Virus record (IMG/VR): IMGVR_UViG_3300046714_000236 | Coordinates: 30,230-94,229 of that record | Origin: a virus | DNA: 64,000 bases | Reading direction: 5' to 3' (one strand) | Part shown: positions 1-64,000 of the stretch, piece after piece | How the letters are laid out: each line of letters starts with the position of its first letter | Numbering within the stretch: the stretch's first letter is position 1 | Translations under genes and position numbers: made by a program | The notes under the pieces: model-generated | What the model saw: only the letters and a program-made list of their open reading frames with translations | The model's database searches: none | What the model was told of the DNA's origin: nothing

Positions 1-11
1 GGGCTAACCCA

Positions 12-200
12 ATGGAACGGTTCATCGTGTTCGAGGAAGCCGATTACGAGGGCGCCAAACTGCCGAGCAAAGCGAAGAGCTTCGCGACACTCGAAGAAGC
101 GCGCGAGTACGCACGCAGCCCAGAAGCGGCGAGATGGGCCGACCTGTTCGAGATCTTCGACTGCGACGAGCGCCGCGTTGTCGAGACTCTCACCCGATGA
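12..200 (+). CDS. Small acidic hypothetical protein
   Basis: A 62-residue acidic protein with balanced composition and no known motif that I recognise. It is one of only two plus-strand genes I accept here. It runs head-on into the spike gene and overlaps its 3' end by 11 bp. Its reading frame looks protein-like rather than like the arginine-rich shadows of minus-strand genes. The start ATG is 11 bases from the window edge, so the upstream signal cannot be judged and an earlier start is possible. Confidence 0.55.
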   Translation: MERFIVFEEADYEGAKLPSKAKSFATLEEAREYARSPEAARWADLFEIFDCDERRVVETLTR

Positions 201-1212
201 GCAGCCCGGGAGATCCGATCCCCGGGAGTAGCTGCCCCGTCGGCGTGTTCGGCTTCTGCGTCGCCGTCGCGAACGCCGCCTGAATCCCCGCGCTCACCGC
301 AGGCGAGATCGGCGTCGTCTGCGCGATCGGGAGCGCCGCGATCAGCTTGTCACTGTTCGCCGTGAGCAGCGTGAGGATCGCCGCGCCCACTGCTTGCGCC
401 GTCACCGTCGGGATCGGAATCAGGATCGTCGAGAGCGCCGTACCCACCGCGAAGAGCAGCGAGAAGAACGCCTCCGTTGTCAGCACGTGTTCGAGCGGAG
501 GATTCGCCGCCGTGCTGATCGTGAACACGCCCGGGATGACGAGCGTGCTCTGCTCGGGGCTCGCGTCGCTCGCGCTCATCGTGAAGATCGCATCTCCGAT
601 CTGCAGCACGCCGTGCCGCCCGGTGAAATCGATCTGGAAAAGAAACTCGGGCGGAGTGTCCGCCGTCTGCGGGCCCTGCACTTGAAACGCATCGGGCGAG
701 ATCTGGATCGCCGCGTTCTCCGCATCCTTCAGCGTGATCGATCCGTCGACGGCGATCTGAATGAACGCGCCCGTGAGCGCGCTCCGCCACGTGATGGGCC
801 CCGCGAACTCTTCGATCGCCGGAGTGCGCCGCCGCTTGAACGCAAAGTTGTTCAGCTTCGGGTCCTGCCCCGCAACGCTCGTCATCGGGAATTTGTCGAT
901 CGCGTTGTTCAGCCGGTGCGTGATCACCGAGTCGCGCTCGCTGCCGCCGACGTGCTCGACGAGCACCTCATCGTTCTCGATGAACGGGAAGTATTCCGCC
1001 TCGCCATTACCCGCGACGCTCGAACCGATCCGCGCGTACACCTGCCGAAACGACGGATGGAGCGTGACCTTCACGAACACTTGCCCGCGCTCTTCGTCGA
1101 ACGTCACCGGGTCGCCGTCGCCGAAGCCGACCGTGCCGTACGAGTTCCAAGAATGCCCGGGCCCGTCGGTTGCCTCGTGCGCCGTGCGCGCGTCGAACGG
1201 GAAGTGCCTCAT
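190..1212 (-). CDS. Baseplate spike / assembly protein V-like
   Basis: A 340-residue protein likely forming the central spike or baseplate assembly protein (P2 gpV/Mu gp45 type). Residues about 20-115 look like the OB-fold of that family: a beta-rich stretch ending in a 'D-E-V-L-V-E' strand, followed by a V-I-T-x-R-L-N-N strand as in spike proteins. The C-terminal part has regular beta-rich T/D/G patterns and a hydrophobic Ala/Leu/Ile-rich tail. The ATG overlaps the upstream hub stop (ATGA), which fixes the start and indicates translational coupling. Function is inferred from pattern and position beside the hub. Confidence 0.6.
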   Translation of the reverse strand: MRHFPFDARTAHEATDGPGHSWNSYGTVGFGDGDPVTFDEERGQVFVKVTLHPSFRQVYARIGSSVAGNGEAEYFPFIENDEVLVEHVGGSERDSVITHRLNNAIDKFPMTSVAGQDPKLNNFAFKRRRTPAIEEFAGPITWRSALTGAFIQIAVDGSITLKDAENAAIQISPDAFQVQGPQTADTPPEFLFQIDFTGRHGVLQIGDAIFTMSASDASPEQSTLVIPGVFTISTAANPPLEHVLTTEAFFSLLFAVGTALSTILIPIPTVTAQAVGAAILTLLTANSDKLIAALPIAQTTPISPAVSAGIQAAFATATQKPNTPTGQLLPGIGSPGLLIG

Positions 1213-2984
1213 GAGTTGTCCTCCACGACGACGGGAACCGGCACAGGAGCGAGCTCGCTTTCCGCAGGCGTGATCTCCTGCCCCTCGGGAAGCGACGCGT
1301 CCGCGCGCACTTCCACGTAGTTGATGCACCCCACTTCGAGCTTCACGCCCGAGTCCTGATCCCAATCCGTCGACACCGTCTTCAGGCGGAACGTGCGCGG
1401 GAACCCGATCGCGCTGTACGCCTTCGCGTACGCACCCGCGAAGTCTTCGGAGAACCCGAGCGCGATGAGCTTCTGCGCCTGCGCACTCTCGCTCGCCACC
1501 GCCACCACCGTGTTCAAGTTGTCGTCCTCTTTCGCCTGCGAAGTGATCACGTCGACGGAGTCACCCGGGATCGCGTCGAGCATGTCGGGGTCGATGTTGC
1601 TGCCGCCGAGCGATCCGAGATTGCGTGTGAGCATCGTCACCGCGATCTCGTTCCGCCCCCACACCTCGTAAGCGCTCTGAGCGAGAAGCCGGAGCGTGTC
1701 TTCGCTGCCGATCCCCGAGACGCGCACGACTTGATACTTCTGATCCGCGTTCTGCCCGGGCAGGAGCTTGCTCTGTCGATCGATCTTCGCGGGGTACCGC
1801 ACGACGAGCGTCTTCTTCCGGTCGGGCAGGTACGAACGAACCTCGACGTTGAACGGCGCCGCCTTCGTGAAGTGCCGCTCCATGTCGTATTCCGAAATGT
1901 TCTCGCCGTACAAATAGGTCCGCGATCGGAGCTCCGTTCCGTCGGGCAGGAGCCGCCCCGTGAAGACGTCATCCGTGCGCCCCGAGTAGCCCGCCGCGTA
2001 CAGCGTCCGCGCGCGCTGCACGATCACCGTCGTCCCCTCGATGCGCACCGTGTGCCCGAGCGCGCCCACGACGTCCGTGATGTAGTCCCACGTGCTGAGC
2101 TTCTGCGAGCTCGCTGCCCCCGCGCCCGCGCCGCCCACCGGCGTGGGCCCGAGCTTCGGGGGATAGGCGTTCCGCCCGAGCACTGTCGCGAGGTTCGGGA
2201 TCTTGCTCCGCGCCACTGCAGGCCGGTACTCCACCGAGAACCCGCGGAGCTGTGGGAACGCGCTCATGTACGTCGCGATCGCAAGGTCGATCGGATCGTC
2301 GACGCCGATGTAAAGACGCGGCGGAGCTTCCTGCTCGATGAGGATCCGCGTGTTGTCCGTGCACGAGAGCTCGATGATGGGCGCACCGTCGTTCGGTCGC
2401 GAGTTCCGCCAAATGTCGACCCACCCTTGAAAGCGGAGGTTCGTGCGCTGCTGCCTGCCGTCGAAGTACGTGTCCGGGATCACGTTGTACGGGAGCTGCA
2501 GCCCGTCGCTCGTCGCGTTCGCCCGGATGTTCCCCGCCACACCGAGCGCGTACTCGTCGGCGCTCACCGTGCCGAGGAAGTACTCCACCGCGCACGAGCG
2601 GATCGGCCGCGGATCGATCGGCAGATCGAGAAAGCTGATCGTCGCCTTCAGCTGATCGGCGATGCGGATCCCGTTGCGATCGTGCCGCGCGTTCTTCGGG
2701 ATGATCCCGTCGATCACGTGCGTGAGCCCGTCGTCGCTCGTCGTCTGCTTCTGCGGGCCGAGCTTCTCACCCGGCGTGTCCCCTTCCCCGAGGAGCACGA
2801 ACCCGGAACCGTCCTGCACCACGCGGAGCTTCGTCGTCGCGCCCGAGTCCTTCACGCCCGTGCGGTTCTGGCTCGGGAGCGTGGGAGGCTTCGGCGTTCC
2901 GGGCGCGCCGTAGTCTTCGAGCCGGATGATGAGTCTCAGGCGCGCGCTCGGGTAGTAGCCGCCCTTGTCGAATCCGAAGGACAC
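1209..2984 (-). CDS. Baseplate hub / late-control protein D-like
   Basis: A 591-residue, beta-rich protein placed between small accessory genes and the spike gene. Size and order (hub then spike, coupled by ATGA) fit a P2 gpD/T4 gp27-type hub that connects tube and spike. The middle part has a region around residues 300-360 resembling hub proteins: helix 'YITDVVGALG', then 'VRIEGTTVIVQRA'. The start is GTG at 2984. No enzymatic motif is visible. It could be another baseplate or tail protein of the same module. Confidence 0.55.
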   Translation of the reverse strand: MSFGFDKGGYYPSARLRLIIRLEDYGAPGTPKPPTLPSQNRTGVKDSGATTKLRVVQDGSGFVLLGEGDTPGEKLGPQKQTTSDDGLTHVIDGIIPKNARHDRNGIRIADQLKATISFLDLPIDPRPIRSCAVEYFLGTVSADEYALGVAGNIRANATSDGLQLPYNVIPDTYFDGRQQRTNLRFQGWVDIWRNSRPNDGAPIIELSCTDNTRILIEQEAPPRLYIGVDDPIDLAIATYMSAFPQLRGFSVEYRPAVARSKIPNLATVLGRNAYPPKLGPTPVGGAGAGAASSQKLSTWDYITDVVGALGHTVRIEGTTVIVQRARTLYAAGYSGRTDDVFTGRLLPDGTELRSRTYLYGENISEYDMERHFTKAAPFNVEVRSYLPDRKKTLVVRYPAKIDRQSKLLPGQNADQKYQVVRVSGIGSEDTLRLLAQSAYEVWGRNEIAVTMLTRNLGSLGGSNIDPDMLDAIPGDSVDVITSQAKEDDNLNTVVAVASESAQAQKLIALGFSEDFAGAYAKAYSAIGFPRTFRLKTVSTDWDQDSGVKLEVGCINYVEVRADASLPEGQEITPAESELAPVPVPVVVEDNS

Positions 2985-3000
2985 GCCCCGAGCTTACACG

Positions 3001-3072
3001 TCACCCGAGCACGATGGGCTCGAAGTCCGCGCAGCCCCAATCCGGCGAGACGGATCCCGTGATGTTGTTCAT
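3001..3072 (-). CDS. Mini-ORF, 23 residues, translationally coupled
   Basis: Encodes MNNITGSVSPDWGCADFEPI plus three residues. The ATG overlaps the stop of the upstream 47-residue gene (ATGA), and the stop lies 16 bp before the hub GTG. This spacing is what one expects of a real coupled cistron, but at this length chance cannot be excluded. No function is suggested. Confidence 0.35.
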   Translation of the reverse strand: MNNITGSVSPDWGCADFEPIVLG

Positions 3073-3212
3073 CGCATCGCAGCCGGATCGGAACGGAGCT
3101 GCACGAAGTGCGTGCACTCGTCGCAGCGCACGCGGCTGAATGTCATGTCGGCACCAAGCCCCGTCATCATGCAGAGCTTCGGCCTTCTGTCGTTCACGAT
3201 GTCGAGCGGCAT
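3069..3212 (-). CDS. Small Cys-containing hypothetical protein
   Basis: A 47-residue protein with a C-D-E-C pair near the middle that could bind a metal. The start ATG overlaps the upstream stop as TGATG, which selects this start over a longer in-frame extension. The C-terminus overlaps the next mini-ORF. It is one of a run of very small genes between the LysM tail protein and the hub. Function unknown. Confidence 0.5.
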   Translation of the reverse strand: MPLDIVNDRRPKLCMMTGLGADMTFSRVRCDECTHFVQLRSDPAAMR

Positions 3213-3349
3213 CAACGCGCCTTCGGGTGCGCCTTGAAGTATTCGACCTGCCCGAGCCGCTTCGCCGCCTTCTTCTTCGATCGGTACGTCCCGAGGTTCT
3301 TCCCGCTCTTCGACGTGACCTGAAACTTCGCGCCCTTCTTTTTGATCAC
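3212..3349 (-). CDS. Small lysine-rich hypothetical protein
   Basis: A 45-residue, strongly basic protein starting with GTG behind a good Shine-Dalgarno (AAAGGGAG). It begins I-K-K-K-G and carries two further Lys/Arg clusters, 'TYRSKKKAAKRLGQVEY'. The basic, compact character suggests nucleic-acid or phosphate binding, but nothing more specific can be said. It is coupled to the next gene by TGATG. Confidence 0.5.
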   Translation of the reverse strand: MIKKKGAKFQVTSKSGKNLGTYRSKKKAAKRLGQVEYFKAHPKAR

Positions 3350-3360
3350 GGCTCTCCCTT

Positions 3361-3573
3361 TCAACGATGGCGAGGCATGAGCGGCCACGGGCCCCACGGC
3401 ATCGCGATGCCGAAGAACGACGCGACAAGCCCGAGGAACCACAGGGCCACGACGACGATCGCGATCACCCGCACGGCCTGCTTCAGCCGCTCGTTGCCCG
3501 GCATGAGCACGAGCAGTCGATCGCCACCCCAAACCAAAACGGCGAGCACGAGGATCGCGAGGAGGATGTTCAT
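3361..3573 (-). CDS. Small two-segment membrane protein (holin-like topology)
   Basis: A 70-residue protein with two hydrophobic segments (about residues 2-20 and 31-53) separated by a short charged loop, LMPGNERLKQAV. This topology matches class II holins and many small phage membrane proteins. The endolysin gene is 34 kb away, so a holin role is only a possibility. The start ATG overlaps the TGA of the upstream mini-ORF and is preceded by GGCATCCTCG. Confidence 0.5.
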   Translation of the reverse strand: MNILLAILVLAVLVWGGDRLLVLMPGNERLKQAVRVIAIVVVALWFLGLVASFFGIAMPWGPWPLMPRHR

Positions 3574-3638
3574 GGGTCCGAGGATGCCACAGGAAACGAT
3601 TTGATGAACTCTTCGACGATGCCGCACGCTTCTTCCAT
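3570..3638 (-). CDS. Mini-ORF, 22 residues
   Basis: Encodes MEEACGIVEEFIKSFPVASS plus two residues. Its ATG overlaps the upstream stop (TGATG) and its stop overlaps the next start (ATGA), so it joins its neighbours without a gap. Its last codons contain the GGCATCCTC leader. A coupled peptide is plausible; expression is unproven. Confidence 0.4.
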   Translation of the reverse strand: MEEACGIVEEFIKSFPVASSDP

Positions 3639-3916
3639 CACGGCTTCTTTCCCGACTCCGCTGTCATCCCGATCGTCATGTCGCCGCCGATGTTCAACGT
3701 CGCCGCCGCGCCGCTCTTGAACGTGTCCGCAATCTTCAGCGCAACGTCCGCCCGCTTCTGCGCTGCGACCGCATCTTCCGCCATCGCATCCGCGAGCCCT
3801 TGCAGGACATGGATCGCACTCGCGTCGAACGTAGCGCCGACAGTGATCGTCGCGTCGCCGAGATTCACGGTCGTCGTGTGATGCAACGGCCCCGCGGGTT
3901 TCTTCTTTGTCGCCAT
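3638..3916 (-). CDS. Hypothetical small structural-like protein
   Basis: A 92-residue protein: basic N-terminus (MATKKKPAG), a short beta-like stretch (TTVNLGDATITVGATF), an amphipathic helix about residues 32-70, then another beta-like tail. I do not recognise the family. The start ATG at 3916 is chosen because it directly follows the palindrome and the GCGGCATCCTCG leader; the longer frame would translate through the palindrome. Confidence 0.55.
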   Translation of the reverse strand: MATKKKPAGPLHHTTTVNLGDATITVGATFDASAIHVLQGLADAMAEDAVAAQKRADVALKIADTFKSGAAATLNIGGDMTIGMTAESGKKP

Positions 3917-3921
3917 CCCCC

Positions 3922-3932
3922 GAGGATGCCGC
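3922..3932 (-). promoter_or_regulatory. GCGGCATCCTC intercistronic leader
   Basis: On the minus strand GCGGCATCCTC is followed, after GGGGG, by the ATG at 3916. No Shine-Dalgarno-like AGGAGG precedes this start. It is one of a family of near-identical leaders. Confidence 0.5.
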
Positions 3933-3955
3933 CGACCGACATCGATGTCGGTCGG
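3932..3955. repeat. Dispersed palindrome, copy 1
   Basis: A 24-bp perfect palindrome, CCG-ACCGACATCGATGTCGGT-CGG, in the gap between the RNA-like element and the 92-residue gene. Confidence 0.9.
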
Positions 3956-3959
3956 AAAA

Positions 3960-4056
3960 GGGTGGGCAGGGATTCTCACCCTGCGTTCGCGGTATTTGTG
4001 CGCACCTATTCCCGCGCTCCGACTAGGCCGGTGCCGGCATCACCGACAAGCCACCC
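3960..4056 (-). ncRNA. tRNA-like structured RNA candidate
   Basis: On the minus strand a 6-bp closing stem (GGGTGG at 4056-4051 with CCACCC at 3965-3960) encloses three hairpins. The last has a 6-bp stem GCAGGG/CCCTGC and a 7-nt loop TGAGAAT, and it directly abuts the closing stem as a T-arm does in tRNA. Inner hairpins are GCGC/GCGC (10-nt loop) and GCCG/CGGC (4-nt loop). A TTTT run follows. No anticodon fits a normal 7-nt loop, and the loop lacks the TTC of true T-loops. It may be a degenerate tRNA, a tRNA mimic or an unrelated leader structure. Confidence 0.35.
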
Positions 4057-4075
4057 GCGCAATGGAATGCCGCGC

Positions 4076-5260
4076 TCAATTGAACTGATTCAGGACCACG
4101 CGTTGCGGGAGGATGAGCGCGATCCGGGGAGGCGTGATCGTCTGCCCGGGGAGCCCGTTCGCCCGCGAGAGCTGGAAGCTCAGATCTTCCCCGTACTCCC
4201 TGAGCGAGATCGAAAGCATCGTCTCCCCCTGCTTCGGCAGATACGTCTTGATCACGTTCGCGGAACCGATCGTGCTCGGGTCGCTCGCGCTCGGCCGCGC
4301 CTGCGCTCGCCGTAGGGCCGCCATGCGCTGGAACCGGGCACTGGACGCCGCCATGAACTCCGCCTGCGTCTGCGCCCCGTGATAGTAGGAAGCCGCCCTG
4401 AGCAGGCTCCTGACGTCATTGGAGAGGCTCAGCTGCTCGGGCCCCTTCCGAGAGATCGAATCGACGAACTCGTTCGCGACCGAGACGGCATCGCTCGCCG
4501 CCGCCACGACTAGGTTCGCGACCGCGTACGGCTGGTCCCTCGCCGTCTTGATCACGTTGGTCAGGTGCCCGAGCCGATTGCTCACCGCCTGAGCGAGCCG
4601 GGAGAACTGCGACACGAACGCCCGAGGAGCGTCCGCCATGTTCTCCAGATCCCCGAGCGTGAACGTCGACGCGCTCTTCGGGTGATCGGCGTTCTCCGAG
4701 ATGATGCGCGACGCTGCCTCGTAGCCCGCTGCCGTCGCTGCCTTCAGGTTCGCGTCCCTTGCCGCCGCGAGAATGTCGTCCTGCTGATTCGGCTTCTGCG
4801 TCGTCGTGTTCCGCCCGGTCCACTCGAAGTTGATGTCCCACTGAATGTCGTTGGAACTGCGGTGCTTGAACGTCGTGGTCTCCATGCGACCGAAGCGAGT
4901 CACGCGCCGGCCCTCGTTCGCCCACACCACGACGAGCGGCTGCCCTTCGCGCTGAATGCCTTCGAGCGCGTCGCGGAGCTCGTCTGCGAACACGACGTTG
5001 CGAGACGAGCCGCCGTTCTGGGAGAAGAGACACGGCGCCGCGATGAGCCGCGTCGAGTTCCATTCCCCGTTCCACTTGCTCGGGAGCTCGATGGGAGTGA
5101 TCACGTGCTGCACGCCGTCGGGGTTACCGGGGTTCCACGTCGTGTCGATCTTCGTGCGGCTGCCCCACTCGGCCCAATTGAACGGGAGCCCGCCCCCGAT
5201 GAGATCGACCTGCCGCTTCTTACCGGAGAGCTCGCGGATCGTGATGATGCTCGTCGCCAC
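4076..5260 (-). CDS. LysM-domain tail / baseplate protein
   Basis: A 394-residue protein whose C-terminal 50 residues form a LysM-like module: 'YLPKQGETMLSISLREYGED' followed by L-x-x-A-N-G-L and a final 'ALILPQ' strand. The N-terminal 140 residues are beta-rich (F-N-W-A-E-W..., 'INFEWTG') and the middle is helical. Such proteins (T4 gp53/XkdP type) attach baseplate or tube parts, and LysM domains may contact peptidoglycan. Position in the tail module agrees. The exact role is an inference. Confidence 0.6.
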   Translation of the reverse strand: MATSIITIRELSGKKRQVDLIGGGLPFNWAEWGSRTKIDTTWNPGNPDGVQHVITPIELPSKWNGEWNSTRLIAAPCLFSQNGGSSRNVVFADELRDALEGIQREGQPLVVVWANEGRRVTRFGRMETTTFKHRSSNDIQWDINFEWTGRNTTTQKPNQQDDILAAARDANLKAATAAGYEAASRIISENADHPKSASTFTLGDLENMADAPRAFVSQFSRLAQAVSNRLGHLTNVIKTARDQPYAVANLVVAAASDAVSVANEFVDSISRKGPEQLSLSNDVRSLLRAASYYHGAQTQAEFMAASSARFQRMAALRRAQARPSASDPSTIGSANVIKTYLPKQGETMLSISLREYGEDLSFQLSRANGLPGQTITPPRIALILPQRVVLNQFN

Positions 5261-5272
5261 GCGAGGAGGATA

Positions 5273-5851
5273 TCACTCGTCGAGCCCGGGCACCGGAGGC
5301 GTCAGATCGTAGAGCGCTCGCAGCCATTCGACCGGCACCACGCAATCATCCTGCCCCGAGTGCCGCCGCTTCATCGCAACGTACTTCGTGACGAACGGCT
5401 CGATCGCGAACTCCGTCGCGCACTGCTTCTGCGAGAACTCCCGACAGAGGACCGCGACGTCGAGCGCCGACTTGTGCAGCACGTCCTCCCCGAGCAGCTC
5501 GGAGAGCTGTGCGAGCGCGAGCGAGAAGATCGACCGAAACCGGATGAGCTGATCGCGCATGAGCGTGACCGTCGGGATGCCGGTGATCTCCGGGAGCTGC
5601 GCCTCCGAGAAGAGCGGCACCGGGAAGAGCCGTTTCTGGATCTCGTTCTCGAACTTGAGCCACTCGCGCCAAGCATCCCCGCGTGCGTACTTCTCGGCCG
5701 TTGCGATGCGAACCATCTCGTCGGCCTGCCACCCCGGCACGAACCGCGCGCCGCAATCGTCACACGACCACTCGTCGTGCCGCAGCCCCGCGGACTCTCC
5801 GATCACGTGAAGACTCACACGACGGTGCGCACAGGCAGGAACGTCGGACAT
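5273..5851 (-). CDS. Zinc-finger-bearing hypothetical protein
   Basis: A 192-residue protein. Residues about 7-38 contain C-x-H, then 'EWSCDDCGARFVPGW', a likely zinc-binding knuckle. The rest is helical with the pattern 'MRDQLIRFRSIFSLALAQL'. The start at 5851 follows copy 2 of the palindrome and a GCGGCATCCTC leader; a longer in-frame reading would run through the palindrome. Sits among accessory genes upstream of the LysM tail gene. Function unknown. Confidence 0.5.
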   Translation of the reverse strand: MSDVPACAHRRVSLHVIGESAGLRHDEWSCDDCGARFVPGWQADEMVRIATAEKYARGDAWREWLKFENEIQKRLFPVPLFSEAQLPEITGIPTVTLMRDQLIRFRSIFSLALAQLSELLGEDVLHKSALDVAVLCREFSQKQCATEFAIEPFVTKYVAMKRRHSGQDDCVVPVEWLRALYDLTPPVPGLDE

Positions 5852-5856
5852 GCCCC

Positions 5857-5867
5857 GAGGATGCCGC
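5857..5867 (-). promoter_or_regulatory. GCGGCATCCTC intercistronic leader
   Basis: GCGGCATCCTC, then GGGGC, then ATG at 5851. It directly follows the palindrome core, with no Shine-Dalgarno. Confidence 0.5.
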
Positions 5868-5883
5868 CCGACATCGATGTCGG
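5868..5883. repeat. Dispersed palindrome, copy 2
   Basis: The 16-bp core CCGACATCGATGTCGG occupies almost half of a 35-bp gap between two genes. Confidence 0.85.
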
Positions 5884-5886
5884 TCC

Positions 5887-6525
5887 TCAGTCCCCGAGCA
5901 TCTCGCGCATCCAATTGTTCAACTTGGCCTGCATGAACCCGAGCATCTCGAACCACGGCACGCGAGGGGGCGAGCGCGTGTCGGCGTTCGCGTTGACGAT
6001 GATCTTCATCCCGACCGCACGGCGCGCCGAGAAGATCACGATCCTGTCGTCCTCGCGAACGGCTTCCTCGAACCGGGCTCGAAGATCTTCGATGTCCTTC
6101 GCTTCCCACGCCGCCGTCCCGTCGACGACGGAGAGCGAGGGAGCTTCGGGCATCCGCGGCAACTCGTCGGTGTACGCGCTCCGTTCCAGATCGCGTCGCA
6201 CCTCGGGCGAGTTCACGATCCGCCTGAAGTTCGCGAGCCCTTCCGCGCGCCGTTCGTCGGTGAGCCTCGGCCCTTCGTTGATCGTCACCGCCGCGATGCG
6301 TTCGACCACGCCCGGCCGCGGAGCTCCCTGCGCTCCGCGCTCGTACGCTTCGGCAGTCTTCGCCGTGAGCGTGTCGATCAGTGCGAGCAGTTCAGCAAAC
6401 TCGATCGCGCGATTGCAGACCGCGCACCGCGCGCCTTCCTTCGTGTAGTGCCCCGTCAGCGTCCGCACTTCGATCCGCCCCGGACACGGGAGCAAGCTTC
6501 GCCGGTCGAGCGCCCCGCAGATCAT
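5887..6525 (-). CDS. Zinc-ribbon hypothetical protein
   Basis: A 212-residue protein. The N-terminus has paired cysteines (C3, C12 in 'LLPCPG', then 'ARCAVCNRAIEF' near residue 35), consistent with a zinc ribbon. The rest is charged and helical with an internal beta-like segment 'RIVIFSARRAVGMKIIVNAN'. The start overlaps the upstream stop by four bases. I do not recognise a family. Confidence 0.5.
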   Translation of the reverse strand: MICGALDRRSLLPCPGRIEVRTLTGHYTKEGARCAVCNRAIEFAELLALIDTLTAKTAEAYERGAQGAPRPGVVERIAAVTINEGPRLTDERRAEGLANFRRIVNSPEVRRDLERSAYTDELPRMPEAPSLSVVDGTAAWEAKDIEDLRARFEEAVREDDRIVIFSARRAVGMKIIVNANADTRSPPRVPWFEMLGFMQAKLNNWMREMLGD

Positions 6526-6827
6526 GAACGGAGCTCCGGAAAGATGTTGGTTGGATCCCACTTCACCTCGCCGCGCTTCACCGCCATCCGCATCCCGAGC
6601 GGGGGCTTCACTCGCATGAGCCATTCGGCCATGCCGCCGTTCTTCCACATCACTCCACCGAGCGTCGTCGCGAACTCTTTGAGCGCCATGTCCGTGCGCG
6701 TCTTCAGCGCTGCGATCCGCGCGTCCCTCGGTTGCATGAAGACCAGCGCGTCCATCGCGTACCCGACCTTCCGCGAAAGCGCTCGCCTGCGCCTGAGCCG
6801 CTGTCGTTCGCGTTCTACTTTTCCCAT
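6522..6827 (-). CDS. Basic hypothetical protein
   Basis: A 101-residue protein with a very basic N-terminus (MGKVERERQRLRRRRALSRK), a short helix, then 'GGVMWKNGGMAEWLMRVKPP'. The start overlaps the 3' end of the upstream gene by 13 bp and its stop overlaps the next start (ATGA). Possibly nucleic-acid binding; not recognised. Confidence 0.5.
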   Translation of the reverse strand: MGKVERERQRLRRRRALSRKVGYAMDALVFMQPRDARIAALKTRTDMALKEFATTLGGVMWKNGGMAEWLMRVKPPLGMRMAVKRGEVKWDPTNIFPELRS

Positions 6828-7090
6828 GGCAGCTTTACCTTGGATGCCGCCGCCCGCTGCCGCGCCTGCTTCTCAGGGCTCATCGCGCTGAAGATGTTCT
6901 CGCTCGGCGCCGTCTGGATCCCGAGTCGCTCAGCGACGCCGCGGATCCACTGAGCTTGCTTCACCGTGAGCGCGTAGCCCTGCGAGTCCATGCGCCCGAA
7001 CGCTTCGCGCTGCGCATCGGTGAGCCGCTCAGCGAGTTCGGTTTCGAGCAGCTTCGTGAGCAGCTCGGCGTCCGTGAGCGGCTTGCTCAT
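6815..7090 (-). CDS. Helical hypothetical protein
   Basis: A 91-residue, largely alpha-helical protein: two acidic/leucine-rich helices (about residues 5-32), then a segment 'LTVKQAQWIRGVAERLGI' that resembles small phage proteins with a helical hairpin. C-terminus basic. Starts four bases inside the preceding stop (ATGA). Function unknown. Confidence 0.5.
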   Translation of the reverse strand: MSKPLTDAELLTKLLETELAERLTDAQREAFGRMDSQGYALTVKQAQWIRGVAERLGIQTAPSENIFSAMSPEKQARQRAAASKVKLPWEK

Positions 7091-7617
7091 CGCTGCGCCT
7101 CGCGCTGCTTCTGCTCAGCGGCATCGGCGAACCGGATCACCGCCTGCGCCATCATCCGATGTATGGCGAGCACGGTGCGGTAATCCGTCACGCACAGGAA
7201 CTCGTCCGTGAAGATCCGGTCCATCGCGTAGCGCTCGCCGCGGATCATGATGTACCGGCGATACAGATTCGCCATGCGATGCACGTCGCCGCCATGCAAC
7301 TCGACCGGCGCTTCGTCGATCGGCTCCTGCCGTGTCGGCCGCGTCGTGTTCGCCTGCACCCGCGTCCGGTTGATCCACGGCTCGTCGATCCGGTTCCAAT
7401 AGACCTGCCCAAACTCCTGCGACTTCGAGAGCGCTTCGATCGCAACGCCGATCGGGTCTTTGACGATGATCGGATCGGGATGGTCCTCGCGCCACCACGC
7501 TTGCACCCGACGCGCGAAGAGCTGCAGCGCTTTCAGGATGGGCCGCATCCGCGACCGCAGGCGCCGCCGTGCGAGCTTGTCGACGTGCTGCCGCTTCTTC
7601 AATGCGAGCCGGGTCAT
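7087..7617 (-). CDS. Basic hypothetical protein
   Basis: A 176-residue protein. The first 45 residues are very basic and helical (LKKRQHVDKLARRRLRSRMR), then a mixed region containing 'DPIIVKDPIGVAIEAL', and a C-terminal helix. Coupled by four-base overlaps on both sides. The basic N-terminus could bind DNA or RNA. No family is recognised. Confidence 0.45.
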   Translation of the reverse strand: MTRLALKKRQHVDKLARRRLRSRMRPILKALQLFARRVQAWWREDHPDPIIVKDPIGVAIEALSKSQEFGQVYWNRIDEPWINRTRVQANTTRPTRQEPIDEAPVELHGGDVHRMANLYRRYIMIRGERYAMDRIFTDEFLCVTDYRTVLAIHRMMAQAVIRFADAAEQKQREAQR

Positions 7618-7814
7618 CGGTGCTCAGGGCACCGAGCCGCGCCCGTGGTGTCGTCGACTTCCCACCCGCGGAGAGCGGGCGGGAGCCGCGCCTCGAACTC
7701 GTAGTGCCCCACCTCGTTCCCGTAACGCTTCGTGAGCGTGCACGCCGCGCGGAACTCAATCGAGCACGAGCACCCGGGTGCGTCGCACGTGACCAGGATC
7801 GGGATGGTGATCAT
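7614..7814 (-). CDS. Small Cys-rich hypothetical protein
   Basis: A 66-residue protein with C-D-A-P-G-C-S-C near the N-terminus and a single C-P-E-H at the C-terminus. This is the pattern of a small zinc-binding fold (C-x4-C-x-C ... C-x2-H) around a central beta hairpin. The start overlaps the upstream stop (ATGA). Many phages carry such small zinc proteins; the role here is unknown. Confidence 0.5.
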   Translation of the reverse strand: MITIPILVTCDAPGCSCSIEFRAACTLTKRYGNEVGHYEFEARLPPALRGWEVDDTTGAARCPEHR

Positions 7815-8182
7815 CGGAACCCGACTCCCATCTTGCCGCTTCCGAGGAGACGCAGGGTCGCTTCCGTTCGCGTGCCGACCGTGTTGCCCCGCCCGACGAA
7901 CTCGCCGAGCGTCTTCGCGACCCATGCTTCGAGCTCGCGTCTCTGCTCGAACGTTGGAGCGCCTGCCGGGTCATCGGCGATGATGATCGAATCCGTGTCC
8001 GCGTAGTAGTGCGCCGACGCTTGCGGCCACGGCCACGGAGGATCGACCACGCCGTACGGCGGAGAACCCGGGAGCTTCACCACGCCCGGCATGAACGAGT
8101 ACGCCCGCACACGTTGCGGTTCGGGCAGCACGAGCGCGCCGGCTGCCGCTCCGAGTGCTGCGAGGAACGAACGACGGTTCAT
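7811..8182 (-). CDS. Exported protein with Tat-like signal
   Basis: A 123-residue protein beginning MNRRSFLAALGAAAGALVLP. The twin arginine, hydrophobic core and following polar region look like a Tat signal peptide. The mature part is Pro/Trp-rich early ('VVDPPWPWPQ'), then has 'YADTDSIIIADDPAG' and a helix. Export would place it in the periplasm or at the cell surface. The start overlaps the upstream 38-residue membrane gene (ATGA), so the two may act together. Function unknown. Confidence 0.55.
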   Translation of the reverse strand: MNRRSFLAALGAAAGALVLPEPQRVRAYSFMPGVVKLPGSPPYGVVDPPWPWPQASAHYYADTDSIIIADDPAGAPTFEQRRELEAWVAKTLGEFVGRGNTVGTRTEATLRLLGSGKMGVGFR

Positions 8183-8295
8183 GATCGCACCCACGCAACG
8201 AACTCGAACGCCCACGCGAGAGCCGCGATGAAGAGCAGTGCAGCGACTGCGTACACGACGATGGTTCGATCTTGGTCGGAGGGAAGCTGTGCCAT
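8179..8295 (-). CDS. 38-residue single-span membrane protein
   Basis: Starts MAQLPSDQDRTIVVYAVAAL and continues hydrophobic through 'LFIAALAWAFEFVAWV', giving one clear membrane segment with a short charged N-terminus. ATG at 8295 lies 6-8 bases after AGGA in AAAAGCAGGACAAAATAA. It overlaps the next gene's ATG (ATGA). Small spanin-like, holin-accessory or exclusion peptides have this shape. Confidence 0.55.
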   Translation of the reverse strand: MAQLPSDQDRTIVVYAVAALLFIAALAWAFEFVAWVRS

Positions 8296-8520
8296 TTATT
8301 TTGTCCTGCTTTTCGAGGATGCCACGGGAAACAGGTGCACGAGTCTCGCGAGGAGAGCGCTTGCGTGGGTCGGGCAGAGCGCGATCGAAGTGTATTCCGT
8401 GACGATGATGATCACCTTCGCGTCCTTCCGAATGCGCCCCTTGGGAGTGAACAAACATCTGCAGCCGAGCTCACTGCAACCCGCTTGAACAACGCTCACC
8501 CGCTCTCGATAGACTTCCAT
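8296..8520 (-). CDS. Small Cys-rich hypothetical protein
   Basis: A 74-residue protein with C-x4-C-x-C near residues 16-23 and a later 'ALCPTHASALLARL', so Cys/His pairs could bind zinc. A central beta strand 'KVIIIVTEYTS' separates them. The ATG at 8520 is adjacent to the upstream stop. Its last codons contain GGCATCCTCG, as in the mini-ORF ending at 3570. Function unknown. Confidence 0.45.
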   Translation of the reverse strand: MEVYRERVSVVQAGCSELGCRCLFTPKGRIRKDAKVIIIVTEYTSIALCPTHASALLARLVHLFPVASSKSRTK

Positions 8521-8945
8521 CAGACTCGGCGCGCTTTCTCCCACTGCTCGAACACAGAACTGGGTGAGCTTTTCGGGTGCGCCTTGAGCTCGGTCCCATT
8601 GAACACACCGCGCACGGGCCGACCGAAGCGAGCAGCGTGGACGCACAGGTCGGTCGCGAACTCGGTGAGCACTGCGCCGGGGTCTGCCCTGAGCAGATCG
8701 GTCTCGTGGATGAGCGTCATCGCCTGGCGTTCTCGGCGCTTCATCGTGCGATGTTCTTCGCGCGCGTTGCGGATCTCCAGTTCGAGCGCGGGGAGATGTT
8801 CCGCACAGAGCCGCGCCCGGAAGTTTCCGATCTCGAACTCGAAGACGTCACCGACGGAACCGATGTCTTCGGGTCTCGGGCCGTGGTTCTTCTTGCACCC
8901 TTCGGCCATACACCCGCCGTGCTCTCGCGCCGCGACCCACGCCAT
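8520..8945 (-). CDS. Cys/His-containing hypothetical protein
   Basis: A 141-residue protein. The N-terminus has 'GGCMAEGCKKNHG' and later 'ARLCAEHLPALELEI', a C-x4-C ... C-x2-H set suggestive of a zinc site. The middle is a charged helix. The start is picked because ATG at 8945 overlaps the upstream stop (TGATG); the longer frame is an arginine-rich shadow. Not recognised. Confidence 0.5.
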   Translation of the reverse strand: MAWVAAREHGGCMAEGCKKNHGPRPEDIGSVGDVFEFEIGNFRARLCAEHLPALELEIRNAREEHRTMKRRERQAMTLIHETDLLRADPGAVLTEFATDLCVHAARFGRPVRGVFNGTELKAHPKSSPSSVFEQWEKARRV

Positions 8946-9256
8946 CACGCCCTCCGAGACGCCCGGCTGTTCTTCTTCCTGCTCTGCTTGCCGGCGTGAC
9001 GGACGCGGGAGCCGAGCTGCCGTGTGCGCTTCCTCGCTTGCCGTTGGTTGAACTTGCCGTGCCCCCCGAGCTTGCCGGGCATCGAGTACCCGAGCTTCAC
9101 CCGCATCCCCGCGGGGAACTGCTGCCCCTTCTTCGAGCTCGGAGCGTTCGGGCGATTCGCGGGAGGCACGTGAGCGCCAAGGCTCGGCATGCCCATCATC
9201 GCGACCATTGCCATCAAGGCGCGCTTCGCCGCTGTCGTGGTGTCTCTGATCTTCAT
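8945..9256 (-). CDS. Basic, glycine-rich hypothetical protein
   Basis: A 103-residue, highly basic protein. An N-terminal helix 'KRALMAMVAMMGMPSLGAHV' is followed by a Gly/Lys/Arg-rich tail with 'GKLGGHGKFNQRQARKRTRQ'. Composition suggests a nucleic-acid-binding or virion-internal protein. ATG at 9256 is preceded by the GCGGCATCCTC leader placed directly after the upstream TGA. Confidence 0.5.
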   Translation of the reverse strand: MKIRDTTTAAKRALMAMVAMMGMPSLGAHVPPANRPNAPSSKKGQQFPAGMRVKLGYSMPGKLGGHGKFNQRQARKRTRQLGSRVRHAGKQSRKKNSRASRRA

Positions 9257-9262
9257 GGTGTC

Positions 9263-9273
9263 GAGGATGCCGC
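9263..9273 (-). promoter_or_regulatory. GCGGCATCCTC intercistronic leader
   Basis: The upstream TGA is immediately followed by GCGGCATCCTC, GACACC and ATG at 9256. A compact example of the stop-leader-start arrangement. Confidence 0.5.
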
Positions 9274-9639
9274 TCAGCGGTCCGAATTGGCGAGAGCGTG
9301 CGCCATCGCGAGCGAGATGCGATCGACGCTCTGCTCACGGTTCGCCCCGAACGTCTTCGCGAGCGCGTCGACAACGAGCCCCGAGATCTGCGCACGCACT
9401 TCGGGCTTCGCGAGCTCTTCCCGGATCACCTCGATCGCGACTCTGAGCAGGGCGTTGTCGGTCGCTTCCTGCAGCTTGCTCGGCTTCTTCGCCGCCCACC
9501 TATCGGCGCCCTCCTGAGGCTTCATGAGGTTCGCGAGCGCCTCGGTGATCATCTGCTTCCGCTCGTCGGGGGAGATCTTTTGGAAGAGCGCCTCCACCAC
9601 GAGATCGCGCAGCTGTTCGTCTGACAGGTTGAGGTTCAT
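9274..9639 (-). CDS. Helical hypothetical protein
   Basis: A 121-residue, almost entirely alpha-helical protein with acidic and basic heptad-like stretches ('LSDEQLRDLVVEALFQKISP', 'LLRVAIEVIREELAKPEVRA'). No motif or family recognised. Starts behind GGCATCCTCGACACC, the same leader as its downstream neighbour, so the two initiation regions are near-identical. Confidence 0.5.
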   Translation of the reverse strand: MNLNLSDEQLRDLVVEALFQKISPDERKQMITEALANLMKPQEGADRWAAKKPSKLQEATDNALLRVAIEVIREELAKPEVRAQISGLVVDALAKTFGANREQSVDRISLAMAHALANSDR

Positions 9640-9645
9640 GGTGTC

Positions 9646-9655
9646 GAGGATGCCG
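9646..9655 (-). promoter_or_regulatory. CGGCATCCTC intercistronic leader
   Basis: CGGCATCCTC, then GACACC, then ATG at 9639. Lies 9 bp downstream of palindrome copy 3. Confidence 0.5.
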
Positions 9656-9663
9656 TCCGGTCA

Positions 9664-9685
9664 GGACCGACATCGATGTCGGTCC
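9664..9685. repeat. Dispersed palindrome, copy 3
   Basis: The 18-bp palindrome extended to 22 bp by GG...CC, in the 64-bp gap between two genes. Confidence 0.9.
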
Positions 9686-9703
9686 ATCACTTCGGAGCGA
9701 CGG

Positions 9704-10174
9704 TCATTCGACCGCGAAGCCCTTGTCGAGCAGCCGGCTCTCCATGTCGTCGAGCGCGGCGCGCACGCAGTCGGTTTGCCGGTTGTCGAGGAGCGCCATC
9801 AACGCCTCCAACCGAGCGCCGCCGTCGAGCACGGCGCGACCGATGCGCACTAGGTGCCGCTGCCCGAGCGCGACCGTGTGTTGGTGCGGAGTGAGCGCGG
9901 CGCGGTACGGAGCCGGGGGGTTCTTCTGAGCGTCTGCCATCTCCGGAGGATGCGGCCCGATCACCGTCGGCACTACCGCACCCGTGTCTTCGGGCCCGCG
10001 GGCTCGCGTCTGCTCTCGTGCGCGATCTGTGCGCCGCTGCCGTGCTGCGTCTTCTAGCGCCGCCGCTCGCTCTTCGGCCTTCGTGAGCGGCCGCCGAATG
10101 ATCTCCTGTTCGCGCTCATCGAACTCGGCGTCGTCCCGGCTGTAGACCCACGGCTTCGGGAACTCGCGAGACAT
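9704..10174 (-). CDS. Hypothetical protein with probable internal start
   Basis: A 156-residue charged protein starting MSREFPKPWVYSRDDAEFDE. An internal in-frame ATG at 9940 (MADAQKNPPAP...) is itself preceded by the GCCGCATCCTC leader and would give a 78-residue short form ending in the same helical C-terminus ('LVRIGRAVLDGGARLEALMA'). Two products from one frame are therefore likely, as in some phage lysis and morphogenesis genes. Function unknown. Confidence 0.5.
   Translation of the reverse strand: MSREFPKPWVYSRDDAEFDEREQEIIRRPLTKAEERAAALEDAARQRRTDRAREQTRARGPEDTGAVVPTVIGPHPPEMADAQKNPPAPYRAALTPHQHTVALGQRHLVRIGRAVLDGGARLEALMALLDNRQTDCVRAALDDMESRLLDKGFAVE
9946..9956 (-). promoter_or_regulatory. 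Internal GCCGCATCCTC leader
   Basis: Within the 156-residue gene, GCCGCATCCTC and CGGAG precede the in-frame ATG at 9940 with the usual leader-start distance. Confidence 0.45.
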
Positions 10175-10180
10175 CCCCCC

Positions 10181-10191
10181 GAGGATGCCGC
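10181..10191 (-). promoter_or_regulatory. GCGGCATCCTC intercistronic leader
   Basis: The TGA of the 24-residue ORF is directly followed by GCGGCATCCTC, GGGGGG and ATG at 10174. Confidence 0.5.
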
Positions 10192-10266
10192 TCAGTGCCC
10201 GTACCCGCCTCGGAGAGCGCTCGCGATGGCGAGGAGGAAGCAGATACCCCCGAGAAGCGCGCGCAC
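10192..10266 (-). CDS. 24-residue hydrophobic mini-protein
   Basis: Starts GTG and reads MRALLGGICFLLAIASALRG plus GYGH, a short membrane segment with a basic start. It fits exactly between the acidic gene's stop (2 bp away) and the next leader. The arrangement favours a real coupled peptide, but the length makes this uncertain. Confidence 0.4.
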   Translation of the reverse strand: MRALLGGICFLLAIASALRGGYGH

Positions 10267-10268
10267 GC

Positions 10269-10982
10269 TCAGAGCTTCTTTTGGAGCGTCGCGTCCGCCC
10301 ATGCCCGCATGGCTGCGATCTCCGGATCGTCGGCCGCGTTCGCTGCCTCACTGAGCGCCGTCTCTGCCGCCTCGACCGCGGCCTTCGCCTTGTCGCGTGC
10401 CGCGACCGCCTTGTGTGCCGCTGCTGCCGCCGCGCCGTGGTCTGGCTCGTCTCCCGATGCGGCGTCGTCCGCTTCCTGCTGTGCTTCGGTCGCTTCGTCC
10501 TGCGCCTCGGTGAGCGTCGCGATCGCATCTTCGACGGCACTCGGATCGAGCCCAGCTTTCTTGTGCTCCTCGGCTCCTTCGAGGAGCTCGTTCGCCCGGG
10601 CCACCATCTCAGCGATCTCGGCCGACGCGTTCCCCGCCATCTGCGCGTAGCTCGCCGCGTCCCCTAGCCCGTGCTCCGCCGGGTTTGACGTCTCCGGGGC
10701 GTTCTCGGGATTGGTGGGCGTCTCTGCCTCCGGGTCCGCCGGAGCGTCTGCGGGGGCGTCTGGCGCAGGTGCAGCGGGGTCCGTCGGTTCGTCTTCCTCA
10801 CCCTCGTTCGGATCTTCCTCGCTGGTCGGCAGGAACTCGTCGAGCTCCCCCGCTTCCTTCGCCCGAGTCGCTTCGGCGACGAGCGCCCCGATCTGGTCCT
10901 CGGTGAGCTGTTCGAGGATTGCGGCGACGCCTTGTGACGCGCCTTCGTTCATGAGCCCGGGAAGCAGCGGGAGATCAGCCAT
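10269..10982 (-). CDS. Acidic Ala/Pro/Glu-rich protein with coiled coil
   Basis: A 237-residue acidic protein. Residues about 50-105 are a low-complexity Pro/Asp/Glu/Ala linker; residues about 120-215 form a long Ala/Glu-rich helix or coiled coil ('KAVAARDKAKAAVEAAETAL'). It lies just downstream of the tape measure gene and may be a tail or virion-associated protein, though composition alone does not show this. Start ATG at 10982; palindrome copy 4 lies 44 bp upstream. Confidence 0.5.
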   Translation of the reverse strand: MADLPLLPGLMNEGASQGVAAILEQLTEDQIGALVAEATRAKEAGELDEFLPTSEEDPNEGEEDEPTDPAAPAPDAPADAPADPEAETPTNPENAPETSNPAEHGLGDAASYAQMAGNASAEIAEMVARANELLEGAEEHKKAGLDPSAVEDAIATLTEAQDEATEAQQEADDAASGDEPDHGAAAAAAHKAVAARDKAKAAVEAAETALSEAANAADDPEIAAMRAWADATLQKKL

Positions 10983-11025
10983 GGGAAGGAGCCTATCAGG
11001 CGAACGGCTCGCGCGTCACCGGGGG

Positions 11026-11043
11026 ACCGACATCGATGTCGGT
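11026..11043. repeat. Dispersed palindrome, copy 4
   Basis: Exact ACCGACATCGATGTCGGT, 3 bp past the stop of the 37-residue membrane gene. Confidence 0.9.
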
Positions 11044-11045
11044 TC

Positions 11046-11159
11046 TCACTCTTCCGGGTCGCTCGGCTCGACGAAGAGGAACGCGAGCGCGGCGCACACC
11101 GTGACGAAGAACGCGACGACCGCCATCGCCGCGAGCCCTTTGAAAACGAACGCGAGCAT
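11046..11159 (-). CDS. 37-residue membrane protein
   Basis: Begins MLAFVFKGLAAMAVVAFFVT and continues hydrophobic to 'FLFVEPSDPEE'. One long or two short membrane spans with an acidic tail. Sits between the tape measure stop and palindrome copy 4. Upstream is GGCGGCATC-GTGTGGAAC-ATG, a variant of the leader. The overlapping 61-residue Arg-rich frame is a shadow. Confidence 0.5.
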   Translation of the reverse strand: MLAFVFKGLAAMAVVAFFVTVCAALAFLFVEPSDPEE

Positions 11160-11177
11160 GTTCCACACGATGCCGCC

Positions 11178-13031
11178 TCACGTGCCGAACGGCATCCCCG
11201 TGTTGGCGCTGAGACGGTTCGTCGCCTGGCGCGAGATGTCGCGACGGAAGATGACAGCCATTCGATCGGGGTCCTGGTCTCTGAAGTCCTGCTTCATGTT
11301 GAACGTCTGCCCGCCGTTCATGTTCAGGTTCACGGCCTTGTCCTTCAGCTTGCTGATGTCCTTCATCACCGGCGTAATCATCGGCCCGAGCATCATCGCC
11401 TCCGCTGCGATGTCGTACCCGGGTTGTCCCTTCACCTTCATCTTGCCGACGGCCGCGAGCTCAGCGGCCGCGCTGCTCGCTGACATCGCCGTTTCAAGGA
11501 GCGCCACCTGCGCGTCCTTCCCCGCGTCCGCGAGCTGCAGGAGCCAGTCGTTCGCTTCCTGCGTCGCCGCTTCCTGCTCGCCATAACCGATCGTGACTTC
11601 CTTCGCGGCCTGCGCCATTGCGCGCGTGTCCTCTGCGCCGCGTTCCTGCAGGTCATTGTAGAGCCCGAACGCTTCGTACCCTGCAGCTGCCACACCACCG
11701 AGCGCCGCGAGCCCTGCGCCGAGCGTGACGGCCGCCGCGCCCACCGTACCGAGTGACGCCGCCGCGTTGCCGATCGCCGTCGACGCGCCCGACGCTTGCC
11801 CGAGGTTCGCCGCGACCGTTGCCTTGCCGATGTTGCCGATCAGTTCCGCAGTCTCGCCGGTGAGCGCGCCCTTCACCGCAGACACTCCGCCGACCACCGC
11901 GCCCACTCCGCCCTTCGCCGCGCCGAGCGCACTGCCCGCAACACCGAGCGCCGTCTTCGCCCCGAACGCGATCGCGAGCGCTTCTCGGTGATCGTAGATG
12001 AAGAGCGCGACGTCCTTCGCGTACCCGAACGACGTGCGGATCACGTCCCCCGCTTCGTGGAGCGCGCTCTTGATCTCGTCCGAGTGCGTCTCGATGAACT
12101 CGAAGCCTTCCTCGAAAAGCTTCGCGCCCTCGGTGACTGCTTCGCCGAACCCTTCCCCGACGATCTCCGCATAGCGTTCGATCTTCGCTTGGTTGTCTTC
12201 GAGGTACGTCCCGAGCTTGCCGAGCGCGGGCACGAGCGCCTCGACGATGGGCTTGCCCGCGTGCTCGAACACCTGTTCCCTCATCCCCTTCAGGCTCGTC
12301 TCCACCATCTCTAGGGTGGGCTCGGTGCTCTTCATGCGTTCGGCCATCTTGCCGACCGCCTTCTCCCCGAGCTCCATCACCTTCGCGAGATGCCCGTCCG
12401 CCGCCATCTTCGTGAGCGTGCGCGCGATCTGCTTCGCGTTCCCATCCATGAGCCCCGTCTGCTTGATCATCGTGACGACGGGGTTCGTCGCTCGCACCAT
12501 GCCGAGCTCCATCGCCTGCATGCCCTGAGTGATCGCCGAGAAGCCGCCGGGCACCGCGCGCCCCGCGTAGATCATTTCCTCCGTGAGTCCCTTCAGCTCT
12601 TCGCGCGTGTGATCGCCACGCTCCGCCATCTGCTCGAAGCCAGAGATCACTTCGTTCGAGCTCACGCCCGCCGTGATGCTCATCGCTTCGAGCTCGTCCT
12701 TCATCCCCGCCGCCGCGGTGCGCGTTTCCTCGAAGCTCTCGCCGACGTCATCGCTCATCGCGAGCACGCCCGTGAGGCTCTTGATCTGCTCTTCCTCTGC
12801 GCCCGCTGCGCCGAGGATCTCGTGCCCGAACTCGCGAACGCTCTCGATCATCCCGCCGAGCTGGAAGCCGAGGAAGCTCGCCGCGACGTCGCGACCGAAG
12901 CCGAGGAGCTCGTGCATCGTCTCGGTCGCGTGGTGCTGCACTTCCTCGAAGCCGTGCTTGATGTGTTCGAGCGGGCCGCTCGATTTGTCTTCGAGGGTTA
13001 GCTTCGCTTTGACTTCGGTCTCATGAGCCAT
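11178..13031 (-). CDS. Tail tape measure protein
   Basis: A 617-residue protein located directly after the frameshifting chaperones, the usual tape measure position. Long helical N-terminal half (M-A-H-E-T-E-V...), then an Ala/Gly/Val-rich hydrophobic region about residues 330-455 ('AAVTLGAGLAALGGVAAAGY') typical of tape measures, and a C-terminal helical part. It would set tail length (roughly 90 nm from the usual 0.15 nm per residue) and exit during DNA ejection. Short for the class. Confidence 0.8.
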   Translation of the reverse strand: MAHETEVKAKLTLEDKSSGPLEHIKHGFEEVQHHATETMHELLGFGRDVAASFLGFQLGGMIESVREFGHEILGAAGAEEEQIKSLTGVLAMSDDVGESFEETRTAAAGMKDELEAMSITAGVSSNEVISGFEQMAERGDHTREELKGLTEEMIYAGRAVPGGFSAITQGMQAMELGMVRATNPVVTMIKQTGLMDGNAKQIARTLTKMAADGHLAKVMELGEKAVGKMAERMKSTEPTLEMVETSLKGMREQVFEHAGKPIVEALVPALGKLGTYLEDNQAKIERYAEIVGEGFGEAVTEGAKLFEEGFEFIETHSDEIKSALHEAGDVIRTSFGYAKDVALFIYDHREALAIAFGAKTALGVAGSALGAAKGGVGAVVGGVSAVKGALTGETAELIGNIGKATVAANLGQASGASTAIGNAAASLGTVGAAAVTLGAGLAALGGVAAAGYEAFGLYNDLQERGAEDTRAMAQAAKEVTIGYGEQEAATQEANDWLLQLADAGKDAQVALLETAMSASSAAAELAAVGKMKVKGQPGYDIAAEAMMLGPMITPVMKDISKLKDKAVNLNMNGGQTFNMKQDFRDQDPDRMAVIFRRDISRQATNRLSANTGMPFGT

Positions 13032-13040
13032 CGCACAAGG

Positions 13041-14008
13041 CTACACCCACTCCCCATCCAAGTCCGGATCGACCGGCGTCTTCTTCCCGAGCTCCGCGAT
13101 CACCATCGCCTTCGTCGTGTCGAAGTAGTCACGGAGCTCCGCCACGCTCAGCGCTTCAAGCTCGCTCAGCGGTTGGTGCATGTAGCGCGCGACGAACGCG
13201 ATCACGTCGGTCGCGTCCTTCATCCGATCCCAAAGAGTCAGGATCCGTTCGGTGCCGTCCTTGTCGTGCACGCGCGGGACGAGCAGACGCGCCGTGAGCT
13301 GCGCGCCTGGATCATCCCACTCGCAGAAGCCGAGAGTTTCGAGCCGTTGATCAACGACATCCGGATCGAGCGTGAGCCCGTCCGCATCACACCGCAGCCC
13401 TCTCAGACTCTGACAGCGATGTAGTTCTCGAAAAAACGGGTGAGCCGGTCCTTCTGCAAAACGTGCAGCTGCGACCAAATCCGGTTCAACAGGTTCTGAC
13501 CAGGGCCGCCAAGCTGCTCCCAAAGTGTGTCAAGGTTGGCCGCTCCACCCGCGCCGCTCCAGTCGACGACCTCACCGTCGACGGCGCGCACCATCTGCTT
13601 CGTGAGTTCCTGCGGGAAGCGGTTCGGGTCCGCCATCGCACGCCCGAGCGCGAGCTTCTGATCGCCGATCGAAAGCGGCCACACGACGATCTGCCGCCAG
13701 AGTCCGCCCGCGACTCCGCCCGCTTCGGCGATGTCGAGCGCGGTCTCGACCTTCAGCGGGATCCCCACGGCTGGCGCGTACGTCCAGGACGAGGGGATGC
13801 GCATGAACACCGCGAGCCGATGCCGCGGGAACACGAGCCCGGGCGGTACGACCGCCCACGCAGGGATCCCGCCCGTCTGCGCAGGTGGAACGTCGCGCGC
13901 CTCCATGCGCGGCGCGGGTTCTTCTGCGGGCTCCTTCGCGGGCTCGGGTTCTTCTTCGGGCGCGTAAGGGATCGGTTGTTCGGTCGGTTCCGTGGCGTCG
14001 GTCGTCAT
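13041..14008 (-). CDS. Tail assembly chaperone fusion (GT-type, -1 frameshift product)
   Basis: Predicted 322-residue fusion: 193 codons of the upstream frame, a -1 slip at TTTTTTC (13436-13430), then 129 codons of the second frame to the TAG at 13041. The second frame lacks its own good start and continues as a plausible helical/acidic protein ('DYFDTTKAMVIAELGKKTPV'). The arrangement between tube and tape measure genes matches lambda G/GT and P2 E/E+E', where the fusion loads tube subunits on the tape measure. The slip site is seen; use is inferred. Confidence 0.7.
13403..14008 (-). CDS. Tail assembly chaperone (G-type)
   Basis: A 201-residue product of unshifted reading. The N-terminus is Pro/Glu-rich (about residues 8-45), then a folded region with 'LKVETALDIAEAGGVAGGLW' and a C-terminal helix ending R-F-F-E-N-Y-I-A-V-R-V. 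Strong ribosome site AACAGGAGGATAG precedes the ATG. In relatives the short form is made in excess over the fusion. Sequence conservation in this family is weak, so the call rests on order, size and the slip site. Confidence 0.7.
   Translation of the reverse strand: MTTDATEPTEQPIPYAPEEEPEPAKEPAEEPAPRMEARDVPPAQTGGIPAWAVVPPGLVFPRHRLAVFMRIPSSWTYAPAVGIPLKVETALDIAEAGGVAGGLWRQIVVWPLSIGDQKLALGRAMADPNRFPQELTKQMVRAVDGEVVDWSGAGGAANLDTLWEQLGGPGQNLLNRIWSQLHVLQKDRLTRFFENYIAVRV
13430..13436 (-). promoter_or_regulatory. Programmed -1 frameshift heptamer TTTTTTC
   Basis: T-TTT-TTC aligned to the zero frame as X-XXY-YYZ, 27 bases before the stop. Slipping back one base opens a 129-codon frame. Confidence 0.75.
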
Positions 14009-14142
14009 GCTCTATCCTCCTGTTTTCGCAGAACGACCACCGCGCTGAAGGGTTAGGAGGTGCTCCGTCGATAACTGTGAGAGCCGTCGATCCCACTACC
14101 GAAGAAGCGCACCCCGCAACGCGGAGGTCTCTTGTCACGCGC

Positions 14143-14589
14143 TCAAGGGAGCGCGTTAGTCTGGACCGTGCGCTCGCTGCACTTGAACTGCATCTTCACT
14201 TTGACGTAGTCCGCGCGGCTCGCGATGGTCGTCGCAATGGCTCCCCACTTCACATCGGCGTACGTGTAGATCGAGGAGTCTCCGTTCCCGTACAGATCCG
14301 TTCGGATCACGTTGAAGATCCTGCTGAGGACCTTCCGCTGCGCGCGCTCGATGATCGAGAGTTCGAGCGAGACCCAGTTCGCTTTGGTGAGCTGGATCTC
14401 CATGTCGCCGCCGAACCCGTTGAAGATCTCGTCGAAGCGGTTGACGAGCTCTCCGAGGAACCCGGCCTCCTTCAGCTCCAACATGACTTCGTCGTTCATG
14501 CTCGCGATGCTGTCGATCGTGTTGTCGACGACGGAATCCGTCACGACGCGGATCGAGATCTCTTGGCCCTTTAGCCTCGGGTCGCTCAT
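14143..14589 (-). CDS. Tail tube protein
   Basis: A 148-residue protein directly downstream of the sheath gene. It starts M-S-D-P-R-L-K-G-Q-E-I and has alternating beta strands plus one helix, the size and order of myovirus tube (core) proteins. It would polymerise into the inner tube carrying DNA. ATG has a clear ribosome site (AAGGAG). No sequence signature proves it, but sheath-tube-chaperone-tape measure order is highly conserved. Confidence 0.7.
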   Translation of the reverse strand: MSDPRLKGQEISIRVVTDSVVDNTIDSIASMNDEVMLELKEAGFLGELVNRFDEIFNGFGGDMEIQLTKANWVSLELSIIERAQRKVLSRIFNVIRTDLYGNGDSSIYTYADVKWGAIATTIASRADYVKVKMQFKCSERTVQTNALP

Positions 14590-14615
14590 GTGATTGCTCC
14601 TTCAGATCTTTCCGC

Positions 14616-17156
14616 TTACGCAGCTTGCGCGAGCACGTTGACGGATGTGTCGACGTTCGTGCCGACGATGGTTTCGAGCACGATGAACTTCATGTCCGGG
14701 AGCATCCGGCATCGGAGGATGATCCGGAACTGCCCGCGCGCGAGACTGTTCTTCGTGTTCCCGCTCTTGCCGTCGATCACGTAGCTGTCGAGGCGCGCGC
14801 TCGCCGGGTTGCTCGGAGAGAGGAGCCCCTCCATGAACGCCTTGATCTCTCCGAGGCAGTTCGCTCGGCGATCGACGGTCATCTTCTTTTTGTTGAACGC
14901 CTTCAGCCGCTGCTTGATCGAATCCTGCAGGAAGTATTCGAACCGCTGCCGCGCGATGTCTTCGAGCTCCGGGTTGATCGTCGGGTCCACCGTCGTCACC
15001 GCGGATTGGATCTGACAGTTCCCATCATCGAACACGGGCGCCGCGATGCCCGCGCGCTTGAACGCGATGTAGTCGTTGATATCCATCGACTGGACGTCGC
15101 TGTTGTTTTTCTCCAGACCGAGCGCCCACGTCGGGATGTCGGTCTGCTGTCCGATGTTCTCCTCGGGTGCGAGCTGGCTCATGAGCGTCGCGACGAGCGA
15201 GTCCGCACCGACGTCGACGATCCCATCCGCAGTGAAGCCCGCGCCGCCCGAGAGACCGCGCGCAGCGATCTGCGGGATCCGGATCTGAAGCCCGGGGAAT
15301 GCGTACACGTTGTTCGCCGTGCGGTACCGACCGACGCCCGGTTGTGACATGCCGCCCTTCGCCACCGTGCGAGTCGTGCCGAGCGGCGGACGGATGACGC
15401 TCATCCGGCCGGTCATGCCCGACTCGCTCGCGGCGAGCCCGTTCGATCGGAGCCCGTTGCGGAGCGCGTTCGATTGCCGCGCCGCGAAGACGCCGTTCGC
15501 GAGCTTCGCCACGCTGCTCTGCGCGAGCGTCGCCGCGAGCGCGGTGTCATATGCCGAATCGATCGCGGGCTCGGTGAGCGCCGCGCTGAGCTCGCTCGGG
15601 TTGTTGACTGCCCACGCGCTCGAACCGGGCGACTCGGGGAGCACCGTCACCGTGTTCGCGGTACCGCTGCCGATCGTCCCGTCATCGAGCCCGGGTCGAA
15701 CCTTCAGTGAGTACGGACCCGCGTTGTCCGGATCGATGCTCGTCGTCTGCATCGTCACCCACTCGACCGCATCGTCGTCGCGCACGCGCGTGCCCGCCGG
15801 GATCTGCTCGAACCCGTGCGGGACCGCCGTCACCGTGATCACGCCGAGACCGAGCGCGGTGAGCACGCCAGTGCTTCCCCCGAGCACGCGCACCTGCCCG
15901 CCCGTCACACGCCCCGACAGATTGATCTTCGCCGCGTCTGCGTTCGCGCTCGCCGCCGTGAAACCGACGCCCGCATTGATGCGCGCGATCACATCGGCAC
16001 GCGCCGTGTCTCCCGATTGGAACGTGATCACCACGTTCGGCGAATCGTCGAAGCCGAGCGAGAGAGTCTCGCCGCCAGTGAACCCATCGGGGTACGTCCC
16101 CGCCGCACTCACGAGCACCGCGAAGCCACTCGGCTCGGAAGCGACCTGATCGCCGACGAACCCGAACGCCGTCAATGTCGAGATCCCGAGGAACTGAATG
16201 CTCGCGCCCGACGTCGCAGCGATCCGAATGTTCCCATCGCGATCGCGATCCACGCGCGTGTCCGAAGCCGCCGCTTCGATCACGCTCTTCGCTTCGAGGA
16301 GCGTCACCGCGGCGATGTTCGTCACGTTGCCCGTCCCCGTTCCGCTCGCTGGCGAGAAGCCCGTCGCCGTCGTGACGAGCGGAACCGACACGCTGTTCAC
16401 CACGACACTCCCGCCCGTGCCGAGAATGCGACCCGCGATCGTGGTCTCCCCGCCGCCCGCATCCGTCGCCGCCGTGTATCCGAGCGTCGCGTTGATGCGC
16501 GCAATGACGAGCGCCTGCGACGTGTCGCCCACCGTGAACACGATATCAATCGGACCGATCGCGAGATCGGTTCCCTCGTCGATCGTCACGTTCATCGACT
16601 CGCCGCCGCTGAACGTCGTGGGGTACGTCCCCGCCGCGCTCGTGAGCTGCGCCTCCGACGCGCTGAACGTCGCGCCCGATTGCGCGCCTGCGAGATCCAA
16701 GCCGAGGATCTGCCCGTCTTCGAGTGTCCACGTGTCGTCGTTGTTGCCCGTGATCGCCGGGAGCCGAGTGAACTCCACCGCACCGACCGAGGTGTCGACG
16801 CGCGCGACGATGAGCCCGCCGAACTTCTTCTGAGAGAGCCACACGAACGCGTTGCCGTTCCAGTACTCGAAGCTCGTCACGTTGTCCGCCTTGCGACCGC
16901 GCGCGCAGGGGTTGCACGAGGCGAGCCCGCCGTACGTGAAACCGAAGGCGCCGAAGTTCGCGAGGAGATCGCCACCGTTCTCGATCTCGGTCGGCACGTT
17001 GAACGGGCCGTCCTCGAACTCTCCGAGGAGCATCACCGTCCCCGCGAACGCGCCCGAGATCTGCGCCGGGGGATCCCGACTGATGAGCACGATCCCTTCG
17101 ATCTGCTCGATGACTTCATCTCCGGGGTCGCTAGTGAATCGGCGTACGAACGTCAT
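14616..17156 (-). CDS. Tail sheath protein with duplicated insertion
   Basis: An 846-residue contractile sheath subunit. The N-terminal domain (about 1-140) and the C-terminal part (about 540-846, with 'RYRTANNVYAFPGLQIRIPQ' and the polymerising end 'ARGQFRIILRCRMLPDMKFI') fit sheath proteins. In between, residues about 172-265 and 349-440 are a tandem-like duplication sharing S-A-A-G-T-Y-P, G-G-E and V-I-A-R-I-N-A. This makes the protein longer than common sheaths. The insert probably decorates the tail surface. Ribosome site GGAG upstream. Confidence 0.8.
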   Translation of the reverse strand: MTFVRRFTSDPGDEVIEQIEGIVLISRDPPAQISGAFAGTVMLLGEFEDGPFNVPTEIENGGDLLANFGAFGFTYGGLASCNPCARGRKADNVTSFEYWNGNAFVWLSQKKFGGLIVARVDTSVGAVEFTRLPAITGNNDDTWTLEDGQILGLDLAGAQSGATFSASEAQLTSAAGTYPTTFSGGESMNVTIDEGTDLAIGPIDIVFTVGDTSQALVIARINATLGYTAATDAGGGETTIAGRILGTGGSVVVNSVSVPLVTTATGFSPASGTGTGNVTNIAAVTLLEAKSVIEAAASDTRVDRDRDGNIRIAATSGASIQFLGISTLTAFGFVGDQVASEPSGFAVLVSAAGTYPDGFTGGETLSLGFDDSPNVVITFQSGDTARADVIARINAGVGFTAASANADAAKINLSGRVTGGQVRVLGGSTGVLTALGLGVITVTAVPHGFEQIPAGTRVRDDDAVEWVTMQTTSIDPDNAGPYSLKVRPGLDDGTIGSGTANTVTVLPESPGSSAWAVNNPSELSAALTEPAIDSAYDTALAATLAQSSVAKLANGVFAARQSNALRNGLRSNGLAASESGMTGRMSVIRPPLGTTRTVAKGGMSQPGVGRYRTANNVYAFPGLQIRIPQIAARGLSGGAGFTADGIVDVGADSLVATLMSQLAPEENIGQQTDIPTWALGLEKNNSDVQSMDINDYIAFKRAGIAAPVFDDGNCQIQSAVTTVDPTINPELEDIARQRFEYFLQDSIKQRLKAFNKKKMTVDRRANCLGEIKAFMEGLLSPSNPASARLDSYVIDGKSGNTKNSLARGQFRIILRCRMLPDMKFIVLETIVGTNVDTSVNVLAQAA

Positions 17157-17184
17157 GTTTGGGAGTCTCCGGTTCAGAACGGTA

Positions 17185-17886
17185 TCAGGCGCTGGTCTTA
17201 CTTGCTACGGCTCGCGCTTCGGCCGTCACTTCCACCACCACCGACGGATCGAAGTCCGGCGCTCTGACAAGCGCCACCTCGGGGACCGTCATCGTCACGT
17301 AAAGATCGGCGCGCCGCCGGTTCCTGAAAACGGGATCGTCTTCGAGAACCTCGCCCTCGTCGGACGCGAACGTCGCCACCTGATTGTAGTAGGCAGGAAG
17401 CCGGAGCTGCAGCGCATAGCTATCCTCGCCGTTGGTCAGGGCTTCCTCTAGCCCAGCCTTCAGCGCGGTGCGCATCGCGTCCTCCGCGCCGAGCACCTCG
17501 ATCGCGATCTGTTCCACCCAGTCGCTCTTTCGAATGAGGAACGTCCCCGGCCCGTACACGTCCGCCGTGCCGTCGATCTCCTGCGCAGGGCCGAGCCCGT
17601 AGGCTTCGTGACGCCCACGCGCCGGGCGGATCCCGATCCCCGGGAGCCCGGCGTCCGTGATGTTGTCCGGCTGGTAAACGTGGATGTTCTCGTAGGGAAC
17701 GACGAACCTGAGCGGAGGGCCCCGCCGCGCGCCGGGCGGCTTGTCTCCGGGCCTCGCGAAGATGAGCAGGCCCATGAACCGCCGGAGCGCGCGGAGCGCG
17801 TACGTGCGCGCGTCGCGGGTCGGGATGGCTGCCGCGTCGAACTGATCGCCGACGAGCTCCGGGGGAGGGAACACAAACTGCGACAT
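17185..17886 (-). CDS. Putative neck / tail terminator region protein
   Basis: A 233-residue protein between the HK97-gp10-like gene and the sheath. It has a mixed alpha/beta profile, 'DARTYALRALRRFMGLLIFA' near the N-terminus and a Val-rich C-terminus. In myoviruses this slot usually holds neck or tail-terminator proteins. I do not recognise the family. The start overlaps the preceding stop by one base. Confidence 0.5.
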   Translation of the reverse strand: MSQFVFPPPELVGDQFDAAAIPTRDARTYALRALRRFMGLLIFARPGDKPPGARRGPPLRFVVPYENIHVYQPDNITDAGLPGIGIRPARGRHEAYGLGPAQEIDGTADVYGPGTFLIRKSDWVEQIAIEVLGAEDAMRTALKAGLEEALTNGEDSYALQLRLPAYYNQVATFASDEGEVLEDDPVFRNRRRADLYVTMTVPEVALVRAPDFDPSVVVEVTAEARAVASKTSA

Positions 17887-18461
17887 CAGACCGACTCCCG
17901 ATCGAGCTCACGTACAATCTCTTCCTGGATGATCGTGCCGATGTCCTGCTGCACGAGCTGCCGCAGGATCCCGAGCCCGGGCCCGGGTCGGTTGAAGATC
18001 CCGCGCCGCTTCATCGCGCCGATGATCGCCCACGCGATCGCCGCGTCCGTCACCTTGCCGACCTTCGTCGACGTGTGCACGGCCTTGCCGTTCACGAACT
18101 TGATCTTGCTCTGCGTCGCGATGAGCCGCGTGATTCCTTTGCGCTTCGCCCATTCGACGAGCGCGAGGATCATCGCGTGCCCCGGTTTGATCGAGCTCGC
18201 TCGAACGCCGTCTTCGATGACGACCGCGGTTAGCTCGTTGTTGACGATCTGCGCGCCTTCCGGGATTGGGCCCGAGCGCCACCCCGCGCGGTAGATCCCC
18301 CTGTCCACAGGCTGGGGAGATCTTGAGGGGATGATCTGCGTCTGGATCTTCTGCACGCCGCGAGCGCCCGCACTCACAAGCCCGCGGAGCGCCGCCTTCC
18401 TGTACTTCTCTCCGAGCGCGCCGAAGTGTGCGGCCGCGTACTGAAGCTCGATGGACGCCAT
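17886..18461 (-). CDS. HK97-gp10-like neck / tail completion protein
   Basis: A 191-residue protein with the pattern of HK97 gp10-type proteins: an N-terminal helix, 'ARGVQKIQTQIIPSRSPQPV', a 'RAGWRSG' strand, a beta hairpin with 'ELTAVVIEDGVRASSIKPGH', then helices. Such proteins sit at the head-tail joint or the tail end. Position between connector candidates and the sheath supports this. Family assignment is by pattern only. Confidence 0.55.
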   Translation of the reverse strand: MASIELQYAAAHFGALGEKYRKAALRGLVSAGARGVQKIQTQIIPSRSPQPVDRGIYRAGWRSGPIPEGAQIVNNELTAVVIEDGVRASSIKPGHAMILALVEWAKRKGITRLIATQSKIKFVNGKAVHTSTKVGKVTDAAIAWAIIGAMKRRGIFNRPGPGLGILRQLVQQDIGTIIQEEIVRELDRESV

Positions 18462-19103
18462 TCAGTCGTCTTCCCCCGAGCCGACGTCGACGAACCCCGG
18501 CACCACGTCAACGCTCGCGCCTGCGAGCGTCGGTTGCCCGCGCCGATCCATGTCCTGACTCTCGCGCACGAGATAGATGATGAACTGCACCCGGCTCGCT
18601 GCACGCGACGGGTAGCCGTTCAGGTTGAAGCGCTGCCGCGCCGCCGGGTTGTCGCCGCGTCCGTCTTCGACCACCTCGTAGAAAAACGAAATGTTCCCCT
18701 TCGTGTTGCGCTCTACGCCGTTCGGATTCACCGGGCGCCCCGGTTGCCCAGGAACATCGCTCGGGATGACGAGCCCCTTCAGGTTGTCCTCCGTGTAGCG
18801 ATCGACGCTGATCTCTTCGACGCGCAGGCTCCCATCCGGGAGCGCGCCCTGCAGGAACGCGCGCCGCTGGATCGCGCTCAGGTCACTCACCTTCGGAGTC
18901 GGCAGGAGCTCCACGCGAGAGAGGATCTTCTCACCACCCTCGCCGCTCTCGTCGGCAACCCATTCGGTCCATACGAGGAAGACGCGATGCGGACGGATCC
19001 CAAACTTCGTGTTGAGCTGCCGCAACCGATCGGCACGACCACCGAACCGATTCGCGAGAGTCTTCTTCGCTTCGTCCGGTGTGAGAGGGCGCACGCGCGG
19101 CAC
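18462..19103 (-). CDS. Hypothetical connector-region protein
   Basis: A 213-residue protein. N-terminal basic helix 'LTPDEAKKTLANRFGGRADR', then beta-rich parts including 'ISFFYEVVEDGRGDNPAARQ'. It sits in the head-tail joining module without overlap to neighbours. Not recognised; head completion or tail attachment is a guess from position. Confidence 0.5.
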   Translation of the reverse strand: MPRVRPLTPDEAKKTLANRFGGRADRLRQLNTKFGIRPHRVFLVWTEWVADESGEGGEKILSRVELLPTPKVSDLSAIQRRAFLQGALPDGSLRVEEISVDRYTEDNLKGLVIPSDVPGQPGRPVNPNGVERNTKGNISFFYEVVEDGRGDNPAARQRFNLNGYPSRAASRVQFIIYLVRESQDMDRRGQPTLAGASVDVVPGFVDVGSGEDD

Positions 19104-19107
19104 GGGT

Positions 19108-19518
19108 TTAGTTTCCTACCGAGATGTTGCCGAACCCCTGCCCCGTGGTGAGCCGCTTGTCGAACGGGTTGCGGTTGCAGCCGAGGATGTTCGCGAGCGC
19201 GGCGACCCAGTAGTCGTAGCGCTTCACGAGCGCTTCCTGCTCGTCCTTCCGGATCGTGATGTCCCCGAGCGAGTCGACCGCGAGCAGCTCGAAGTCCTCC
19301 ACCATCTGCCCCTCGATCGTGTCGAGGATATTGAGCACCTGATAGAGCCGGGGCTGCCCCGACACGAGCACCTTGTTCATCGCGAGTTCGATCATGAACT
19401 GCGTCTGAACACCCGCAGGCGCACCGAGCACGAACGTCGCCGCTTCGGCGACTTCGAGGTACCCCATGTGATGACGAATCCTCGCCTTGTCTTCTTCGGG
19501 GATTTGCAGCAACGGCAT
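19108..19518 (-). CDS. Putative head-tail connector protein
   Basis: A 136-residue, mainly helical protein starting MPLLQIPEEDKARIRHHMGY. The all-helical profile and position four genes before the sheath fit the gp6-type adaptors that dock under the portal. AGAAAGGGGA upstream is an acceptable ribosome site. Family assignment uncertain. Confidence 0.5.
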   Translation of the reverse strand: MPLLQIPEEDKARIRHHMGYLEVAEAATFVLGAPAGVQTQFMIELAMNKVLVSGQPRLYQVLNILDTIEGQMVEDFELLAVDSLGDITIRKDEQEALVKRYDYWVAALANILGCNRNPFDKRLTTGQGFGNISVGN

Positions 19519-19547
19519 GGGGTCCCCTTTCTACGGTTCGAGTCGGT

Positions 19548-19880
19548 TCAGCTCGGTGCGTCTTCGGGCGCTTGCTCGCCGAGATCTTCGAGCTTCACGC
19601 CTTGGCGCTTGAGCGCCTTAATGTCGTACGCCGTATCTGCGATCACCTTGCCGGCACGGAGCGTTGTTCGGTAGCCGTCCTGGCTGATCCCGCGATCTTC
19701 TTGCACGCGGTAGTAGTGCGGGTGTGGCGCGCCTTCGCGAACCTTCTCACCCTTACCACTCAGATCCGAGACCACCTTTCCGTCCTGCGATTGCAGGCGA
19801 GGAAGATCGAACTGCTTGGAATCTGCCGCGCCAATGGTGACGCTTTCGACGGCCTGTTGTGACGATGCACGCTGTCTCAT
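19548..19880 (-). CDS. Hypothetical protein next to coat gene
   Basis: A 110-residue charged protein with Ser/Gln-rich N-terminus, 'GEKVREGAPHPHYYRVQEDR' in the middle and 'DTAYDIKALKRQGVKLEDLG' near the end. The latter resembles the C-terminal helix of small head proteins. It follows the coat gene by 70 bp and has a good ribosome site (GGAGG). Function not recognised; possibly a head-fibre or connector accessory. Confidence 0.5.
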   Translation of the reverse strand: MRQRASSQQAVESVTIGAADSKQFDLPRLQSQDGKVVSDLSGKGEKVREGAPHPHYYRVQEDRGISQDGYRTTLRAGKVIADTAYDIKALKRQGVKLEDLGEQAPEDAPS

Positions 19881-19950
19881 GTGAGAACCTCCGCGCTCAG
19901 GCTAGCACGAGCGACCACGCGCCCGCGCCAGCCCTTGCGCAGAAGATCAC

Positions 19951-21354
19951 TCAGGAGCCGAGCGCGAACTCCAACATGAGCGACCGCTTCACGATCTGCG
20001 GGCCGCCCGAGCTGATGTCGGTCGGGATCGGGAAGCCACCCGTGTAGCTCCACGTGCACGACACGATGTCTTGCGTCCGGTTGACCGGGCTCCGAAGGAT
20101 CAGCGAGATGCGATCCGTCTTCACTTCGATCCCTTGGTTCGTGATGTTGAAGCCGCCGATCTTGCCGGTGACTCCCGCTTCACTCACGTAGCGCTTCTCG
20201 TCGAGCCAGCGCTCGTAGATCGCACCGCGCCCCGTGATGACGACGCGACCGACGCGAACGCCGGTGTAGTTCACCACCTCGGCGTTGATGCCCTTCGCGA
20301 ACTTCGCGCTGCCCGCCGTCGTGATGAGCGCGCCCGAGTTCGAGTCGTCCGGCGTCTCGTTGTTGAGGAAGAACGCGATCCCCGCGCCCGTCCCGATGAA
20401 CGCCGACTGATACTGAATCGAGTCGGGACGCCCTTGGTTCAGGCGCTGCATCACCTGATCGGTGAAGATCTGGCCGTTGCCCTCGGGGCTGATGTGCGCG
20501 TGAAAAAACCCGTCTTCGTGTGGGAACACGTTGTTTTGACGGAGCTTGTTCGTCGCGTTGATGAAGTCCTGGTACTGCAGGATGTCGTTCGCCTGCAGTG
20601 CATCGACTGACGTGCCGCCACCGGCGCGCATGATGATCGGGCGCGTGCTCGCGAGGACCGAGCTACGGATCGCCACGCCTGCGCCGACAGTGCTGTCGAG
20701 CGCGAGCGTACCGGGACCGAGCGGGACCGCGGGATCGTACGGCGTCGCGCCGATCACGTTCAGGCTGATCGGCGTGGTGCCGCTCATGAGCGTGATGGGG
20801 AGCGGTGCCGCCGTCGAGACGGGCGTCGGGCGCACGGTCGTACCGCGCGTGATGACGCTCGTGAACCCGTTGAGGCTCGCGACCTGAAGGAACGTGTCAC
20901 CCGTGAGCGCGGCGACGATGAGCGCCGTCGAGCCCTGAAGGTACGCGGTGCAGAGCGCGTTCCTCGGGATGCGGTTCAGCGACTGCCCCGCCTGAAGGCC
21001 GAGCTGCTGAATGCTCCGGAGGAAGATGTCGCTGTTCGCGACCGCGTTCGTCGGCATGTCGACGTCGATCGTGCCGATGTAGCGATCGAGGCGAGCAGTC
21101 CATTGCTCCCACGTGAGCGCTTGCGGCTCGGGGTCGACACCGGGCACCGCGGGATCCGTGATCGGATCGAGCAGGCCGGCGCGAGTCATGAGGATTTCCT
21201 GGCCGGTGTTGCCCTGCCACTCTTCCTCTTGCGCTTCGCCCCTGAAGAGCATCGCGGGGAAGAGCCCATCGTGGAACGCGCGCTCCAGTAGGCCAGTCTG
21301 AACGAGGTTCAGGATCGTCGGAGGTACTCCGAGAACGATGCCGTTGGTCTCCAT
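19951..21354 (-). CDS. Major capsid protein
   Basis: A 467-residue coat candidate directly after the scaffold gene. The N-terminus has 'LVQTGLLERAFHDGLFPAML', and the pattern around residues 90-130 (helix 'VANSDIFLRSIQQLGLQAGQ') is typical of HK97-fold coats of the P22/N4 coat-like groups. The rest is a beta-rich A- and P-domain. Its leader (21355-21572) carries an inverted repeat over the ribosome site, a 12-bp hairpin and palindrome copy 5, suggesting regulated synthesis. Assignment rests on size, order and profile. Confidence 0.7.
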   Translation of the reverse strand: METNGIVLGVPPTILNLVQTGLLERAFHDGLFPAMLFRGEAQEEEWQGNTGQEILMTRAGLLDPITDPAVPGVDPEPQALTWEQWTARLDRYIGTIDVDMPTNAVANSDIFLRSIQQLGLQAGQSLNRIPRNALCTAYLQGSTALIVAALTGDTFLQVASLNGFTSVITRGTTVRPTPVSTAAPLPITLMSGTTPISLNVIGATPYDPAVPLGPGTLALDSTVGAGVAIRSSVLASTRPIIMRAGGGTSVDALQANDILQYQDFINATNKLRQNNVFPHEDGFFHAHISPEGNGQIFTDQVMQRLNQGRPDSIQYQSAFIGTGAGIAFFLNNETPDDSNSGALITTAGSAKFAKGINAEVVNYTGVRVGRVVITGRGAIYERWLDEKRYVSEAGVTGKIGGFNITNQGIEVKTDRISLILRSPVNRTQDIVSCTWSYTGGFPIPTDISSGGPQIVKRSLMLEFALGS

Positions 21355-21357
21355 GTC

Positions 21358-21467
21358 GATTCACTCCCTGAGATTTGATCCGCGCCGGAATGGCGTCGGC
21401 TCGTGCGCGGCTCGTGACTCGGGGAGGACCACTTGTTTGGGACCGCGAGTGGACGCGGGAGTGAATC
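21358..21467 (-). promoter_or_regulatory. 11-bp inverted repeat covering the coat gene ribosome site
   Basis: On the minus strand GATTCACTCCC (21467-21457) can pair with GGGAGTGAATC (21368-21358). The second arm contains the ribosome site AGGGAG and ends 3 bases before the coat ATG. Pairing would hide the site. The 88-base loop contains two copies of ACGAGCCG. Confidence 0.6.
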
Positions 21468-21503
21468 AACGGTTGCCGCTGTTGATCTGACTCCAGAAAC
21501 GTA

Positions 21504-21543
21504 TCAGGGCTCCGCACCCTGCACAAGGATCGCGGAACCCTGA
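21504..21543 (-). promoter_or_regulatory. 12-bp leader hairpin upstream of coat gene
   Basis: TCAGGGTTCCGC pairs with GCGGAGCCCTGA (one G-U) around a 16-nt loop. No T-run follows, so it is not a normal rho-independent terminator. It may act in processing or attenuation. Confidence 0.55.
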
Positions 21544-21546
21544 TGG

Positions 21547-21564
21547 ACCGACATCGATGTCGGT
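21547..21564. repeat. Dispersed palindrome, copy 5
   Basis: Exact 18-mer, 3 bp from the leader hairpin, in the 218-bp gap between scaffold and coat genes. Confidence 0.9.
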
Positions 21565-21572
21565 CGGAGTCG

Positions 21573-22472
21573 CTACCAGCTTTTTTTCATGCCCTGGCGG
21601 TTCATGTACTCCTTCAGCTGCTTGTCGTTCATCGAGTTCGGGAGCCCGGGACGCGGCGTCAAACCCGCGAGCGGATCGGGCGCCGCGGGAGCGGCCGCAA
21701 CCTTCGGCGGGACCGGCTGCTTGCCGTTCGTCGCTGGCGTTCGCACGGGAGGCTTCGGCGCCGCCGCGGGAGCTGCAGCCGCGGGGGGAGCGGTGAGCTC
21801 AGCGGGAGGCGCGCCCGTCGGTGCCTCGACCAGTTCCTGATTCTCCTTCGCGTACTTCGCGAGCCACGCGTTGATCGCAGCGCGTCCGAACTTCCCTTGC
21901 TCCGTCTTCGTGAGCTTCGCGTAGTGCTGCGCCATCTGATCGTTCACGAACGGCACGAACTTCTCTTTGAACTTGTGCGATGCGACGAGCGCGCGCACCT
22001 CGGCGTTCTGCTTCTGCGCAAGCGTCTGCGTCTTCTGATCTTCGAGCTGTGCGGTGAGCTCTGCGATCTTCGTCGTCGCCTTCTGCAGATCGGCCTTCAG
22101 CTGATCGATCTCCGTCATCTCGGAGCGCTTGCGCGCTTCTGATTCCTCACGAAGGCGCGTGAGCTCTTCCGCGTCCGCTTGCCGCTTGACCCTGAGCTTC
22201 TCGACTTCCGCCGGATCGTCCGTGCCGAACTCGGCCTTCAGGAGTCGCTTGCGCTCTGCCTCGCGTTCCTTCCGCTTCACATCCGAGATCGCTTCTTCCG
22301 GCACGGGGCTACCGCCGCGACCGAGCACGGGCGCAACGGGTTCGACGGGAGCGGGCTCGATGGGTGGAGGCGCGGGAGGCGCGACCGCTACGGGCGCCGC
22401 AGGGGGCACGACGATCGCGGGAGGCGGCATCGGGGGAGCTGGGTTGACGGGTGCGACGGCAGGTTCTGTCAT
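21573..22472 (-). CDS. Capsid scaffolding protein
   Basis: A 299-residue protein: Pro/Ala-rich N-terminus (about 1-55), a long charged coiled coil (about 62-165, e.g. 'LTRLREESEARKRSEMTEID'), a helical region, a second Ala/Pro-rich linker, and a C-terminal helix 'LKEYMNRQGMKKSW' with basic residues, as scaffolds use to bind coat. It lies directly before the coat gene. AGGAG ribosome site. Scaffold would be lost on capsid maturation. Confidence 0.7.
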   Translation of the reverse strand: MTEPAVAPVNPAPPMPPPAIVVPPAAPVAVAPPAPPPIEPAPVEPVAPVLGRGGSPVPEEAISDVKRKEREAERKRLLKAEFGTDDPAEVEKLRVKRQADAEELTRLREESEARKRSEMTEIDQLKADLQKATTKIAELTAQLEDQKTQTLAQKQNAEVRALVASHKFKEKFVPFVNDQMAQHYAKLTKTEQGKFGRAAINAWLAKYAKENQELVEAPTGAPPAELTAPPAAAAPAAAPKPPVRTPATNGKQPVPPKVAAAPAAPDPLAGLTPRPGLPNSMNDKQLKEYMNRQGMKKSW

Positions 22473-22554
22473 GAATTGGTTCTCCTACTAAATGCGAAAA
22501 GGGCGCCGCCCGGGATCTTCCGAGCGACGCCCTTCGGCGTTCACGCGAGCTCGG

Positions 22555-23235
22555 TTAGAGCAGCGTGCGATCTGCGGAAAGGATCGTGTTCAGATCCTTG
22601 TCCGTCGCGATGAGGAGCGTGAGCGTCGCGCGCGTCACGGCATCGGCCACCGCGAAGAGCACCTTGTCGTGCGCCACTTTGAGAAGCGCCTTCCCCGTTG
22701 CCGGCTTGCTGTCCGACGGCAGGAGGATGTGCATCTGCCCCGTGAGCGTTCCGACGAGTGACTCGGCTGCGAGCAGGTACACGACGCCGCGCGCCGTGAG
22801 TGCGGCCGGAATGTCGAACGTGTCCGCCGTGCCCGAGACGTTGAGCGTGAGCTCCACGACATCGCCGCGCGCGGGCAGGAACGTCACATCCACGTCCGTG
22901 GTGTCCGCCGTGGGCGCGAACATGAGATCGCCGTTCGGGCTGATCCCGATGTGACCCGCCGCCGGTGCGGTCTCGGTGTAGCCGTCGATCGTGAACTCGC
23001 CCTTCGTGGTTCCCGCGCGGCTCGTCGCGCGGCTGATCACCGCGGCCTTGCCGGTGTTCGGGAGCGAGATCATCTCACTCGACGCGATGCCAGGCGCGGC
23101 CGATGCGACCGGGTTCTGCTTGCGCAGCACCTGCACCATCTGCCCGCGAAGCAGATCACCGAGCCCGAGCTTGCGGAAAAGGTCCGCGATCGATCCGAGG
23201 TTTGCGGCGTTCGCCGCGTCTTGCTGTGTTCCCAT
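22555..23235 (-). CDS. Putative head decoration / structural protein
   Basis: A 226-residue protein with a helical N-terminus (to about residue 40), then regular beta strands (Gly/Thr/Asp-rich, 'GHIGISPNGDLMFAPTADTT'). It sits in the head module between small structural genes and the scaffold. Beta-rich decoration or head-fibre proteins look like this. Not recognised by family. Confidence 0.5.
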   Translation of the reverse strand: MGTQQDAANAANLGSIADLFRKLGLGDLLRGQMVQVLRKQNPVASAAPGIASSEMISLPNTGKAAVISRATSRAGTTKGEFTIDGYTETAPAAGHIGISPNGDLMFAPTADTTDVDVTFLPARGDVVELTLNVSGTADTFDIPAALTARGVVYLLAAESLVGTLTGQMHILLPSDSKPATGKALLKVAHDKVLFAVADAVTRATLTLLIATDKDLNTILSADRTLL

Positions 23236-23333
23236 TTGTTCGATTCTCTTTTCTCCGTGCGGCCCTTTCGGGTCCGCCCGGGTCGCTCCGACAGATCGAA
23301 ACCCCCTGTCGGGACGGGGCTAGTGCGCGAAAC

Positions 23334-23753
23334 TCAGATGAGCCCGCACACGAAGTATTCGAGCACGCCCGATCCCTTGGCCGCCAGTGCCTTCAGGAAC
23401 TTCCCCGACTGGAACGGGATGATAAGGGGGCCGCCGTTGATCGGGATCTCCGCTTCGACGTCTCCGCCGTTGCCGTCGTCCGTCGTGACACGCACGATCA
23501 CGTCGGACCCTGATTTGAAGTACAGGAACGATCCGTGTGTGACCGTGTCATCGGCACCCACACCCTGCAGCTCAGCGAACGCGCTCGGGGAGTTCAGCGT
23601 TCGTTGAAGGATCCCCGTTGCGACGCTGTAACCGATGCCCTCCGAGCCTTGCAGGAAGGTGAGGGGGATCGTCGCGCGGATGCCAGGGAAGCCCGTGTTG
23701 ACGCCCTGAGGGGGCCCCGCGGTGAGGTTCCCCCCGATCGTGAGCTGCCCCAT
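23334..23753 (-). CDS. Small beta-rich structural protein
   Basis: A 139-residue protein of short strands and Gly/Thr-rich turns, with 'LYFKSGSDVIVRVTTDDGNG' and 'LKALAAKGSGVLEYFVCGLI'. Size, composition and head-module position fit a capsid decoration or stabilising protein. No family motif is visible. Confidence 0.5.
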   Translation of the reverse strand: MGQLTIGGNLTAGPPQGVNTGFPGIRATIPLTFLQGSEGIGYSVATGILQRTLNSPSAFAELQGVGADDTVTHGSFLYFKSGSDVIVRVTTDDGNGGDVEAEIPINGGPLIIPFQSGKFLKALAAKGSGVLEYFVCGLI

Positions 23754-23759
23754 TGGAGA

Positions 23760-24026
23760 TCAGCCCCCGCCGAGCTTGAACGGCTTCTGCCCATTGCTGA
23801 GCGAGCCGACACCGACGAAGCCCGACTTCTGCTCACCCGCGCCCGGGGTGACTTCCTCGACGACGGGCCGCATGGCGGGAGAGCTGTTCGGCATCTCCTG
23901 CTTGGCCGTCTGCGGGTTCTGCTGCCGATTGAAGTCCGGCGCGGGGGACCGCGAGACTTCGCGCTTCCCTTCCGGGTTCGTCACCGCGTTGAAGCCCTTG
24001 CCCGAACCGTCGCTGTTGATGTCCAT
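23760..24026 (-). CDS. Small disordered protein with KPFKL tail
   Basis: An 88-residue Pro/Gly/Asn-rich, probably unstructured protein. Ends Q-K-P-F-K-L-G-G-G. The next gene upstream also ends with K-P-F-K and starts with M-P-K-P-F, suggesting a shared short linear motif. Function unknown. Confidence 0.5.
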   Translation of the reverse strand: MDINSDGSGKGFNAVTNPEGKREVSRSPAPDFNRQQNPQTAKQEMPNSSPAMRPVVEEVTPGAGEQKSGFVGVGSLSNGQKPFKLGGG

Positions 24027-24039
24027 GGATCGACTCCTA

Positions 24040-24264
24040 TCAGAACTTGAACGGCTTGCCGCCGCTTTCGATTGCAGGGCCCGCGGGGGGCCACGGCTTT
24101 TGCTGCTGCGCGATCTGCGCGCTGCACTGCCCGATCGTCGGCACCCACTTCGGGCGCGCTAGATCGGGGCGCCGCTCGTCGAGCGGGTTCGGAGGCGTTG
24201 CACCGCTCCGCGCTTCGCGGTTCGGGTCTGCGGGGGAGCTCCCGATGGTGAACGGCTTCGGCAT
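24040..24264 (-). CDS. Small disordered protein with KPFKF tail
   Basis: A 74-residue Pro-rich protein, MPKPFTIGSSP... to ...GGKPFKF. Shares the K-P-F-K end with its neighbour. Probably extended; could bind a shared partner such as scaffold or capsid. A small hairpin (CCCTGA/TCAGGG) lies just before the start. Confidence 0.5.
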   Translation of the reverse strand: MPKPFTIGSSPADPNREARSGATPPNPLDERRPDLARPKWVPTIGQCSAQIAQQQKPWPPAGPAIESGGKPFKF

Positions 24265-24304
24265 GCCCCTGAAGGTATCAGGGCGCTTTCAGAGCGGCAA
24301 GCCG

Positions 24305-24322
24305 ACCGACATCGATGTCGGT
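24305..24322. repeat. Dispersed palindrome, copy 6
   Basis: Exact 18-mer, 1 bp past the stop of the 115-residue gene. Confidence 0.9.
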
Positions 24323-24323
24323 C

Positions 24324-24671
24324 CTACTTCGGCCAGGCCGGGTGCAGCTTCGGCTCCTGCAGCTCGTACAGGGTCGACCAGACGTCGGAGTACAGATGCG
24401 CGCGCGGGCGGTCCTTCTCGGCGATCCGGCTCTTGAAGTTGTCGTAGTCGATCGCTCCTGTGATGCGAAGCATCGCAGCGGCCACGACCGACTTCGAGCA
24501 AACCACCCGAAACCGATAGTCGGCATCGAGCGTTTCGCGGATCCGAATGCGCGAGCGCGCGTGTTCGAGAAACTGCTTCAAGTCTTCGCGGCGCCGTGCG
24601 CGCACGCAGAGATCCACCGAGCCGCGCTTCTGCACGATGCTCACGAAACCGCCGTCGAAAAGGATCCACAT
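24324..24671 (-). CDS. Conserved hypothetical protein, MWI...GFVSIVQK type
   Basis: A 115-residue protein starting MWILFDGGFVSIVQKRGSVD. It continues with 'VRARRREDLKQFLEHA' and 'DYRFRVVCSKSVVAAAMLRI', then D-Y-x-N-F-K. I recall this as a common small family of unknown function in bacteria and phages. ATG overlaps the upstream stop (TGATG), which sets the start and drops a shadow N-terminal extension. Confidence 0.6.
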   Translation of the reverse strand: MWILFDGGFVSIVQKRGSVDLCVRARRREDLKQFLEHARSRIRIRETLDADYRFRVVCSKSVVAAAMLRITGAIDYDNFKSRIAEKDRPRAHLYSDVWSTLYELQEPKLHPAWPK

Positions 24672-24889
24672 CAGCGATCGATCTCGGTCCCGAGGCCCGC
24701 GCCGTCGTCGTTCATCTGCCCCCACCATGCCTTGTGCCCCGTGTTCAGGATGCACCGGTACTTGTCCCGCTCGGGAGCCGGGAGCTGTTCCATGTGCGCG
24801 CGGATCGCCGCGATGCCGTGGATCTCCTGCCCACTCGGGCCGATCACCGTCACGATGTTTTCGGGCACGTGAAACTCCAGATCGGGCAT
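24671..24889 (-). CDS. Small hypothetical protein
   Basis: A 72-residue protein starting MPDLEFHVPENIVTVIGPSG, then a helix and 'TGHKAWWGQMNDDG'. Coupled by TGATG to the conserved MWI gene. The start follows the GCGGCATCCTC leader, 19 bp after the stop of the ART fusion gene. Not recognised. Confidence 0.5.
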   Translation of the reverse strand: MPDLEFHVPENIVTVIGPSGQEIHGIAAIRAHMEQLPAPERDKYRCILNTGHKAWWGQMNDDGAGLGTEIDR

Positions 24890-24894
24890 GTCGT

Positions 24895-24905
24895 GAGGAT
24901 GCCGC
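24895..24905 (-). promoter_or_regulatory. GCGGCATCCTC intercistronic leader
   Basis: The upstream TGA, then AGC, GCGGCATCCTC, ACGAC and ATG at 24889. Confidence 0.5.
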
Positions 24906-24908
24906 GCT

Positions 24909-27902
24909 TCACCAATTGCCCAGCTTCTTCACGTACCCCCACGTCGCGGGCGGCCCGTACTTCTTCGCGTCTTCGTTCCACGTCGCGATCTGCGCCTTGG
25001 CTTCGTCGAGCGAGTCGGTGTGCATCCAGGTTCCCACCTGCTCGACGCCGTTCTTCGTGTAGAAGTAGCGCGCCGTCTTCTTCGGCTTCTTCGGCTTCGT
25101 CTCTGCAGACGTAGCCTCGACAGACTTCGGACGCGGGCCACGTCCGAAGTAGAGCGCCGATTCACCCGTCCCGTGTCCGCTCTCGACTTCTTCGAGCGTC
25201 ACGTGCAGCGTTTTGGTTCGCCCCTGCAGCCGGTGCACTTCGACGATCCGAAACTTCCGCCCTTCATCGAGCAGAACTTCATCCTCGCCATAGTTGCTCG
25301 ACTTCTGATTCACCGCGAGCCGTCCCTCGTGTTGCCCGGGTCTCATCTTGTAATGCCAGAGGATCGCATTCTGCCCCTTCGATCCGTTCTCGTGCGCGAA
25401 GCTCAGCGCGGAGCTCGGGCGCCACGACGTGCTCAACACCGACGGCAACGTGTGATGAGTGCTGTTCAACACCTCGTGAATCTGCGCGTCGGTGATCCCG
25501 TGATCACCGCGATACAGATCCGAGAACTTCGCCTCCAATTGCAGATCGTGTGCTGGTGCTAGCGGGTGCGCTTTCTCCACCGCACTCGCAGCGTCTTTGA
25601 AGCCCGCGCGCAGCGATTCGTATTCTTCCTTCCGCCGCTTGTAGAGCCCCTTGTCGTACGACGATCCATAACTGCTCTCGTTGAACTCCTTCTCCGTCTT
25701 CCGCTTCGTCGAGAGCAGCGAGTGATAGCCGCTGCCCGTGTAGTCCTTCATGACCAACATCTGATCCGGGTGCGCTTGCTCCCACGCCGCGAGCTTCCGC
25801 ATCTCCATGAAGTTGAAGTCGGACCGCGACGTGAACCCCGCGGGCTCGTTGCGATCACGATCGAGCGGCTTCGTTTCGAGCTCCGAAAACTTTCGCTCGT
25901 TCGCCGCGCCCTTCGCCGCTTTCTTCACCCGCGCCTTCACGAGCGTCTTCAGCTTCTCACTCAAAAGATCCGTCTTCTGATTGAGCATCTTCACCGTCTG
26001 CGCGTGATCGGCAGGTGAGAGCCCGGGCGCGTTGTGCTTCACGTACGCGTCCCACCCACCGCCATCGAGATCGCGGAGTTTCTTGATCGCTTTGATCTGC
26101 GCCGCGAGCCCCGTGATGTCTTCCGCTTTCGAGACGCCCGCTTCCTTCGCGACTCGCGCGTAATCCTTGTTCAGATCCGGATTGAAGAACCCTTCCCACT
26201 CGCTGATCCCCTCCATCTGCCCGAGCGTCTTTCGTCCCGCCTTCGCGCGGAAAAGGAACACGCCGCCCTTGTCGATGCGTTCCGCGCTGTGCCCCGCGCT
26301 TCCCTTCGGGATCAGAATGTTGTCGAGCCCCGAGCCCACCGCATCCCAGTTCGCGGTCAGCACGTCGGCCGCAAACCCTTTCATCACCGTCTTCGCAGCC
26401 GTCGGCGTGAGCCCCGCCGTCTTCAGCGGTTCGCCCTCGATGATCTTGCTCGCGTACGCCGTGACCTTGTCGCCCGTCTTCGGGTGCGTCGCCGTGAACA
26501 GTTCGCTCTTCACCGTGCCGAGCCCGAGATCGTCGTAGATCACATTGGCGAGATGTTCGAGCTGCGCCTGCGCCGGGTCATCGTAGAACTTCACGTAGCG
26601 ATCCACGCCGTCGGCGCCCTTGTAGAGCCCGCCTTCGTTCGAGCCCGCTTGTCCGCCGATCTTCTCGGCCATGATCACGTCCGCGCGCGGCACTTCCGGC
26701 GCGACAATCTGCGGAGGTGGCGTCGGTTCGAGCACGATCGGGGAAGCGTGCACGTGCTCAGGAGGCGGGAGCGGCCACGGTTGCCCGACCGGAGGCGGGA
26801 GCGCCGCGAGATCGGGAGGTGGCGCGGGAGGTTGTGCCCCGAGCGTGTCACCGATCAAGATCGTCGTCGGCTGCTTCACGATCTTCAGCGGCTGCACCTT
26901 GCCGAACTGATCGAGCGGTACCGTCGTCATGAGCGGTCGCGCCGGGGGCGATCCCTTCCGCCCTTCGAGCCGCCAACGAACGAGCACCTCGGCATCGGAC
27001 CGCGGCGTGAGTGACTCGGGGATCGGCCAGCTGATCCGATGAGGAACGACGACGGCACGATCGTTCGGGCGATCGGGAGGGTGCATCACCGAGCCGAACC
27101 ACGTCGCGAACATTTGCTCGGGGCGTCGGATCTCGCCGTGCACCGCGATCGAGTCCGCGCCCGTCCTGCTGTCGAACACGCAGGACAAGATCTTCACCAT
27201 GTCCCCGAGCTGCGCGTTCGCTTGGCTGATCGCGATCTCCGAACTCTTCCCGTGCGCCGCCATCACTTCGGTTCGGAGGATCCGTTCAGCCCAGTGCGCG
27301 GGAGCTCCCTGAAGAAACGGGGAAGCTTTGATCAACCGATCACGGGTTTCGTCCCATGGGGTTTGCGCGAGGAACCGCTGTTGAAGCGTGCCCTCGAAGT
27401 GTTCGACAACCTGCGCGCCGTAGCGCTGCAGGATCCCCGGCCCCTTCTTCTCATCGTATTGCAGCCGGTGCAGGAGACTCGACTCCGCGCCGTGCGTCGC
27501 GCGGTCGTAGAGCGCGGCTTCGTCGAGCTGCAGCGGTTGGTGGATCCCCTTGAACTTCGCTTGCGTGGCTCGCAGGTATTCGATCGTGCTCCCCGCGGCG
27601 AGTCCGGCCGTCTGCTTGCCGGTTTCGAGCGCCGTGCTTGTGATGCCCGCCTTCACGTCGACGAGCACCGCGCGCACTTGAGTGAGCACGCTCTGCAACT
27701 TCGCAGCGGTGAAACTCTCGGAGCCCGGGCCCTTCAAGCCCTGCGCGTGCGTGAGACGTTCGACGAGATCTTTCTCGGCGCGCTTCAGGATCGGGAGCAT
27801 CCGATCGCGCGTGAGCTTCTCCGCGAGCTCGATCGCCTTCGCGCGATTCGAGGCGAGGATCGCCGCGGGACCCTGGCCCGTGATGAGTGCAGGGACCGCC
27901 AC
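24909..27902 (-). CDS. MuF head protein fused to kinase-like and ADP-ribosyltransferase domains
   Basis: A 997-residue fusion. Residues about 20-290 match MuF/SPP1 gp7 head morphogenesis proteins: 'RILRTEVMAAHG' near 208-218 and C-V-F-D-S-R-T-G with H255 and P-P-x-R-P. A Pro-rich linker (about 355-405) leads to a kinase-like domain (412-580): G420-G425 loop, K438, N-W-D518-520, D527-N528 and I-D-K-G-G at 543. Residues about 680-905 look like an ADP-ribosyltransferase of the R-S-E class: R798 in 'DLYRGDHG', S824-T825-S826, and E873-x-E875 in Y-G-E-D-E. GTG start. Possibly packaged and delivered with DNA. Confidence 0.75.
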   Translation of the reverse strand: MAVPALITGQGPAAILASNRAKAIELAEKLTRDRMLPILKRAEKDLVERLTHAQGLKGPGSESFTAAKLQSVLTQVRAVLVDVKAGITSTALETGKQTAGLAAGSTIEYLRATQAKFKGIHQPLQLDEAALYDRATHGAESSLLHRLQYDEKKGPGILQRYGAQVVEHFEGTLQQRFLAQTPWDETRDRLIKASPFLQGAPAHWAERILRTEVMAAHGKSSEIAISQANAQLGDMVKILSCVFDSRTGADSIAVHGEIRRPEQMFATWFGSVMHPPDRPNDRAVVVPHRISWPIPESLTPRSDAEVLVRWRLEGRKGSPPARPLMTTVPLDQFGKVQPLKIVKQPTTILIGDTLGAQPPAPPPDLAALPPPVGQPWPLPPPEHVHASPIVLEPTPPPQIVAPEVPRADVIMAEKIGGQAGSNEGGLYKGADGVDRYVKFYDDPAQAQLEHLANVIYDDLGLGTVKSELFTATHPKTGDKVTAYASKIIEGEPLKTAGLTPTAAKTVMKGFAADVLTANWDAVGSGLDNILIPKGSAGHSAERIDKGGVFLFRAKAGRKTLGQMEGISEWEGFFNPDLNKDYARVAKEAGVSKAEDITGLAAQIKAIKKLRDLDGGGWDAYVKHNAPGLSPADHAQTVKMLNQKTDLLSEKLKTLVKARVKKAAKGAANERKFSELETKPLDRDRNEPAGFTSRSDFNFMEMRKLAAWEQAHPDQMLVMKDYTGSGYHSLLSTKRKTEKEFNESSYGSSYDKGLYKRRKEEYESLRAGFKDAASAVEKAHPLAPAHDLQLEAKFSDLYRGDHGITDAQIHEVLNSTHHTLPSVLSTSWRPSSALSFAHENGSKGQNAILWHYKMRPGQHEGRLAVNQKSSNYGEDEVLLDEGRKFRIVEVHRLQGRTKTLHVTLEEVESGHGTGESALYFGRGPRPKSVEATSAETKPKKPKKTARYFYTKNGVEQVGTWMHTDSLDEAKAQIATWNEDAKKYGPPATWGYVKKLGNW

Positions 27903-27914
27903 GATCGATCTCTA

Positions 27915-30122
27915 TCAGATGCCGGGAAGCTTCGGCTGCACGGGGAGTGCGGGAACGGGAGGCGCGACCGGCTTCGGCGCGAGTGCGCCCCCGAGCCCTT
28001 CGCCTTCCGCTTGGCCCTTCGCTTCCTTCTTCGCCGCGTACTCCGCAACGGTGAGATCACCGTCCGGATCGGGTCGCTTGTCCTTCGTGAGAAGCGGCCC
28101 GAGTTTGATGCTCCGCCGCGCCTCGTTCACCGTGACGATCTTCGCGACGTCGGTCGGCGTGACGAGCCCATCCTCTGCGTCTGCAAGCCCGACCGGGAGG
28201 ATCCCATCCGGACCGACATCGATGTCGGTCGGCGCGGGAGCGTTCGGATCGACGGGCCCCGCGGGAGGCGTCGCACCTGGCGGAAGCTCGTTCGGGTTCG
28301 GCACCGCGCCGCCGAACGGCGGCGTGAGACCCATCTCCAGATCGCGAGCACGAGCGGCTTCGTCCTGCACGCGTTGCCACTCCTTCTCGGGATCGCGGTT
28401 CATCATGTTCGCGATGCTCTCGACCATGCTCTGCTGACTCGCGACCGGCTTCGCTCCGATCGCCGTCGACGCACCGGCCATCGCTTGCTGGCGTTCCGCG
28501 ATCGTGGGCGGGAAGTATTCGCCCCATTCGAGCGAAAGCGAACCACTGCCAGGCTCGCGCTCGATCGTGCGCGTCTCGTCGGTCGCGTTGCCGTCCTTGT
28601 CGAGAACCGGTTCCTTCCGCGGTTCGAGATCGAGGAAGTATTCGACATCGTTCGCGGGCTCTTCGGGCTCGGTCGGGATCGCCGCCGTGTCGACGTCGTA
28701 CGTCGGGAGCGGGTCCTCGTTCAGCGCGTAGTCTTCTTCGATCGTGACCGGCGTGAGCGGCGCGCCCTGCGCCTTGCCGAGCAGACGGCGCGCGCTCCGG
28801 ATCTGATCGTTCAGAAGCCGGAGGATCCCCATGTCCCCGTAGTGTTCGCGGTACACGTCCGCGACGTTGATCATCGGCGCGTAGATCATCTTGATCGCGA
28901 CGCTGCTCGTCCCTGCCGCCGCGATCTCGTCGGGGTCGGGGATCACGCACTGCACGTCTTCGAGGATGGAGTTCTTCTGCGCCTTGATCAGTTCGAGCCC
29001 CGCCGTGATCGAGCTGCCCGAGAGTTCGAGATACTTCGCATCGCGCGGCGAATTGCTCTCGGTAACACCGGTCGCGAGCGCGTGATCGCTTCCCTTCATG
29101 AGCACCATTGCGCCCATTTCGGCGGGGGTCACACCCGGGAGCACGAGCGTCGGATCGAGGTTCTTCGCACCACCACGCGCGAGCACCGAGTTCAGAACGT
29201 CGAGCGTGTCGAGCGCCTCGAACTGCCCTTCGTAGTCCGGCTCTCCGTCGACGCTCGCCTGCTTCGCTTCGCTGTCGTTCGTGATCCAAACGAAGTGACA
29301 CCGAGCATCGTTGTGCGAGAAGCACATCGGTTCATCGCGTTCCCACGGCACGCGCTCGCCATCGTTCCGAACCGGGGTCGGTTTGAAACAGACATCCTCG
29401 TTCAGCGTCCAGTCACGCCGCACCCAGTGCTGGATCTCGACGAGCTCGCCCTTGTCGTTCTTCCCCGTCATCGGGAGCTGATAGAGCTCCATCACGTGCG
29501 ACGGGATCTTCTCGTCGAAGTTCGCCCACTGCAGCGTGTAGATCTGCGAACCGTCGTGCACGCGGTTCACCGGTTTCCCTTCGTAGAAGCACCACGAAAT
29601 CCCGACCGTGCCGCACGAGCCGCCGACGTTCCGCGCCTGCACCATGCGAACGCGGAGCTGCCCGATCTTCGCGAGCTCTTCGGCGTAGTCCTGCGTCGCG
29701 GGATCGTCGGATCGAAGTTGCGGGAATCGGTTCTGCCCGAAGAGCAGCGACGTGAAGCGCTTCGTGATCGTGCGCGCGAGTCGCTTCGGTGCGTGCGGTC
29801 TCCGTTGTTCGAGCGGCACGTAGAAGCTCGGCTGCTGTCCGATCAGCGGCTGGCTCCCCCACAGTTCCTCGTGCTGCCGAAAGCGGCCCGAGAAATCGAA
29901 CATCTTGTCGTCGTGCTGCGTGCACGTGTACCACTTCGACGCGAACCGGAGTTTCTTCGAGCGGTTCGAGTAGTAGTACGACTCCGGGTTGACGTAGTCA
30001 TCCGACGCGGGAACTGCGCTCGGTTGCGCGTGCACGTCCTCGGGTCCTGTCGTCGTCGCGCCGGGCCCGAACGCAGAGTACGTCTGCACGGGCGCCGCGT
30101 TGCCTTGACCGAAGATCCCCAT
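27915..30122 (-). CDS. Portal protein
   Basis: A 735-residue protein upstream of the MuF fusion and downstream of terminase, the usual portal position. Helix- and strand-rich body with 'RRPHAPKRLARTITKRFTSL', wing/stem-like central region, and a C-terminal 'VAKIVTVNEARRSIKLGPLL', typical of portal proteins (V-N-E-x-R ... G-L). A Pro-rich linker near residues 600-640 contains the dispersed palindrome in frame as T632-D-I-D-V-G637. TGATG-coupled to its upstream neighbour. Confidence 0.75.
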   Translation of the reverse strand: MGIFGQGNAAPVQTYSAFGPGATTTGPEDVHAQPSAVPASDDYVNPESYYYSNRSKKLRFASKWYTCTQHDDKMFDFSGRFRQHEELWGSQPLIGQQPSFYVPLEQRRPHAPKRLARTITKRFTSLLFGQNRFPQLRSDDPATQDYAEELAKIGQLRVRMVQARNVGGSCGTVGISWCFYEGKPVNRVHDGSQIYTLQWANFDEKIPSHVMELYQLPMTGKNDKGELVEIQHWVRRDWTLNEDVCFKPTPVRNDGERVPWERDEPMCFSHNDARCHFVWITNDSEAKQASVDGEPDYEGQFEALDTLDVLNSVLARGGAKNLDPTLVLPGVTPAEMGAMVLMKGSDHALATGVTESNSPRDAKYLELSGSSITAGLELIKAQKNSILEDVQCVIPDPDEIAAAGTSSVAIKMIYAPMINVADVYREHYGDMGILRLLNDQIRSARRLLGKAQGAPLTPVTIEEDYALNEDPLPTYDVDTAAIPTEPEEPANDVEYFLDLEPRKEPVLDKDGNATDETRTIEREPGSGSLSLEWGEYFPPTIAERQQAMAGASTAIGAKPVASQQSMVESIANMMNRDPEKEWQRVQDEAARARDLEMGLTPPFGGAVPNPNELPPGATPPAGPVDPNAPAPTDIDVGPDGILPVGLADAEDGLVTPTDVAKIVTVNEARRSIKLGPLLTKDKRPDPDGDLTVAEYAAKKEAKGQAEGEGLGGALAPKPVAPPVPALPVQPKLPGI
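28212..28229. repeat. Dispersed palindrome, copy 7 (inside portal gene)
   Basis: Exact 18-mer read as T-D-I-D-V-G in a Pro-rich linker, exactly codon-aligned. Confidence 0.9.
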
Positions 30123-30403
30123 CAGCGAGCCCCTCGCCGTTCGGCGATGCTCCCGACCAACGGGAACTCCTCAGGCTCGGGATCGACGAGCCGCATGCGG
30201 GGCTCGATCATGGCGCGCGCTTCAGGTGTCACGACCGGGCCGTCGTAGCCGTCGATCTCCTGCGCGCGATCTTCCCCAACGAGCTCACCGAGCGGCGTTC
30301 GGATCGCGTCCGACGCCGCATCGGGATCGAGCTTCATCGCGGCCTTCGCGAGCAGGCCCGCAGTAAAGGAACGCGCGATCATCCGCACGGCGTCGAGCAC
30401 CAT
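30122..30403 (-). CDS. Small hypothetical protein upstream of portal
   Basis: A 93-residue protein. N-terminal helix 'MVLDAVRMIARSFTAGLLAK', then acidic and Pro-rich C-terminus. The stop overlaps the portal ATG (TGATG). Not recognised. Confidence 0.5.
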   Translation of the reverse strand: MVLDAVRMIARSFTAGLLAKAAMKLDPDAASDAIRTPLGELVGEDRAQEIDGYDGPVVTPEARAMIEPRMRLVDPEPEEFPLVGSIAERRGAR

Positions 30404-30416
30404 GCGGAAGAGCGTA

Positions 30417-30992
30417 CTACGTCCCCGGGTCTTTGAGCCACGCGGGATCGGCGACGTTCTTCGCTTGGCTCACCGCAAGCCATCTCACGAGCAGCCCGCG
30501 CCCGTAACCGTACAGACTGAGCGGGATGATCCCCGGGTTCGCGATGCCGAGCCGCATCCGGCCGCCGATGATGAACCCACGGTCCGCGCTCGGGTGCGGG
30601 TGATCTTCGCCGATGTGGATGAGCGATTGATCGCCGGCCGCGAGCGTTGCCGTGAGGTGCCCGCCCTGCGTGTCACTGAGAAGCCGGAGCTGCCCCGAGC
30701 TATCCGCATGCGTCATTCCCACGCACGCGACCCAAAAGATCCACGGGAACCCCTGCTCGACGTCGAGCACTGCAGGGCAGATCCGGGTACTCGCCGACGA
30801 GTTCAACGCCCATCCCTCGCCCCACGATCGCCGGAAGTAGCCACGCGCGCCGCGCCGTCCATGAAGCTGTGACTCGTACGGGAGCAAGATCACTCCCTGC
30901 GATTCGAGCGCCGCAACGCGTTCGGCCCCTTCGACTATCTGCCCTTCTCGGAGCGCGCCTCGGTGATCGAACACGACGATTGCAGATTCCAC
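30417..30992 (-). CDS. Beta-rich hypothetical protein
   Basis: A 191-residue protein starting with GTG behind GGGAAAGG and downstream of palindrome copy 8. It is mostly beta and Gly-rich, e.g. 'GFIIGGRMRLGIANPGIIPL' near the end, with 'GFPWIFWVACVGM' in the middle. No family recognised. It sits between terminase-side genes and the portal. Confidence 0.5.
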   Translation of the reverse strand: MESAIVVFDHRGALREGQIVEGAERVAALESQGVILLPYESQLHGRRGARGYFRRSWGEGWALNSSASTRICPAVLDVEQGFPWIFWVACVGMTHADSSGQLRLLSDTQGGHLTATLAAGDQSLIHIGEDHPHPSADRGFIIGGRMRLGIANPGIIPLSLYGYGRGLLVRWLAVSQAKNVADPAWLKDPGT

Positions 30993-31008
30993 GCTTCAGC
31001 CTTTCCCG

Positions 31009-31026
31009 ACCGACATCGATGTCGGT
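31009..31026. repeat. Dispersed palindrome, copy 8
   Basis: Exact 18-mer in the 35-bp gap between two genes, 1 bp past a stop. Confidence 0.9.
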
Positions 31027-31027
31027 C

Positions 31028-31387
31028 CTAGAGTGATGCGGCGGACGCGCGTTCTGCGCACCACCTGGCGACTTCTTCTTCGAGCCGCGCGATCGTCCGG
31101 AGTGCCCCGCGCGGGTCGCGAGCGTACAGAAGAGCGCGGCGCGGGTCGCTCTTCGCGGCGCGGAGCACGATGCTCCACCGCGTGAAGGTGAACACGATCC
31201 CCACTTCGAGGAGGTAGCTTTCGAGGATCCCGTTCGCGTGCCCTTCGAGCACGTCGAGCACCGGCCGCGAGAGTCGCTCGGATCGCCGGCCTTCGAGCAT
31301 CGCTTCGAGGCGCGTGCGAATGTCGACCGTCGGGAACACCGTTCCGATCTTGAACACCCCGCTCCGTTCGATCCATTCAGCCGGCAT
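31028..31387 (-). CDS. Hypothetical protein
   Basis: A 119-residue protein, MPAEWIERSGVFKIGTVFPT at the start, later a helical segment 'LRTIARLEEEVARWCAERAS'. Start overlaps the 3' end of the upstream gene by 11 bp. Not recognised. Confidence 0.5.
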   Translation of the reverse strand: MPAEWIERSGVFKIGTVFPTVDIRTRLEAMLEGRRSERLSRPVLDVLEGHANGILESYLLEVGIVFTFTRWSIVLRAAKSDPRRALLYARDPRGALRTIARLEEEVARWCAERASAASL

Positions 31388-31775
31388 CGTCCTCAGGATA
31401 CTCCGCGTCCACCCAGCGACTAATCGCCGCGCGGTACTGATCGAGAAGCTCGAAAAGCTTCGCGCAGTCCCGCACCACCGTGCTCCCCGGATCTCCGACC
31501 GACGCGCGCAGCCGCCCGAGCTCTTCCCACGTCTTGCCCATGCAGAACTCCGCGCGCCGCCCGAGCGTCACGATCGGATCGGCAGGCTCTGCCACCGCAC
31601 GGAACCGTGGCTGCTTCTTCGGCTTCGGTGTGAGCGCTCGCCGCACCTCGTTCGCAATCTGTCGCGGATCCCCGTTCACGCGCACTTTGATGTTGATACT
31701 CTCGGGCACGCTGTGCACCGGTGAGCTCGGGATCTCTGCGGGGCGAATCGTGCGTTGACGGGGCATGGGGGGCAT
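31377..31775 (-). CDS. Hypothetical protein
   Basis: A 132-residue basic protein with an N-terminal Pro/Arg-rich stretch, 'INIKVRVNGDPRQIANEVRR', and a C-terminal helix. Two ATGs are possible: 31775 and 31766; the second has a distance to GCGGCATC closer to that of the other leader-start pairs. Function unknown. Confidence 0.5.
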   Translation of the reverse strand: MPPMPRQRTIRPAEIPSSPVHSVPESINIKVRVNGDPRQIANEVRRALTPKPKKQPRFRAVAEPADPIVTLGRRAEFCMGKTWEELGRLRASVGDPGSTVVRDCAKLFELLDQYRAAISRWVDAEYPEDDAG

Positions 31776-31783
31776 TGATGCCG

Positions 31784-32125
31784 CTAGCTCTCGTCGTATC
31801 GAACCTCGACGCGCCCGACGGCTCTGCCGTTCACGAAGATGGTAGCACCTCGGAACTGTGCGGCGTCAACGAGCGCGGGCCGTTCCTCTCGGAAGCGATG
31901 CGTCACGATGTACTCCGTTGCCGTTTCGAATGCCGCCGTGAGCGCCTGAAAGGCTTCCGCCGTCCCGCCGTTGTCCGGGTGCGCGTCCTTCGCCCGCAAG
32001 CGGTAGGAGCGTCGGACGAGCGCCTCGACGTCTGCCCGCGTGTCGACTTGCTCCTGCCCCGTGATGCCGAGCGCCTGCAGTGCACGAACGAACTCGGCCT
32101 TCGTCAGAAGGCGTTTACCTCGCAT
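31784..32125 (-). CDS. J-domain (DnaJ-like) protein
   Basis: A 113-residue protein with a J-domain core: helix II 'ALVRRSYRLRAKDAH', the H-P-D motif (H49-P-D-N-G-G), then helix III with 'AFQALTAAFETATEYIV'. J-domains stimulate Hsp70/DnaK. The C-terminal beta hairpin ('GATIFVNGRAVGRVEVRYDE') is extra. Next to the terminase; it may recruit host DnaK for head assembly or packaging. The HPD is seen; partner is inferred. Confidence 0.7.
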   Translation of the reverse strand: MRGKRLLTKAEFVRALQALGITGQEQVDTRADVEALVRRSYRLRAKDAHPDNGGTAEAFQALTAAFETATEYIVTHRFREERPALVDAAQFRGATIFVNGRAVGRVEVRYDES

Positions 32126-33800
32126 GCAGCGAGGAAATACCAGTCGCCCCCTCAGGAGGCAATTGGGGCCCGCGCGTGATCTTCGAGAGCCGCGCGCCCT
32201 CGCGAGCGATCCACATCGCCATCATGCGATCGCCCGTATGCTTGCCCCGCTGATAGAAAAGCAGCTCGTTGATCCAGTCCTGCACCACCGGATCGACGAG
32301 TCCGTCGACGTTCGGGATGAGCCACGCGCCGTTTTCGATCTCGATGAAGATCGATTCGAGCCCGGTCTGATGATCCCACTTTCGCTTTCCAGTCGTGACA
32401 AGCGAGCGCACCGGGGTGTCGATCTTCTGTTCGAGGAGCCAGTCCTTCATCCATCCCTGAGCGCTGTTCCCCTCGACGTACGCGATCGAGTTGTACCGGG
32501 CGATGGTGTTCGCGATCCGCGTCTTCAGCTCCACGCCCGACCACTTGCCCGCTTGGATGTCGAGGATCTGCCGGAACCCGTTCGGCAGGAACGCGACGGT
32601 GAAAAGCGCCGAGAGATCGCTCTTCTTCTTTTTCGAGAACGCGGGATCGATCCCCGTCACGACCGGGAGCCCGCCCGAGTACGCGGCTTCGAGCTGCGTG
32701 ACGCCGTTCTCCTTCGCGTGCTTCTTACACTTCTCGATCCATTCGATCTTTACGTGGCTCGTCGCGTCGTCACGCACCTTCAGCGAATAGCTCTGTTGAT
32801 GCGCGAGCTCCGTCATCACGCGCCGCTGTTCCTCGATCTTCGAGCGCGGCCACACCTCGGGCCAGAGCGGGATCTCGTCGTTCCGGTCGCGCCATTCCGT
32901 GACCGAGGGATCAAGCGCGATGCCGTTCGAGCGCGCGTACTCAGGAGTGTCGTGCGCGACGAGCCGGAACCGGTCGAGCTCCCCCGGGCGCGGCTCAGTG
33001 TCCGACGGACGGATCAGATCGCTGTCGAAAGCGTCGGCGTTCTCGAACCAAATGTTTCCGTAGGCGTCCATGTTCAGGACCGCCCACCCAAGCCGCGCGA
33101 GTGCGTACGTGAGATCTCCCTTGTCGTCACTCTGCCCGCTTGGATCGCCCGGGTGCCAAGGCGCGTTAGTCACCGTGATCCGCAAGTCGCGCGCACCGCG
33201 GCGCGTGAGCACGTTGTTCTGAACCCAATTGTTCAGCTTGCGCCGCTGCTCGACGGTCGCCGTGTTCTCGCTGTTCAAAATGTCGTCGATGAGGATCCAC
33301 GTCGCGCGACCACCGAGCACGCGCCCCGTCTCGTAGCTGAGCGCCGCCATCGTCGGATCGCGCACGCTCATCCCGCGTTCGACAGTGATCGATGTCTGCG
33401 ACCATGGATCGCCTTGCTGCGATGATGGCCGGAGCTCGGGGAAGACGAGCCGCACCTCGGGGCTCTTCTCGATGTAGGAACGAACGCCGTTGACGACTTT
33501 CTTGCTCTGATCTTCCGCGGCCGAGATCACCATGATCCGTTCGGTCGGGTCGCTGCCGATCACATGCAGAAGCAGCGACATCATCCCGAACGTCTTGCTC
33601 GAACCGGTGAACGCCCGGACGACGCAATACTGGTAAAAAAGCACGAACTCGTTTTGGAGTTGTTGGTGCGCGGCGATCCGAAGCGCGGCGTTTCCCGCTT
33701 CCTCCGAGCGCATCGCGAAATCAAAAAACCGAGACTCGTTCGCGCGCGCCGCCGCCGCTCGTCGTAGTGTCGCCGTGATGAGCGGATCGGCGGAAGTCAT
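32115..33800 (-). CDS. Terminase large subunit
   Basis: A 561-residue packaging motor. ATPase: Walker A-like 'FTGSSKTFGM' (G66-T70) and Walker B 'WILIDDIL' (D172-D173). Nuclease: 'VTGIDPAF' (D385), 'AYVEGNSAQG' (E443) and 'HTGDRMMAMW' (D524) as the acidic triad. The arrangement is complete, so an active enzyme is likely. It would cut concatemeric DNA and pump it through the portal. The start overlaps the methyltransferase stop (ATGA). Confidence 0.85.
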   Translation of the reverse strand: MTSADPLITATLRRAAAARANESRFFDFAMRSEEAGNAALRIAAHQQLQNEFVLFYQYCVVRAFTGSSKTFGMMSLLLHVIGSDPTERIMVISAAEDQSKKVVNGVRSYIEKSPEVRLVFPELRPSSQQGDPWSQTSITVERGMSVRDPTMAALSYETGRVLGGRATWILIDDILNSENTATVEQRRKLNNWVQNNVLTRRGARDLRITVTNAPWHPGDPSGQSDDKGDLTYALARLGWAVLNMDAYGNIWFENADAFDSDLIRPSDTEPRPGELDRFRLVAHDTPEYARSNGIALDPSVTEWRDRNDEIPLWPEVWPRSKIEEQRRVMTELAHQQSYSLKVRDDATSHVKIEWIEKCKKHAKENGVTQLEAAYSGGLPVVTGIDPAFSKKKKSDLSALFTVAFLPNGFRQILDIQAGKWSGVELKTRIANTIARYNSIAYVEGNSAQGWMKDWLLEQKIDTPVRSLVTTGKRKWDHQTGLESIFIEIENGAWLIPNVDGLVDPVVQDWINELLFYQRGKHTGDRMMAMWIAREGARLSKITRGPQLPPEGATGISSLHAR

Positions 33801-34675
33801 GCGAGCGCGACTGCAGGGAAGAGCGGGAGCGCGCCCCGCACGGCGCGGCGAAGATCACTCCCGTTCTCTTCGGCTTTGAGAGCGAGCTTCGCCATCTTCG
33901 CCCATCCCTGCTTTCGATCTTTCTCGATACCGATAAACCGACACCCGAGCCGCAGTGCTGCGACGCCCGTCGTCCCTGCGCCACAGTAGGGATCGATCAC
34001 GAGATCCCCCGGCTCCACGACGTCTTTCAGGATGTCGATCATCAGGGGCACCGGCTTCTGCGCGGGGTGCACGCGGCTGCCTTGCTGCCCCTTCCGGTTC
34101 GCGACGATCGGGCACGTGTAGACCGCGACCTTGCCGCCACCGTTCCACCGGCGCTTTTCTCCGAGCGGCTTCACCGCGTGAAAGTAGAGAAGCTCCTCAT
34201 GCCCGGGCGCGGGTCCGTCGCCGTTGAAGTGCGGCGCGCCACCGAGCCGCACCCACGCGCCCGTCCTGAAGTAGCGGGGCATCCCCCGGATCGCCGGCCG
34301 TCCTTGTCCGAATCCGAACGCGCTCCGCCAGTCTCCCGCGCCCTCTGCATCCGAGAACGTGATCACCCACCGCGTCGCGATGAGTGCGGCTGCAGCGGAG
34401 AAGCGCCGCCGCTCCTCGGGTGTCATCGGGTCGAAGTTCAGATCCACCTTCCGCCGCTCGCGACACGACGCACCCACGACGTCAGGAAGTTGATTGCGCT
34501 TCCCCGTCTGAATGTTCGTGTGCACTTCGGCCGAGTACGGCGGATCGGTGATCACATGGACCGATTGCCCTTCGAGCGCTGGGTGCTTCGCGAGATCCGA
34601 CATGAACCCAATTCCGTCACCGTTGACGATCGCCCATCGTCGCCGGCCACGCAGCACGTCCGCAAACTTCACCAT
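33797..34675 (-). CDS. DNA methyltransferase (beta-class, DPPY)
   Basis: A 292-residue methylase. D-P-P-Y at 44-47 near the N-terminus and the AdoMet-binding 'VIDPYCGAGTTG' at about 226-237 near the C-terminus give the beta-class order. 'HPAQKPVPLM' before it is typical of N6-adenine or N4-cytosine enzymes. It may protect phage DNA or mark packaging sites, as it lies between terminase candidates. No restriction partner is visible nearby. Confidence 0.8.
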   Translation of the reverse strand: MVKFADVLRGRRRWAIVNGDGIGFMSDLAKHPALEGQSVHVITDPPYSAEVHTNIQTGKRNQLPDVVGASCRERRKVDLNFDPMTPEERRRFSAAAALIATRWVITFSDAEGAGDWRSAFGFGQGRPAIRGMPRYFRTGAWVRLGGAPHFNGDGPAPGHEELLYFHAVKPLGEKRRWNGGGKVAVYTCPIVANRKGQQGSRVHPAQKPVPLMIDILKDVVEPGDLVIDPYCGAGTTGVAALRLGCRFIGIEKDRKQGWAKMAKLALKAEENGSDLRRAVRGALPLFPAVALA

Positions 34676-34680
34676 GGTGC

Positions 34681-34691
34681 GAGGATGCGGC
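34681..34691 (-). promoter_or_regulatory. GCCGCATCCTC intercistronic leader
   Basis: The upstream TAG overlaps GCCGCATCCTC; then GCACC and ATG at 34675 follow. Confidence 0.5.
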
Positions 34692-35380
34692 TAGCGCTTG
34701 CCGCCCTGTAGAACACGGAGTTCATGCGCGTCCGCTTCGAGCTGCCGCTGCTCTTCCTCGATGCGCTCGCGCTCGCGCGGATCGTAGCTTGCGATCACCT
34801 TCGCGAGTGCGTCGGTTGCATCGTGCCGCACGTCGACGTCGATCTGCTTCGGCGCCATCGTTCCCGTGATCTCGGCGAGTAACCGTTCCGTCCGAATGAT
34901 CCCCGCGCTGTCGTAGCGCCGAAGTTGATGCTTCTCCTGCCGACCATCGTCGAGCACGCGCGTGAGATACATCTGCGTGCCGTCCTTCGTCATCATCGGT
35001 TCACCCATACGGAGCCGCACGAGATCCGACGCGAGCCGTTCGACCTGCATCTCGCGAAACGTGTCGACCGCCTGCGCGTACGCGCGCTTCACTTGCACGA
35101 GGTGCGTGCGATAGATCGCGACGATCTCTTCTTCGTCGAGCGGGATCGGCCGACGCTTCGCGCCTTCCTCGATGATGCGCGAGAGCGACGCACCCGAGTT
35201 CGCCGCAGTGAGCACGTAAAGCCGCCGACTCGCCCGCTCGAACGCGCTGTCCTGATGCACGGGGTGCCCGACCTGCATCGTCTGCGGGATCGGATCGTTG
35301 GGTTTCGGAGTCGGGTTCGCCTTCGGGGGGCGCTTCGACGGAGAGCGCATCGGGGAATTTGTGACACGTCCCCGGGTCAC
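34691..35380 (-). CDS. Putative small terminase subunit
   Basis: A 229-residue, charged helical protein. The N-terminal 45 residues are basic and Pro-rich; the middle has long helices ('RTHLVQVKRAYAQAVDTFRE'), and the C-terminus is Glu/Arg-rich. Size, helical content and position two genes upstream of the large terminase fit a small subunit, but no HTH is certain. GTG at 35380 or ATG at 35350 could start it. Confidence 0.4.
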   Translation of the reverse strand: MTRGRVTNSPMRSPSKRPPKANPTPKPNDPIPQTMQVGHPVHQDSAFERASRRLYVLTAANSGASLSRIIEEGAKRRPIPLDEEEIVAIYRTHLVQVKRAYAQAVDTFREMQVERLASDLVRLRMGEPMMTKDGTQMYLTRVLDDGRQEKHQLRRYDSAGIIRTERLLAEITGTMAPKQIDVDVRHDATDALAKVIASYDPRERERIEEEQRQLEADAHELRVLQGGKR

Positions 35381-35396
35381 TCTGCAAGCGCGTCCC

Positions 35397-35591
35397 CTAT
35401 TCCTGCCAGGTTACGTCCGCGACGATCTGGCCGCTGTCCCCGAGTTTGATGGCTGCCGCCTTCTCGAAGTCGCGCGAATCGGGCACTGGCCATCCCCTGG
35501 CGATCGCCTTCAGCCGCGCGCAATCCTTCAGCGCGGTCTCGATGTCTTCGCGCGTGAGCCGGATGTGATGCCCGTAGTACGTCGTTTCCAT
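35397..35591 (-). CDS. Small hypothetical protein
   Basis: A 64-residue protein, METTYYGHHIRLTREDIETA..., with one helix and 'LGDSGQIVADVTWQE' at the end. Start behind a leader variant (TAG-CGGCATGATCCCGCGAC-ATG). Not recognised. Confidence 0.5.
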   Translation of the reverse strand: METTYYGHHIRLTREDIETALKDCARLKAIARGWPVPDSRDFEKAAAIKLGDSGQIVADVTWQE

Positions 35592-35608
35592 GTCGCGGGA
35601 TCATGCCG

Positions 35609-36070
35609 CTAGCGCGTGACGAGCCGTCCGTCCTTGAACACCGTCCGCGGCTCGTGCGTGTCCGTGTTCGCGATCGCTACCTCGATCTCCGGGGTGAGCT
35701 CCACCGCGTGCACGTCGATCCGCGGTGTGTGAAGCCCGAGCTCTTCGGCTTTGCGGATCGCCGCCATCTGAAAGGCGTGCCCGTACTTCACGGCCTTCAA
35801 CACGGGCTCCACTGCTTCCGCCGGCATCTGCCCGATCATCTCGCTGAGCTCCATCTCGCACCGAGCCGCGCCGAGCAAGTGATCGCGGTGCTGCTTCATG
35901 AGCACGTCGATCTGATGCTCCCACCACGCGAACTCGACACGCCGCTTGTCTTCAGCGACGTACGCGCGCACCGCGGGCCCGTACTTCCCCCACCCAAGGA
36001 TCAGCGCGATCCCAACTGTGCCGACGAGTGCGATGAGCACCACGAGCGCGATTTGTTGTGCATCCGTCAT
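35609..36070 (-). CDS. N-terminally anchored membrane protein
   Basis: A 153-residue protein with one membrane segment at about residues 7-25 (LVVLIALVGTVGIALILGW) and a long charged helical domain after it. Inner-membrane spanins and other lysis-linked phage proteins share this topology; the endolysin is 1.4 kb away. Sequence does not decide. The stop of the upstream gene overlaps its start region by ATGA. Confidence 0.5.
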   Translation of the reverse strand: MTDAQQIALVVLIALVGTVGIALILGWGKYGPAVRAYVAEDKRRVEFAWWEHQIDVLMKQHRDHLLGAARCEMELSEMIGQMPAEAVEPVLKAVKYGHAFQMAAIRKAEELGLHTPRIDVHAVELTPEIEVAIANTDTHEPRTVFKDGRLVTR

Positions 36071-36378
36071 CCTTCGGCCTTCGCTTCCGCTGCGTACTGT
36101 TCAGAGTAGCGCCGATGTTCCTCGGCTGCTTTCGTGTACCCCTCGGCGCGCGCCACGTGCGCGATCGCCAAGTGATGCGCCGCGAGGTACGCCGTCGTCG
36201 GGTCCTTCGTGATCTCCTGCCCCTTCCGGTACACGCTCCACACGAGCTCTCGCACGGCAGGAGGGACGAGCCGCCAGTGTCGCCCGCACATGAGAAGCCG
36301 CGGAGGGATCTCGCGCTTGCAGTCGTGCGCGTGGCACTCGTGCCGCACGCGAGCCACCTCGACGATCTTTCTCCGCAC
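36067..36378 (-). CDS. Zinc-binding hypothetical protein
   Basis: A 103-residue protein. 'HECHAHDCKREIPPRLLMCG' followed by R-H gives a C-x4-C ... C-x2-H set near residues 14-32, a likely zinc knuckle, then helices. Starts with GTG at 36378, 3 bp from the clamp stop. This small family with C-x(4)-C ... M-C-x2-H-W is common in phages, often unknown. Confidence 0.5.
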   Translation of the reverse strand: MRRKIVEVARVRHECHAHDCKREIPPRLLMCGRHWRLVPPAVRELVWSVYRKGQEITKDPTTAYLAAHHLAIAHVARAEGYTKAAEEHRRYSEQYAAEAKAEG

Positions 36379-36380
36379 GA

Positions 36381-37469
36381 TCAGAGTCTCATCGGCATAT
36401 GGATCGCAACGAACCCGGGATCCTTCTCGGAGAGAATCATCACCGGGTCGAGCTCCCCGTCGACGTCGATCTGGATCGACTCGTCGTCGCACTTGTCGAC
36501 TTGTTCGGCGAGTGTCTTCGCGTTCACGCCGATCGGCATCGCATGCATGAACGAGCAGGCCGCAGGGATCTCGATGGCTGCGATCTCTCCGTCCGCCGTG
36601 CGCCCCGAGATCGAAAGCTCGTCGCGGTTGAACGAGATCCCCACTCGCCCGTCGTCGATCCCCGTCACCTTCAGCGCGCGCAGAAACTCGGCACGGTTCG
36701 CGGTCGCGTGCCGCCGCCGCTTCGGAATCACTTGCTGGTACGTGGGGAACGTTGCCTGCGGAACCTGCGAGATGAGAAGCGCCGCGCCGATCTGGAAGAA
36801 CTGCTTGTCCCCCTTCGTCGAGATCTGAACGCTGAGACCATCTGCCGCGCGTCCGCACTGCTCGGCAAGCAGGACCACCGCGCGCTTCGTCACGAGCATC
36901 TCGAACGGGCGCCCCGCCGCGATCGCTACCTCGCACTTCGTGAGCAGGTGCCCATCGGTCGCGACCATCCGAAGGACCGCCGCCTCGCACTCGATGAGCG
37001 CGGAATGGATGTGCGGTCGGTTGAAGTCGTCGCTGATCGCGTGCGTCACCTTGTCGATCAATCGCCCGAGCGCCGTCGCAGGGATCTGCGTCTGCTTGCT
37101 CGTCGGGACTGGCGGGATCTTCGGCATGTCATCGAGCGGCACCGACTTCAGCGCGTACCGCTGAGAGCCCGCTTGCATGAGCACCTTCGAGTCCTCGACC
37201 GTCTCGATTGCGATCGTGCCCGGAGCGAAGAACCGAGCGCGCTCGATCATCGACTTCCCATCGCACGCGAACCCGCCTTCTTCGCGCACAGTCCCCGCGA
37301 CGCTCTCGGAGCCTGAGATCTCTAGGTTCGTCGCGCTCGCGACGATCGCCCCGTTCATCGCATCGAACCGAACGCACTTCGCCCAGAAACTAGCGCTCTT
37401 CGGTTCGGTGAACTTCACGAGCCACCCGAGAACGCGGATCAGTTCGTCCCGCTCGATTGTGATCTTCAT
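36381..37469 (-). CDS. dnaN: DNA polymerase sliding clamp (beta subunit, DnaN-like)
   Basis: A 362-residue protein, close to the 366 of bacterial clamps, with the threefold beta-clamp pattern: M-K-I-T-I-E-R-D-E-L start, 'FACDGKSMIERARFFAPG', 'LRMVATDGHLLTKCEVAI' in domain 2 and a C-terminal 'DPGFVAIHMPMRL' like the clamp's final strand. It would tether the family B polymerase encoded at 52-54 kb. ATG at 37469 overlaps the endolysin stop (ATGA). Confidence 0.8.
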   Translation of the reverse strand: MKITIERDELIRVLGWLVKFTEPKSASFWAKCVRFDAMNGAIVASATNLEISGSESVAGTVREEGGFACDGKSMIERARFFAPGTIAIETVEDSKVLMQAGSQRYALKSVPLDDMPKIPPVPTSKQTQIPATALGRLIDKVTHAISDDFNRPHIHSALIECEAAVLRMVATDGHLLTKCEVAIAAGRPFEMLVTKRAVVLLAEQCGRAADGLSVQISTKGDKQFFQIGAALLISQVPQATFPTYQQVIPKRRRHATANRAEFLRALKVTGIDDGRVGISFNRDELSISGRTADGEIAAIEIPAACSFMHAMPIGVNAKTLAEQVDKCDDESIQIDVDGELDPVMILSEKDPGFVAIHMPMRL

Positions 37470-38338
37470 ACCGGCATCGATGCCGCCACGCGATTCAAGT
37501 AGCCGGTCCAGGGGAACGCGTTGCCGGGGTCCACGTGATCGCCCGCCTTCTTCGGCGCACGCACGTGCGTGCCCGGCTTCGGGAGCCGGAACATCTTCCA
37601 GTTCCGCCAAACCTCATTGATGTCCGCGTGCCCGCAGAACCCACCGCCGCGCGAGGGTTCTCCGTCGCAATAGGCGCGGAGCTCGTCTGCGAGATCTGCG
37701 AGCGAATACCGGCGCACCTGCACGCCGAACCGGAGGCACTGCTTCGCCGCGTCGCGCGCGCTGATCGCGAGCATCTTCTGCGAGTAGTCATCGGCCCATC
37801 CCACCTCGCCCTGCGACGCATAGCCCGCGTGCTCGATGTGATAGCCGATCGTGTTCGCGCCGGGCGCCGCTGCCGCCTGATGCTCGGGACGCACGCAACG
37901 GACCGCGCTGTCACCGTCCGCGCAGAGGTGCGCCGATGCTTCGGGGGGCGGCCCGAGCTTGCCCGCGAACCACGCCGCGACGCCTTCCGCGGTGCCCGGC
38001 TTCTCGGGTGCCTCCATCGTGTGCACGACGATGAGCCGCACGTCCGTTCGATTGAGGTACTTCCAACAAGCCGCCTGCAGGAAGGGCCAGTCTTCCCCGA
38101 GTAGCTTCCACGGCTGCGACTTGGGGATCACGTCGACGGCGCCGAGCGTCTGCGGTCCTACGCGCCCATCCGCTTCGAGCCCGCGATCGATCTGAAACTG
38201 GATCGTGTACTTCCGCGTCTGTTCTCCGAAGAACGCGGTCGCGGGATCTCGGTCGGGTGTGACCGGGTACCCGAAGTTCTGCAGTCGCTTTTCCCACTCG
38301 AAGACATCTGAACCACGCGAGCCGTATTCGAGAACCAT
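37466..38338 (-). CDS. Endolysin: N-acetylmuramoyl-L-alanine amidase with peptidoglycan-binding domain
   Basis: A 290-residue lysin. N-terminal peptidoglycan-binding domain (about 1-70: 'GSRGSDVFEWEKRLQNFGYP', 'DGRVGPQTLGAV'), then an amidase-2 domain with 'LIVVHTMEAP' (zinc His), 'GYHIEHAGYASQ' (second His) and the C-terminal 'FCGHADINEVW' (third ligand region). It hydrolyses the sugar-peptide bond at lysis. Palindrome copy 9 lies 12 bp upstream. No signal peptide, so it likely needs a holin. Confidence 0.8.
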   Translation of the reverse strand: MVLEYGSRGSDVFEWEKRLQNFGYPVTPDRDPATAFFGEQTRKYTIQFQIDRGLEADGRVGPQTLGAVDVIPKSQPWKLLGEDWPFLQAACWKYLNRTDVRLIVVHTMEAPEKPGTAEGVAAWFAGKLGPPPEASAHLCADGDSAVRCVRPEHQAAAAPGANTIGYHIEHAGYASQGEVGWADDYSQKMLAISARDAAKQCLRFGVQVRRYSLADLADELRAYCDGEPSRGGGFCGHADINEVWRNWKMFRLPKPGTHVRAPKKAGDHVDPGNAFPWTGYLNRVAASMPV

Positions 38339-38350
38339 CACGCCTCCGGA

Positions 38351-38366
38351 CCGACATCGATGTCGG
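38351..38366. repeat. Dispersed palindrome, copy 9
   Basis: The 16-bp core, with the outer pair broken on one side, 12 bp past a helicase stop and 12 bp before the endolysin ATG. Confidence 0.85.
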
Positions 38367-38378
38367 GCACCGCGGATG

Positions 38379-40337
38379 TTAGCCCACTGCAAGAAACTCC
38401 GCGATGTCCGATAGGTCGCGACTCAGGCGCACGCCCTCGGGAAGAGCCCGGTGAAAGATCCTGCCGTAAGGCTTCGAGACGAGCCGCCGATCGAGCAGCA
38501 CGACGACGCCGCGATCGGTCGGCGTGCGGATAAGTCTTCCGGCTCCCTGCGCGAAATCGATCACCGCACGCGGGACCATGTACGTCATGAACCAGTTTGT
38601 TGTCCGCGAAGTGATCGCGTCGACTACTGGATCCTGCGGGCTCTCGAACGGGAGCCGATCGATCACGACGCACGAGCAGCTTTCGCCGGGCACGTCGACA
38701 CCTTCCCAGAAACTGCTCGTCCCGACGAGCACGCTCGTCACGTCTTCGCGAAACTGCTTCAGGAGCTCGGTGCGCGGTGCGTCCCCTTGCGCGAGGATCT
38801 TGAACGGGAACTTCTCCTCGCGAAGCCGGTCGCGGAACTGCTGACACATCTTCGTGCTCGTGCTGAGCACGAGCGTGCGCCCCTTCGCGAAGCCCACCGC
38901 TTCGACCACCGCTTCGGCAGACGCCGCAGGGAAGCTCGGATCGTTCGGCTCGGGGAGTCCTGCGGGCACGATGAGCAGCGCTTGGTTGGGCCAGTCGAAC
39001 GGGCTCGCGACGGTGAGCGTCGTCGCGTCCGTCGCGCCGAGATCTTCCATCACGTGCTCGAACGAGCCATCCACCGCGAGCGTTGCACTCGCCCCGATCA
39101 CGCTTCGCGTCCCGTCGAAGAGATGCGCCTTCAGGATCGGCGCGACGTCGATCGGTTTGCCGACTAGCGCGACCTGATCCTTCCCCGCGGGTTCGAGGAA
39201 GTAGACCCACTCGCCCGAGCGATCGACGCGAAGCGCGGAGTTCAGCTGCGAGACGATCCCCTCGCACTTCACCGCGCACTTCAGGATCTCGCTCGTGTCT
39301 TCCGCCGAGTAGGCGCGGGAAGCTGCCGCCTCGCTCATCACCTTCGCCGCTTCGAGCAGGAGCGTCACGAGCTGCTCGCGCGGGACGGCATCCGGTTCGC
39401 GGAAGCGCGCGCGGTATCGGTCGCTCACCGAGTACGCCGCGAGCGACTCGAAGAACCGATCGGCTTGCGTGAGCACACGCTCCGCGAGCTTCGGAGAAAT
39501 GCCCGGCACTGCGTTCGAGCCGACGAGCGGTCGCATCGCCCACCGCAGCGATCCGATCGTGATCCGGAACCCGAGGAAGTCGCGCGCGATGTCGCCCGCG
39601 GCGTGCAGCTCGTCGAGCATCACGACGTCCGCCTCGGGGAGCACGCCTTGCCCGCCTGCCATCCGGATCTGCATATCCGCGAAGAAGAGATGATAGTTCG
39701 TGACGACGACGTTCGCGCGCTGCGCCTCGCGTCGCGAGCGCACGCCGTGACACTGCTCGTACTGCTTGCACTTCTTTCCCACGCAGTCGTCCGACGTCGT
39801 GGCGACCTTCAATCGAACGCGCGGGTGCAGCTCGAACGGGAGTTCAGAAAAGTCGCCGGTGCGCGTCTGCTTCGCCCATTGCGCGACCTTCGCCAATTGC
39901 TGATCGGCTTCAGGTTCCCCGCGGATGTTCGTGTCCGCGTTCTTCTCCCACGCGCGAAGACATAGAAAGTTGTTGATCCCCTTCGCGAGCGCGTACTCGA
40001 ATCGCCAAGGGAGTGCCTTCTTCAAGGCTGGCAGATCCTTCGTGATGAGCTGTTCCTGCAGCGCGATGTTTGCCGTCACATAGATCGCGCGCTTCGCGTG
40101 GTGGACCGCGTGATGGATCGCCGGCACGAGAAGCGCGACGCTCTTACCCGTCCCGGTCGGAGCCTGGATCAGTTTGATCGCGCCGGGTGTGCCGATCGTT
40201 TCGTCGACGGCTTCCGCCATCGCCACCTGGCCGGCGCGTCGCTGGTAGTCGGAACGCGACCGCGCGAGCGGCCCGTCTTCGGCGAAGAGCGCAAGCACAA
40301 GCCCGGCCGTCGGGCGCACGTCGAATGGATCACTCAC
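38379..40337 (-). CDS. DinG/XPD-type helicase
   Basis: A 652-residue superfamily 2 helicase. Motif I 'IQAPTGTGKS' (58-66), motif II D-E-L-H (242-245), and four cysteines (126, 185, 190, 196) between them that match the iron-sulfur cluster of DinG/XPD enzymes. Motifs V/VI are visible ('GTSSFWEGVDVPGES', 'QGAGRLIRTPTDRG'). Unwinds DNA 5'-3'; may resolve R-loops or aid recombination. GTG start behind AGCATCCTCCCCGAC. Confidence 0.8.
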   Translation of the reverse strand: MSDPFDVRPTAGLVLALFAEDGPLARSRSDYQRRAGQVAMAEAVDETIGTPGAIKLIQAPTGTGKSVALLVPAIHHAVHHAKRAIYVTANIALQEQLITKDLPALKKALPWRFEYALAKGINNFLCLRAWEKNADTNIRGEPEADQQLAKVAQWAKQTRTGDFSELPFELHPRVRLKVATTSDDCVGKKCKQYEQCHGVRSRREAQRANVVVTNYHLFFADMQIRMAGGQGVLPEADVVMLDELHAAGDIARDFLGFRITIGSLRWAMRPLVGSNAVPGISPKLAERVLTQADRFFESLAAYSVSDRYRARFREPDAVPREQLVTLLLEAAKVMSEAAASRAYSAEDTSEILKCAVKCEGIVSQLNSALRVDRSGEWVYFLEPAGKDQVALVGKPIDVAPILKAHLFDGTRSVIGASATLAVDGSFEHVMEDLGATDATTLTVASPFDWPNQALLIVPAGLPEPNDPSFPAASAEAVVEAVGFAKGRTLVLSTSTKMCQQFRDRLREEKFPFKILAQGDAPRTELLKQFREDVTSVLVGTSSFWEGVDVPGESCSCVVIDRLPFESPQDPVVDAITSRTTNWFMTYMVPRAVIDFAQGAGRLIRTPTDRGVVVLLDRRLVSKPYGRIFHRALPEGVRLSRDLSDIAEFLAVG

Positions 40338-40611
40338 GTCGGGGAGGATGCTGCTCTAGCGGGTCGCGGTGCAGATGTCGCGTCGCGAACGAGACCACGT
40401 GACTCCGGATCTGTCCCGTCGTGCACATGCTCGCCCACTTCTGCTTGCATCGCGTGCACACCACCTCGAACGGTTGCGGCTTCGGGAACCCGTTCTCGTC
40501 GAACGCCCGCGCCGCGAATTGCCCGACTACGTGAGGCGCCATCTGCGGGCTCCACGTCTGCGAGAGCTCCGCCGGTTCAGCGAGATCCAAGTCCGAATTG
40601 TTCTTCGGCAT
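40330..40611 (-). CDS. Small zinc-ribbon protein
   Basis: A 93-residue protein with 'FEVVCTRCKQKWASMCTTGQ', a C-x2-C and a third Cys, plus later His residues: a small zinc site. The 3' end overlaps the helicase start by 8 bp. Function unknown; small zinc proteins often accompany phage helicases. Confidence 0.5.
   Translation of the reverse strand: MPKNNSDLDLAEPAELSQTWSPQMAPHVVGQFAARAFDENGFPKPQPFEVVCTRCKQKWASMCTTGQIRSHVVSFATRHLHRDPLEQHPPRRE
40344..40352 (-). promoter_or_regulatory. AGCATCCTC leader
   Basis: AGCATCCTC and CCCGAC precede the helicase GTG at 40337, matching the common spacing. Confidence 0.45.
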
Positions 40612-40876
40612 TGCTGAGAGCATCTCGAAGAAGCTCGACGTTGTCGAGCGCACTGATCCCCGGAGGACCGTCGATCACCTGCAACAAATCCCGCGCCGTG
40701 ATCACGAGCGCGCGAAGCGCCACATCCTGATCCACGGAGAATTTTGGGTGCTCCGTCGCTTGCTTCAGGAGGAGCTCTAGCTGCTTCGATCGCTGCTGCT
40801 CGGTCGCGAGTGCTTCCGCGTAGAAGCCCGCCATTGAGACGAGCGCGTTCGATCCCTGCGTCGCGAGCGTGCTCAT
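40577..40876 (-). CDS. Helical hypothetical protein
   Basis: A 99-residue, wholly helical protein ('QRSKQLELLLKQATEHPKFS', 'VALRALVITARDLLQVIDGP'). ATG at 40876 overlaps the previous stop (ATGA). Palindrome copy 10 overlaps the end of the upstream gene. Overlaps the next gene by 35 bp. Not recognised. Confidence 0.5.
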   Translation of the reverse strand: MSTLATQGSNALVSMAGFYAEALATEQQRSKQLELLLKQATEHPKFSVDQDVALRALVITARDLLQVIDGPPGISALDNVELLRDALSNAEEQFGLGSR

Positions 40877-41172
40877 CGGCCGCCCGACATCGATGTCGGT
40901 TCCCAGTCTGGATCCCACACGTGCCCGAACCGCTTCACGATGAGCGCGCCGACATCATCGTTCGACACCGATCGATCGGCCGCGTTGTGATCGAGGATGA
41001 GCACGCCCTCCGGGTCGAACACCTTCAGGCGGGACGCGATCCGCTCGGAGCCCTTCGGCGTGACGAAGAATCCGCCGCGCGGCTCGTACACTGCGCGATA
41101 GCCCGGAAGCTTTTCGTTGATGGCGCGCGCCACTCGGGCAAGGCGCGGCGTTCTCGTGGTGACTCTGCTCAT
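40873..41172 (-). CDS. Hypothetical protein ending in the palindrome
   Basis: A 99-residue basic protein with 'GGFFVTPKGSERIASRLKVF' and 'GVLILDHNAADRSVSNDD'. The last codons (E-P-T-S-M-S-G-G-R) are palindrome copy 10. Start overlaps the upstream stop (ATGA). Not recognised. Confidence 0.5.
   Translation of the reverse strand: MSRVTTRTPRLARVARAINEKLPGYRAVYEPRGGFFVTPKGSERIASRLKVFDPEGVLILDHNAADRSVSNDDVGALIVKRFGHVWDPDWEPTSMSGGR
40884..40899. repeat. Dispersed palindrome, copy 10
   Basis: The 16-bp core, in the last codons of the 99-residue gene and 8 bp from the next start. Confidence 0.85.
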
Positions 41173-41618
41173 CGTGTTTTCAGGATGCCGCGCCGAGCGA
41201 AGCCCGAGATCTGCTCGATGGCCGCGCGCCGGTCGGTTGCGCTCATGCCGCCGAATGGATCGGCAGGATCGTACCCGAGCTCGATGAGCATGCGGAGCCG
41301 CGGGTGCTGATCGGCAAGGCTCACCTGTTCGTTCTGCAACGCGAGGAGCGCGTCCGGATCGTCGGTCGGCCCAGGCCAGAATCGTTCGGCGTACTCGTAT
41401 CCTCGGATGTACGCCTCGCGGTAGCTGTTCTCCGCGATCGCCGTCGCAAACTGGACCCAATCTTCATCGGTCGCGTCCGGGTGCAGCGCTCGATAGAGCC
41501 GCACTTCTTCCGAGATGCGCCGCGGAGGTGTGGGCCCCTCGTTGAAAATCCCAAGGATCCGTTCGAGGAGCTTGCGGAAGAAGCGGCCGGCTCGGGTCAT
41601 CGTGTAGAACTCGATCAT
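41169..41618 (-). CDS. Helical hypothetical protein, divergent from the methylase gene
   Basis: A 149-residue protein. The N-terminus has a short hydrophobic/basic stretch (RAGRFFRKLLERILGIF), the rest is acidic and helical with 'DEDWVQFATAIAENSYREAY'. The ATG at 41618 lies in CATG shared with the start of the plus-strand methylase gene; ATG at 41600 is an alternative that removes the overlap. Function unknown. Confidence 0.5.
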   Translation of the reverse strand: MIEFYTMTRAGRFFRKLLERILGIFNEGPTPPRRISEEVRLYRALHPDATDEDWVQFATAIAENSYREAYIRGYEYAERFWPGPTDDPDALLALQNEQVSLADQHPRLRMLIELGYDPADPFGGMSATDRRAAIEQISGFARRGILKTR

Positions 41619-42921
41619 GCCGTCGAAAAAATCTCAAGCTACCGATCCCTCCATCAACCGGATCTTCTGCGCAGGACCGCGGAAGAAGATCGCCGATCTC
41701 ATCTCCGATCCGAGGAACTCGATGGAGCACGATGAAGCGAGCATCGCCGGGATCTTGGCGAGCCTTCGCGAGTTCGGGCAACGGAAGAACATCGTGATCG
41801 ACGCGAGCGGGCTCGTGCGCGCTGGCAACGGCACGCTCGAAGCGGCGCGCCGATTGGGATGGACCGAGCTCGCGTGGGGCCCCGCTCCCGAAGAAGAGAA
41901 CGCCGCGCGCGCGTATGCACTAGCCGACAACCAAACGGCGCGGCTCGCGCGCTGGAACGACAACCTGCCGAGCGAGATCCAGTGGCTTGCAGAGAATGGC
42001 TTCGGAGCTCCGTCGCTCACGTCGTTCGGCTTCGAGCCCGACCGACTCTCGGAGATCCTTTCGCACGAACCCCCACCCGACTCAGGCCCGCGCGATTCGA
42101 TCCCGCCCGAGGATGTGATCCCCGAACCTCCGAAGGTGCCGATCACGAAACGGGGAGACGTGTGGAACCTCGGGGAGCACGTGCTCATCTGCGGGGACTC
42201 CTTCGACGCGGCGACACGGGAGCGCGTGCTCGATGCGGGCGCGGTCGATCTCGTCGTCACCGATCCGCCCTATGCGATCTATGGGTCGAGCACCGGCATC
42301 GGAGCCGACATCGCCGACGATCGCATGGTGCGCCCGTTCTTCGAGTCCGTGTTCCGCGCGTGCGAAAACGTAGTGAAGCCCTTCGGGCACATCTATCTTT
42401 GCTGTGACTGGCGAAGCCACTCGGCGATCCACGAGTCGAGCCGCGCGGTGCGCGGAGGGCACTACGGGATCTGGCCGAAGAATCTGATCGTGTGGGACAA
42501 GGGGCACGGGCTCGGGAGCATGTATGCGCAGACGCACGAGTTCGTCGCGTTCTTCGCGAAGCAGCCGACACCGAAAGCGATGAAGAGCACGCAGAAGGAA
42601 ACCGGGCACCGCACCGTGATGAAGCCGAACGTGTTCAAGCACGAGCGCGCGCACGGCGATGACAGACAGCACAACGCCGCGAAGCCGCCCGCGCTCTTCC
42701 GCTGGCTCATCGAGAACTCATCGGACAAGGGGGAACGCGTCGTCGACTTCTTCGGAGGGTCGGGGACGACCATCATCGCGGCCGAGCAGACCGGGAGGTG
42801 TGCGACCGTGTTCGAGGTGGAGCCCATCCACTGCGACGTCACGATCGCCAGGTGGGAGCGGCTCACCGGGGGGAAGGCGCGGAAGCTCGGGGGCCGTCAA
42901 CGCGCAGCGCGTCCCGCTTAG
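41617..42921 (+). CDS. ParB-like/DNA methyltransferase fusion
   Basis: A 434-residue protein on the opposite strand to its surroundings. N-terminal ParB/sulfiredoxin-like domain about residues 20-140 ('GILASLREFGQRKNIVIDAS', 'NGTLEAARRLGWTELA', 'ALADNQTARL'), then a beta-class methylase with D-P-P-Y at 216-219 and 'VVDFFGGSGTTIIAAEQTGR' near 378-397. This two-domain form is common in phages and prophages. It may modify adenine or cytosine to evade restriction. Its orientation suggests an independent acquisition. Confidence 0.8.
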   Translation: MPSKKSQATDPSINRIFCAGPRKKIADLISDPRNSMEHDEASIAGILASLREFGQRKNIVIDASGLVRAGNGTLEAARRLGWTELAWGPAPEEENAARAYALADNQTARLARWNDNLPSEIQWLAENGFGAPSLTSFGFEPDRLSEILSHEPPPDSGPRDSIPPEDVIPEPPKVPITKRGDVWNLGEHVLICGDSFDAATRERVLDAGAVDLVVTDPPYAIYGSSTGIGADIADDRMVRPFFESVFRACENVVKPFGHIYLCCDWRSHSAIHESSRAVRGGHYGIWPKNLIVWDKGHGLGSMYAQTHEFVAFFAKQPTPKAMKSTQKETGHRTVMKPNVFKHERAHGDDRQHNAAKPPALFRWLIENSSDKGERVVDFFGGSGTTIIAAEQTGRCATVFEVEPIHCDVTIARWERLTGGKARKLGGRQRAARPA

Positions 42922-43085
42922 CCGACCGACACCATGCCCGCACCGACTGCGACGAGCTCGCTCGGCATCACCCACGTCGTGGTCCCCTGCCCGAGCACCT
43001 CGACGAGATAGAGGTGCCGCCCCTTCTTCACGAGCCGCACGGGGATCCGTTCTCCCCCCGTGCGTACTTCGTACAGCGGGTTCAT
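42918..43085 (-). CDS. Small 55-residue protein
   Basis: Starts MNPLYEVRTGGERIPVRLVK and ends S-V-G. Beta-rich, with 'HLYLVEVLGQGTTTWV'. Its stop overlaps the methylase gene stop (convergent ends) and its start overlaps the upstream stop (ATGA). Not recognised. Confidence 0.5.
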   Translation of the reverse strand: MNPLYEVRTGGERIPVRLVKKGRHLYLVEVLGQGTTTWVMPSELVAVGAGMVSVG

Positions 43086-43480
43086 GGTCGGAGCTCCCCG
43101 GAGATCACCGCGGCGAAGACATCGCGCGCGTTCTGCTCAGCGAGCGCGAGCCGGTGCGCGAGCTTCGCGACCTTCTTCGTCCCCGCGTACGGTGTCGAAT
43201 ACTCGTCGCGCTTCTGCTGCGCGAGTTCGAGCGCGTCGCGTTCGAGCCGCGTCGCTGTCTTCACGTACAGGGTCTCAGCGAGAGCGAGCTTCACGTACAG
43301 CGCTTCGATCTTCGCGTCGTGCACCTTGCCGAGTTCCCCGAGCGCGATGAGCTCGTCGAGCTTCACCGCATCGCTCCCCGCCTGTGCGGGGTTCGGGTTC
43401 ACCGCGGGGTGATACGGGTCGCCAGGCTCCCGTCGGAGCCCCTGCCCGCGTCGCGATTGCCTACCCATGATCTCCGACAT
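43082..43480 (-). CDS. Helical hypothetical protein
   Basis: A 132-residue protein with basic/Pro-rich N-terminus, then a long helix ('LALAETLYVKTATRLERDAL', 'KRDEYSTPYAGTKKVAKLAH'). ATG overlaps the DUF6011-like stop (TGATG). Function unknown. Confidence 0.5.
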   Translation of the reverse strand: MSEIMGRQSRRGQGLRREPGDPYHPAVNPNPAQAGSDAVKLDELIALGELGKVHDAKIEALYVKLALAETLYVKTATRLERDALELAQQKRDEYSTPYAGTKKVAKLAHRLALAEQNARDVFAAVISGELRP

Positions 43481-43893
43481 CACGCCGCCTTCCCTGCGCA
43501 CTCGGGACCGAGCCCCATGGCGATCGACTCGGGCACCGTGAGCGCCCTGCCGCAGCGGCCGCAACACCCCTCGTGCCACACCTCGACACTCGGGGGGAGC
43601 GCGCCGAGCCGCGGGAACACCCACGCGAACGCCTTCGCGCTCGGAGCGTCGTATCCGATCTTGCTCTTCGCCCCGCCGTGCACGAACCGCCCATCCCGGA
43701 TGAAGCCGAGGTAGGAGTAATCCGCCTCGTTGTCCGAGCCGACGAGCACCGACACGAAGTGAACCCCGCCGTTCTTCGCGGCGCGGATCCGGTACGTGAA
43801 CCGGTTCCCCGTCGCCGTGTTCTGGATCGTCGCACGCGCGTTCCCCGCGAGGAGGAACCGCGCCGCGTCCGCGGCTGCGAGCTTGGCGTTCAT
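43480..43893 (-). CDS. DUF6011-like zinc protein
   Basis: A 137-residue protein of a common phage/bacterial family: beta core with 'ATIQNTATGNRFTYRIRAA', 'FVSVLVGSDNEADYSYLGFI', 'SAKAFAWVFPRLG', and a C-terminal 'CCGRCGRALTVPESIAMGLG' ending P-E-C, a zinc site with four cysteines. The family name is from memory. Function unknown. Confidence 0.65.
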   Translation of the reverse strand: MNAKLAAADAARFLLAGNARATIQNTATGNRFTYRIRAAKNGGVHFVSVLVGSDNEADYSYLGFIRDGRFVHGGAKSKIGYDAPSAKAFAWVFPRLGALPPSVEVWHEGCCGRCGRALTVPESIAMGLGPECAGKAA

Positions 43894-44075
43894 TTTCCAC
43901 CTCGAACAAGCGCGCGCCCATTCCGAGAATGGATCCGCGAGATGAGACGTTCCACGCGACCGATCTTTTCCGCGATGATGCGAGCCGCAATGTTCGTGCG
44001 CACCGTCGTGCACCGAAGTTCGTCGCGCTTCGTATAGAGCGCGACGAGCAGCGTGTAGTGGTTCGTGATGAACAT
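43890..44075 (-). CDS. Small basic protein
   Basis: A 61-residue basic helical protein, MFITNHYTLLVALYTKRDEL..., coupled at both ends (ATGA; one-base overlap). No family recognised. Confidence 0.5.
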   Translation of the reverse strand: MFITNHYTLLVALYTKRDELRCTTVRTNIAARIIAEKIGRVERLISRIHSRNGRALVRGGK

Positions 44076-44359
44076 CAGCCGTCCCCCGCCGGCCCGCGCC
44101 GGTAGCCGTCAGCCGTCACGAGGTAGCCGACCGTGCCGCCGATCCCGTCGACGGGCGCGATCGTCGCTTCGGTCGCAGTGAAGAACGCGACCGCTGCCGC
44201 GATCTCGTACATCTCGATCCCGCCGGCTTCGACCGCCTGCTCGATCGTGACGTACGCCGCGACCGCGTCTTTCCAGTGCGCGCCGCGGAGGGTCGGGCAC
44301 ACGAGTTTCCACGCTGCTTCGTGGCGGGCTTTTTCTGCGTTCAGGGCTGCGAGGTTCAT
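44075..44359 (-). CDS. First gene behind promoter P1
   Basis: A 94-residue protein with helix 'LNAEKARHEAAWKLVCPTLR' and Ala-rich 'MYEIAAAVAFFTATEATIAP'. It is read directly from the sigma70-like promoter at 44392-44421, with ribosome site GGAAAGGAAACC. That promoter position suggests an early or high-level product. Function unknown. Confidence 0.55.
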   Translation of the reverse strand: MNLAALNAEKARHEAAWKLVCPTLRGAHWKDAVAAYVTIEQAVEAGGIEMYEIAAAVAFFTATEATIAPVDGIGGTVGYLVTADGYRRGPAGDG

Positions 44360-44391
44360 GGGGTGGTTTCCTTTCCGAACTGGACAGCCCC

Positions 44392-44421
44392 ACTATAGGG
44401 GACAACTCGCCCCCGATACAA
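44392..44421 (-). promoter_or_regulatory. Sigma70-like promoter P1
   Basis: TTGTAT (-35) and TATAGT (-10) with an 18-bp spacer, reading leftward. The stretch upstream contains an A-run. It matches P2 at 57326-57355 along most of its length, so both were probably copied or are under the same selection. Confidence 0.7.
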
Positions 44422-44440
44422 GCCCCGTGTGATCTTTTTT

Positions 44441-45025
44441 TCAGGACCCCAAGATCAACGCCGAATCCTGCCCCGTGAGCACGCCCGTCACCGCGTACCA
44501 CCCTAGCTCGCCCGCCCTGCAGTTTGCCGCCACCCAGGCGTCCCGCTCGTGCTCCGTCCAGGCTTCCGGGCATCCCGCCCGCCTGGCGCCTTCCTGCGCC
44601 CATGCCTTGCCGCCCTGGTCCTTCTTCCGCGGCCCGAGCACTTCCGTCTTCTTCGGGGAGCGACCGAGCAGGAACTTGCGCGCCGCGAGGATGCTCACCG
44701 GTTCGGCGACGATCGCCATCCGTCGGAAGAGTTCGAGCTTCACCGCGCCCCCGAGTTCCCCGAGCGCGTGAGCGCGGCTCTGCATGCTGCCGAACGAGTA
44801 TTGCTCGATCACCGCTTCCGTCACCGCGTTCGCTTGCGCGAATTTGATCACGGCGTTCGCGAGCTCGTCGAGCCGCTGCGTTTGGAACGCTTGCGGCGCG
44901 TCCTTCGGTAGCGGGCTCGTGAACGTGCGCCTTCCGATCTTCGTCCACTTCCCTTTCCAGTTCTCGGGCATCGCGATCATGCCGAGCCCACGAAGGGAGA
45001 GATCGAGCGCGAGTAAGACTCTCAT
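44441..45025 (-). CDS. RuvC-like Holliday junction nuclease
   Basis: A 194-residue RNase H-fold nuclease. 'LLALDLSLRGLGMI' gives the first Asp (D8), 'EAVIEQYSFGSMQSRAHALG' the Glu, and 'TEHERDAWVAANC' the C-terminal Asp of the RuvC set. Phage relatives resolve branched DNA before packaging. The start overlaps the SbcC-like stop (ATGA), tying it to the recombination block. Confidence 0.7.
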   Translation of the reverse strand: MRVLLALDLSLRGLGMIAMPENWKGKWTKIGRRTFTSPLPKDAPQAFQTQRLDELANAVIKFAQANAVTEAVIEQYSFGSMQSRAHALGELGGAVKLELFRRMAIVAEPVSILAARKFLLGRSPKKTEVLGPRKKDQGGKAWAQEGARRAGCPEAWTEHERDAWVAANCRAGELGWYAVTGVLTGQDSALILGS

Positions 45026-46944
45026 CCGAGCACCTCGACGCGAGAGCCGTTCGCCCCCGCTGTGATCTTGATCCTACGCGGGAAGCTCGCGAGGAGCGCG
45101 GAGTCGTGCGCCGTCACGAACGATTGTTCTACCCCGTACTCGTCCGCGAGCATGGCAACTAGGTGCCGCGTCACCGCGTGACGGTTGAACGCATCGAGCG
45201 CACCAAAGGGCTCGTCGATACACGCCACGCGCCACGCCGATCCCCGCATCGCTCGGAGCCAGGCGTTCGCCGCGAGACGCACCGCGAGCCCCGCCAGATC
45301 TTCCGCGCCACCTGAGAGCGGGGAAACAACAGCGCGGAACTTGTGTTCGAGCTTCATGCCCCGCGCCGCGTTGCACGACGTGCACGCCTTCACCTTGCGC
45401 GAGGAAGGGAACGGGAGCCCGCACGTCGCACAGTGTTCCGCGGGTTGCTGCGTCTCGCGCGCCCATTGGAACGAGATGCCGAGCACGACGCCGCTCCGCT
45501 GCAGGAGCTCGTTCGCGCGCTGCTCGATGAGCGAGAGCATCCGTTCCGCAACTCTCCGCTGAGCGCCGCCAGGCCCGAGGATGAGCAGAGCTTCTCGGCG
45601 CGCCGTGATCTCGGGCAGGAGCGCGAGCACCTTCGCCCGCGACTCTTCGGCGCGCTTCAGGTGCTGCGCTTTCCACGCTTCGTTTCGATCGAGGATCTCG
45701 ATCTGCGATCGAACTTCCTGAAGCTCACGCGCCCAATCCGCAGTCGCCTCGACCGCGGGCTGCGCTTCCGTGTTGAAGAGCACCCACGCGGGACGGAGCC
45801 GATCCTGACGCGCACGGAGATCTTCGAGGTTCGCAGACCAGCGCGAGCCCGCGCGAATCCCATCCGTGATCAGATTCGCGAGCCGCGCCGTTTCGATTGA
45901 TTCCTTCTGCGCCGCTTCGTACTTCGCGTTCGCGGCTTCATCTGCTTTCGCGTTCGCTTCGATGTTCGAGTTCAGCTGATCCTTCGCCGGGCAATCGAAC
46001 CCACCGCGAACCGGACACTGCCCATCGAACTTCCCACGCACGAGCAGGCGCGTCTTCGTCAACGTCTGCCGTGCGACGAGCACCTTCGCCGCCGCTTCTG
46101 CCCCCGTGTTCATCGCCGCCGTGCGCTGCTCTTCGGTGTACGCGAATGGTTCCGCTTTCTCCTGCGCGGTGATCTCGCGCCCGAGCCGTTCGTACTCTTC
46201 GGCGTCGCGAGCGCGTGCCTCGTTCTTCGCGAGCGCAGCGCGCACACCCGCGTCCTTCTCGGTTTTGATCTGCAGCGCATCGGCTCGCGCCTGCAACGCT
46301 TCCCGCGCTCCCGGTTCACCGACATCGATGTCGGTCGCGTCCTGTTCCGACTGCACGGCGATCGCGATCCATCCATCGTGCTCCTTCAAAAGCCGGGTCA
46401 GATCTTCGGCGACGAACCCCGCCGCGTCCCGGACCTTTTCGATCCCGCACCACTCCGCGATCTGCGCCGTCACGATCCCGGGATCTTCGGTGATGAACCA
46501 ATCGACTTCCTTCTGCCGGCTCCACCACGTCGCGAGCTGCTCGTCCTTGCTCGTCCCCGTGAGCCGGTCGAGCGCTTCCTGCGCATGGTCCCCGCGGAGT
46601 TCGAGCTCCGCCCCTTGCCCATCCGGAATCACCACGCGGAGCTTCGTGCTTCCGCCGCGCGTGCGAAACCGTTCGGCGTATGCGCCGCCCGAGAACTCTG
46701 CCTCGACTCCGCCTTCTTCTTCGTCGTTCGTGATCCAGGCGTCTTCGGTCTGCTTCGGATGATCGCCCGTGAGCACGAACCGGATCGTCGCGAGGAACGA
46801 ACTCTTGCCGCTCCAGTTCGAGCGGCGCGGATCTTCTTCCGTCTCGCCCACCACCGCGAACGCGCCGGGCCCGAGCGCGAGCTCGTGCTCTCCTCGGAAC
46901 GGGAGGAAGTTTCGGATCCGAAGCCCTGTGATGATCTCGCTCAT
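45022..46944 (-). CDS. SbcC/Rad50-like ATPase
   Basis: A 640-residue ABC-type ATPase. 'NWSGKSSFL' (43-51) is the P-loop; the middle has long coiled coil with Cys-containing 'GQCPVRGGFDCPAKDQ', a second Cys set near 500-520 ('HCATCGLPFP', 'CTSC'), then L-S-G-G-A signature and Walker B 'VACIDEPFGALD'. With the SbcD-like partner two genes away it should form a DNA-end/hairpin nuclease. Palindrome copy 11 is read in frame as T204-D-I-D-V-G209. Confidence 0.75.
   Translation of the reverse strand: MSEIITGLRIRNFLPFRGEHELALGPGAFAVVGETEEDPRRSNWSGKSSFLATIRFVLTGDHPKQTEDAWITNDEEEGGVEAEFSGGAYAERFRTRGGSTKLRVVIPDGQGAELELRGDHAQEALDRLTGTSKDEQLATWWSRQKEVDWFITEDPGIVTAQIAEWCGIEKVRDAAGFVAEDLTRLLKEHDGWIAIAVQSEQDATDIDVGEPGAREALQARADALQIKTEKDAGVRAALAKNEARARDAEEYERLGREITAQEKAEPFAYTEEQRTAAMNTGAEAAAKVLVARQTLTKTRLLVRGKFDGQCPVRGGFDCPAKDQLNSNIEANAKADEAANAKYEAAQKESIETARLANLITDGIRAGSRWSANLEDLRARQDRLRPAWVLFNTEAQPAVEATADWARELQEVRSQIEILDRNEAWKAQHLKRAEESRAKVLALLPEITARREALLILGPGGAQRRVAERMLSLIEQRANELLQRSGVVLGISFQWARETQQPAEHCATCGLPFPSSRKVKACTSCNAARGMKLEHKFRAVVSPLSGGAEDLAGLAVRLAANAWLRAMRGSAWRVACIDEPFGALDAFNRHAVTRHLVAMLADEYGVEQSFVTAHDSALLASFPRRIKITAGANGSRVEVLG
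46318..46335. repeat. Dispersed palindrome, copy 11 (inside SbcC-like gene)
   Basis: Exact 18-mer, codon-aligned as T-D-I-D-V-G in the coiled-coil region. Confidence 0.9.
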
Positions 46945-47327
46945 AGTCCCGCTCGCGCAAGCGCGTCTTCGATGACGGCGCGCAGCTTCTCCGGATCCAT
47001 GCTGTACGAGTTTCCGAGCAGCCAATCGATCGCCTGCCGCGCCGTCTCTGCCGTTGCAGGGCTCGCGTTCGCTGCTTCATCGGGGAGCGATCGATCGCCG
47101 CCGCGCGCGGGAGCAAACCAAACGTGACGGACGCCGTTCTGTTTGAACTCGCGTGCGATGTCTGCGCGCTGCGCTGCCGTCGTTCCGCGCTCGGGCACGA
47201 GCTTCGCGATGTCCACGTGCGGAACTCCCTGCACCGGGAGCACCACCGTCGCGAGCTCCCACGCGCCCGCGATCTTTCGCACGCGCGGATCATCGAACGC
47301 GGGTCGCACTTCTGATCGTCGTCGCAC
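46941..47327 (-). CDS. Hypothetical protein between SbcC and SbcD-like genes
   Basis: A 128-residue protein with a GTG start and strong site GGAGGTGTGAC. Contains 'PRVRKIAGAWELATVVLPVQ', 'HVDIAKLVPERGTTAAQRAD' and an acidic C-terminal helix. Ends in ATGA with the SbcC-like start. Not recognised; likely functions with the nuclease complex. Confidence 0.5.
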   Translation of the reverse strand: MRRRSEVRPAFDDPRVRKIAGAWELATVVLPVQGVPHVDIAKLVPERGTTAAQRADIAREFKQNGVRHVWFAPARGGDRSLPDEAANASPATAETARQAIDWLLGNSYSMDPEKLRAVIEDALARAGL

Positions 47328-47328
47328 G

Positions 47329-48033
47329 TCACACCTCCAAAACGAGAAAGCCCGGGGTGTTGTTCTCTTCGCCGTGCGTGAGCCGCGCGAGCGTGCCCGG
47401 GGTGAGCACGGGGCCCGTGAGGTTCCTCGAATGGAAGTGACCATTGACGCACGTCACCGGGCGCACGGCGCGGAGCTCTGCCACCGCTTCGAGCGGGAAC
47501 CGGATCCCGCGACCGCGTGGCATCTCGGTCGTCTCGCTGCCGAGCCCGATGCCGTCGATCTCCGTCATGTGCCCGACGATGAGCACACGCTTGCCCTGTG
47601 CGAACCGCGCCGATCGAACGTGCTCCGCCGGATCGTACGGGTGACTGAGCGGGGGATAGGGGAGGAAGCACACGACCAGATCCCCGAGCGTCGTCGTGCG
47701 CGGCTTGTCGATCACGTTGTGCCCCGCGGCACGGAGCGCCATCAACGTGTGAGAGCCGCGCCCGTCCTCCATCACGTCGTGATTCCCAGTGATCCAGAAT
47801 GACGGGATCGGGCCGAGTTGTTCGGCCACTTCGACCGAACGCGCGATCGCCCGGTGCGCGAGCGCTTCATCAACGTCGGGATCGCAGAGATCTCCGAGGA
47901 AGAAGTAGGCGTCCACCTTCTCGCGGTGCGCGGTCTCGACCGTCTGATCGAGCCCCGCGCTGATCTCGTCGTAACGTTCAAGCCCGCCCGTGATCGCGTC
48001 GAGATGCACGTCCCCGGTGAAGAGCGCTTTCAC
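47329..48033 (-). CDS. SbcD/Mre11-like metallophosphoesterase
   Basis: A 234-residue nuclease with the full metallophosphoesterase set: G-D-V-H-L-D near the N-terminus, 'FFLGDLCDPD', 'WITGNHDVME', 'LIVGHMTEID' and 'VNGHFHSRNL'. Shorter than SbcD (about 400) as the C-terminal capping part is absent. Pairs with the SbcC-like ATPase. Cleaves DNA ends and hairpins in known relatives. Confidence 0.8.
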   Translation of the reverse strand: MKALFTGDVHLDAITGGLERYDEISAGLDQTVETAHREKVDAYFFLGDLCDPDVDEALAHRAIARSVEVAEQLGPIPSFWITGNHDVMEDGRGSHTLMALRAAGHNVIDKPRTTTLGDLVVCFLPYPPLSHPYDPAEHVRSARFAQGKRVLIVGHMTEIDGIGLGSETTEMPRGRGIRFPLEAVAELRAVRPVTCVNGHFHSRNLTGPVLTPGTLARLTHGEENNTPGFLVLEV

Positions 48034-48034
48034 C

Positions 48035-48352
48035 TCAAACGCCCGGGTTGTGCGCAGGCCAGATCAGCGCGGTGCTGATCTCGATGCGACGCCCGTTCGC
48101 ATCGTCTTCGGTGTAGCAGATGCCGTTCCGATCGATCTTCGCCGCGATCAATCGTGCGAGCATCGCGCGGTTCTTCGTGACAAGTTCCGCGTCCTGCGTC
48201 GCGGCGTAGCGCGCTTGCCTCGCTTCTTCTTCCGCACGCGCCGCCGTTTTTTCAGACGCATCGGCCGCGATCACGAGCTTCGAGAACTCTTCGACCACTC
48301 GCTGAACTGCAAGCACCAGATCCGCCGCCGTCACTTTCTTCGGGTCGCTCAT
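48035..48352 (-). CDS. Helical hypothetical protein
   Basis: A 105-residue protein with a charged coiled coil ('KTAARAEEEARQARYAATQD') and a C-terminal 'RNGICYTEDDANGRRIEIST'. One base apart from the SbcD-like gene, and ATG overlaps the recombinase stop (ATGA). Not recognised. Confidence 0.5.
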   Translation of the reverse strand: MSDPKKVTAADLVLAVQRVVEEFSKLVIAADASEKTAARAEEEARQARYAATQDAELVTKNRAMLARLIAAKIDRNGICYTEDDANGRRIEISTALIWPAHNPGV

Positions 48353-49560
48353 GCGATCGAAGATGCCGCCTTCGTCTCCGTGGCTTGTCTCACATATTCC
48401 CGGACGTCCGCCTCGATGGCTGCGAAGAACTCGGGCTCCGCGTGCAGGCGCTTCACCGCGTTCGCTCGTCCGTTCGCGATCCGCTTCTTCCCCCAAATGT
48501 ACCAGGCGCCCGACTGAGTGATCAGCCCCGCGTCGGTTCCGAGTTCGAGCACGTCGCGCGGAGTGTCGAAGCCTTCGGGCACGAGCACGCCGTTCGACGT
48601 GTGGAAGTACGCGGCCGGAACCTTCGACGCCTTCCCCGCGACTTTGGTTTTGTGGATCTCCAATCGGTGCCGCTCGCCCACCACCTGCGCGCTGTCGTCC
48701 GATCCTTCTTTCACCCACGACCGAGAAACCCGCACGTCGACGGAGGCATCGTAATAGAGCGCCTTCCCTCCCGCGATCTTCCACGGCCGGTCGTACATGC
48801 CGGCATCCGGATCGTCCATCTCGCGCGCGATGATCGCGATCGCCGTGTTCGTGTCCGCGAGGAGCGGCACGAGCTCGTCCATCCATTGCGAATTGATCGC
48901 GGCCTTCATCTGCGCCGCGCGTCCGCCTGCGCCGTCGATCCCCTTCGGCTTCTTCTCGTTCGAGCGACCGCGCTTCGGCGCGTCGTCGTCCTTCACCGCG
49001 GCGAGCATCTTCTTCAAGAGCCCTTCGGGCACGAGCTTTCGGATCGAGTCGACGACGATGATCCCCGTCGTGTTCTGATCGATCTGCCCCTTCACTCGGG
49101 CATCCCCGATCGTGTCGCAGAACTTCCGCACGCCGCCGACCACTTGCTCGTACGAACGCGCGGGGAGCGTCATGAACCCCGGGTGATGTTCGAGCCCGCG
49201 CATCATTGTCTGCACCCACGGGAGCGGTGTGGTGCGCTCCGCGTCGACGAACCCCGCGAAGTGATCGCGCGCGAGGAACGACTCCATCAGGCCGAGCACA
49301 AACGCCGTCTTCCCTTCGTTCGAGGGACCGTGCACGAGCGTGATGCGCGCGATCGGTTGCCCGCCTACCCCGAGCCGGTGATCGTACTGAAGGAAACGCG
49401 TGGGGACCGACTGCACCCGGCGGATCGTCTCGGCCGCCGGGCGCCATCCGTCGAAGCGCTTCGCGACCGCGGCCATCCGCTTCAGCGCGGAGCGATTCCC
49501 CGAGAACGACGGCGCGGAGCTCGGGGTGGGAGCGGGGCGGTTTGTTTTAGTTCGGGGCAT
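48349..49560 (-). CDS. RecA/UvsX-like recombinase
   Basis: A 403-residue ATPase: 'ARITLVHGPSNEGKTAFVLG' (Walker A, G78-T85), 'GIIVVDSIRKLVP' (Walker B), 'AIAIIAREMDDP' and 'GGKALYYDASVDVRV', the order of RecA-fold recombinases (UvsX type). Would pair DNA strands in recombination-dependent replication. Start at ATG 49560 preferred to an upstream TTG-initiated extension. Confidence 0.75.
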   Translation of the reverse strand: MPRTKTNRPAPTPSSAPSFSGNRSALKRMAAVAKRFDGWRPAAETIRRVQSVPTRFLQYDHRLGVGGQPIARITLVHGPSNEGKTAFVLGLMESFLARDHFAGFVDAERTTPLPWVQTMMRGLEHHPGFMTLPARSYEQVVGGVRKFCDTIGDARVKGQIDQNTTGIIVVDSIRKLVPEGLLKKMLAAVKDDDAPKRGRSNEKKPKGIDGAGGRAAQMKAAINSQWMDELVPLLADTNTAIAIIAREMDDPDAGMYDRPWKIAGGKALYYDASVDVRVSRSWVKEGSDDSAQVVGERHRLEIHKTKVAGKASKVPAAYFHTSNGVLVPEGFDTPRDVLELGTDAGLITQSGAWYIWGKKRIANGRANAVKRLHAEPEFFAAIEADVREYVRQATETKAASSIA

Positions 49561-49593
49561 GAGGGCGGGAGGCTGTACCAACTCGGGGGAAAA

Positions 49594-50934
49594 TCATCCG
49601 CCCCGTCGACGGGAGGGGGACCGAAACGAAGCCGCGGGGGCCGCTCCTGTGCCCGCCTGAGGCGCCGCCGGGGTTGAGGGGGCTACCGCCGACGTCGGAG
49701 GGGAAGCGGCCGCAGAGCGTCTCCTGGGAGGGGGCTTCGCCGGTTCTTGCTTCGGGGGGTCGGGAATGAGCATCCCCGTTTTCAGATCGTACCGCGCGCC
49801 GCAGTGCGGGCAGGTGTCCATGACGGTCGTCATGGTGCCCTCGCACTTGTCGCACGCGACTTCCTCGGGAGGCTCCACCGCGGGAGCGCTCTGCACGCTC
49901 GGAGCCGAGCTGCTCGCCGCTTGTCGCTTCTGTTCGCGCGCTGCACCGAGCTCGTCTTTCCACGGCTCTTCGGGTTCTGCGTCGAGCTCGTCGATGATCG
50001 CCATCGCCGGACCGAAGAGCTCGTCCCACGGGAACTCGATCAGCGCGTGCGCCTCCATGCTCGCGCGGAGCTTTCGCGGATCACCCGCCCTGAGCATGTC
50101 GGAGATATCGGGGGGCGCCTGCTCGAACACCGCTTGGATCTGCGGAGTGAGCTGAATGCTCTGCCGGCGCACGGCGTCGTACTTGTCCGCGAAGGTTTTG
50201 TTCTTGTCGTACGTCCAGTGAAACCCGTACGGGTGGATCCGCGGATCGCCGCCTTCGCCGATGTCGGCCATCAGATCCTTGATCACTTTCTGCACACGCT
50301 GCCCGAGCGTCTGACTCTCGCGCGTGATGAGGCAACCCGCGCCGGGGTCCTTCGCCGAGACGACGCGGAAGATGTACTGAAGCTTCGCGGCGCTCTCCTG
50401 CTTGAAGACTTCCGACTGCTTCACCTTGATCGAATCGAGCGCGAGCTGATCTTCTTCCGAGAATCCCTGCTTTGGTTCTTTGAAGAGACCGCAGAACCCA
50501 CCGGCGCGAACGATCGTCGACGGTTCCCCGGGCGCGTCGAACTGGAAGATCGGCGTCAGCCAGTCGAGCTTCTGATCGTTGATCTGATCTCGGATCCATT
50601 CGATCGTGAGGCAGAGGGGGCAGACCGCCGGAGGGTGTTCGCGGCGATCGTCGTCGTCGCGGAACTTCTGCTTTCGCAGGATCTGTTCCGTTTCGAGACA
50701 ATTGAAATCGTCGCTGAAGATCTTCGTCACATCGCGATCGAGTTTCTTGTCCTTGTACGTCGTGATCTTGTACCAGCTGTGAGCCCACAGCGCGGCCGGG
50801 AGTCCACGCGGGTGCAGGAAGACATCGATCTCCCCGTCCTCTCTCCACTTCTCCAGAAACCCACCGCCGCCCGCGTTCCCCGAGTGACCGAGGAAATCGT
50901 CGAGGCTCATCTCGTGACTTGCAGTCCGTCCCAT
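49594..50934 (-). CDS. Putative single-stranded DNA-binding protein
   Basis: A 446-residue protein. N-terminal/central domain about residues 30-260 contains C-P-L-C and 'GLFKEPKQGFSEEDQLALDS', with a beta profile. The C-terminal part has a zinc ribbon ('ACDKCEGTMTTVMDTCPHCG') and a disordered Pro/Ala/Arg tail. Its place beside a RecA-like gene and large-phage gp32-like look suggest ssDNA binding. Tail is basic, not acidic as in SSB, so this is uncertain. AAGGAG ribosome site. Confidence 0.4.
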   Translation of the reverse strand: MGRTASHEMSLDDFLGHSGNAGGGGFLEKWREDGEIDVFLHPRGLPAALWAHSWYKITTYKDKKLDRDVTKIFSDDFNCLETEQILRKQKFRDDDDRREHPPAVCPLCLTIEWIRDQINDQKLDWLTPIFQFDAPGEPSTIVRAGGFCGLFKEPKQGFSEEDQLALDSIKVKQSEVFKQESAAKLQYIFRVVSAKDPGAGCLITRESQTLGQRVQKVIKDLMADIGEGGDPRIHPYGFHWTYDKNKTFADKYDAVRRQSIQLTPQIQAVFEQAPPDISDMLRAGDPRKLRASMEAHALIEFPWDELFGPAMAIIDELDAEPEEPWKDELGAAREQKRQAASSSAPSVQSAPAVEPPEEVACDKCEGTMTTVMDTCPHCGARYDLKTGMLIPDPPKQEPAKPPPRRRSAAASPPTSAVAPSTPAAPQAGTGAAPAASFRSPSRRRGG

Positions 50935-50948
50935 GTGACTCCTTCAGG

Positions 50949-50966
50949 ACCGACATCGATGTCGGT
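50949..50966. repeat. Dispersed palindrome, copy 12
   Basis: Exact 18-mer in the 39-bp gap 5' of the putative ssDNA-binding gene. Confidence 0.9.
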
Positions 50967-50973
50967 CGGTTGT

Positions 50974-51126
50974 TTATGCCGCGGGGGGCTTGATCCCGAG
51001 CAGAATGCACGCAGCGGTAACAACTTTGAACCGCGCTTCCGGCGGAAGCGGGCGCAACGCATCGACCACCGCGCCAAGTGCTTTCAAAAGCTCGTCGGGC
51101 GTAGCAAGTCGGGTCGGCTCGCTCAT
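50974..51126 (-). CDS. Small 50-residue protein
   Basis: MSEPTRLATPDELLKALGAV..., ending 'AACILLGIKPPAA'. A helical mini-protein; ATG overlaps the upstream stop (ATGA). Not recognised. Confidence 0.5.
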   Translation of the reverse strand: MSEPTRLATPDELLKALGAVVDALRPLPPEARFKVVTAACILLGIKPPAA

Positions 51127-51791
51127 CGCGACGCCCCGCTCGTCATGACTTGAAGATCTCGCGCGCGGTTCTTCCAGAGTTCCGCGAAACGTTCCAAGAC
51201 CTGAACCATGGCTTTGCTCTTCTCGCGACGGAGCTCGGTGCTCCGCCACTCGTCCGGGTGACTCGCCGCCATATACCCCTCGATATCCGATTCCGTGATC
51301 TGCTTGCCCGTCGGCGCCTTGCTCCCGAGGAGTTCCTTCTGCTTCGAGAACTCTTCGAGCTTCGCGCGTTCGAGCGTTTCGCGCGCTTCGCGCCGCAGCG
51401 CTCCGAGGATCGCCATCGCGTCCATTTCAAATGCCGCGTGCGCAACCTTCGCGTTCGCGTACAGCTTCATCGCGCGGTGAGCACAGTCCTGCGCTTCGTC
51501 GAGCGTGTTCACGAGAAGCCCGTACTCCGCTTGGCTCGCGCGCATCGAGAGCCGGAGTTTCTTTTCGAGCTCGGCGTACTCCTGTTCTGCATTCAGCTCG
51601 AAGAGCCGATCGACGATGCGATCGAACCCGGCTTGAAGGCCCGGCTGATCCGGTTGGTTGAAGTTGCCGGGCGAGTCGGGCCGCACCTCGACACGCGGGG
51701 GCATCGCAGGAAGGCCCGGCAACTCGGGGAGAAACTCTTGACGCTTCGGCGCGGGGGGCGCAGTGCGCGCCGCTTCACTTCGTGAACGCAT
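51123..51791 (-). CDS. Coiled-coil hypothetical protein
   Basis: A 222-residue protein. N-terminal 50 residues are Pro-rich, then a long coiled coil ('RLFELNAEQEYAELEKKLRL', 'RREARETLERAKLEEFSKQK'). Lies between polymerase and ssDNA-binding candidates. Helical phage replication accessories look similar, but no motif is visible. Start behind GCGGCATCCTC. Confidence 0.5.
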   Translation of the reverse strand: MRSRSEAARTAPPAPKRQEFLPELPGLPAMPPRVEVRPDSPGNFNQPDQPGLQAGFDRIVDRLFELNAEQEYAELEKKLRLSMRASQAEYGLLVNTLDEAQDCAHRAMKLYANAKVAHAAFEMDAMAILGALRREARETLERAKLEEFSKQKELLGSKAPTGKQITESDIEGYMAASHPDEWRSTELRREKSKAMVQVLERFAELWKNRARDLQVMTSGASR

Positions 51792-51796
51792 GCCCG

Positions 51797-51807
51797 GAGG
51801 ATGCCGC
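51797..51807 (-). promoter_or_regulatory. GCGGCATCCTC intercistronic leader
   Basis: The polymerase TAG overlaps the leader's first base; CGGGC and ATG at 51791 follow. Confidence 0.5.
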
Positions 51808-54236
51808 TAGAAGAGTTGCCCTTGTCCGTGCTTCGCCGCGAGCGCCGCGCGGCCGCGGAGCTTCGGGGGCCGACTCTTCTCGAACTGTTCCCACGGGCCC
51901 GCGGGGAAGCACGCCTGAAGCACGCGCATCGTCGGGGGGTACGTGAGCGTTTCCCAGAGGTGATGACGATCGAGCTCCCCGGCGAAGTCCGCCGCGGGGA
52001 TCACCTTCATCGGCGATTCACTCGCGTCCGTCACGACGTACTCGATCCGCGAACCTTCCCCGATGTCCTCACCACGCGCCTGCAGCACCTTTGCGACACG
52101 TACGTGCACGGTGCCCGCCGCTTCGGTGCCGTCCTTTTTGATCTTCGTCGCGTACTCGTCGAGCTCTTTCGAGAGCGACTGACTCAGCACGAAGTCCTTC
52201 AGTTCGAGATCGCCGGTGAGGATCTGATCGCGCCATCGCTTCACGAGTTCCACGAAAACAGATTCCCGCTCTTCACACTCGGGCACGCGCTTTCGGAGAA
52301 TGCCCCCGCCGACGAGCAGATCGATCACCTCGGCTTGCATCTTCCGCGCGAGCTTCGCCGTGTCACCGCGCTTGTACTCCAACCCCTTCACCTCGGGTTC
52401 GCTGTTCTCGTCTGCGGGTGTGCCGTCGTAATGCGCGTAACGTCCGGCGTACCGTTTCTTCGTGATCATGATCACGCGCTCGAACTTCTTTTCGTATCCG
52501 AGCTTGATCCGGTTCTCGCGACATCCGCGATCCTTCAGGAGCTTCGGATAGAGATCGGCGTTCGCCCACGCCACGAACGCGCGGAACTCCGCGTCCGAGC
52601 TGCCGACGATGAACGTCGAATCGGTGTCGCCGTAGATCGCTTCGAGGTTCCGAGACTCGCCCGCACGGAAGGTTTCCTGAATGAGCCACGCGCCCGTCTG
52701 CGTGATCGCCTGAGCGACCGCGCGCACGAAGTAGCGGGACATCTCGTTGCCGAGCACGCCGAAGAAACTGTTCGCCGTGATCTTCATCGCGGTCGATCGG
52801 CGATCGGCTTCCTTCCACGCGGGCGTCCCGGGGGGATGTTTCGATCGCTCGTCGCTGTACTTCTTCCGGAGCTGGCCGAGGATGTCGACGGCTTCGGCGA
52901 CGAGCCCCATCACGTCGAGTCGAAAGCACGTGTCGTCTGGCGCCGCACAATGCGTGCTCGGGATCGGGCGTTTCTCAGGCGGCAAGTGCGAGAGATAGAT
53001 CGGGCGCCCCGCGTTCCCGTCGAGCACGACGCCATCGTCGTACGTCTCCGGGCTCATGTTGAACGAGATCATGATCGACGGATACAGACTCTTGAAGTCT
53101 CCGACGTGCACGTCCTTCACGATCCCGCGCTTCGTCGGCGCCATGACGAACGCTCCCTTGAACGGGTCCGCGTCGTCGTCGCCCCACTCGTCTTTGTCCT
53201 GATAGAACTTGGAAGGAAAGTGCATCCCGCGCTCTCGTGCGCGACGCAGAAGAAAGCCATCTGCGAACCGCGTGGGCTTCGCTGCCTTCGAGTCGGGCAG
53301 CACGCCGCACGTCTCGCAGATCACCTGATGCAATTCGAGATAGCCCGTCGCCTGCTCGATCAGGAACATGAGCTCGGCGTCGCGGAGGTTGTAGCGCGCG
53401 AGGAGATCCGGATCGCGCTCCCACAGTTCCCACGTCTTCGCGCTGTCGACGTCAAGCTTGCCGACACCCGCGACGCTCGTCGCGATCGCGTGAAGCGCCA
53501 TGCTCTGCTTCTCGTCGCCGCTCTTCGATGCGCTCACGTTCATCCGCTTGAAGATCACGAGATGATCGAGCCAGAGCCACCGGCGCGGCTCGATGGGAAT
53601 GCCGAGCACCTTCGATCGGTTGATGAGCACCTCGCGATCGAACCGGTCGAGCCCCCATCCGACGATCTGTTCGTACCGCGCCGCCTCGTGCCAAAAGTCG
53701 AGAAGCAGTTCCCGCTCTGCGTTGTCCGTGTCGGCTTCGAGCACGCCGACGATCTTGTCCCCGTCGTCGTCGACGATCGCCCACGACAGAACGCGCGCCT
53801 CGCCTCGGATCGCTTTCGCAATGCCGGCGCGGCTGTCGGTCTCGACGTCGGTGAAGCACCGATGAGGTTTCGCGATCGGCGCGTTCGAGTCCGCGAGGTA
53901 GCGCTTCACCGGATCGACGTCGCCCTCGAACGACTGAATGAACTTCGCTTCGAGTCCTTTGCAGACGTCGTACACCGCGCCACGATCGCGCCACCGGATC
54001 CGAAGCCACGTGTCCTCGACTCGGATCGACGCCACGCGCCCATCGGCACGGAGCATCCGCATCATGTTGTCGTCGACGTCCGACGAGCGGAGGAAACACG
54101 TGTGCTCCGCAGGCACGCGCCGAGTCTCTGAAGAACCATCGGGGCGGCGAGTCGTGAGGATCACGGCTCCACCGCCCCAATAGCAATTGACCACCGGATC
54201 GTGTGCGTGCGCGGCCGGGACTGCGATGATCGTCAT
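51807..54236 (-). CDS. Family B DNA polymerase
   Basis: An 809-residue polymerase. Exonuclease: 'CFTDVETDS' (D130, E132), 'GWGLDRFDREVL' (D197 region), 'RYNLRDAELM' (Y282, D286). Polymerase: 'DFKSLYPSIM' (D380), 'TAMKITANSFFGVLG' (K485) and Y-G-D-T-D-S (535-540). All catalytic residues are visible, so both activities are probable. C-terminus Q-G-Q-L-F (805-809) resembles the beta-clamp-binding motif, matching the phage clamp. Confidence 0.9.
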   Translation of the reverse strand: MTIIAVPAAHAHDPVVNCYWGGGAVILTTRRPDGSSETRRVPAEHTCFLRSSDVDDNMMRMLRADGRVASIRVEDTWLRIRWRDRGAVYDVCKGLEAKFIQSFEGDVDPVKRYLADSNAPIAKPHRCFTDVETDSRAGIAKAIRGEARVLSWAIVDDDGDKIVGVLEADTDNAERELLLDFWHEAARYEQIVGWGLDRFDREVLINRSKVLGIPIEPRRWLWLDHLVIFKRMNVSASKSGDEKQSMALHAIATSVAGVGKLDVDSAKTWELWERDPDLLARYNLRDAELMFLIEQATGYLELHQVICETCGVLPDSKAAKPTRFADGFLLRRARERGMHFPSKFYQDKDEWGDDDADPFKGAFVMAPTKRGIVKDVHVGDFKSLYPSIMISFNMSPETYDDGVVLDGNAGRPIYLSHLPPEKRPIPSTHCAAPDDTCFRLDVMGLVAEAVDILGQLRKKYSDERSKHPPGTPAWKEADRRSTAMKITANSFFGVLGNEMSRYFVRAVAQAITQTGAWLIQETFRAGESRNLEAIYGDTDSTFIVGSSDAEFRAFVAWANADLYPKLLKDRGCRENRIKLGYEKKFERVIMITKKRYAGRYAHYDGTPADENSEPEVKGLEYKRGDTAKLARKMQAEVIDLLVGGGILRKRVPECEERESVFVELVKRWRDQILTGDLELKDFVLSQSLSKELDEYATKIKKDGTEAAGTVHVRVAKVLQARGEDIGEGSRIEYVVTDASESPMKVIPAADFAGELDRHHLWETLTYPPTMRVLQACFPAGPWEQFEKSRPPKLRGRAALAAKHGQGQLF

Positions 54237-54257
54237 CCGCGCCGATTGTGCCGCGCT

Positions 54258-55403
54258 TCAGTCTTCGTCCGAAGCCTTGCGCCGGTGCTCGATGTGAACG
54301 ACGAGCCCGCGCGCTTCTTTGATGATGTGCACGTGCATCACGACACCGTTCGGGAGCTCGTACTCACCCGACGGATCCTGCCCGAGCGTCATCGCGCGCA
54401 CCGGCTTCGCGTCCTTCTTCTTCGCCCGCGCGAACATCGGAACCTTGATCTTGTCCTTCGTCACGACCGCCGTGAGCTCGTCGGGCCCGGGTGCCTTCGG
54501 AGGTTTCGACGGCGCCGCGGGCTTCTTCGATCCGGTCGCGCGCGGGTTCAGCTTGCGAACCTGTCGCTCGACATCCGCGAGCGGGAGCCCCGCGCGCGCC
54601 TTCTCGATGATCTCCGCCTGCATGTCGTCGGGCAGCTTCGCGATCAGCGAGAGCTTCGAGACTCCGATCTTCTCGAAATCGTCCTTCGAGAACGCAGCCG
54701 CGACGTTCATCGCGCGGCTCGCGTGCTGATCGCTCATCTTCAATTCTTCCTGAGAGAACTGAAGCCACGACTTGTACCGCGGCTTGCCGTCGACGCCCGC
54801 GCGCTGCGTGTAGAGCTTGCGATCGTGAATGTCTTTGATCGCGCTCCCGAGTTCCCAATACGCTTTCGCTCCCTTCGCGTGCGCGGCGTTCACCCGTTCG
54901 AGCGCGCGATCGAGCGCCTTCTCGGAAACGTCGAGCGAGCGCGGCACCTGCACGAGCTCGGCCTTCACCGCGGCCGCAGGCTTCTTCACCGCTTCGCTCC
55001 GCTTCTTCTTCGGTGCTTCGGGCGCCGCTGCCTTCGGCGCTTCTGCTGACTCGGGGGGATCATCTGCGTCGTCTTCGTCGTCTTCGGAATCTTCTTCCGC
55101 CTCGACATCGCTCGTCGGCGCGGGTGCAGCCGCTGCGCCGTTCGTCTTGGGTTCGGCTTCTGTCCCCGCTTCGCCGCAGTAGGGGCAAGCATCGAGCCGA
55201 TCGTCGCTGTACCCACCGCACCGCGAGCACGTCACACCGTTCTCGTCGGGCACGTTCGCCGGATCGTGTTGGTGCGTCTGCAGTCGAAGCAGCCGATCGT
55301 CCGGGCTGCCGTTGGTCGGGATCCCGAGCGACTTCAGCGCTCGGTTCACGATCGCGGGATCGACTTCCTTCATGTTCAGCGGCTTCGTTTCTTGGGTGGA
55401 CAT
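54258..55403 (-). CDS. Zinc-ribbon and DUF3102-like regulator candidate
   Basis: A 381-residue protein. Residues about 55-80 form a zinc ribbon ('TCSRCGGYSDDRLDACPYCG'), followed by an acidic disordered linker (about 85-150). A helical domain (about 160-270: 'YWELGSAIKDIHDRKLYTQR', 'QFSQEELKMSDQHASRAMNV') resembles DUF3102/ParB-like HTH regulators. GGAAAGGAAC ribosome site. It could control transcription or partition; this is inference. Confidence 0.5.
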   Translation of the reverse strand: MSTQETKPLNMKEVDPAIVNRALKSLGIPTNGSPDDRLLRLQTHQHDPANVPDENGVTCSRCGGYSDDRLDACPYCGEAGTEAEPKTNGAAAAPAPTSDVEAEEDSEDDEDDADDPPESAEAPKAAAPEAPKKKRSEAVKKPAAAVKAELVQVPRSLDVSEKALDRALERVNAAHAKGAKAYWELGSAIKDIHDRKLYTQRAGVDGKPRYKSWLQFSQEELKMSDQHASRAMNVAAAFSKDDFEKIGVSKLSLIAKLPDDMQAEIIEKARAGLPLADVERQVRKLNPRATGSKKPAAPSKPPKAPGPDELTAVVTKDKIKVPMFARAKKKDAKPVRAMTLGQDPSGEYELPNGVVMHVHIIKEARGLVVHIEHRRKASDED

Positions 55404-55426
55404 TGGGTGCAGTTCCTTTCCTTCGG

Positions 55427-56071
55427 TCATGCCGCGCGCGTGCATCGCTGCACCGCCCGGCGAACAGTCGACTGGGCTTTCGCCTCACTCCAGAGACGGA
55501 AGACACGGCACGTGTCCGGGTCTTCCCAGAGATCCCGAGCGGCTTCGTTCAGATCGCCCTCGGCTGCAATGACGGCGCAGATCACGTATCGATCTTGCTC
55601 GTCGAGGTGCTCCATCGCGGCGCTCACCCGAGCGAGCACCCGAGCGTTTGCGTCGGCCCGTTCGATCCGCTCGTCGACGTCGGGGGGCGCGCCGAACAAT
55701 TGATCCTCCTGCCACTCTTCCAGACCGAGCCGCGCGAGTGACACCGGGTGTCGGCTCGGTGCATCCCCGTCGCGCCGCAGAGAGGCGCGCTGCTTGTGAA
55801 GCCACTTCTTCCCTTTGTCGCAGGCGTTCCACACGATGAACGTATCGATCGGGACGCCGCGCTCCGGGTTCCACTCCTTCAGGAAAGCCCACGCGGCGAT
55901 CAACATCTCCTGCTGAACGTCGAACTCTTCTACCCCGTCGGGGGCTTCCCATCGCCTGAGGAGGTAGCGCGCGAGCTTCCTCCAATCGTTCGCGGTTTCT
56001 CTGCAAAACTTCTCGAAGGTGATCTCATCCGCTCGCAGGGCGGTGAGCGCCTGCGCCATGTTCGTTTTCAT
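55427..56071 (-). CDS. RNA polymerase sigma-like factor
   Basis: A 214-residue protein. Residues about 45-100 match sigma region 2: 'EFDVQQEMLIAAWAFLKEWN' then P-E-R-G, 'PIDTFIVWNACDKGKKWLHK'. A C-terminal helical part with 'LNEAARDLWEDPDTCRVFRL' may be region 4 HTH. Would redirect host RNA polymerase to phage promoters. Start at 56071 lies 46 bp after palindrome copy 13, whose extended form is the longest. Confidence 0.65.
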   Translation of the reverse strand: MKTNMAQALTALRADEITFEKFCRETANDWRKLARYLLRRWEAPDGVEEFDVQQEMLIAAWAFLKEWNPERGVPIDTFIVWNACDKGKKWLHKQRASLRRDGDAPSRHPVSLARLGLEEWQEDQLFGAPPDVDERIERADANARVLARVSAAMEHLDEQDRYVICAVIAAEGDLNEAARDLWEDPDTCRVFRLWSEAKAQSTVRRAVQRCTRAA

Positions 56072-56116
56072 CGACGGCCCTTTCAGTTTCTGGATCCCGC
56101 GCTCGTGCTCGGGGGT

Positions 56117-56146
56117 CCGAGGACCGACATCGATGTCGGTCCTCGG
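56117..56146. repeat. Dispersed palindrome, copy 13 (longest, 30 bp)
   Basis: CCGAGG-ACCGACATCGATGTCGGT-CCTCGG, a perfect 30-bp palindrome in the gap upstream of the sigma-like gene. Confidence 0.9.
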
Positions 56147-56163
56147 GTGCCCCGGTCAGGAGC

Positions 56164-57279
56164 TCAGGCCGCGACGATTGCGCCGGCTGCCGCCTGAAGG
56201 TCGAGCTTCCGTTCCTCGTCCTTCACGCTGTTCGCGACCCAGCTCAGCGCGTTGCTGAACCGGTACGCCGTCTGACCCGCGGGGAGCATGAGCACGTCGT
56301 CGCCTTCGTACGCCTGCTTCACCGCTTCCTTTTCGCCCTTCGTGAGAAGCGCGCCGATCTTCTTGAACATCGCCGCCGAGTTCACCTCGGTCGCCGCTGC
56401 CGCTTTGATCACGTTGATCCGCTTCTCGATCGCGGCCGGCGCGAGGAGAGCCCGCACGACGTCCGTCGTCGCGCTCACCATCGTCGCCGTGTCCTTGCGG
56501 TACGTCTCCGCGCTGAGCTCGATGTTCTCGGGGAGCCGGCCGCCGAGGTGCACCTGCTTGATCCCGTTCTCGCCCACCATCCCGTTCAGGCAGACGAGCC
56601 GAAGAGCGAACGCCGACACGGAGTAACCCGCTGCGCCGAAGTCGCTGTTCGTCTGCGAGAGCCCGAAGACCACGAACTCGCCCGGGATGGGCTCGAAGAT
56701 CTGCGGGATGATCGCGCGCACCGAGTAGCGGAGATCCGTCGCGACGCCTTCCGTCGGCAGGGCGCCGATCGAGTTGCACGCGCTCACGAACGCGTCGAGC
56801 ATCGGGCGTCCATCGAGCCGGCGGAACTTGTCGGAGAGCACGCCGCGAACCTGCCCCTCGACGGTGCGCATGAGGTAGCGCTCACCCGCGTGATCGAGAT
56901 GCTCGCGCATCATCTTGCCGAAGAGATCCCGCTTCCAACCGGAGTCTTCGCCCGCGACGCAGAGATCGTCCGCGTAGCTGTTCGGAATGCTGAGACGGTC
57001 GCAGAGCTGCCGTCGCGCGTGACGGTGCATCCCGCGGAGCTCGCCCTTCTCACCGAAGGAAACTCGGAGCTCGCCTTCCTTCGTCATGAGCCCGCGAACC
57101 GCGGTCGAAGAGACGATCCGATCTTCGGGGATCGTGCTGAGCACTCGCGAGATGACGGAGCCGGCCGACGCCTTGCCGTTCTCGATCACCGTGTTCAAGC
57201 GAGCGCGTGCGATGGCGCGCACGTCATCCGACTGGGTGAGGGTTGCCGGGGTCCGCGTGATGTTGCTGATCGTGTTCAT
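56164..57279 (-). CDS. DUF932-like phage/plasmid protein
   Basis: A 371-residue protein, starting MNTISNITRTPATLTQSDDV. Contains 'LRDKFRRLDGRPMLDAFVSA'-type pattern, 'VFGLSQTNSDFGAAGYSVSA' and 'ALRLVCLNGMVGENGI', as in DUF932/TIGR03299 proteins with the R-x-V-C-x-N element. Function in phages is unknown. Read directly from promoter P2 with ribosome site GGAAACC, so probably early and abundant. Start ATG at 57279; the longer frame runs through the promoter. Confidence 0.6.
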   Translation of the reverse strand: MNTISNITRTPATLTQSDDVRAIARARLNTVIENGKASAGSVISRVLSTIPEDRIVSSTAVRGLMTKEGELRVSFGEKGELRGMHRHARRQLCDRLSIPNSYADDLCVAGEDSGWKRDLFGKMMREHLDHAGERYLMRTVEGQVRGVLSDKFRRLDGRPMLDAFVSACNSIGALPTEGVATDLRYSVRAIIPQIFEPIPGEFVVFGLSQTNSDFGAAGYSVSAFALRLVCLNGMVGENGIKQVHLGGRLPENIELSAETYRKDTATMVSATTDVVRALLAPAAIEKRINVIKAAAATEVNSAAMFKKIGALLTKGEKEAVKQAYEGDDVLMLPAGQTAYRFSNALSWVANSVKDEERKLDLQAAAGAIVAA

Positions 57280-57325
57280 TTGGTGGGTTTCCTTTTTCTG
57301 CGCCTGAGCGCCACTGGACAAACCC

Positions 57326-57355
57326 ACTATAGGGGACCGACGGCCCCCGATGCAA
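57326..57355 (-). promoter_or_regulatory. Sigma70-like promoter P2
   Basis: TTGCAT and TATAGT with an 18-bp spacer reading leftward into the DUF932-like gene. Nearly the same as P1, including the A-run upstream and GTCCAG downstream. Confidence 0.7.
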
Positions 57356-57376
57356 GCACCCCGTGATCTTTTTTTC

Positions 57377-57676
57377 TCAGTGCGCCGCTGCAGCCTTTTT
57401 AGGCTTCTTCCGAACGGCGCGCACTCGATCCCGAGTCTCGTAGCTCCCCTTGGCTTCATCGGGGATGGGGTACCCCGCCGACTCGAACCGGATGAGCCAC
57501 CGCTTCAGCGTCCGAAAGTCGATCCCGATCAGCGTCGCGACCTTGCGCCCGCTTCGGTGCTTTCGATAGAGCGCCTCCACTTCATCCCGCACGAGCCGCG
57601 CCTCACGCGCGAGGAGCCCGGGAAGGATGGACGGCTCGCGAGCCGCGAGCGCACGGAGTCGGGGAGACGCTGCCAC
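57377..57676 (-). CDS. HTH DNA-binding protein
   Basis: A 99-residue basic protein with a likely helix-turn-helix, 'GRKVATLIGIDFRTLKRWLI', about residues 43-62, and a Lys/Ala-rich tail. GTG start. It is just upstream of promoter P2 and may regulate it. Family unclear. Confidence 0.55.
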   Translation of the reverse strand: MAASPRLRALAAREPSILPGLLAREARLVRDEVEALYRKHRSGRKVATLIGIDFRTLKRWLIRFESAGYPIPDEAKGSYETRDRVRAVRKKPKKAAAAH

Positions 57677-57695
57677 GCTCGGATCGATGCCGCGC

Positions 57696-57917
57696 TCAGG
57701 CAGGCGCCATCAGGGGCGACGCTTCCGGAGCTCCGAGCCCGCACACCGTCGCCGCGTAGTCCGGATCGGCCGATGCCTTCGCGAGCATCGCCGCGAACGC
57801 TTCTGCGTCCCCGACCTTATCGGCCGCCGCGCTCTCGTTGATCTCTTCGAGTAGTGCACTCGATTCCATGCCCGCGGCTGCGTCGATCAATTGGTCGATG
57901 GTGACTTGCTCGTCCAT
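57696..57917 (-). CDS. Small acidic protein
   Basis: A 73-residue acidic helical protein, MDEQVTIDQLIDAAAGMESS.... It overlaps the Fis-like gene by 31 bp and sits between two HTH genes; an anti-regulator role is a guess. Not recognised. Confidence 0.45.
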   Translation of the reverse strand: MDEQVTIDQLIDAAAGMESSALLEEINESAAADKVGDAEAFAAMLAKASADPDYAATVCGLGAPEASPLMAPA

Positions 57918-58147
57918 GGTGTCTCCGGAGTGAGGAAGCGGCGACGCCGATCCCGGATCTCTTCGATCTCGGTAAAGAGGCTCGCACGGTGCACGAGCTT
58001 GTACAAGTGACGCCGACCGATCCCGAGCTCGTGCGCGGTGCGCACCATGTTCGCCGCGGTGCGGTCGAGCACTTCGAGCAGCTCGGCCCGCTGCCGCTCA
58101 CGGCTTACCCGACCGGCGAAGCCGATCGCAGTGTGTCGGTAAGACAT
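57887..58147 (-). CDS. Fis-type HTH protein
   Basis: An 86-residue protein with 'TAANMVRTAHELGIGRRHLY' plus K-L, the Fis/NtrC C-terminal HTH pattern (A-x2-L-G-I-x-R-x-x-L-Y). N-terminal basic. Overlaps the primase 3' end by 43 bp. May bind phage DNA for regulation or replication. Confidence 0.6.
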   Translation of the reverse strand: MSYRHTAIGFAGRVSRERQRAELLEVLDRTAANMVRTAHELGIGRRHLYKLVHRASLFTEIEEIRDRRRRFLTPETPWTSKSPSTN

Positions 58148-59073
58148 ACGTCAATCATCGCACGAAGGCGGGACGGATCCACCTTCGCGAGTGATGCGCA
58201 GTCTTCGCCCTCGGGGAGCACGAGCCGCGAGAACTTCGCCCACCTGCCGAGCTGCCCGCGGATCTCCTTCGCCACGCGTTCGCCGGCTTCGTCCGGATCG
58301 GTGATGAGCAGGAGCCGTTGCCAGGTGCCGAGCTTGCTCGCGTGCCCGGGTACGAACTCGGAGCCGTACAGCCCCGCGAACGGGAGCCCCGTCACCCGCT
58401 CGATCGCCATGCCGTCAAACCCACCCTCCACGACCGCGAGCAGATCGCGATCTTCCGGATGGCTCGGCCACATCTGCTCACCGAAGATCGCCGCCTTGTC
58501 TGCGCCTTCTTCCGTCCGCGGTTCGAGATACTTTTTCCGAGCACGCCCGAACGCCCGCGCCGTGTAGCTCACGAGCCGCCCATACCCATCCCGCACCGGG
58601 ATCACGATGCGCCCCGCAAGCCCGCCGTCGACGGCGTACCCGAGCCCCCACGTTTCCGCCTGCGCGTCCGGGACGCCGCGTTCTCGGAGGTAGCCGCTAG
58701 CGGGGGAGGGCCACGCCGAAACGGGCGCCACGACGACGCCAGGGGGCAGGACGAAGCCCCGGGTGCGGGCTTCCCGGATCACCATCTCGGAACGAAGGGC
58801 CACGTGACGCGGCGCCGTCTTCGTGCTGTCGAGCCACGCCTGCGCTTCCTTCACGTCTTCGATCCCGAGCACGCCCATCACGAGCGACACGAGCGAGCGC
58901 CCCGAGAACTTGCACGACCAACACTTGAACCCCCCGTCCTCGGTGTGGATCCGAAAGCTCGGGGAGTTGTCCGCGTGCGCCGGGTGCGGACACTTCAGCT
59001 CGTACCAGCGACCGCGCCGCGTGTACGTGAGCCCGAGTCGATCGAGCACTGCGGAGACATCGGCGCGGGGCAT
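58105..59073 (-). CDS. DnaG-type primase
   Basis: A 322-residue primase. N-terminal zinc site C28-P-H-P-A-H33 ... C51-W-S-C54, then Toprim core with 'LLAVVEGGFDGMA' (Glu, catalytic) and 'LLITDPDEAGERV' (D-x-D). Shorter than bacterial DnaG (about 580) since the C-terminal helicase-binding domain is absent, as in phage primases. Works with the helicase encoded next. Confidence 0.8.
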   Translation of the reverse strand: MPRADVSAVLDRLGLTYTRRGRWYELKCPHPAHADNSPSFRIHTEDGGFKCWSCKFSGRSLVSLVMGVLGIEDVKEAQAWLDSTKTAPRHVALRSEMVIREARTRGFVLPPGVVVAPVSAWPSPASGYLRERGVPDAQAETWGLGYAVDGGLAGRIVIPVRDGYGRLVSYTARAFGRARKKYLEPRTEEGADKAAIFGEQMWPSHPEDRDLLAVVEGGFDGMAIERVTGLPFAGLYGSEFVPGHASKLGTWQRLLLITDPDEAGERVAKEIRGQLGRWAKFSRLVLPEGEDCASLAKVDPSRLRAMIDVCLTDTLRSASPVG

Positions 59074-59127
59074 TGAAGAGCGCCGAGTCAGGAACGGAGG
59101 GGGGTCGTATCAACCGACCCGGCGCGA

Positions 59128-60657
59128 TCAGATGTTACCGCGCCGCCGGCCGCCGCGAGTCGGCTTCACATCACCGATCAGATCATCGAGCCCGCCCTCG
59201 CCCGCGAACGTGAAGTCCACCGATCGCCCGTTCGAGACGCTGCCGAACTCCGGGCTCCACTCGAACTCCACCGCGAGCGGCGCGCGTCCGTCGCGCTGCT
59301 TCAGGATGAGCGCCTTGATCCGATCGTCGGGCACGTTCTTCCACTGCGCTTCTCGGTGCCACGCGATGATCGTGTCGGACGCTTCCGCCCATCCCTTCGA
59401 TCCCTTCGTCGCTTCGATCGTCGGGTGATGGTCCTTGCTCTGCTCTAGCTTCTCTACGTTCTGTTGATGGAGCCAGAGGTGATGCACGTGCTGCTCTTGC
59501 GCCATCGCCTGCAGCCGGAACGCCGCCTGCTCTTCGTCGTCGGGTTTCGTTTCCTTCAGCGCGCGCCGGATCAGATCGGCCACGAAGTGCTGCGCGTGCG
59601 AGTCCGCGATCGTCTGCTGCACGAGATCGAGATTCCGATCGTTGAAGTTCTTCTCGCCCCGCGTGCGTCCGAATGGGAGGCGGAAAAACTGGATGAACTC
59701 CCCGAGCCGTTCCATCTCTTCTTCAAGCAGCCGCTGATCTTCTTCCGAGTACCGGCCTTCGAGCAGATCAGATCGGTCGAACTGGAGAGAGAGCGCCGCG
59801 CACAGTTCGAGCGCGTTACCTTCTCCCGGCTCCCACGCGCCCCACAGGACTCGTTCCCCACGGTTCGCCCACCCGAGCACCGCCCGCGCGGCCATCGTGC
59901 TCTTCGCGCCGCCTGTGCGCGCCGTGAAGATCGTGACCTTGCCGGGTGCTGCGCCTGGCGTGAAGCGCGAGCGACCGGGGTGCTTTGGGTGATCGTCCTC
60001 GAAGTAGTCGAGCCCTTCTATGCAATACGGAAACGTCGCCTGCCCTTGTCGCCGGAGCGTGAGCCGCTGCGATTGTTCGAGCACGATCTGAGACGAGCTC
60101 CGGAGATACTTCTGCGAGCCGTGCCCCTTGATCGATTCGGGGATCCGTTGCGCGAGCGCGATCACTTTCTCGGGATCGGAGGTGACATCGCGGAGCGCTT
60201 CCTGGAACGCAGCGAGAGGACCGCGCACGCACTCGATGCGATCGCGATCCCACATGAGCATCCGCACGTGGTGCGTCAGGTTGGGAGGTGCGACCGGGCG
60301 ATCGCGCGCAAGCTGTTCGAGGTACGTCGGATCGACTTGCCCGCCGCTCATCTGCGAGACCGTCGCGGGATCGAAGTAGAGCCCACGCGCTTGCATCTCT
60401 TTCAGAATCGCCCACGCGGCCGCGTGCCCTTTTCCGAAGAACGTTTCGGGAAGCAGAGCGGGGAGCAATCGATCGGCGACCGCCTTGTCGACGAGCACCG
60501 CCGAGATCACGACGAGCTCGTTGAACGTGTCGTGCGGGATCTTCGCGACGTCCGCGCTCGATTGTGTGGGCGCGCCCTGCGCGTGAAGACGCCCGCGCTT
60601 CGGAGCTTCTTCGACGGGAGGCGCGACGGGCGCCGCGACTTCGCTACGCTTTCGCAT
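59128..60657 (-). CDS. DnaB-like replicative helicase
   Basis: A 509-residue helicase. N-terminal helical domain about 45-115 ('ISAVLVDKAVADRLLPALLP'), RecA core with Walker A 'FTARTGGAKST' (about 244-254), and 'MAQEQHVHHLWLHQQNVEKL' and 'AEASDTIIAWHREAQ', the DnaB C-terminal pattern. A few DnaB residues differ, but the order is clear. Next to the primase. Confidence 0.75.
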   Translation of the reverse strand: MRKRSEVAAPVAPPVEEAPKRGRLHAQGAPTQSSADVAKIPHDTFNELVVISAVLVDKAVADRLLPALLPETFFGKGHAAAWAILKEMQARGLYFDPATVSQMSGGQVDPTYLEQLARDRPVAPPNLTHHVRMLMWDRDRIECVRGPLAAFQEALRDVTSDPEKVIALAQRIPESIKGHGSQKYLRSSSQIVLEQSQRLTLRRQGQATFPYCIEGLDYFEDDHPKHPGRSRFTPGAAPGKVTIFTARTGGAKSTMAARAVLGWANRGERVLWGAWEPGEGNALELCAALSLQFDRSDLLEGRYSEEDQRLLEEEMERLGEFIQFFRLPFGRTRGEKNFNDRNLDLVQQTIADSHAQHFVADLIRRALKETKPDDEEQAAFRLQAMAQEQHVHHLWLHQQNVEKLEQSKDHHPTIEATKGSKGWAEASDTIIAWHREAQWKNVPDDRIKALILKQRDGRAPLAVEFEWSPEFGSVSNGRSVDFTFAGEGGLDDLIGDVKPTRGGRRRGNI

Positions 60658-60901
60658 CGGGCGCGCAACTCATCACGACGTACCCAAACGGCACGCCGAA
60701 CGCAGGGCCCCGCAAAACGTAGGTGACTTCGCGCACAACATCTCGCCCGCTGTAGAGCCCGGTCTCGTGATCCCATTCCCGGAGGTGAAGCAGATCACCC
60801 ACCGCGAAGCCGCGATCGTCCTTCCGGAACTCGAACGTCTTCGTGCCGCGCAGAAGTGCGGTGAACGGTTCGGGGTGACACTTGAGCCCGTGGGTTCTCA
60901 T
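60644..60901 (-). CDS. DUF3850/ASCH-like protein
   Basis: An 85-residue protein: 'LKCHPEPFTALLRGTKTFEF' then R-K-D-D, 'GFAVGDLLHLREWDHETGLY', 'GRDVVREVTYVL', the DUF3850 (PUA/ASCH-like) pattern. The fold suggests RNA binding; role in phages unknown. Overlaps both neighbours. Confidence 0.7.
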   Translation of the reverse strand: MRTHGLKCHPEPFTALLRGTKTFEFRKDDRGFAVGDLLHLREWDHETGLYSGRDVVREVTYVLRGPAFGVPFGYVVMSCAPDAKA

Positions 60902-61791
60902 GCGCCTTCGTAAACTTCCTCACCGGGGACCATCTTTCTAAATTGAATCCAGCCTTCGACGTTGCCGAGAAAATGCCGCACGCGCCCCGTGCGCTCCCAC
61001 TTCTTCGCGGCCCCGTTCCACTTCTGTTCGTGATGCTGAAAGAGCGACAGTTCATCGCGCGTCATCGGCCGGCACGGATGTTCGAGCGGGCTCATGTGCC
61101 CGTTCGAGATCAACGTGTCGCAGAGTTCGACATCCTTCGCCGGTGCACGCTCACCGTCGTGCGTGAGGTACGAGACTCGCGCGCACCTGCCCGCGCTCAC
61201 CTTCGCCGGATCGTGCCCCGTCACTTCGAGATCGAAGTCCTCCGAGCCAACCATCGGCAGATGCCAGCGATCGTCCGCGAGCAGCGTGGGATCGGACGCG
61301 CGGCGCGCTTCCTTCATCATCACCGCGATCGTTTTGATCTCGGGCTGCGCCATCTTCGAGTCCCTGAGGTTCTCGAAGTTCTGCCACTCGGTGCCCGTGA
61401 CGATCACAGTGTGCCAGGCGAACGGCTCGATCACTCGGTTCGCGAGCTGCTTGTGCACGCCCGCATCCGCAAGGTGCCGTGCGTTCTTGATCGCGTCCCA
61501 CGTCGAGCGCTCCCACCACGCAGCGGCTTCGCGCGCGTCGTGTTCTCCGAGCTCCTCGGTCGCCTGCATCCCGCTCTGATTCTTGCCGAACGCGACCGGC
61601 GCGAACGGGTCGAGCTCGATCATTCGAATGCGCTTCTCGACCGGAATCGCGCGGCTGCTCGCGCTGTTTCGGGAGAGCACACGGTGCGTGTTGAACTCCG
61701 CGAGGATGATGCGCGGGAACGTGATCTGAAACGACGTGATCCGGAACTCGTACTGCGAAATCGAATCGGCCAGAACCTTGCACTCGTACAT
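60898..61791 (-). CDS. thyX: Flavin-dependent thymidylate synthase ThyX
   Basis: A 297-residue enzyme. 'FNTHRVLSRNSASSRAIPVE' (about 33-52) is the ThyX R/H-R-x7-S-like motif; 'ATWERSTW'-like helix and 'CRPMTRDELSLFQHHEQKWN' also fit. Makes dTMP from dUMP using FAD, supplying thymidine for replication. ATG overlaps the DUF3310 stop by one base. Longer than some ThyX (about 220-250). Confidence 0.8.
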   Translation of the reverse strand: MYECKVLADSISQYEFRITSFQITFPRIILAEFNTHRVLSRNSASSRAIPVEKRIRMIELDPFAPVAFGKNQSGMQATEELGEHDAREAAAWWERSTWDAIKNARHLADAGVHKQLANRVIEPFAWHTVIVTGTEWQNFENLRDSKMAQPEIKTIAVMMKEARRASDPTLLADDRWHLPMVGSEDFDLEVTGHDPAKVSAGRCARVSYLTHDGERAPAKDVELCDTLISNGHMSPLEHPCRPMTRDELSLFQHHEQKWNGAAKKWERTGRVRHFLGNVEGWIQFRKMVPGEEVYEGA

Positions 61792-62201
61792 CAGGGAACC
61801 TCCGCGCGAAGGCGCGCGACTTCATCGTTGCAAAACTTTTCCATGACAGTGATCGCGCGCACGTCGTTCGGTGCGGACATCGAGAGCAATGCTCCGAGCA
61901 CCTGCCCGAGTACCGTATGATCAGAGAGTCGCGCGATCAACGCAGGCGCCCGCCAGTAGCCACCATCCCACGCGCTCGCCCCGGTGTATGAGAGCAGGCG
62001 CGTCGCCTCGCGGCGAAAGCACCACGCGGCCTTTTCGAGATCTTGGATCTCGGCTCCCTTGAGCTCGCGTCTCCAGACGTACTTCACCGCGCTCCCGAGC
62101 ATCGCCGAAAGATGCTCCGTCACTTCGACAGTTTCGATCCCGCTCGGGTGCGAGTTGTAGCCCTTCGGCGAGTTGACCGGATCGTGCGGCTTGTTCGTCA
62201 T
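61791..62201 (-). CDS. DUF3310 protein
   Basis: A 136-residue protein with the DUF3310 start: 'DPVNSPKGYNSHPSGIETVE', 'LGSAVKYVWRRELKG', then 'DLEKAAWCFRREA'. DUF3310 is common in phages, often near nucleotide metabolism genes, as here with ThyX. Start behind the leader variant GCGGCATTCTTCA. Confidence 0.7.
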   Translation of the reverse strand: MTNKPHDPVNSPKGYNSHPSGIETVEVTEHLSAMLGSAVKYVWRRELKGAEIQDLEKAAWCFRREATRLLSYTGASAWDGGYWRAPALIARLSDHTVLGQVLGALLSMSAPNDVRAITVMEKFCNDEVARLRAEVP

Positions 62202-62210
62202 GGGGGTGAA

Positions 62211-62219
62211 GAATGCCGC
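62211..62219 (-). promoter_or_regulatory. GCGGCATTC leader variant
   Basis: TGA, GCGGCATTC, TTCACCCCC, ATG at 62201. One substitution from the common form. Confidence 0.4.
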
Positions 62220-62699
62220 TCACTTCTTCGGGCGCGCGCGTTCCTGCGCCACACGGTAGTCCGTGATCATCGCGGGCGAGAACTGCAGCCGCCATCCGAT
62301 CCGGAACCCGCCGCTGTCCCCGTCCCTGCGCTTCTGCTCGCGCGCGTCTTCACGCCTCCACGTCCATCGAATGAACTCGAACACTTTTTCGGAAGAGCCG
62401 AGCGCCTTCAACGCAAGTCCCGCCATCGCACACGCCGCGAAGAACGAAGGCCCGTCGAGCTCGTCGGGGCGCACGCTGTAGACGCGTTCGTGCAGGAGCG
62501 AGTAGAGCCCGACGAGCTCGCGCGCTGATGCGTTCTTCCAATCACGCGCCGCCGCGTTCTCTTCTGCCCGCTGGCGCGCCGCCGTGTGATGCGCGGCGCA
62601 CACCTTCGGCCCCTTCTTCGCGGCGCGCTTCTTCGGCGCACCATCGGCGAACTCGCCGAAAGACATCTCGCGCGATGCCCCAAGCTTTGGTCGCGGCAT
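62220..62699 (-). CDS. Hypothetical protein
   Basis: A 159-residue protein, MPRPKLGASREMSFGEFADG..., basic N-terminus with one Cys/His stretch ('KVCAAHHTAARQRAEE'), helical middle, and 'EFIRWTWRREDAREQKRR'. Start chosen at 62699 near the upstream stop; ATG at MSFGEF is possible. Not recognised. Confidence 0.5.
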   Translation of the reverse strand: MPRPKLGASREMSFGEFADGAPKKRAAKKGPKVCAAHHTAARQRAEENAAARDWKNASARELVGLYSLLHERVYSVRPDELDGPSFFAACAMAGLALKALGSSEKVFEFIRWTWRREDAREQKRRDGDSGGFRIGWRLQFSPAMITDYRVAQERARPKK

Positions 62700-62722
62700 C
62701 GGCGGGCGCGCCGATCGCGTTC

Positions 62723-63196
62723 TCACTGCGTGACCTTGTGCTTGTCGACGAGAACGCGGAGCTCCTTCAGGTGTTCGATGTAGCGGAGCGAGCTGATCTC
62801 GAACTCCGCTTGGAAGAGCTCTTCGCAGAACCGGTGCAAGCGGAGCCACGCTTGCTCGCCCGTCTCGCCTTCGCGCACCTTCGTGCTCGCGCGCACGGGT
62901 CCGACGGTGAACGTGTTGTACGCGATCGGCGCGAACGTCTCGGGCCCGAGCGATGCACTGAGCTCGTCCCCGACTTCTAGGACCGACATCGATGTCGGTG
63001 CTGCGCTCGGAGTGCGCTCGCCGCCGCGCCCCTGCGTGAGCGCGAGCTTCACGTCATCCGCGGTCGGTGCCGCCGGCTTCGCTTCGCTTGCGGAGGGGGC
63101 GGGGGGGAGCCTCGACAGCGCTTGCGCGAGATTCTGTTCTCCCTGTGCTGCCGTCGGAACTCCGCTCGGGGCGATCACGTCGCTGCGTCGTCTCAT
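62723..63196 (-). CDS. Hypothetical protein containing the palindrome
   Basis: A 157-residue protein. N-terminal 65 residues are Pro/Ala-rich, palindrome copy 14 reads as P-T-S-M-S-V (residues 67-72), then a folded part with 'YNTFTVGPVRASTKVREGET' and a C-terminal helix. Start behind GCGGCATCCTT. Its 5' end overlaps the helicase 3' end by 143 bp, unusual here. Confidence 0.5.
   Translation of the reverse strand: MRRRSDVIAPSGVPTAAQGEQNLAQALSRLPPAPSASEAKPAAPTADDVKLALTQGRGGERTPSAAPTSMSVLEVGDELSASLGPETFAPIAYNTFTVGPVRASTKVREGETGEQAWLRLHRFCEELFQAEFEISSLRYIEHLKELRVLVDKHKVTQ
62982..62999. repeat. Dispersed palindrome, copy 14 (inside a CDS)
   Basis: Exact 18-mer in the linker of the 157-residue gene, read in a different frame from copies 7 and 11 (as T-S-M-S). 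Confidence 0.9.
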
Positions 63197-64000
63197 GGAA
63201 CGAAGGATGCCGCCGATCCTTCAGGTACCGCTTCAACGGAACACGCTCGCCGTCGATCACGATGCTCGCGCTCTTCGCCCACGCCGCGATGTTTTTGAGC
63301 GGCGTCGTTCCGAACACATGCCGATCCCACAGGTAGTAGACGATCGGCTTCTTCCCCGGTCCTGCAGCGCGCGCGAATCGTCCCGTGTACTGATTGAACT
63401 GCATGCGACCCTTCGCAGCGTTCGCGCACGGCGTCGCGAAGATCCCGACGTCGAGTCGCGGCACGTCGATGCCGGTGCCGAACGCTTGATAGGTCGCAGC
63501 GGCCGCCACCACTTCGCCCGCCTTCATTCCGCGCTTTGCTTCGTCGTACTCCGCCGACGTCTCCGCGCCGCCGAGTAGAAGCCCCGCGCGCCCATCCGTG
63601 ATGCGCTGGAACACCGACGCGATCTGCGAAGCGTGTTCCCGCCGGTGCGTGAGAGCGACGACCGTGTGCCCGTCGCTGACTTCGAGCGAAGCGATCCGCG
63701 AGATCGAATGGGCGCGATCGTCGTCGTCTGCGAGCTGCCCGAGAAGCTCGTTCATCCCGAGCGCCATCGCCTTGCGCGAGTTCGCACGCGCCTTCTCCGT
63801 CACGCTGCGATCGGCCGCACGCGCTCGGAGCTCGGAGTACCAGGGCGCACGAAACTCCGTCGGCACGACCACCACTTCGACGGGAAGCAGCCGCCCCGCT
63901 TCGACGAGCTTCTTCGTCTCGACCTTCAGCGCGATCGGGCCGAAGAGATCGTAGGTGAGAAACTCTTTTCGATCAGCGCGCCGCTCGTCCGCGGAGAACG
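63054..64000 (-). CDS. SF2 helicase, C-terminal part (5' end outside window)
   Basis: Open to the right edge, so N-terminal motifs are missing. Visible are 'FLTYDLFGPIALKVETKKLV' near the edge, 'HTVVALTHRREHASQIASVF' (motif IV), 'VVAAAATYQAFGTGIDVPRL' (motif V) and 'QFNQYTGRFARAAGPGKKPI' (motif VI). This is a UvsW/RadD-type helicase domain. The last 50 residues overlap the next gene's frame; a TGA at about 63224 in another frame may mark the true end if a frameshift exists. Confidence 0.65.
   Translation of the reverse strand, partial: FSADERRADRKEFLTYDLFGPIALKVETKKLVEAGRLLPVEVVVVPTEFRAPWYSELRARAADRSVTEKARANSRKAMALGMNELLGQLADDDDRAHSISRIASLEVSDGHTVVALTHRREHASQIASVFQRITDGRAGLLLGGAETSAEYDEAKRGMKAGEVVAAAATYQAFGTGIDVPRLDVGIFATPCANAAKGRMQFNQYTGRFARAAGPGKKPIVYYLWDRHVFGTTPLKNIAAWAKSASIVIDGERVPLKRYLKDRRHPSFHETTQRRDRPERSSDGSTGRTESRASAVEAPPRPLRKRSEAGGTDRG

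Follow-up and report, generated by a model that had tools for sequence, protein, structure and literature searches.

The gp32 translational operator in the leader of gene 32 of phages T4 and T2 is a pseudoknot, and in T4 it has a short first loop (L1) and an A-containing third loop (L3). In the head operon of phage P22, the scaffolding protein limits its own synthesis post-transcriptionally, and we know of no conserved pseudoknot consensus for this autoregulation. At the RNA level, little is understood of how actinobacterial phages control the synthesis of their head proteins. Another described pseudoknot, the STAXI motif, is short, repeated in tandem and located near genes for DNA-handling proteins (PMC2864571). 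The coat gene leader analyzed here contains a conserved H-type pseudoknot that probably represents a hitherto unrecorded RNA element controlling how phage heads are built.

The window, which is the whole stretch of DNA that was analyzed, comprises 64 kb of a 94,229-bp IMG/VR viral record. A scaffold and a major coat protein gene lie on its minus strand and are separated by 218 nt that form the coat leader. The features of this locus are as follows.

19951-21354, minus strand: major coat protein gene (phrog_1357, E 1e-11; Streptomyces phage Kromp capsid, 31%)
21573-22472, minus strand: scaffold protein gene (phrog_206, E 1.5e-4; C-terminal PGLPNSMNDKQLKEY similar to the scaffold C-termini of relatives)
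21546-21565, minus strand: perfect 20-bp palindrome GACCGACATCGATGTCGGTC, starting 7 nt past the scaffold stop codon
21532-21544/21503-21515 (span 21503-21544), minus strand: hairpin with 13-nt arms, 92% complementary, pairing probability 0.87-1.0
21457-21470/21355-21368, minus strand: inverted repeat with 14-nt arms, 93% complementary, with a perfect 11-bp core (21457-21467/21358-21368)
21457-21470, minus strand: first repeat arm (anti-SD strand); pseudoknot stem S1 begins with its last two bases
21355-21368, minus strand: second (3') arm of the repeat, including the coat SD GGGAG (21368-21364), 9 nt ahead of the ATG
21458-21429, minus strand: H-type pseudoknot CCGCG-U-CCACU-CGCGG-UCCCAAACA-AGUGG, from comparison with relatives, with covarying stems
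21458-21454, minus strand: S1 5' strand, CCGCG
21453, minus strand: L1, U (1 nt)
21452-21448, minus strand: S2 5' strand, CCACU
21447-21443, minus strand: S1 3' strand, CGCGG
21442-21434, minus strand: L3, UCCCAAACA
21433-21429, minus strand: S2 3' strand, AGUGG
21462-21459/21420-21417, minus strand: possible outer stem P0, ACUC/GAGU, closing the pseudoknot; at 4 bp weak for the window

The scaffold proteins of relatives have the common ending PGQPNSM..(E/A)...(R/K)..G..W, probably a coat-binding tail. Along the transcript, the palindrome is followed by the hairpin and then by the inverted repeat that carries the SD in its 3' arm; all three components were confirmed as the first-pass annotation had described them. 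Folding of the leader yielded -99.7 kcal/mol versus -75.2 kcal/mol in shuffles (z -5.2), which together with the covariation reported below bears out the proposal that the leader is a structured RNA. An 11-bp inverted repeat appeared anywhere in 0.6% of dinucleotide shuffles and reached the SD in 0.1%, and the helix between the SD and the upstream arm is predicted to form in the window with a probability of about 0.85. The pairing proposed to block initiation is a prediction for this one leader; no shared SD-hiding helix was found among 50 coat-family leaders, in which SD accessibility ranked slightly below shuffles (mean rank 0.345, expected 0.5), a weak trend. Long-range SD sequestration as a conserved feature was ruled out on this ground. 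As the relatives do not have the repeat, hiding of the SD through it looks particular to the window phage, and the strongest pairing in a single sequence need not be the functional one.

The palindrome GACCGACATCGATGTCGGTC in the leader is one of 14 copies in the window (3934, 5866, 9665, 11025, 21546, 24304, 28211, 31008, 38349, 40882, 46317, 50948, 56122 and 62981) and of 19 in the whole contig, and its exact sequence was not found in other IMG/VR contigs. Since about nine of the 14 window copies are located no more than 22 nt past a stop codon, the palindromes are possibly 3'-end hairpins (U-less terminators) or a DNA-binding site. The intergenic regions of relatives have other palindromes, with ATCGAT or GATC at the center (CGATCGAACATCGATGTTCGATCG, GACGTCGGATCGATCCGACGTC and GACGCCGGATCGATCCGGCGTC; found in the L044 leader and near 5455 in L006, 5090 in L007 and 5040 in L008), as if each lineage had its own palindrome set.

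A profile of five coat proteins identified 69 further coat loci, and the comparison of coat leaders located the pseudoknot between the arms of the SD repeat, where the first-pass annotation had missed it. Counting the window, 50 of 54 distinct coat leaders contain the pseudoknot, 39-126 nt upstream of the start codon (median 68), as part of a short element common to the relatives (e.g. ACGCGGCACACCGGCGGTCAACAGGTGG). Its form in this coat family consists of S1 (CGN/N'CG), L1, an S2 of 4-6 bp, the S1 3' strand, a loop GUCAACA or similar, and the S2 3' strand. The consensus motif was present in 34 of 49 leaders versus 0.011 expected per 200-nt leader, with a background of 0.0555 per kb in the same loci. 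No pseudoknot was found in the L071 leader and only a weak manual candidate in that of L012; those of Kromp, phiKX1, Koji and Ilzat showed no clear one. The coat leader of L089 contains two tandem pseudoknots (2096-2140 and 2159-2204, minus strand), and a hairpin is located upstream of the pseudoknot in the leader of L010, as it is in those of Avani, ODay and ReT1v-1.

The 100% pairing among finder matches is not itself evidence, as the finder requires pairing. Covariation was assessed in a MAFFT alignment of 27 sequences that took no account of structure. The seven pairs are all present in each sequence; two-sided changes numbered 24 versus 5.4 after shuffling, and the score was 0.387 versus 0.158 (at most 0.114 with slid partners). 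With the out-of-register sequences included (42 in all), it was 0.274 versus 0.108. With selection on S1 and the loop only, S2 pairing was above all permutations in both coat families (0 of 5000 as good). On a coat tree of 47 sequences, three variable pairs require at least 9, 8 and 8 both-side changes, amounting to at least 25 independent ones. Pairing of the flanks in the manner of P0 (e.g. CUCCC/GGGAG, ACCUAU/AUAGGU and UCCGG/CCGGA) reached 8.72 in 50 leaders versus 6.65 when permuted (sd 0.32), a value attained in 0 of 5000 permutations. The covariance model matched the window at 21420-21467 (E 0.0019, the window itself being in the training alignment). Stem S2 of the window is absent from secondary-structure folding because the program cannot make pseudoknots, and an energy estimate makes it merely competitive. 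The H-type arrangement, in which the stems cross and L1 spans S2 and L3 spans S1, is borne out by covariation of both stems in alignments that were not fitted to the structure. Comparative evidence of this kind, with the conserved A-containing L3 and the frequent outer stem, supports the existence of the pseudoknot and shows that the RNA structure of the leader is under selection. The element stands on the coding strand, ahead of head genes. The covariation in relatives that the first-pass annotation had proposed as a check is real, and it resides in the pseudoknot and the outer stem, between and beside the repeat arms, not in the SD repeat.

In the distant relatives L067 and L069, the covariance model located the pseudoknot upstream of the gene for the scaffold instead of that for the coat protein. 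In L086, it precedes a small ORF and the scaffold gene, and the coat protein belongs to a different HK97-type family (PF05065) that had no match to the window coat family in tblastn. A scan with this second family yielded 80 loci. Common to both coat families is the consensus UA-CGC-nnn-S2-GCGGUCAA-S2', in which the loop GGUCAA and the C-G/G-C pairs of S1 are conserved in sequence; the S2 arms in many scaffold leaders of the second family covary freely (CACCGA/UCGGUG, CAGCAG/CUGCUG, CGCAGA/UCUGCG, CGCGCA/UGCGCG and CGUCCG/CGGACG). Among 12 gap-free sequences of the second family, 90.7% of cells were paired, with 19 two-sided changes versus 5.2 and a score of 0.519 versus 0.182. S2 ends 14-20 nt upstream of the start codon, immediately ahead of AGGAGG. 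As the simple finder did better than shuffles in only 37% of these leaders, a recognizable copy is not present in every one.

Isolated phages with the pseudoknot in the scaffold leader include Avani and Zapner (Mycobacterium), ODay and Malisha (Gordonia), ReT1v-1 (Rhodococcus) and ArV2 (Arthrobacter). A blastn search with a 101-nt leader query found homologues in Mycobacterium, Gordonia and Rhodococcus phages, and one with the short motif against phage records returned only chance-level pieces. Between Zapner and ReT1v-1, two S2 pairs are changed on both sides (CGUCCG/CGGACG to CAUCCA/UGGGUG). Bobi, JoeDirt, Archie, Bromden and Volt yielded candidates that diverge further, the versions of Mycobacterium clusters F, K and L (Bobi, DarthP and JoeDirt) being judged by eye and by the finder only. 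A further copy in Bobi directly precedes the gene for the terminase small subunit (start 445), and one in Zapner precedes a gene that shares the protein start of this Bobi subunit. Pattern matches in these isolates are almost confined to these two places, ahead of the scaffold gene and ahead of the terminase small subunit gene. The scaffold leaders L220-L223 have a hairpin just 5' of the pseudoknot, whose arms vary in a compensatory manner (CCCGUC/GACGGG in ODay, CCCGCC/GGCGGG in ReT1v-1). A stretch CCTCGGCGG between scaffold and coat in L120, L121 and L126 is common to several mycobacteriophages, upstream of the major capsid gene. The exact motif had 28 matches in 257 Gb of genomes, near the expectation for an 18-base GC-rich pattern. 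No coat relative was present among the genome contigs, and an origin in bacteria or a prophage was rejected for this reason.

Leader pseudoknots elsewhere change translation initiation, and the same is suggested for the window-type element by its position ahead of SD sequences. We hold with moderate confidence that the conserved pseudoknot is a cis-acting element for the head gene downstream of it, most likely for translation of that gene. It would serve for recognition or timing, with translation initiation of the gene behind it depending on its state. In the window, the read-out may be the SD-hiding 11-bp repeat, the first arm of which begins at the pseudoknot base: formation of the outer stem would leave the SD free and formation of the long-range helix would hide it. 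Two bases of S1 belong to the first repeat arm, which also extends over the site of the outer stem; the SD-hiding helix and a local P0 would therefore be mutually exclusive, whereas the helix leaves room for the pseudoknot core. The energies are close: the minimum free energy is -109.7 kcal/mol, and the state with an unpaired pseudoknot region and an intact helix has -98.0 kcal/mol, which the two stems of the pseudoknot would lower by an estimated 10 kcal/mol or so. A switch between repeat and outer stem is plausible in the window phage and, given relatives without the repeat, would be particular to it. As the consensus is common to different coat families and is also found ahead of a terminase gene, a host component or widely shared factor is a more likely binder than the coat protein. 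A bolder version, which we regard as doubtful, is a new ligand-responsive class of pseudoknot RNA, common to phages from several genera of actinobacteria, that would sense a signal from the host or from the infection and turn on scaffold, coat and terminase translation late in infection.

The main rival of translational control is an element for mRNA processing or stabilization, which would form a cap at the 5' end of head-gene mRNA after processing, block decay by 5' exonuclease or endonuclease and, with no need of a specific ligand, raise the output of the most abundant proteins. Such a role would suit a pseudoknot that always precedes highly expressed head genes, adjoins hairpins and, in the coat family, stands at a variable distance from the SD (39-126 nt), for which reason direct steric control fits that family less well. 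However, the GGUCAA loop and the S1 C-G/G-C pairs are conserved beyond the needs of a plain roadblock and the pseudoknot of the second coat family abuts the SD, and we consider this reading unlikely.

Autoregulation by a protein of the capsid module, with free coat or scaffold protein binding the pseudoknot and repressing translation, is rather less probable. The location of the element at the scaffold-coat boundary or ahead of the scaffold gene would be in keeping with it, but one RNA consensus serves several genes and two coat families that are unmatched in tblastn, and a copy precedes the terminase small subunit gene. Binding by coat or scaffold protein therefore appears unlikely from the sequence comparisons, and the presence of the pseudoknot ahead of scaffold genes (with the other coat family) and of a terminase gene argues against coat-specific autoregulation in particular and weakens the earlier suggestion of it.

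Control at the level of transcription, in which the leader RNA acts in cis on RNA polymerase by antitermination, like HK022 put, or by attenuation, is very improbable: the element does lie behind a gene end and beside terminator-like palindromes or hairpins, but it abuts the SD in the second coat family and the leaders read have no conserved terminator hairpin with a U-run downstream. The original reading, in which the long-range repeat hiding the SD is the main device, had the rarity of its 11-bp match to the SD arm and a high pairing probability in its favor, and is the least credible of all given that the repeat is not conserved in the 50 relatives' leaders and the covariation lies elsewhere.

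A search of the window and its relatives with Rfam 15 gave no match at the gathering cut-off, the sub-threshold ones being at chance level (E up to 5), and no description of the element was found in the literature searched, whose coverage is without many journals. Compared with the small pseudoknot riboswitches preQ1-I and SAM-II, the element is likewise a compact H-type pseudoknot near the SD, but it has no Rfam match and another consensus and is associated with head genes, not metabolic ones. STAXI, which we take to be Rfam RF01728, resembles it in the tandem arrangement, found here in one relative with two copies (L089), but no STAXI match occurred in any leader searched with Rfam. P22 scaffold autoregulation likewise concerns scaffold synthesis in a head operon, dependence on the protein being a feature of P22. 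The gene 32 operator of T4 and T2 shares with the element the H-type, the location in a phage mRNA leader upstream of a gene, tens of nt before the start codon, a short L1 (1 nt in the window) and an A-containing L3. It differs in its sequence and in preceding a gene for a ssDNA-binding protein, whereas the present element combines GC-rich stems, a GGUCAA-type loop and an outer stem with head genes; the coat, scaffold and terminase placements also argue against binding by the protein of the controlled gene in the manner of gene 32. Leader pseudoknots are thus already known from T4 gene 32, with STAXI as another pseudoknot motif, and the present one is new both as an RNA motif and in the genes that it accompanies, being an uncatalogued conserved fold ahead of scaffold, coat and terminase genes that provides a defined 30-nt target in phages of M. 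smegmatis, G. terrae and Arthrobacter.

What the first reader, a model, noticed from the sequence alone, without database searches (positions are those of the whole stretch)
24909..27902. Head protein carrying kinase-like and ADP-ribosyltransferase domains
MuF head proteins are sometimes fused to toxins. Here the fusion appears to have two effector-like domains: a kinase-like fold (K438, D527-N528, D544) and an R-S-E type ART (R798, S824-T-S, E873-x-E875). Because MuF proteins are internal virion proteins, the effectors could be injected with DNA, to modify host targets or block rivals.
Basis: partly seen in the sequence, partly recalled or inferred. Interest (0 to 1): 0.8.

Follow-up and report, generated by a model that had tools for sequence, protein, structure and literature searches.

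The report
Phage head protein with two enzymes
A phage fuses a head protein, encoded next to the portal through which DNA leaves the particle, to a kinase-like enzyme and an ADP-ribosyltransferase; the same pairing recurs in many different phages, often beside one conserved small gene, so it looks like a widespread but undescribed set of host-modifying tools carried in virus particles.

Summary
The finding holds. Window 24909-27902 (-) is one uninterrupted 997-aa frame between a portal gene and the scaffold and capsid genes, with three parts. (1) A MuF-type head domain: direct Pfam hit weak (E=0.011), profile-profile comparison 91%. (2) Residues ~405-660, a kinase-like domain (AlphaFold pLDDT 96; kinase folds CtkA, PI3K, RIO1) of a family found here in 146 distinct large proteins and absent from Pfam as such. 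(3) A C-terminal R-S-E ADP-ribosyltransferase (R798, S824, E873-x-E875; window-free profile E=7e-16; fold of Vis, C3, Certhrax). Sixty of the 146 kinase proteins also carry this transferase type; at least 11 also carry MuF. One kinase+transferase relative is annotated as particle-associated. MuF-transferase fusions and multi-enzyme "polyvalent" proteins are known; this kinase family and its pairing with an R-S-E transferase were not found described in the papers searched. New here: the small gene just downstream (24324-24671, -) belongs to a family tightly linked to the kinase; all six isolate phages that encode it also encode the kinase. Packaging, injection, activity and targets are inferred, not shown.

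The parts
24909..27902 (-). Whole gene: 997-aa MuF + kinase-like + ADP-ribosyltransferase protein
   Evidence: single open frame, GTG start; full-length orthologues in L016 and L017
26703..27902 (-). Residues 1-400: MuF-type N-terminal part (MuF core about residues 165-290) and proline-rich linker (about 340-400)
   Evidence: Pfam PF04233 E=0.011; PHROG 3517 head morphogenesis E=0.0057; hhalign to clear MuF domains 90.8%, E=1.2e-6
25923..26690 (-). Residues 405-660: kinase-like domain (K438, E449, D520, N528, D544; G-S-N-x-G-G loop)
   Evidence: invariant columns in 88 sequences; AlphaFold pLDDT 96.4; Foldseek to PI3K, RIO1, CtkA
25173..25865 (-). Residues 680-910: R-S-E ADP-ribosyltransferase domain (R798, S824, E873-x-E875)
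   Evidence: window-free profile E=7e-16; profile to solved ARTs up to 2.6e-34; Foldseek to Vis, C3, Certhrax
24912..25115 (-). Residues 930-997: C-terminal tail, small predicted alpha/beta segment of unknown role
   Evidence: modelled at low-to-moderate confidence; no clear homologue in the loci fetched
24324..24671 (-). Linked small gene, about 115 aa (MWILFDGGF...), candidate partner or inhibitor of the kinase module
   Evidence: near the kinase gene in 44 of 152 loci; all 6 isolate phages with it have the kinase; reciprocal scan 26 of 51 loci
27915..30122 (-). Portal gene directly upstream
   Evidence: tblastn to annotated portal of Komagataeibacter phage phiKX2, E=4e-19; orthologue upstream of the L017 relative
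21573..22472 (-). Head scaffolding gene downstream (context)
   Evidence: PHROG 206 E=1.5e-4
19951..21354 (-). Major head protein gene downstream (context)
   Evidence: PHROG 1357 E=9.6e-12; orthologues downstream of relatives L016, L017, L018, L022
32115..33800 (-). Terminase large subunit gene upstream (context)
   Evidence: PHROG 38 E=2.5e-49

Best explanation
This is a MuF-anchored, virion-carried double effector. The N-terminal MuF part places the protein in the procapsid near the portal. A proline-rich linker then carries two enzymes: an atypical (HipA/CtkA/PI3K-like) kinase and an R-S-E mono-ADP-ribosyltransferase, probably arginine-directed because it has E-x-E. The protein leaves with the DNA, and in the new host the transferase (NAD+) and the kinase (ATP) modify host proteins early in infection, as T4 Alt does with RNA polymerase. 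The small downstream gene is a partner of the kinase module, perhaps an inhibitor or assembly helper that keeps it harmless in the producing cell. Shown here: domains, predicted folds, conserved catalytic residues, head-operon position, recurrence and gene linkage. Inferred: packaging in this phage, injection, catalysis, targets and the partner's role.
For: Portal immediately upstream, scaffold and capsid genes downstream; upstream genes of other kinase proteins most often match portal or head-morphogenesis families. Kinase fold pLDDT 96.4 and catalytic residues invariant in 88 sequences. ART profile E=7e-16 without the window, ART fold, R-S-E residues invariant or nearly so. 60 of 146 kinase proteins carry an ART and at least 11 carry MuF as well. 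Yersinia phage fHe-Yen8-01 kinase+ART protein is annotated 'phage particle associated protein'. Precedents: T4 Alt is packaged and injected (PMC5512222); Alt/VIP2 ARTs fused to MuF (PMC9503650); the MuF-ART protein Bxa ADP-ribosylates bacterial proteins (PMC11699363).
Against: No experiment on this phage. The direct MuF hit is below the Pfam cut-off and the C-x-C end typical of many MuF domains is missing. The kinase matches known kinases only at fold level (best TM about 0.5). The ART is much less conserved between orthologues (26-27% identity) than MuF (45%) or kinase (52%), so its target may vary.
Confidence: 0.6

Rival explanations
1. MuF polymorphic toxin: the C-terminal enzymes are weapons against rival bacteria or rival phages, carried by a temperate phage, and the small downstream gene is a classical immunity protein that protects lysogens.
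For: MuF-ART toxin Bxa is antibacterial and has adjacent immunity genes (PMC11699363); MuF toxins were tied to temperate phages (PMC5576092). A conserved small gene follows the effector gene here and in many relatives. Relatives also occur in bacterial genome contigs, presumably prophages. The ART diverges faster than the rest.
Against: The small gene follows the kinase whether or not an ART is present (22 of 60 with ART, 20 of 86 without, p=0.10), so it is not a dedicated ART immunity gene. No tyrosine integrase and no ADP-ribosylglycohydrolase on the 94-kb contig, though the contig may be incomplete.
Confidence: 0.2
2. The kinase acts within the particle or on the fused ART or other head proteins (assembly or maturation switch), rather than on host proteins.
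For: The kinase is present without a detectable ART in 86 of 146 proteins and lies beside portal and head genes, so it could serve the head itself.
Against: Most head operons do well without it: few of 50,697 phage records have it. It also sits in very large proteins of other build, up to about 3,400 aa, and pairs repeatedly with an enzyme that modifies host proteins.
Confidence: 0.12
3. The kinase-like and ART-like parts are catalytically dead structural leftovers.
For: Activity is untested; the long fusion could be structural.
Against: Catalytic residues of both domains are the most conserved positions across 88 kinase and 40 ART sequences, which degenerate copies would not keep.
Confidence: 0.05

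Closest known systems
MuF-ART fusion toxins (Bxa, PMC11699363; MuF-Alt/VIP2 fusions, PMC9503650; 'minor capsid and ADP-ribosyltransferase domain fusion protein' of Mycobacteroides prophages)
   Same: N-terminal MuF head domain, C-terminal R-S-E type ART, gene in the head region
   Different: A kinase-like domain stands between MuF and ART; the downstream small gene follows the kinase, not the ART, and no ADP-ribosylglycohydrolase was found. Whether Bxa's uncharacterised middle domain is related was not tested.
Polyvalent proteins of phages and conjugative elements (PMC5512222)
   Same: Several unlike enzymatic domains in one polypeptide, predicted to be packaged and injected; include protein kinases and ARTs
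   Different: Their ARTs are H-Y-D type and R-S-E ARTs are stated not to occur in genuine polyvalent proteins; their kinases are a group with conserved Gln and His features not seen among the invariant columns here
Kinase+ART proteins of about 90-kb phages (Yersinia fHe-Yen8-01, Pseudomonas Touem01 and Jeremy, Aeromonas ST4, Morganella Mecenats66)
   Same: Same kinase family (31-33% identity) followed by an R-S-E ART; same linked small gene
   Different: No MuF domain detected; proteins of 1,200-2,240 aa with other N-terminal regions; not described beyond 'ADP-ribosyltransferase' or 'hypothetical'
T4 Alt
   Same: R-S-E (Alt/VIP2 clade) ART carried in the head and injected with the DNA (PMC5512222)
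   Different: No MuF and no kinase domain reported; different gene context
HipA, CtkA and PI3K-type kinases
   Same: Fold (Foldseek E about 1e-4, TM up to 0.50); 19 of 88 members weakly match Pfam HipA_C
   Different: Sequence too far for membership; different glycine loop and N-W-D...D-N spacing; part of a head-encoded fusion

Membership tests
MuF head proteins (PF04233) | Sequence match above the curated cut-off | tested here: not met
   16.9 bits against a cut-off of 29.6
MuF head proteins (PF04233) | Homology to clear MuF domains by profile-profile comparison | tested here: met
   hhalign 90.8%, E=1.2e-6, from shallow alignments of 3 and 7 sequences
MuF head proteins (PF04233) | Gene beside the portal in the head operon | tested here: met
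   12 bases after the portal gene; scaffold and capsid genes follow
R-S-E ADP-ribosyltransferases (VIP2, C3, Vis type) | R, S-T-S and E-x-E catalytic motifs in order | tested here: met
   R798, S824-T-S, E873-x-E875; invariant or nearly so in 40 sequences
R-S-E ADP-ribosyltransferases (VIP2, C3, Vis type) | ART fold and profile homology | tested here: met
   window-free profile E=7e-16; Foldseek Vis 2.2e-8; single-sequence Pfam hit alone is below cut-off
R-S-E ADP-ribosyltransferases (VIP2, C3, Vis type) | NAD+-dependent transfer activity | not testable with these tools
   needs an assay
Protein-kinase-like superfamily (HipA/PI3K/CtkA) | Kinase fold with Lys, catalytic Asp, Asn and metal Asp | tested here: met
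   pLDDT 96.4 model, kinase folds as top hits; K438, D520, N528, D544 invariant
HipA kinases (PF07804, PF20613) | Profile match of the window domain | tested here: not met
   window domain does not match; 19 of 88 relatives match HipA_C, best E=0.0013
Polyvalent proteins (PMC5512222) | Two or more unlike enzymatic domains in one polypeptide | tested here: met
   kinase-like and ART domains in one frame
Polyvalent proteins (PMC5512222) | H-Y-D clade ART | tested here: not met
   R-S-E motifs instead; paper text
Polyvalent proteins (PMC5512222) | Packaged in the virion and injected | not testable with these tools
   a relative is annotated as particle-associated; this phage is untested
MuF polymorphic toxins (PMC5576092, PMC11699363) | Cognate immunity gene next to the toxin gene | tested here: inconclusive
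   a conserved small gene follows, but it tracks the kinase rather than the ART
MuF polymorphic toxins (PMC5576092, PMC11699363) | Carried by a temperate phage | tested here: inconclusive
   no PF00589 integrase on the 94-kb contig; completeness unknown, serine integrases not searched

The most novel reading that the evidence does not exclude
The kinase domain and the 115-aa gene downstream form a widespread, undescribed module of virion-delivered kinases with a dedicated partner (inhibitor, immunity or loading protein), onto which phages fuse ARTs and head domains, so that one particle delivers both phosphorylation and ADP-ribosylation of host targets.
Probability: 0.4. Interest if true: 0.72.

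Novelty: new variant of a known kind. Interest (0 to 1): 0.55.

Why it matters
Phages that carry enzymes in the particle can reprogramme or disarm the host before any phage gene is expressed. The literature found describes other kinase and ART types in injected multi-enzyme proteins. This family also occurs in cultured phages, including phages of Pseudomonas putida, so packaging, enzyme activity and the role of the linked small gene can be tested directly.

Tried and rejected
Direct Pfam, PHROG, NCBIfam and PDB searches with the single protein gave only weak hits; profiles of relatives were needed. A viral-contig scan with the ART alone found nothing. PDB sequence hits of the kinase profile (surface-layer protein, iota toxin Ib, Legionella LepB at E=0.14) were judged chance or too weak. 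A MuF profile from C-x-C type relatives missed the window, so profile-profile comparison was used. The small gene as a pure ART immunity gene was rejected because it occurs with and without ART; it has no informative family or structure match. Seven literature searches found no description of the MuF-kinase-ART order.

Full report
What is there. The finding names the frame 24909-27902 on the minus strand. The window is part of a 94,229-base virus record. The gene stands 12 bases after a portal gene, identified by a tblastn match to an annotated portal (E 4e-19). A terminase gene lies further upstream, and scaffold and major head protein genes lie downstream in the same direction. This is the head operon, where MuF genes are expected.

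MuF part. Residues 200-285 match Pfam MuF only weakly (E=0.011, below cut-off). Two other viral contigs (L016, L017) carry full-length orthologues whose N-terminal parts match the first 400 residues at E 1e-88 to 1e-94. Comparing the profile of these N-terminal parts with a profile of clear MuF domains gives 90.8% probability and E=1.2e-6. The C-x-C end typical of many MuF domains is absent here. I take the MuF assignment as likely, not proven.

Kinase-like part. Residues about 405-660 belong to a large family: one motif scan of viral contigs found 478 relatives (80 kept), and 66 stretches in bacterial genome contigs encode others. The model of this region is very confident (pLDDT 96.4). The best Foldseek matches among solved structures are kinases (PI3K, MAP kinases, RIO1, CtkA; E about 1e-4, best TM 0.50). 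Among viral models the best are phage proteins, two of them named ADP-ribosyltransferase, one a portal protein, and others PI3K/PI4K-domain proteins. Residues corresponding to K438, D520, N528 and D544 are invariant across 88 sequences, with a G-S-N-x-G-G loop and E449 nearly invariant. The family is not in Pfam as such: 19 of 88 members match HipA_C weakly (best 0.0013).

ART part. A profile built from relatives without the window sequence detects it at E=7e-16 and finds nothing in shuffled sequences. R798, E873 and E875 are invariant, and S824 nearly so, in 40 sequences. The profile matches solved ADP-ribosyltransferases at up to E 2.6e-34 (that profile includes the window as one of 40 rows). 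The predicted structure matches Vis, C3 and Certhrax with E between 2e-8 and 1e-6, although the model as a whole is moderate (pLDDT 74.9). E-x-E suggests an arginine target by analogy with known families (inference from general knowledge).

Recurrence. Of 146 distinct proteins with the kinase, 60 also carry this ART type, and 11 have MuF, kinase and ART together by conservative local profiles that miss divergent MuF domains such as the window's own. The ART lies after the kinase in 57 of 60. In L006 the order is clear by Pfam: MuF 8e-21 and ART 2.5e-4, just under its cut-off. Known isolates with kinase+ART include Yersinia phage fHe-Yen8-01, whose protein is annotated as particle-associated. 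Genes directly upstream of the kinase proteins most often match portal and head-morphogenesis families. Between the window protein and its two full-length orthologues the ART is only 26-27% identical, against about 45% for MuF and 52% for the kinase: the ART evolves faster or is exchanged.

A linked small gene. The next gene downstream, 24324-24671 (115 aa, beginning MWILFDGGF), belongs to a family with no informative Pfam, PHROG or PDB assignment. Homologues lie near the kinase gene in 44 of 152 loci, 36 of them downstream on the same strand within 3 kb. In 50,697 phage records it is found in six, and all six are among the 15 records with the kinase. Simple sampling would give about 2e-22, but shared descent makes that figure too strong. 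Starting instead from the small gene, 26 of 51 loci of at least 15 kb contain the kinase within about 10 kb; this scan was seeded with small proteins taken from kinase loci, which biases it somewhat. It occurs with ART-bearing and ART-less kinases alike (22 of 60 and 20 of 86). It therefore follows the kinase; a role as inhibitor, immunity or loading protein is my inference.

Mechanism and literature. MuF-ART proteins are known, and one (Bxa) has been shown to ADP-ribosylate bacterial proteins and inhibit E. coli (PMC11699363). ARTs of the Alt/VIP2 type fused to MuF are reported (PMC9503650). Multi-enzyme injected 'polyvalent' proteins are described (PMC5512222), but there the ARTs are H-Y-D type, R-S-E ARTs are said not to occur in genuine polyvalent proteins, and the kinases are described with features not seen here. 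Seven full-text searches found no paper describing this kinase family or the MuF-kinase-ART order; subscription papers are mostly not held. I therefore call it a new variant of a known kind. The best reading is a head-carried double effector that modifies host proteins at entry. The domain calls are strong; delivery and action are inferred.

Limits. E-values from local profiles refer to small databases. The contig may be incomplete, so absence of a tyrosine integrase and of ADP-ribosylglycohydrolase is weak evidence. The MuF part and the small protein were not modelled, and no coordinates were available to measure active-site geometry. Whether the uncharacterised middle domain of Bxa is related to this kinase was not tested. 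No activity was tested.

Noticed in passing
window 3935-3952, 9666, 11026, 21547, 24305, 28212, 31009, 46318, 50949, 56123, 62982 (exact 18-bp sites); near-copies at 5867, 38350, 40883: A perfect 18-bp palindrome ACCGACATCGATGTCGGT recurs 11 times in the window (none in 100 shuffles) and, with near-copies, about 19 times across the 94-kb record, mostly spaced by kilobases, in both gene gaps and genes. None of the other loci fetched up to one search has it. It could be a repressor, partition or stoperator-like site; function unknown.
   Followed up: partly
L014:7268-8011, L236:7747-8502, L015:7224-8072: In about 90-kb phages with the kinase+ART protein, a NUDIX hydrolase or nucleotide phosphatase gene lies between it and the linked small gene; it might act on ADP-ribose derivatives. 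No such gene lies between them in the window.
   Followed up: no
L186, L217, L220: Some phages encode two consecutive kinase-domain proteins, one with and one without an ART, followed by the small gene.
   Followed up: no
window 33797-34675 (-): A DNA methylase gene (N6_N4_Mtase, E=1.6e-19) lies directly upstream of the terminase gene.
   Followed up: no
window 22555-23235 (-) and 23334-23753 (-): Two genes of unknown function between the small gene and the scaffold gene have orthologues in the same place in relatives (L016, L017, L018, L022 for the first; L018, L022 for the second).
   Followed up: no
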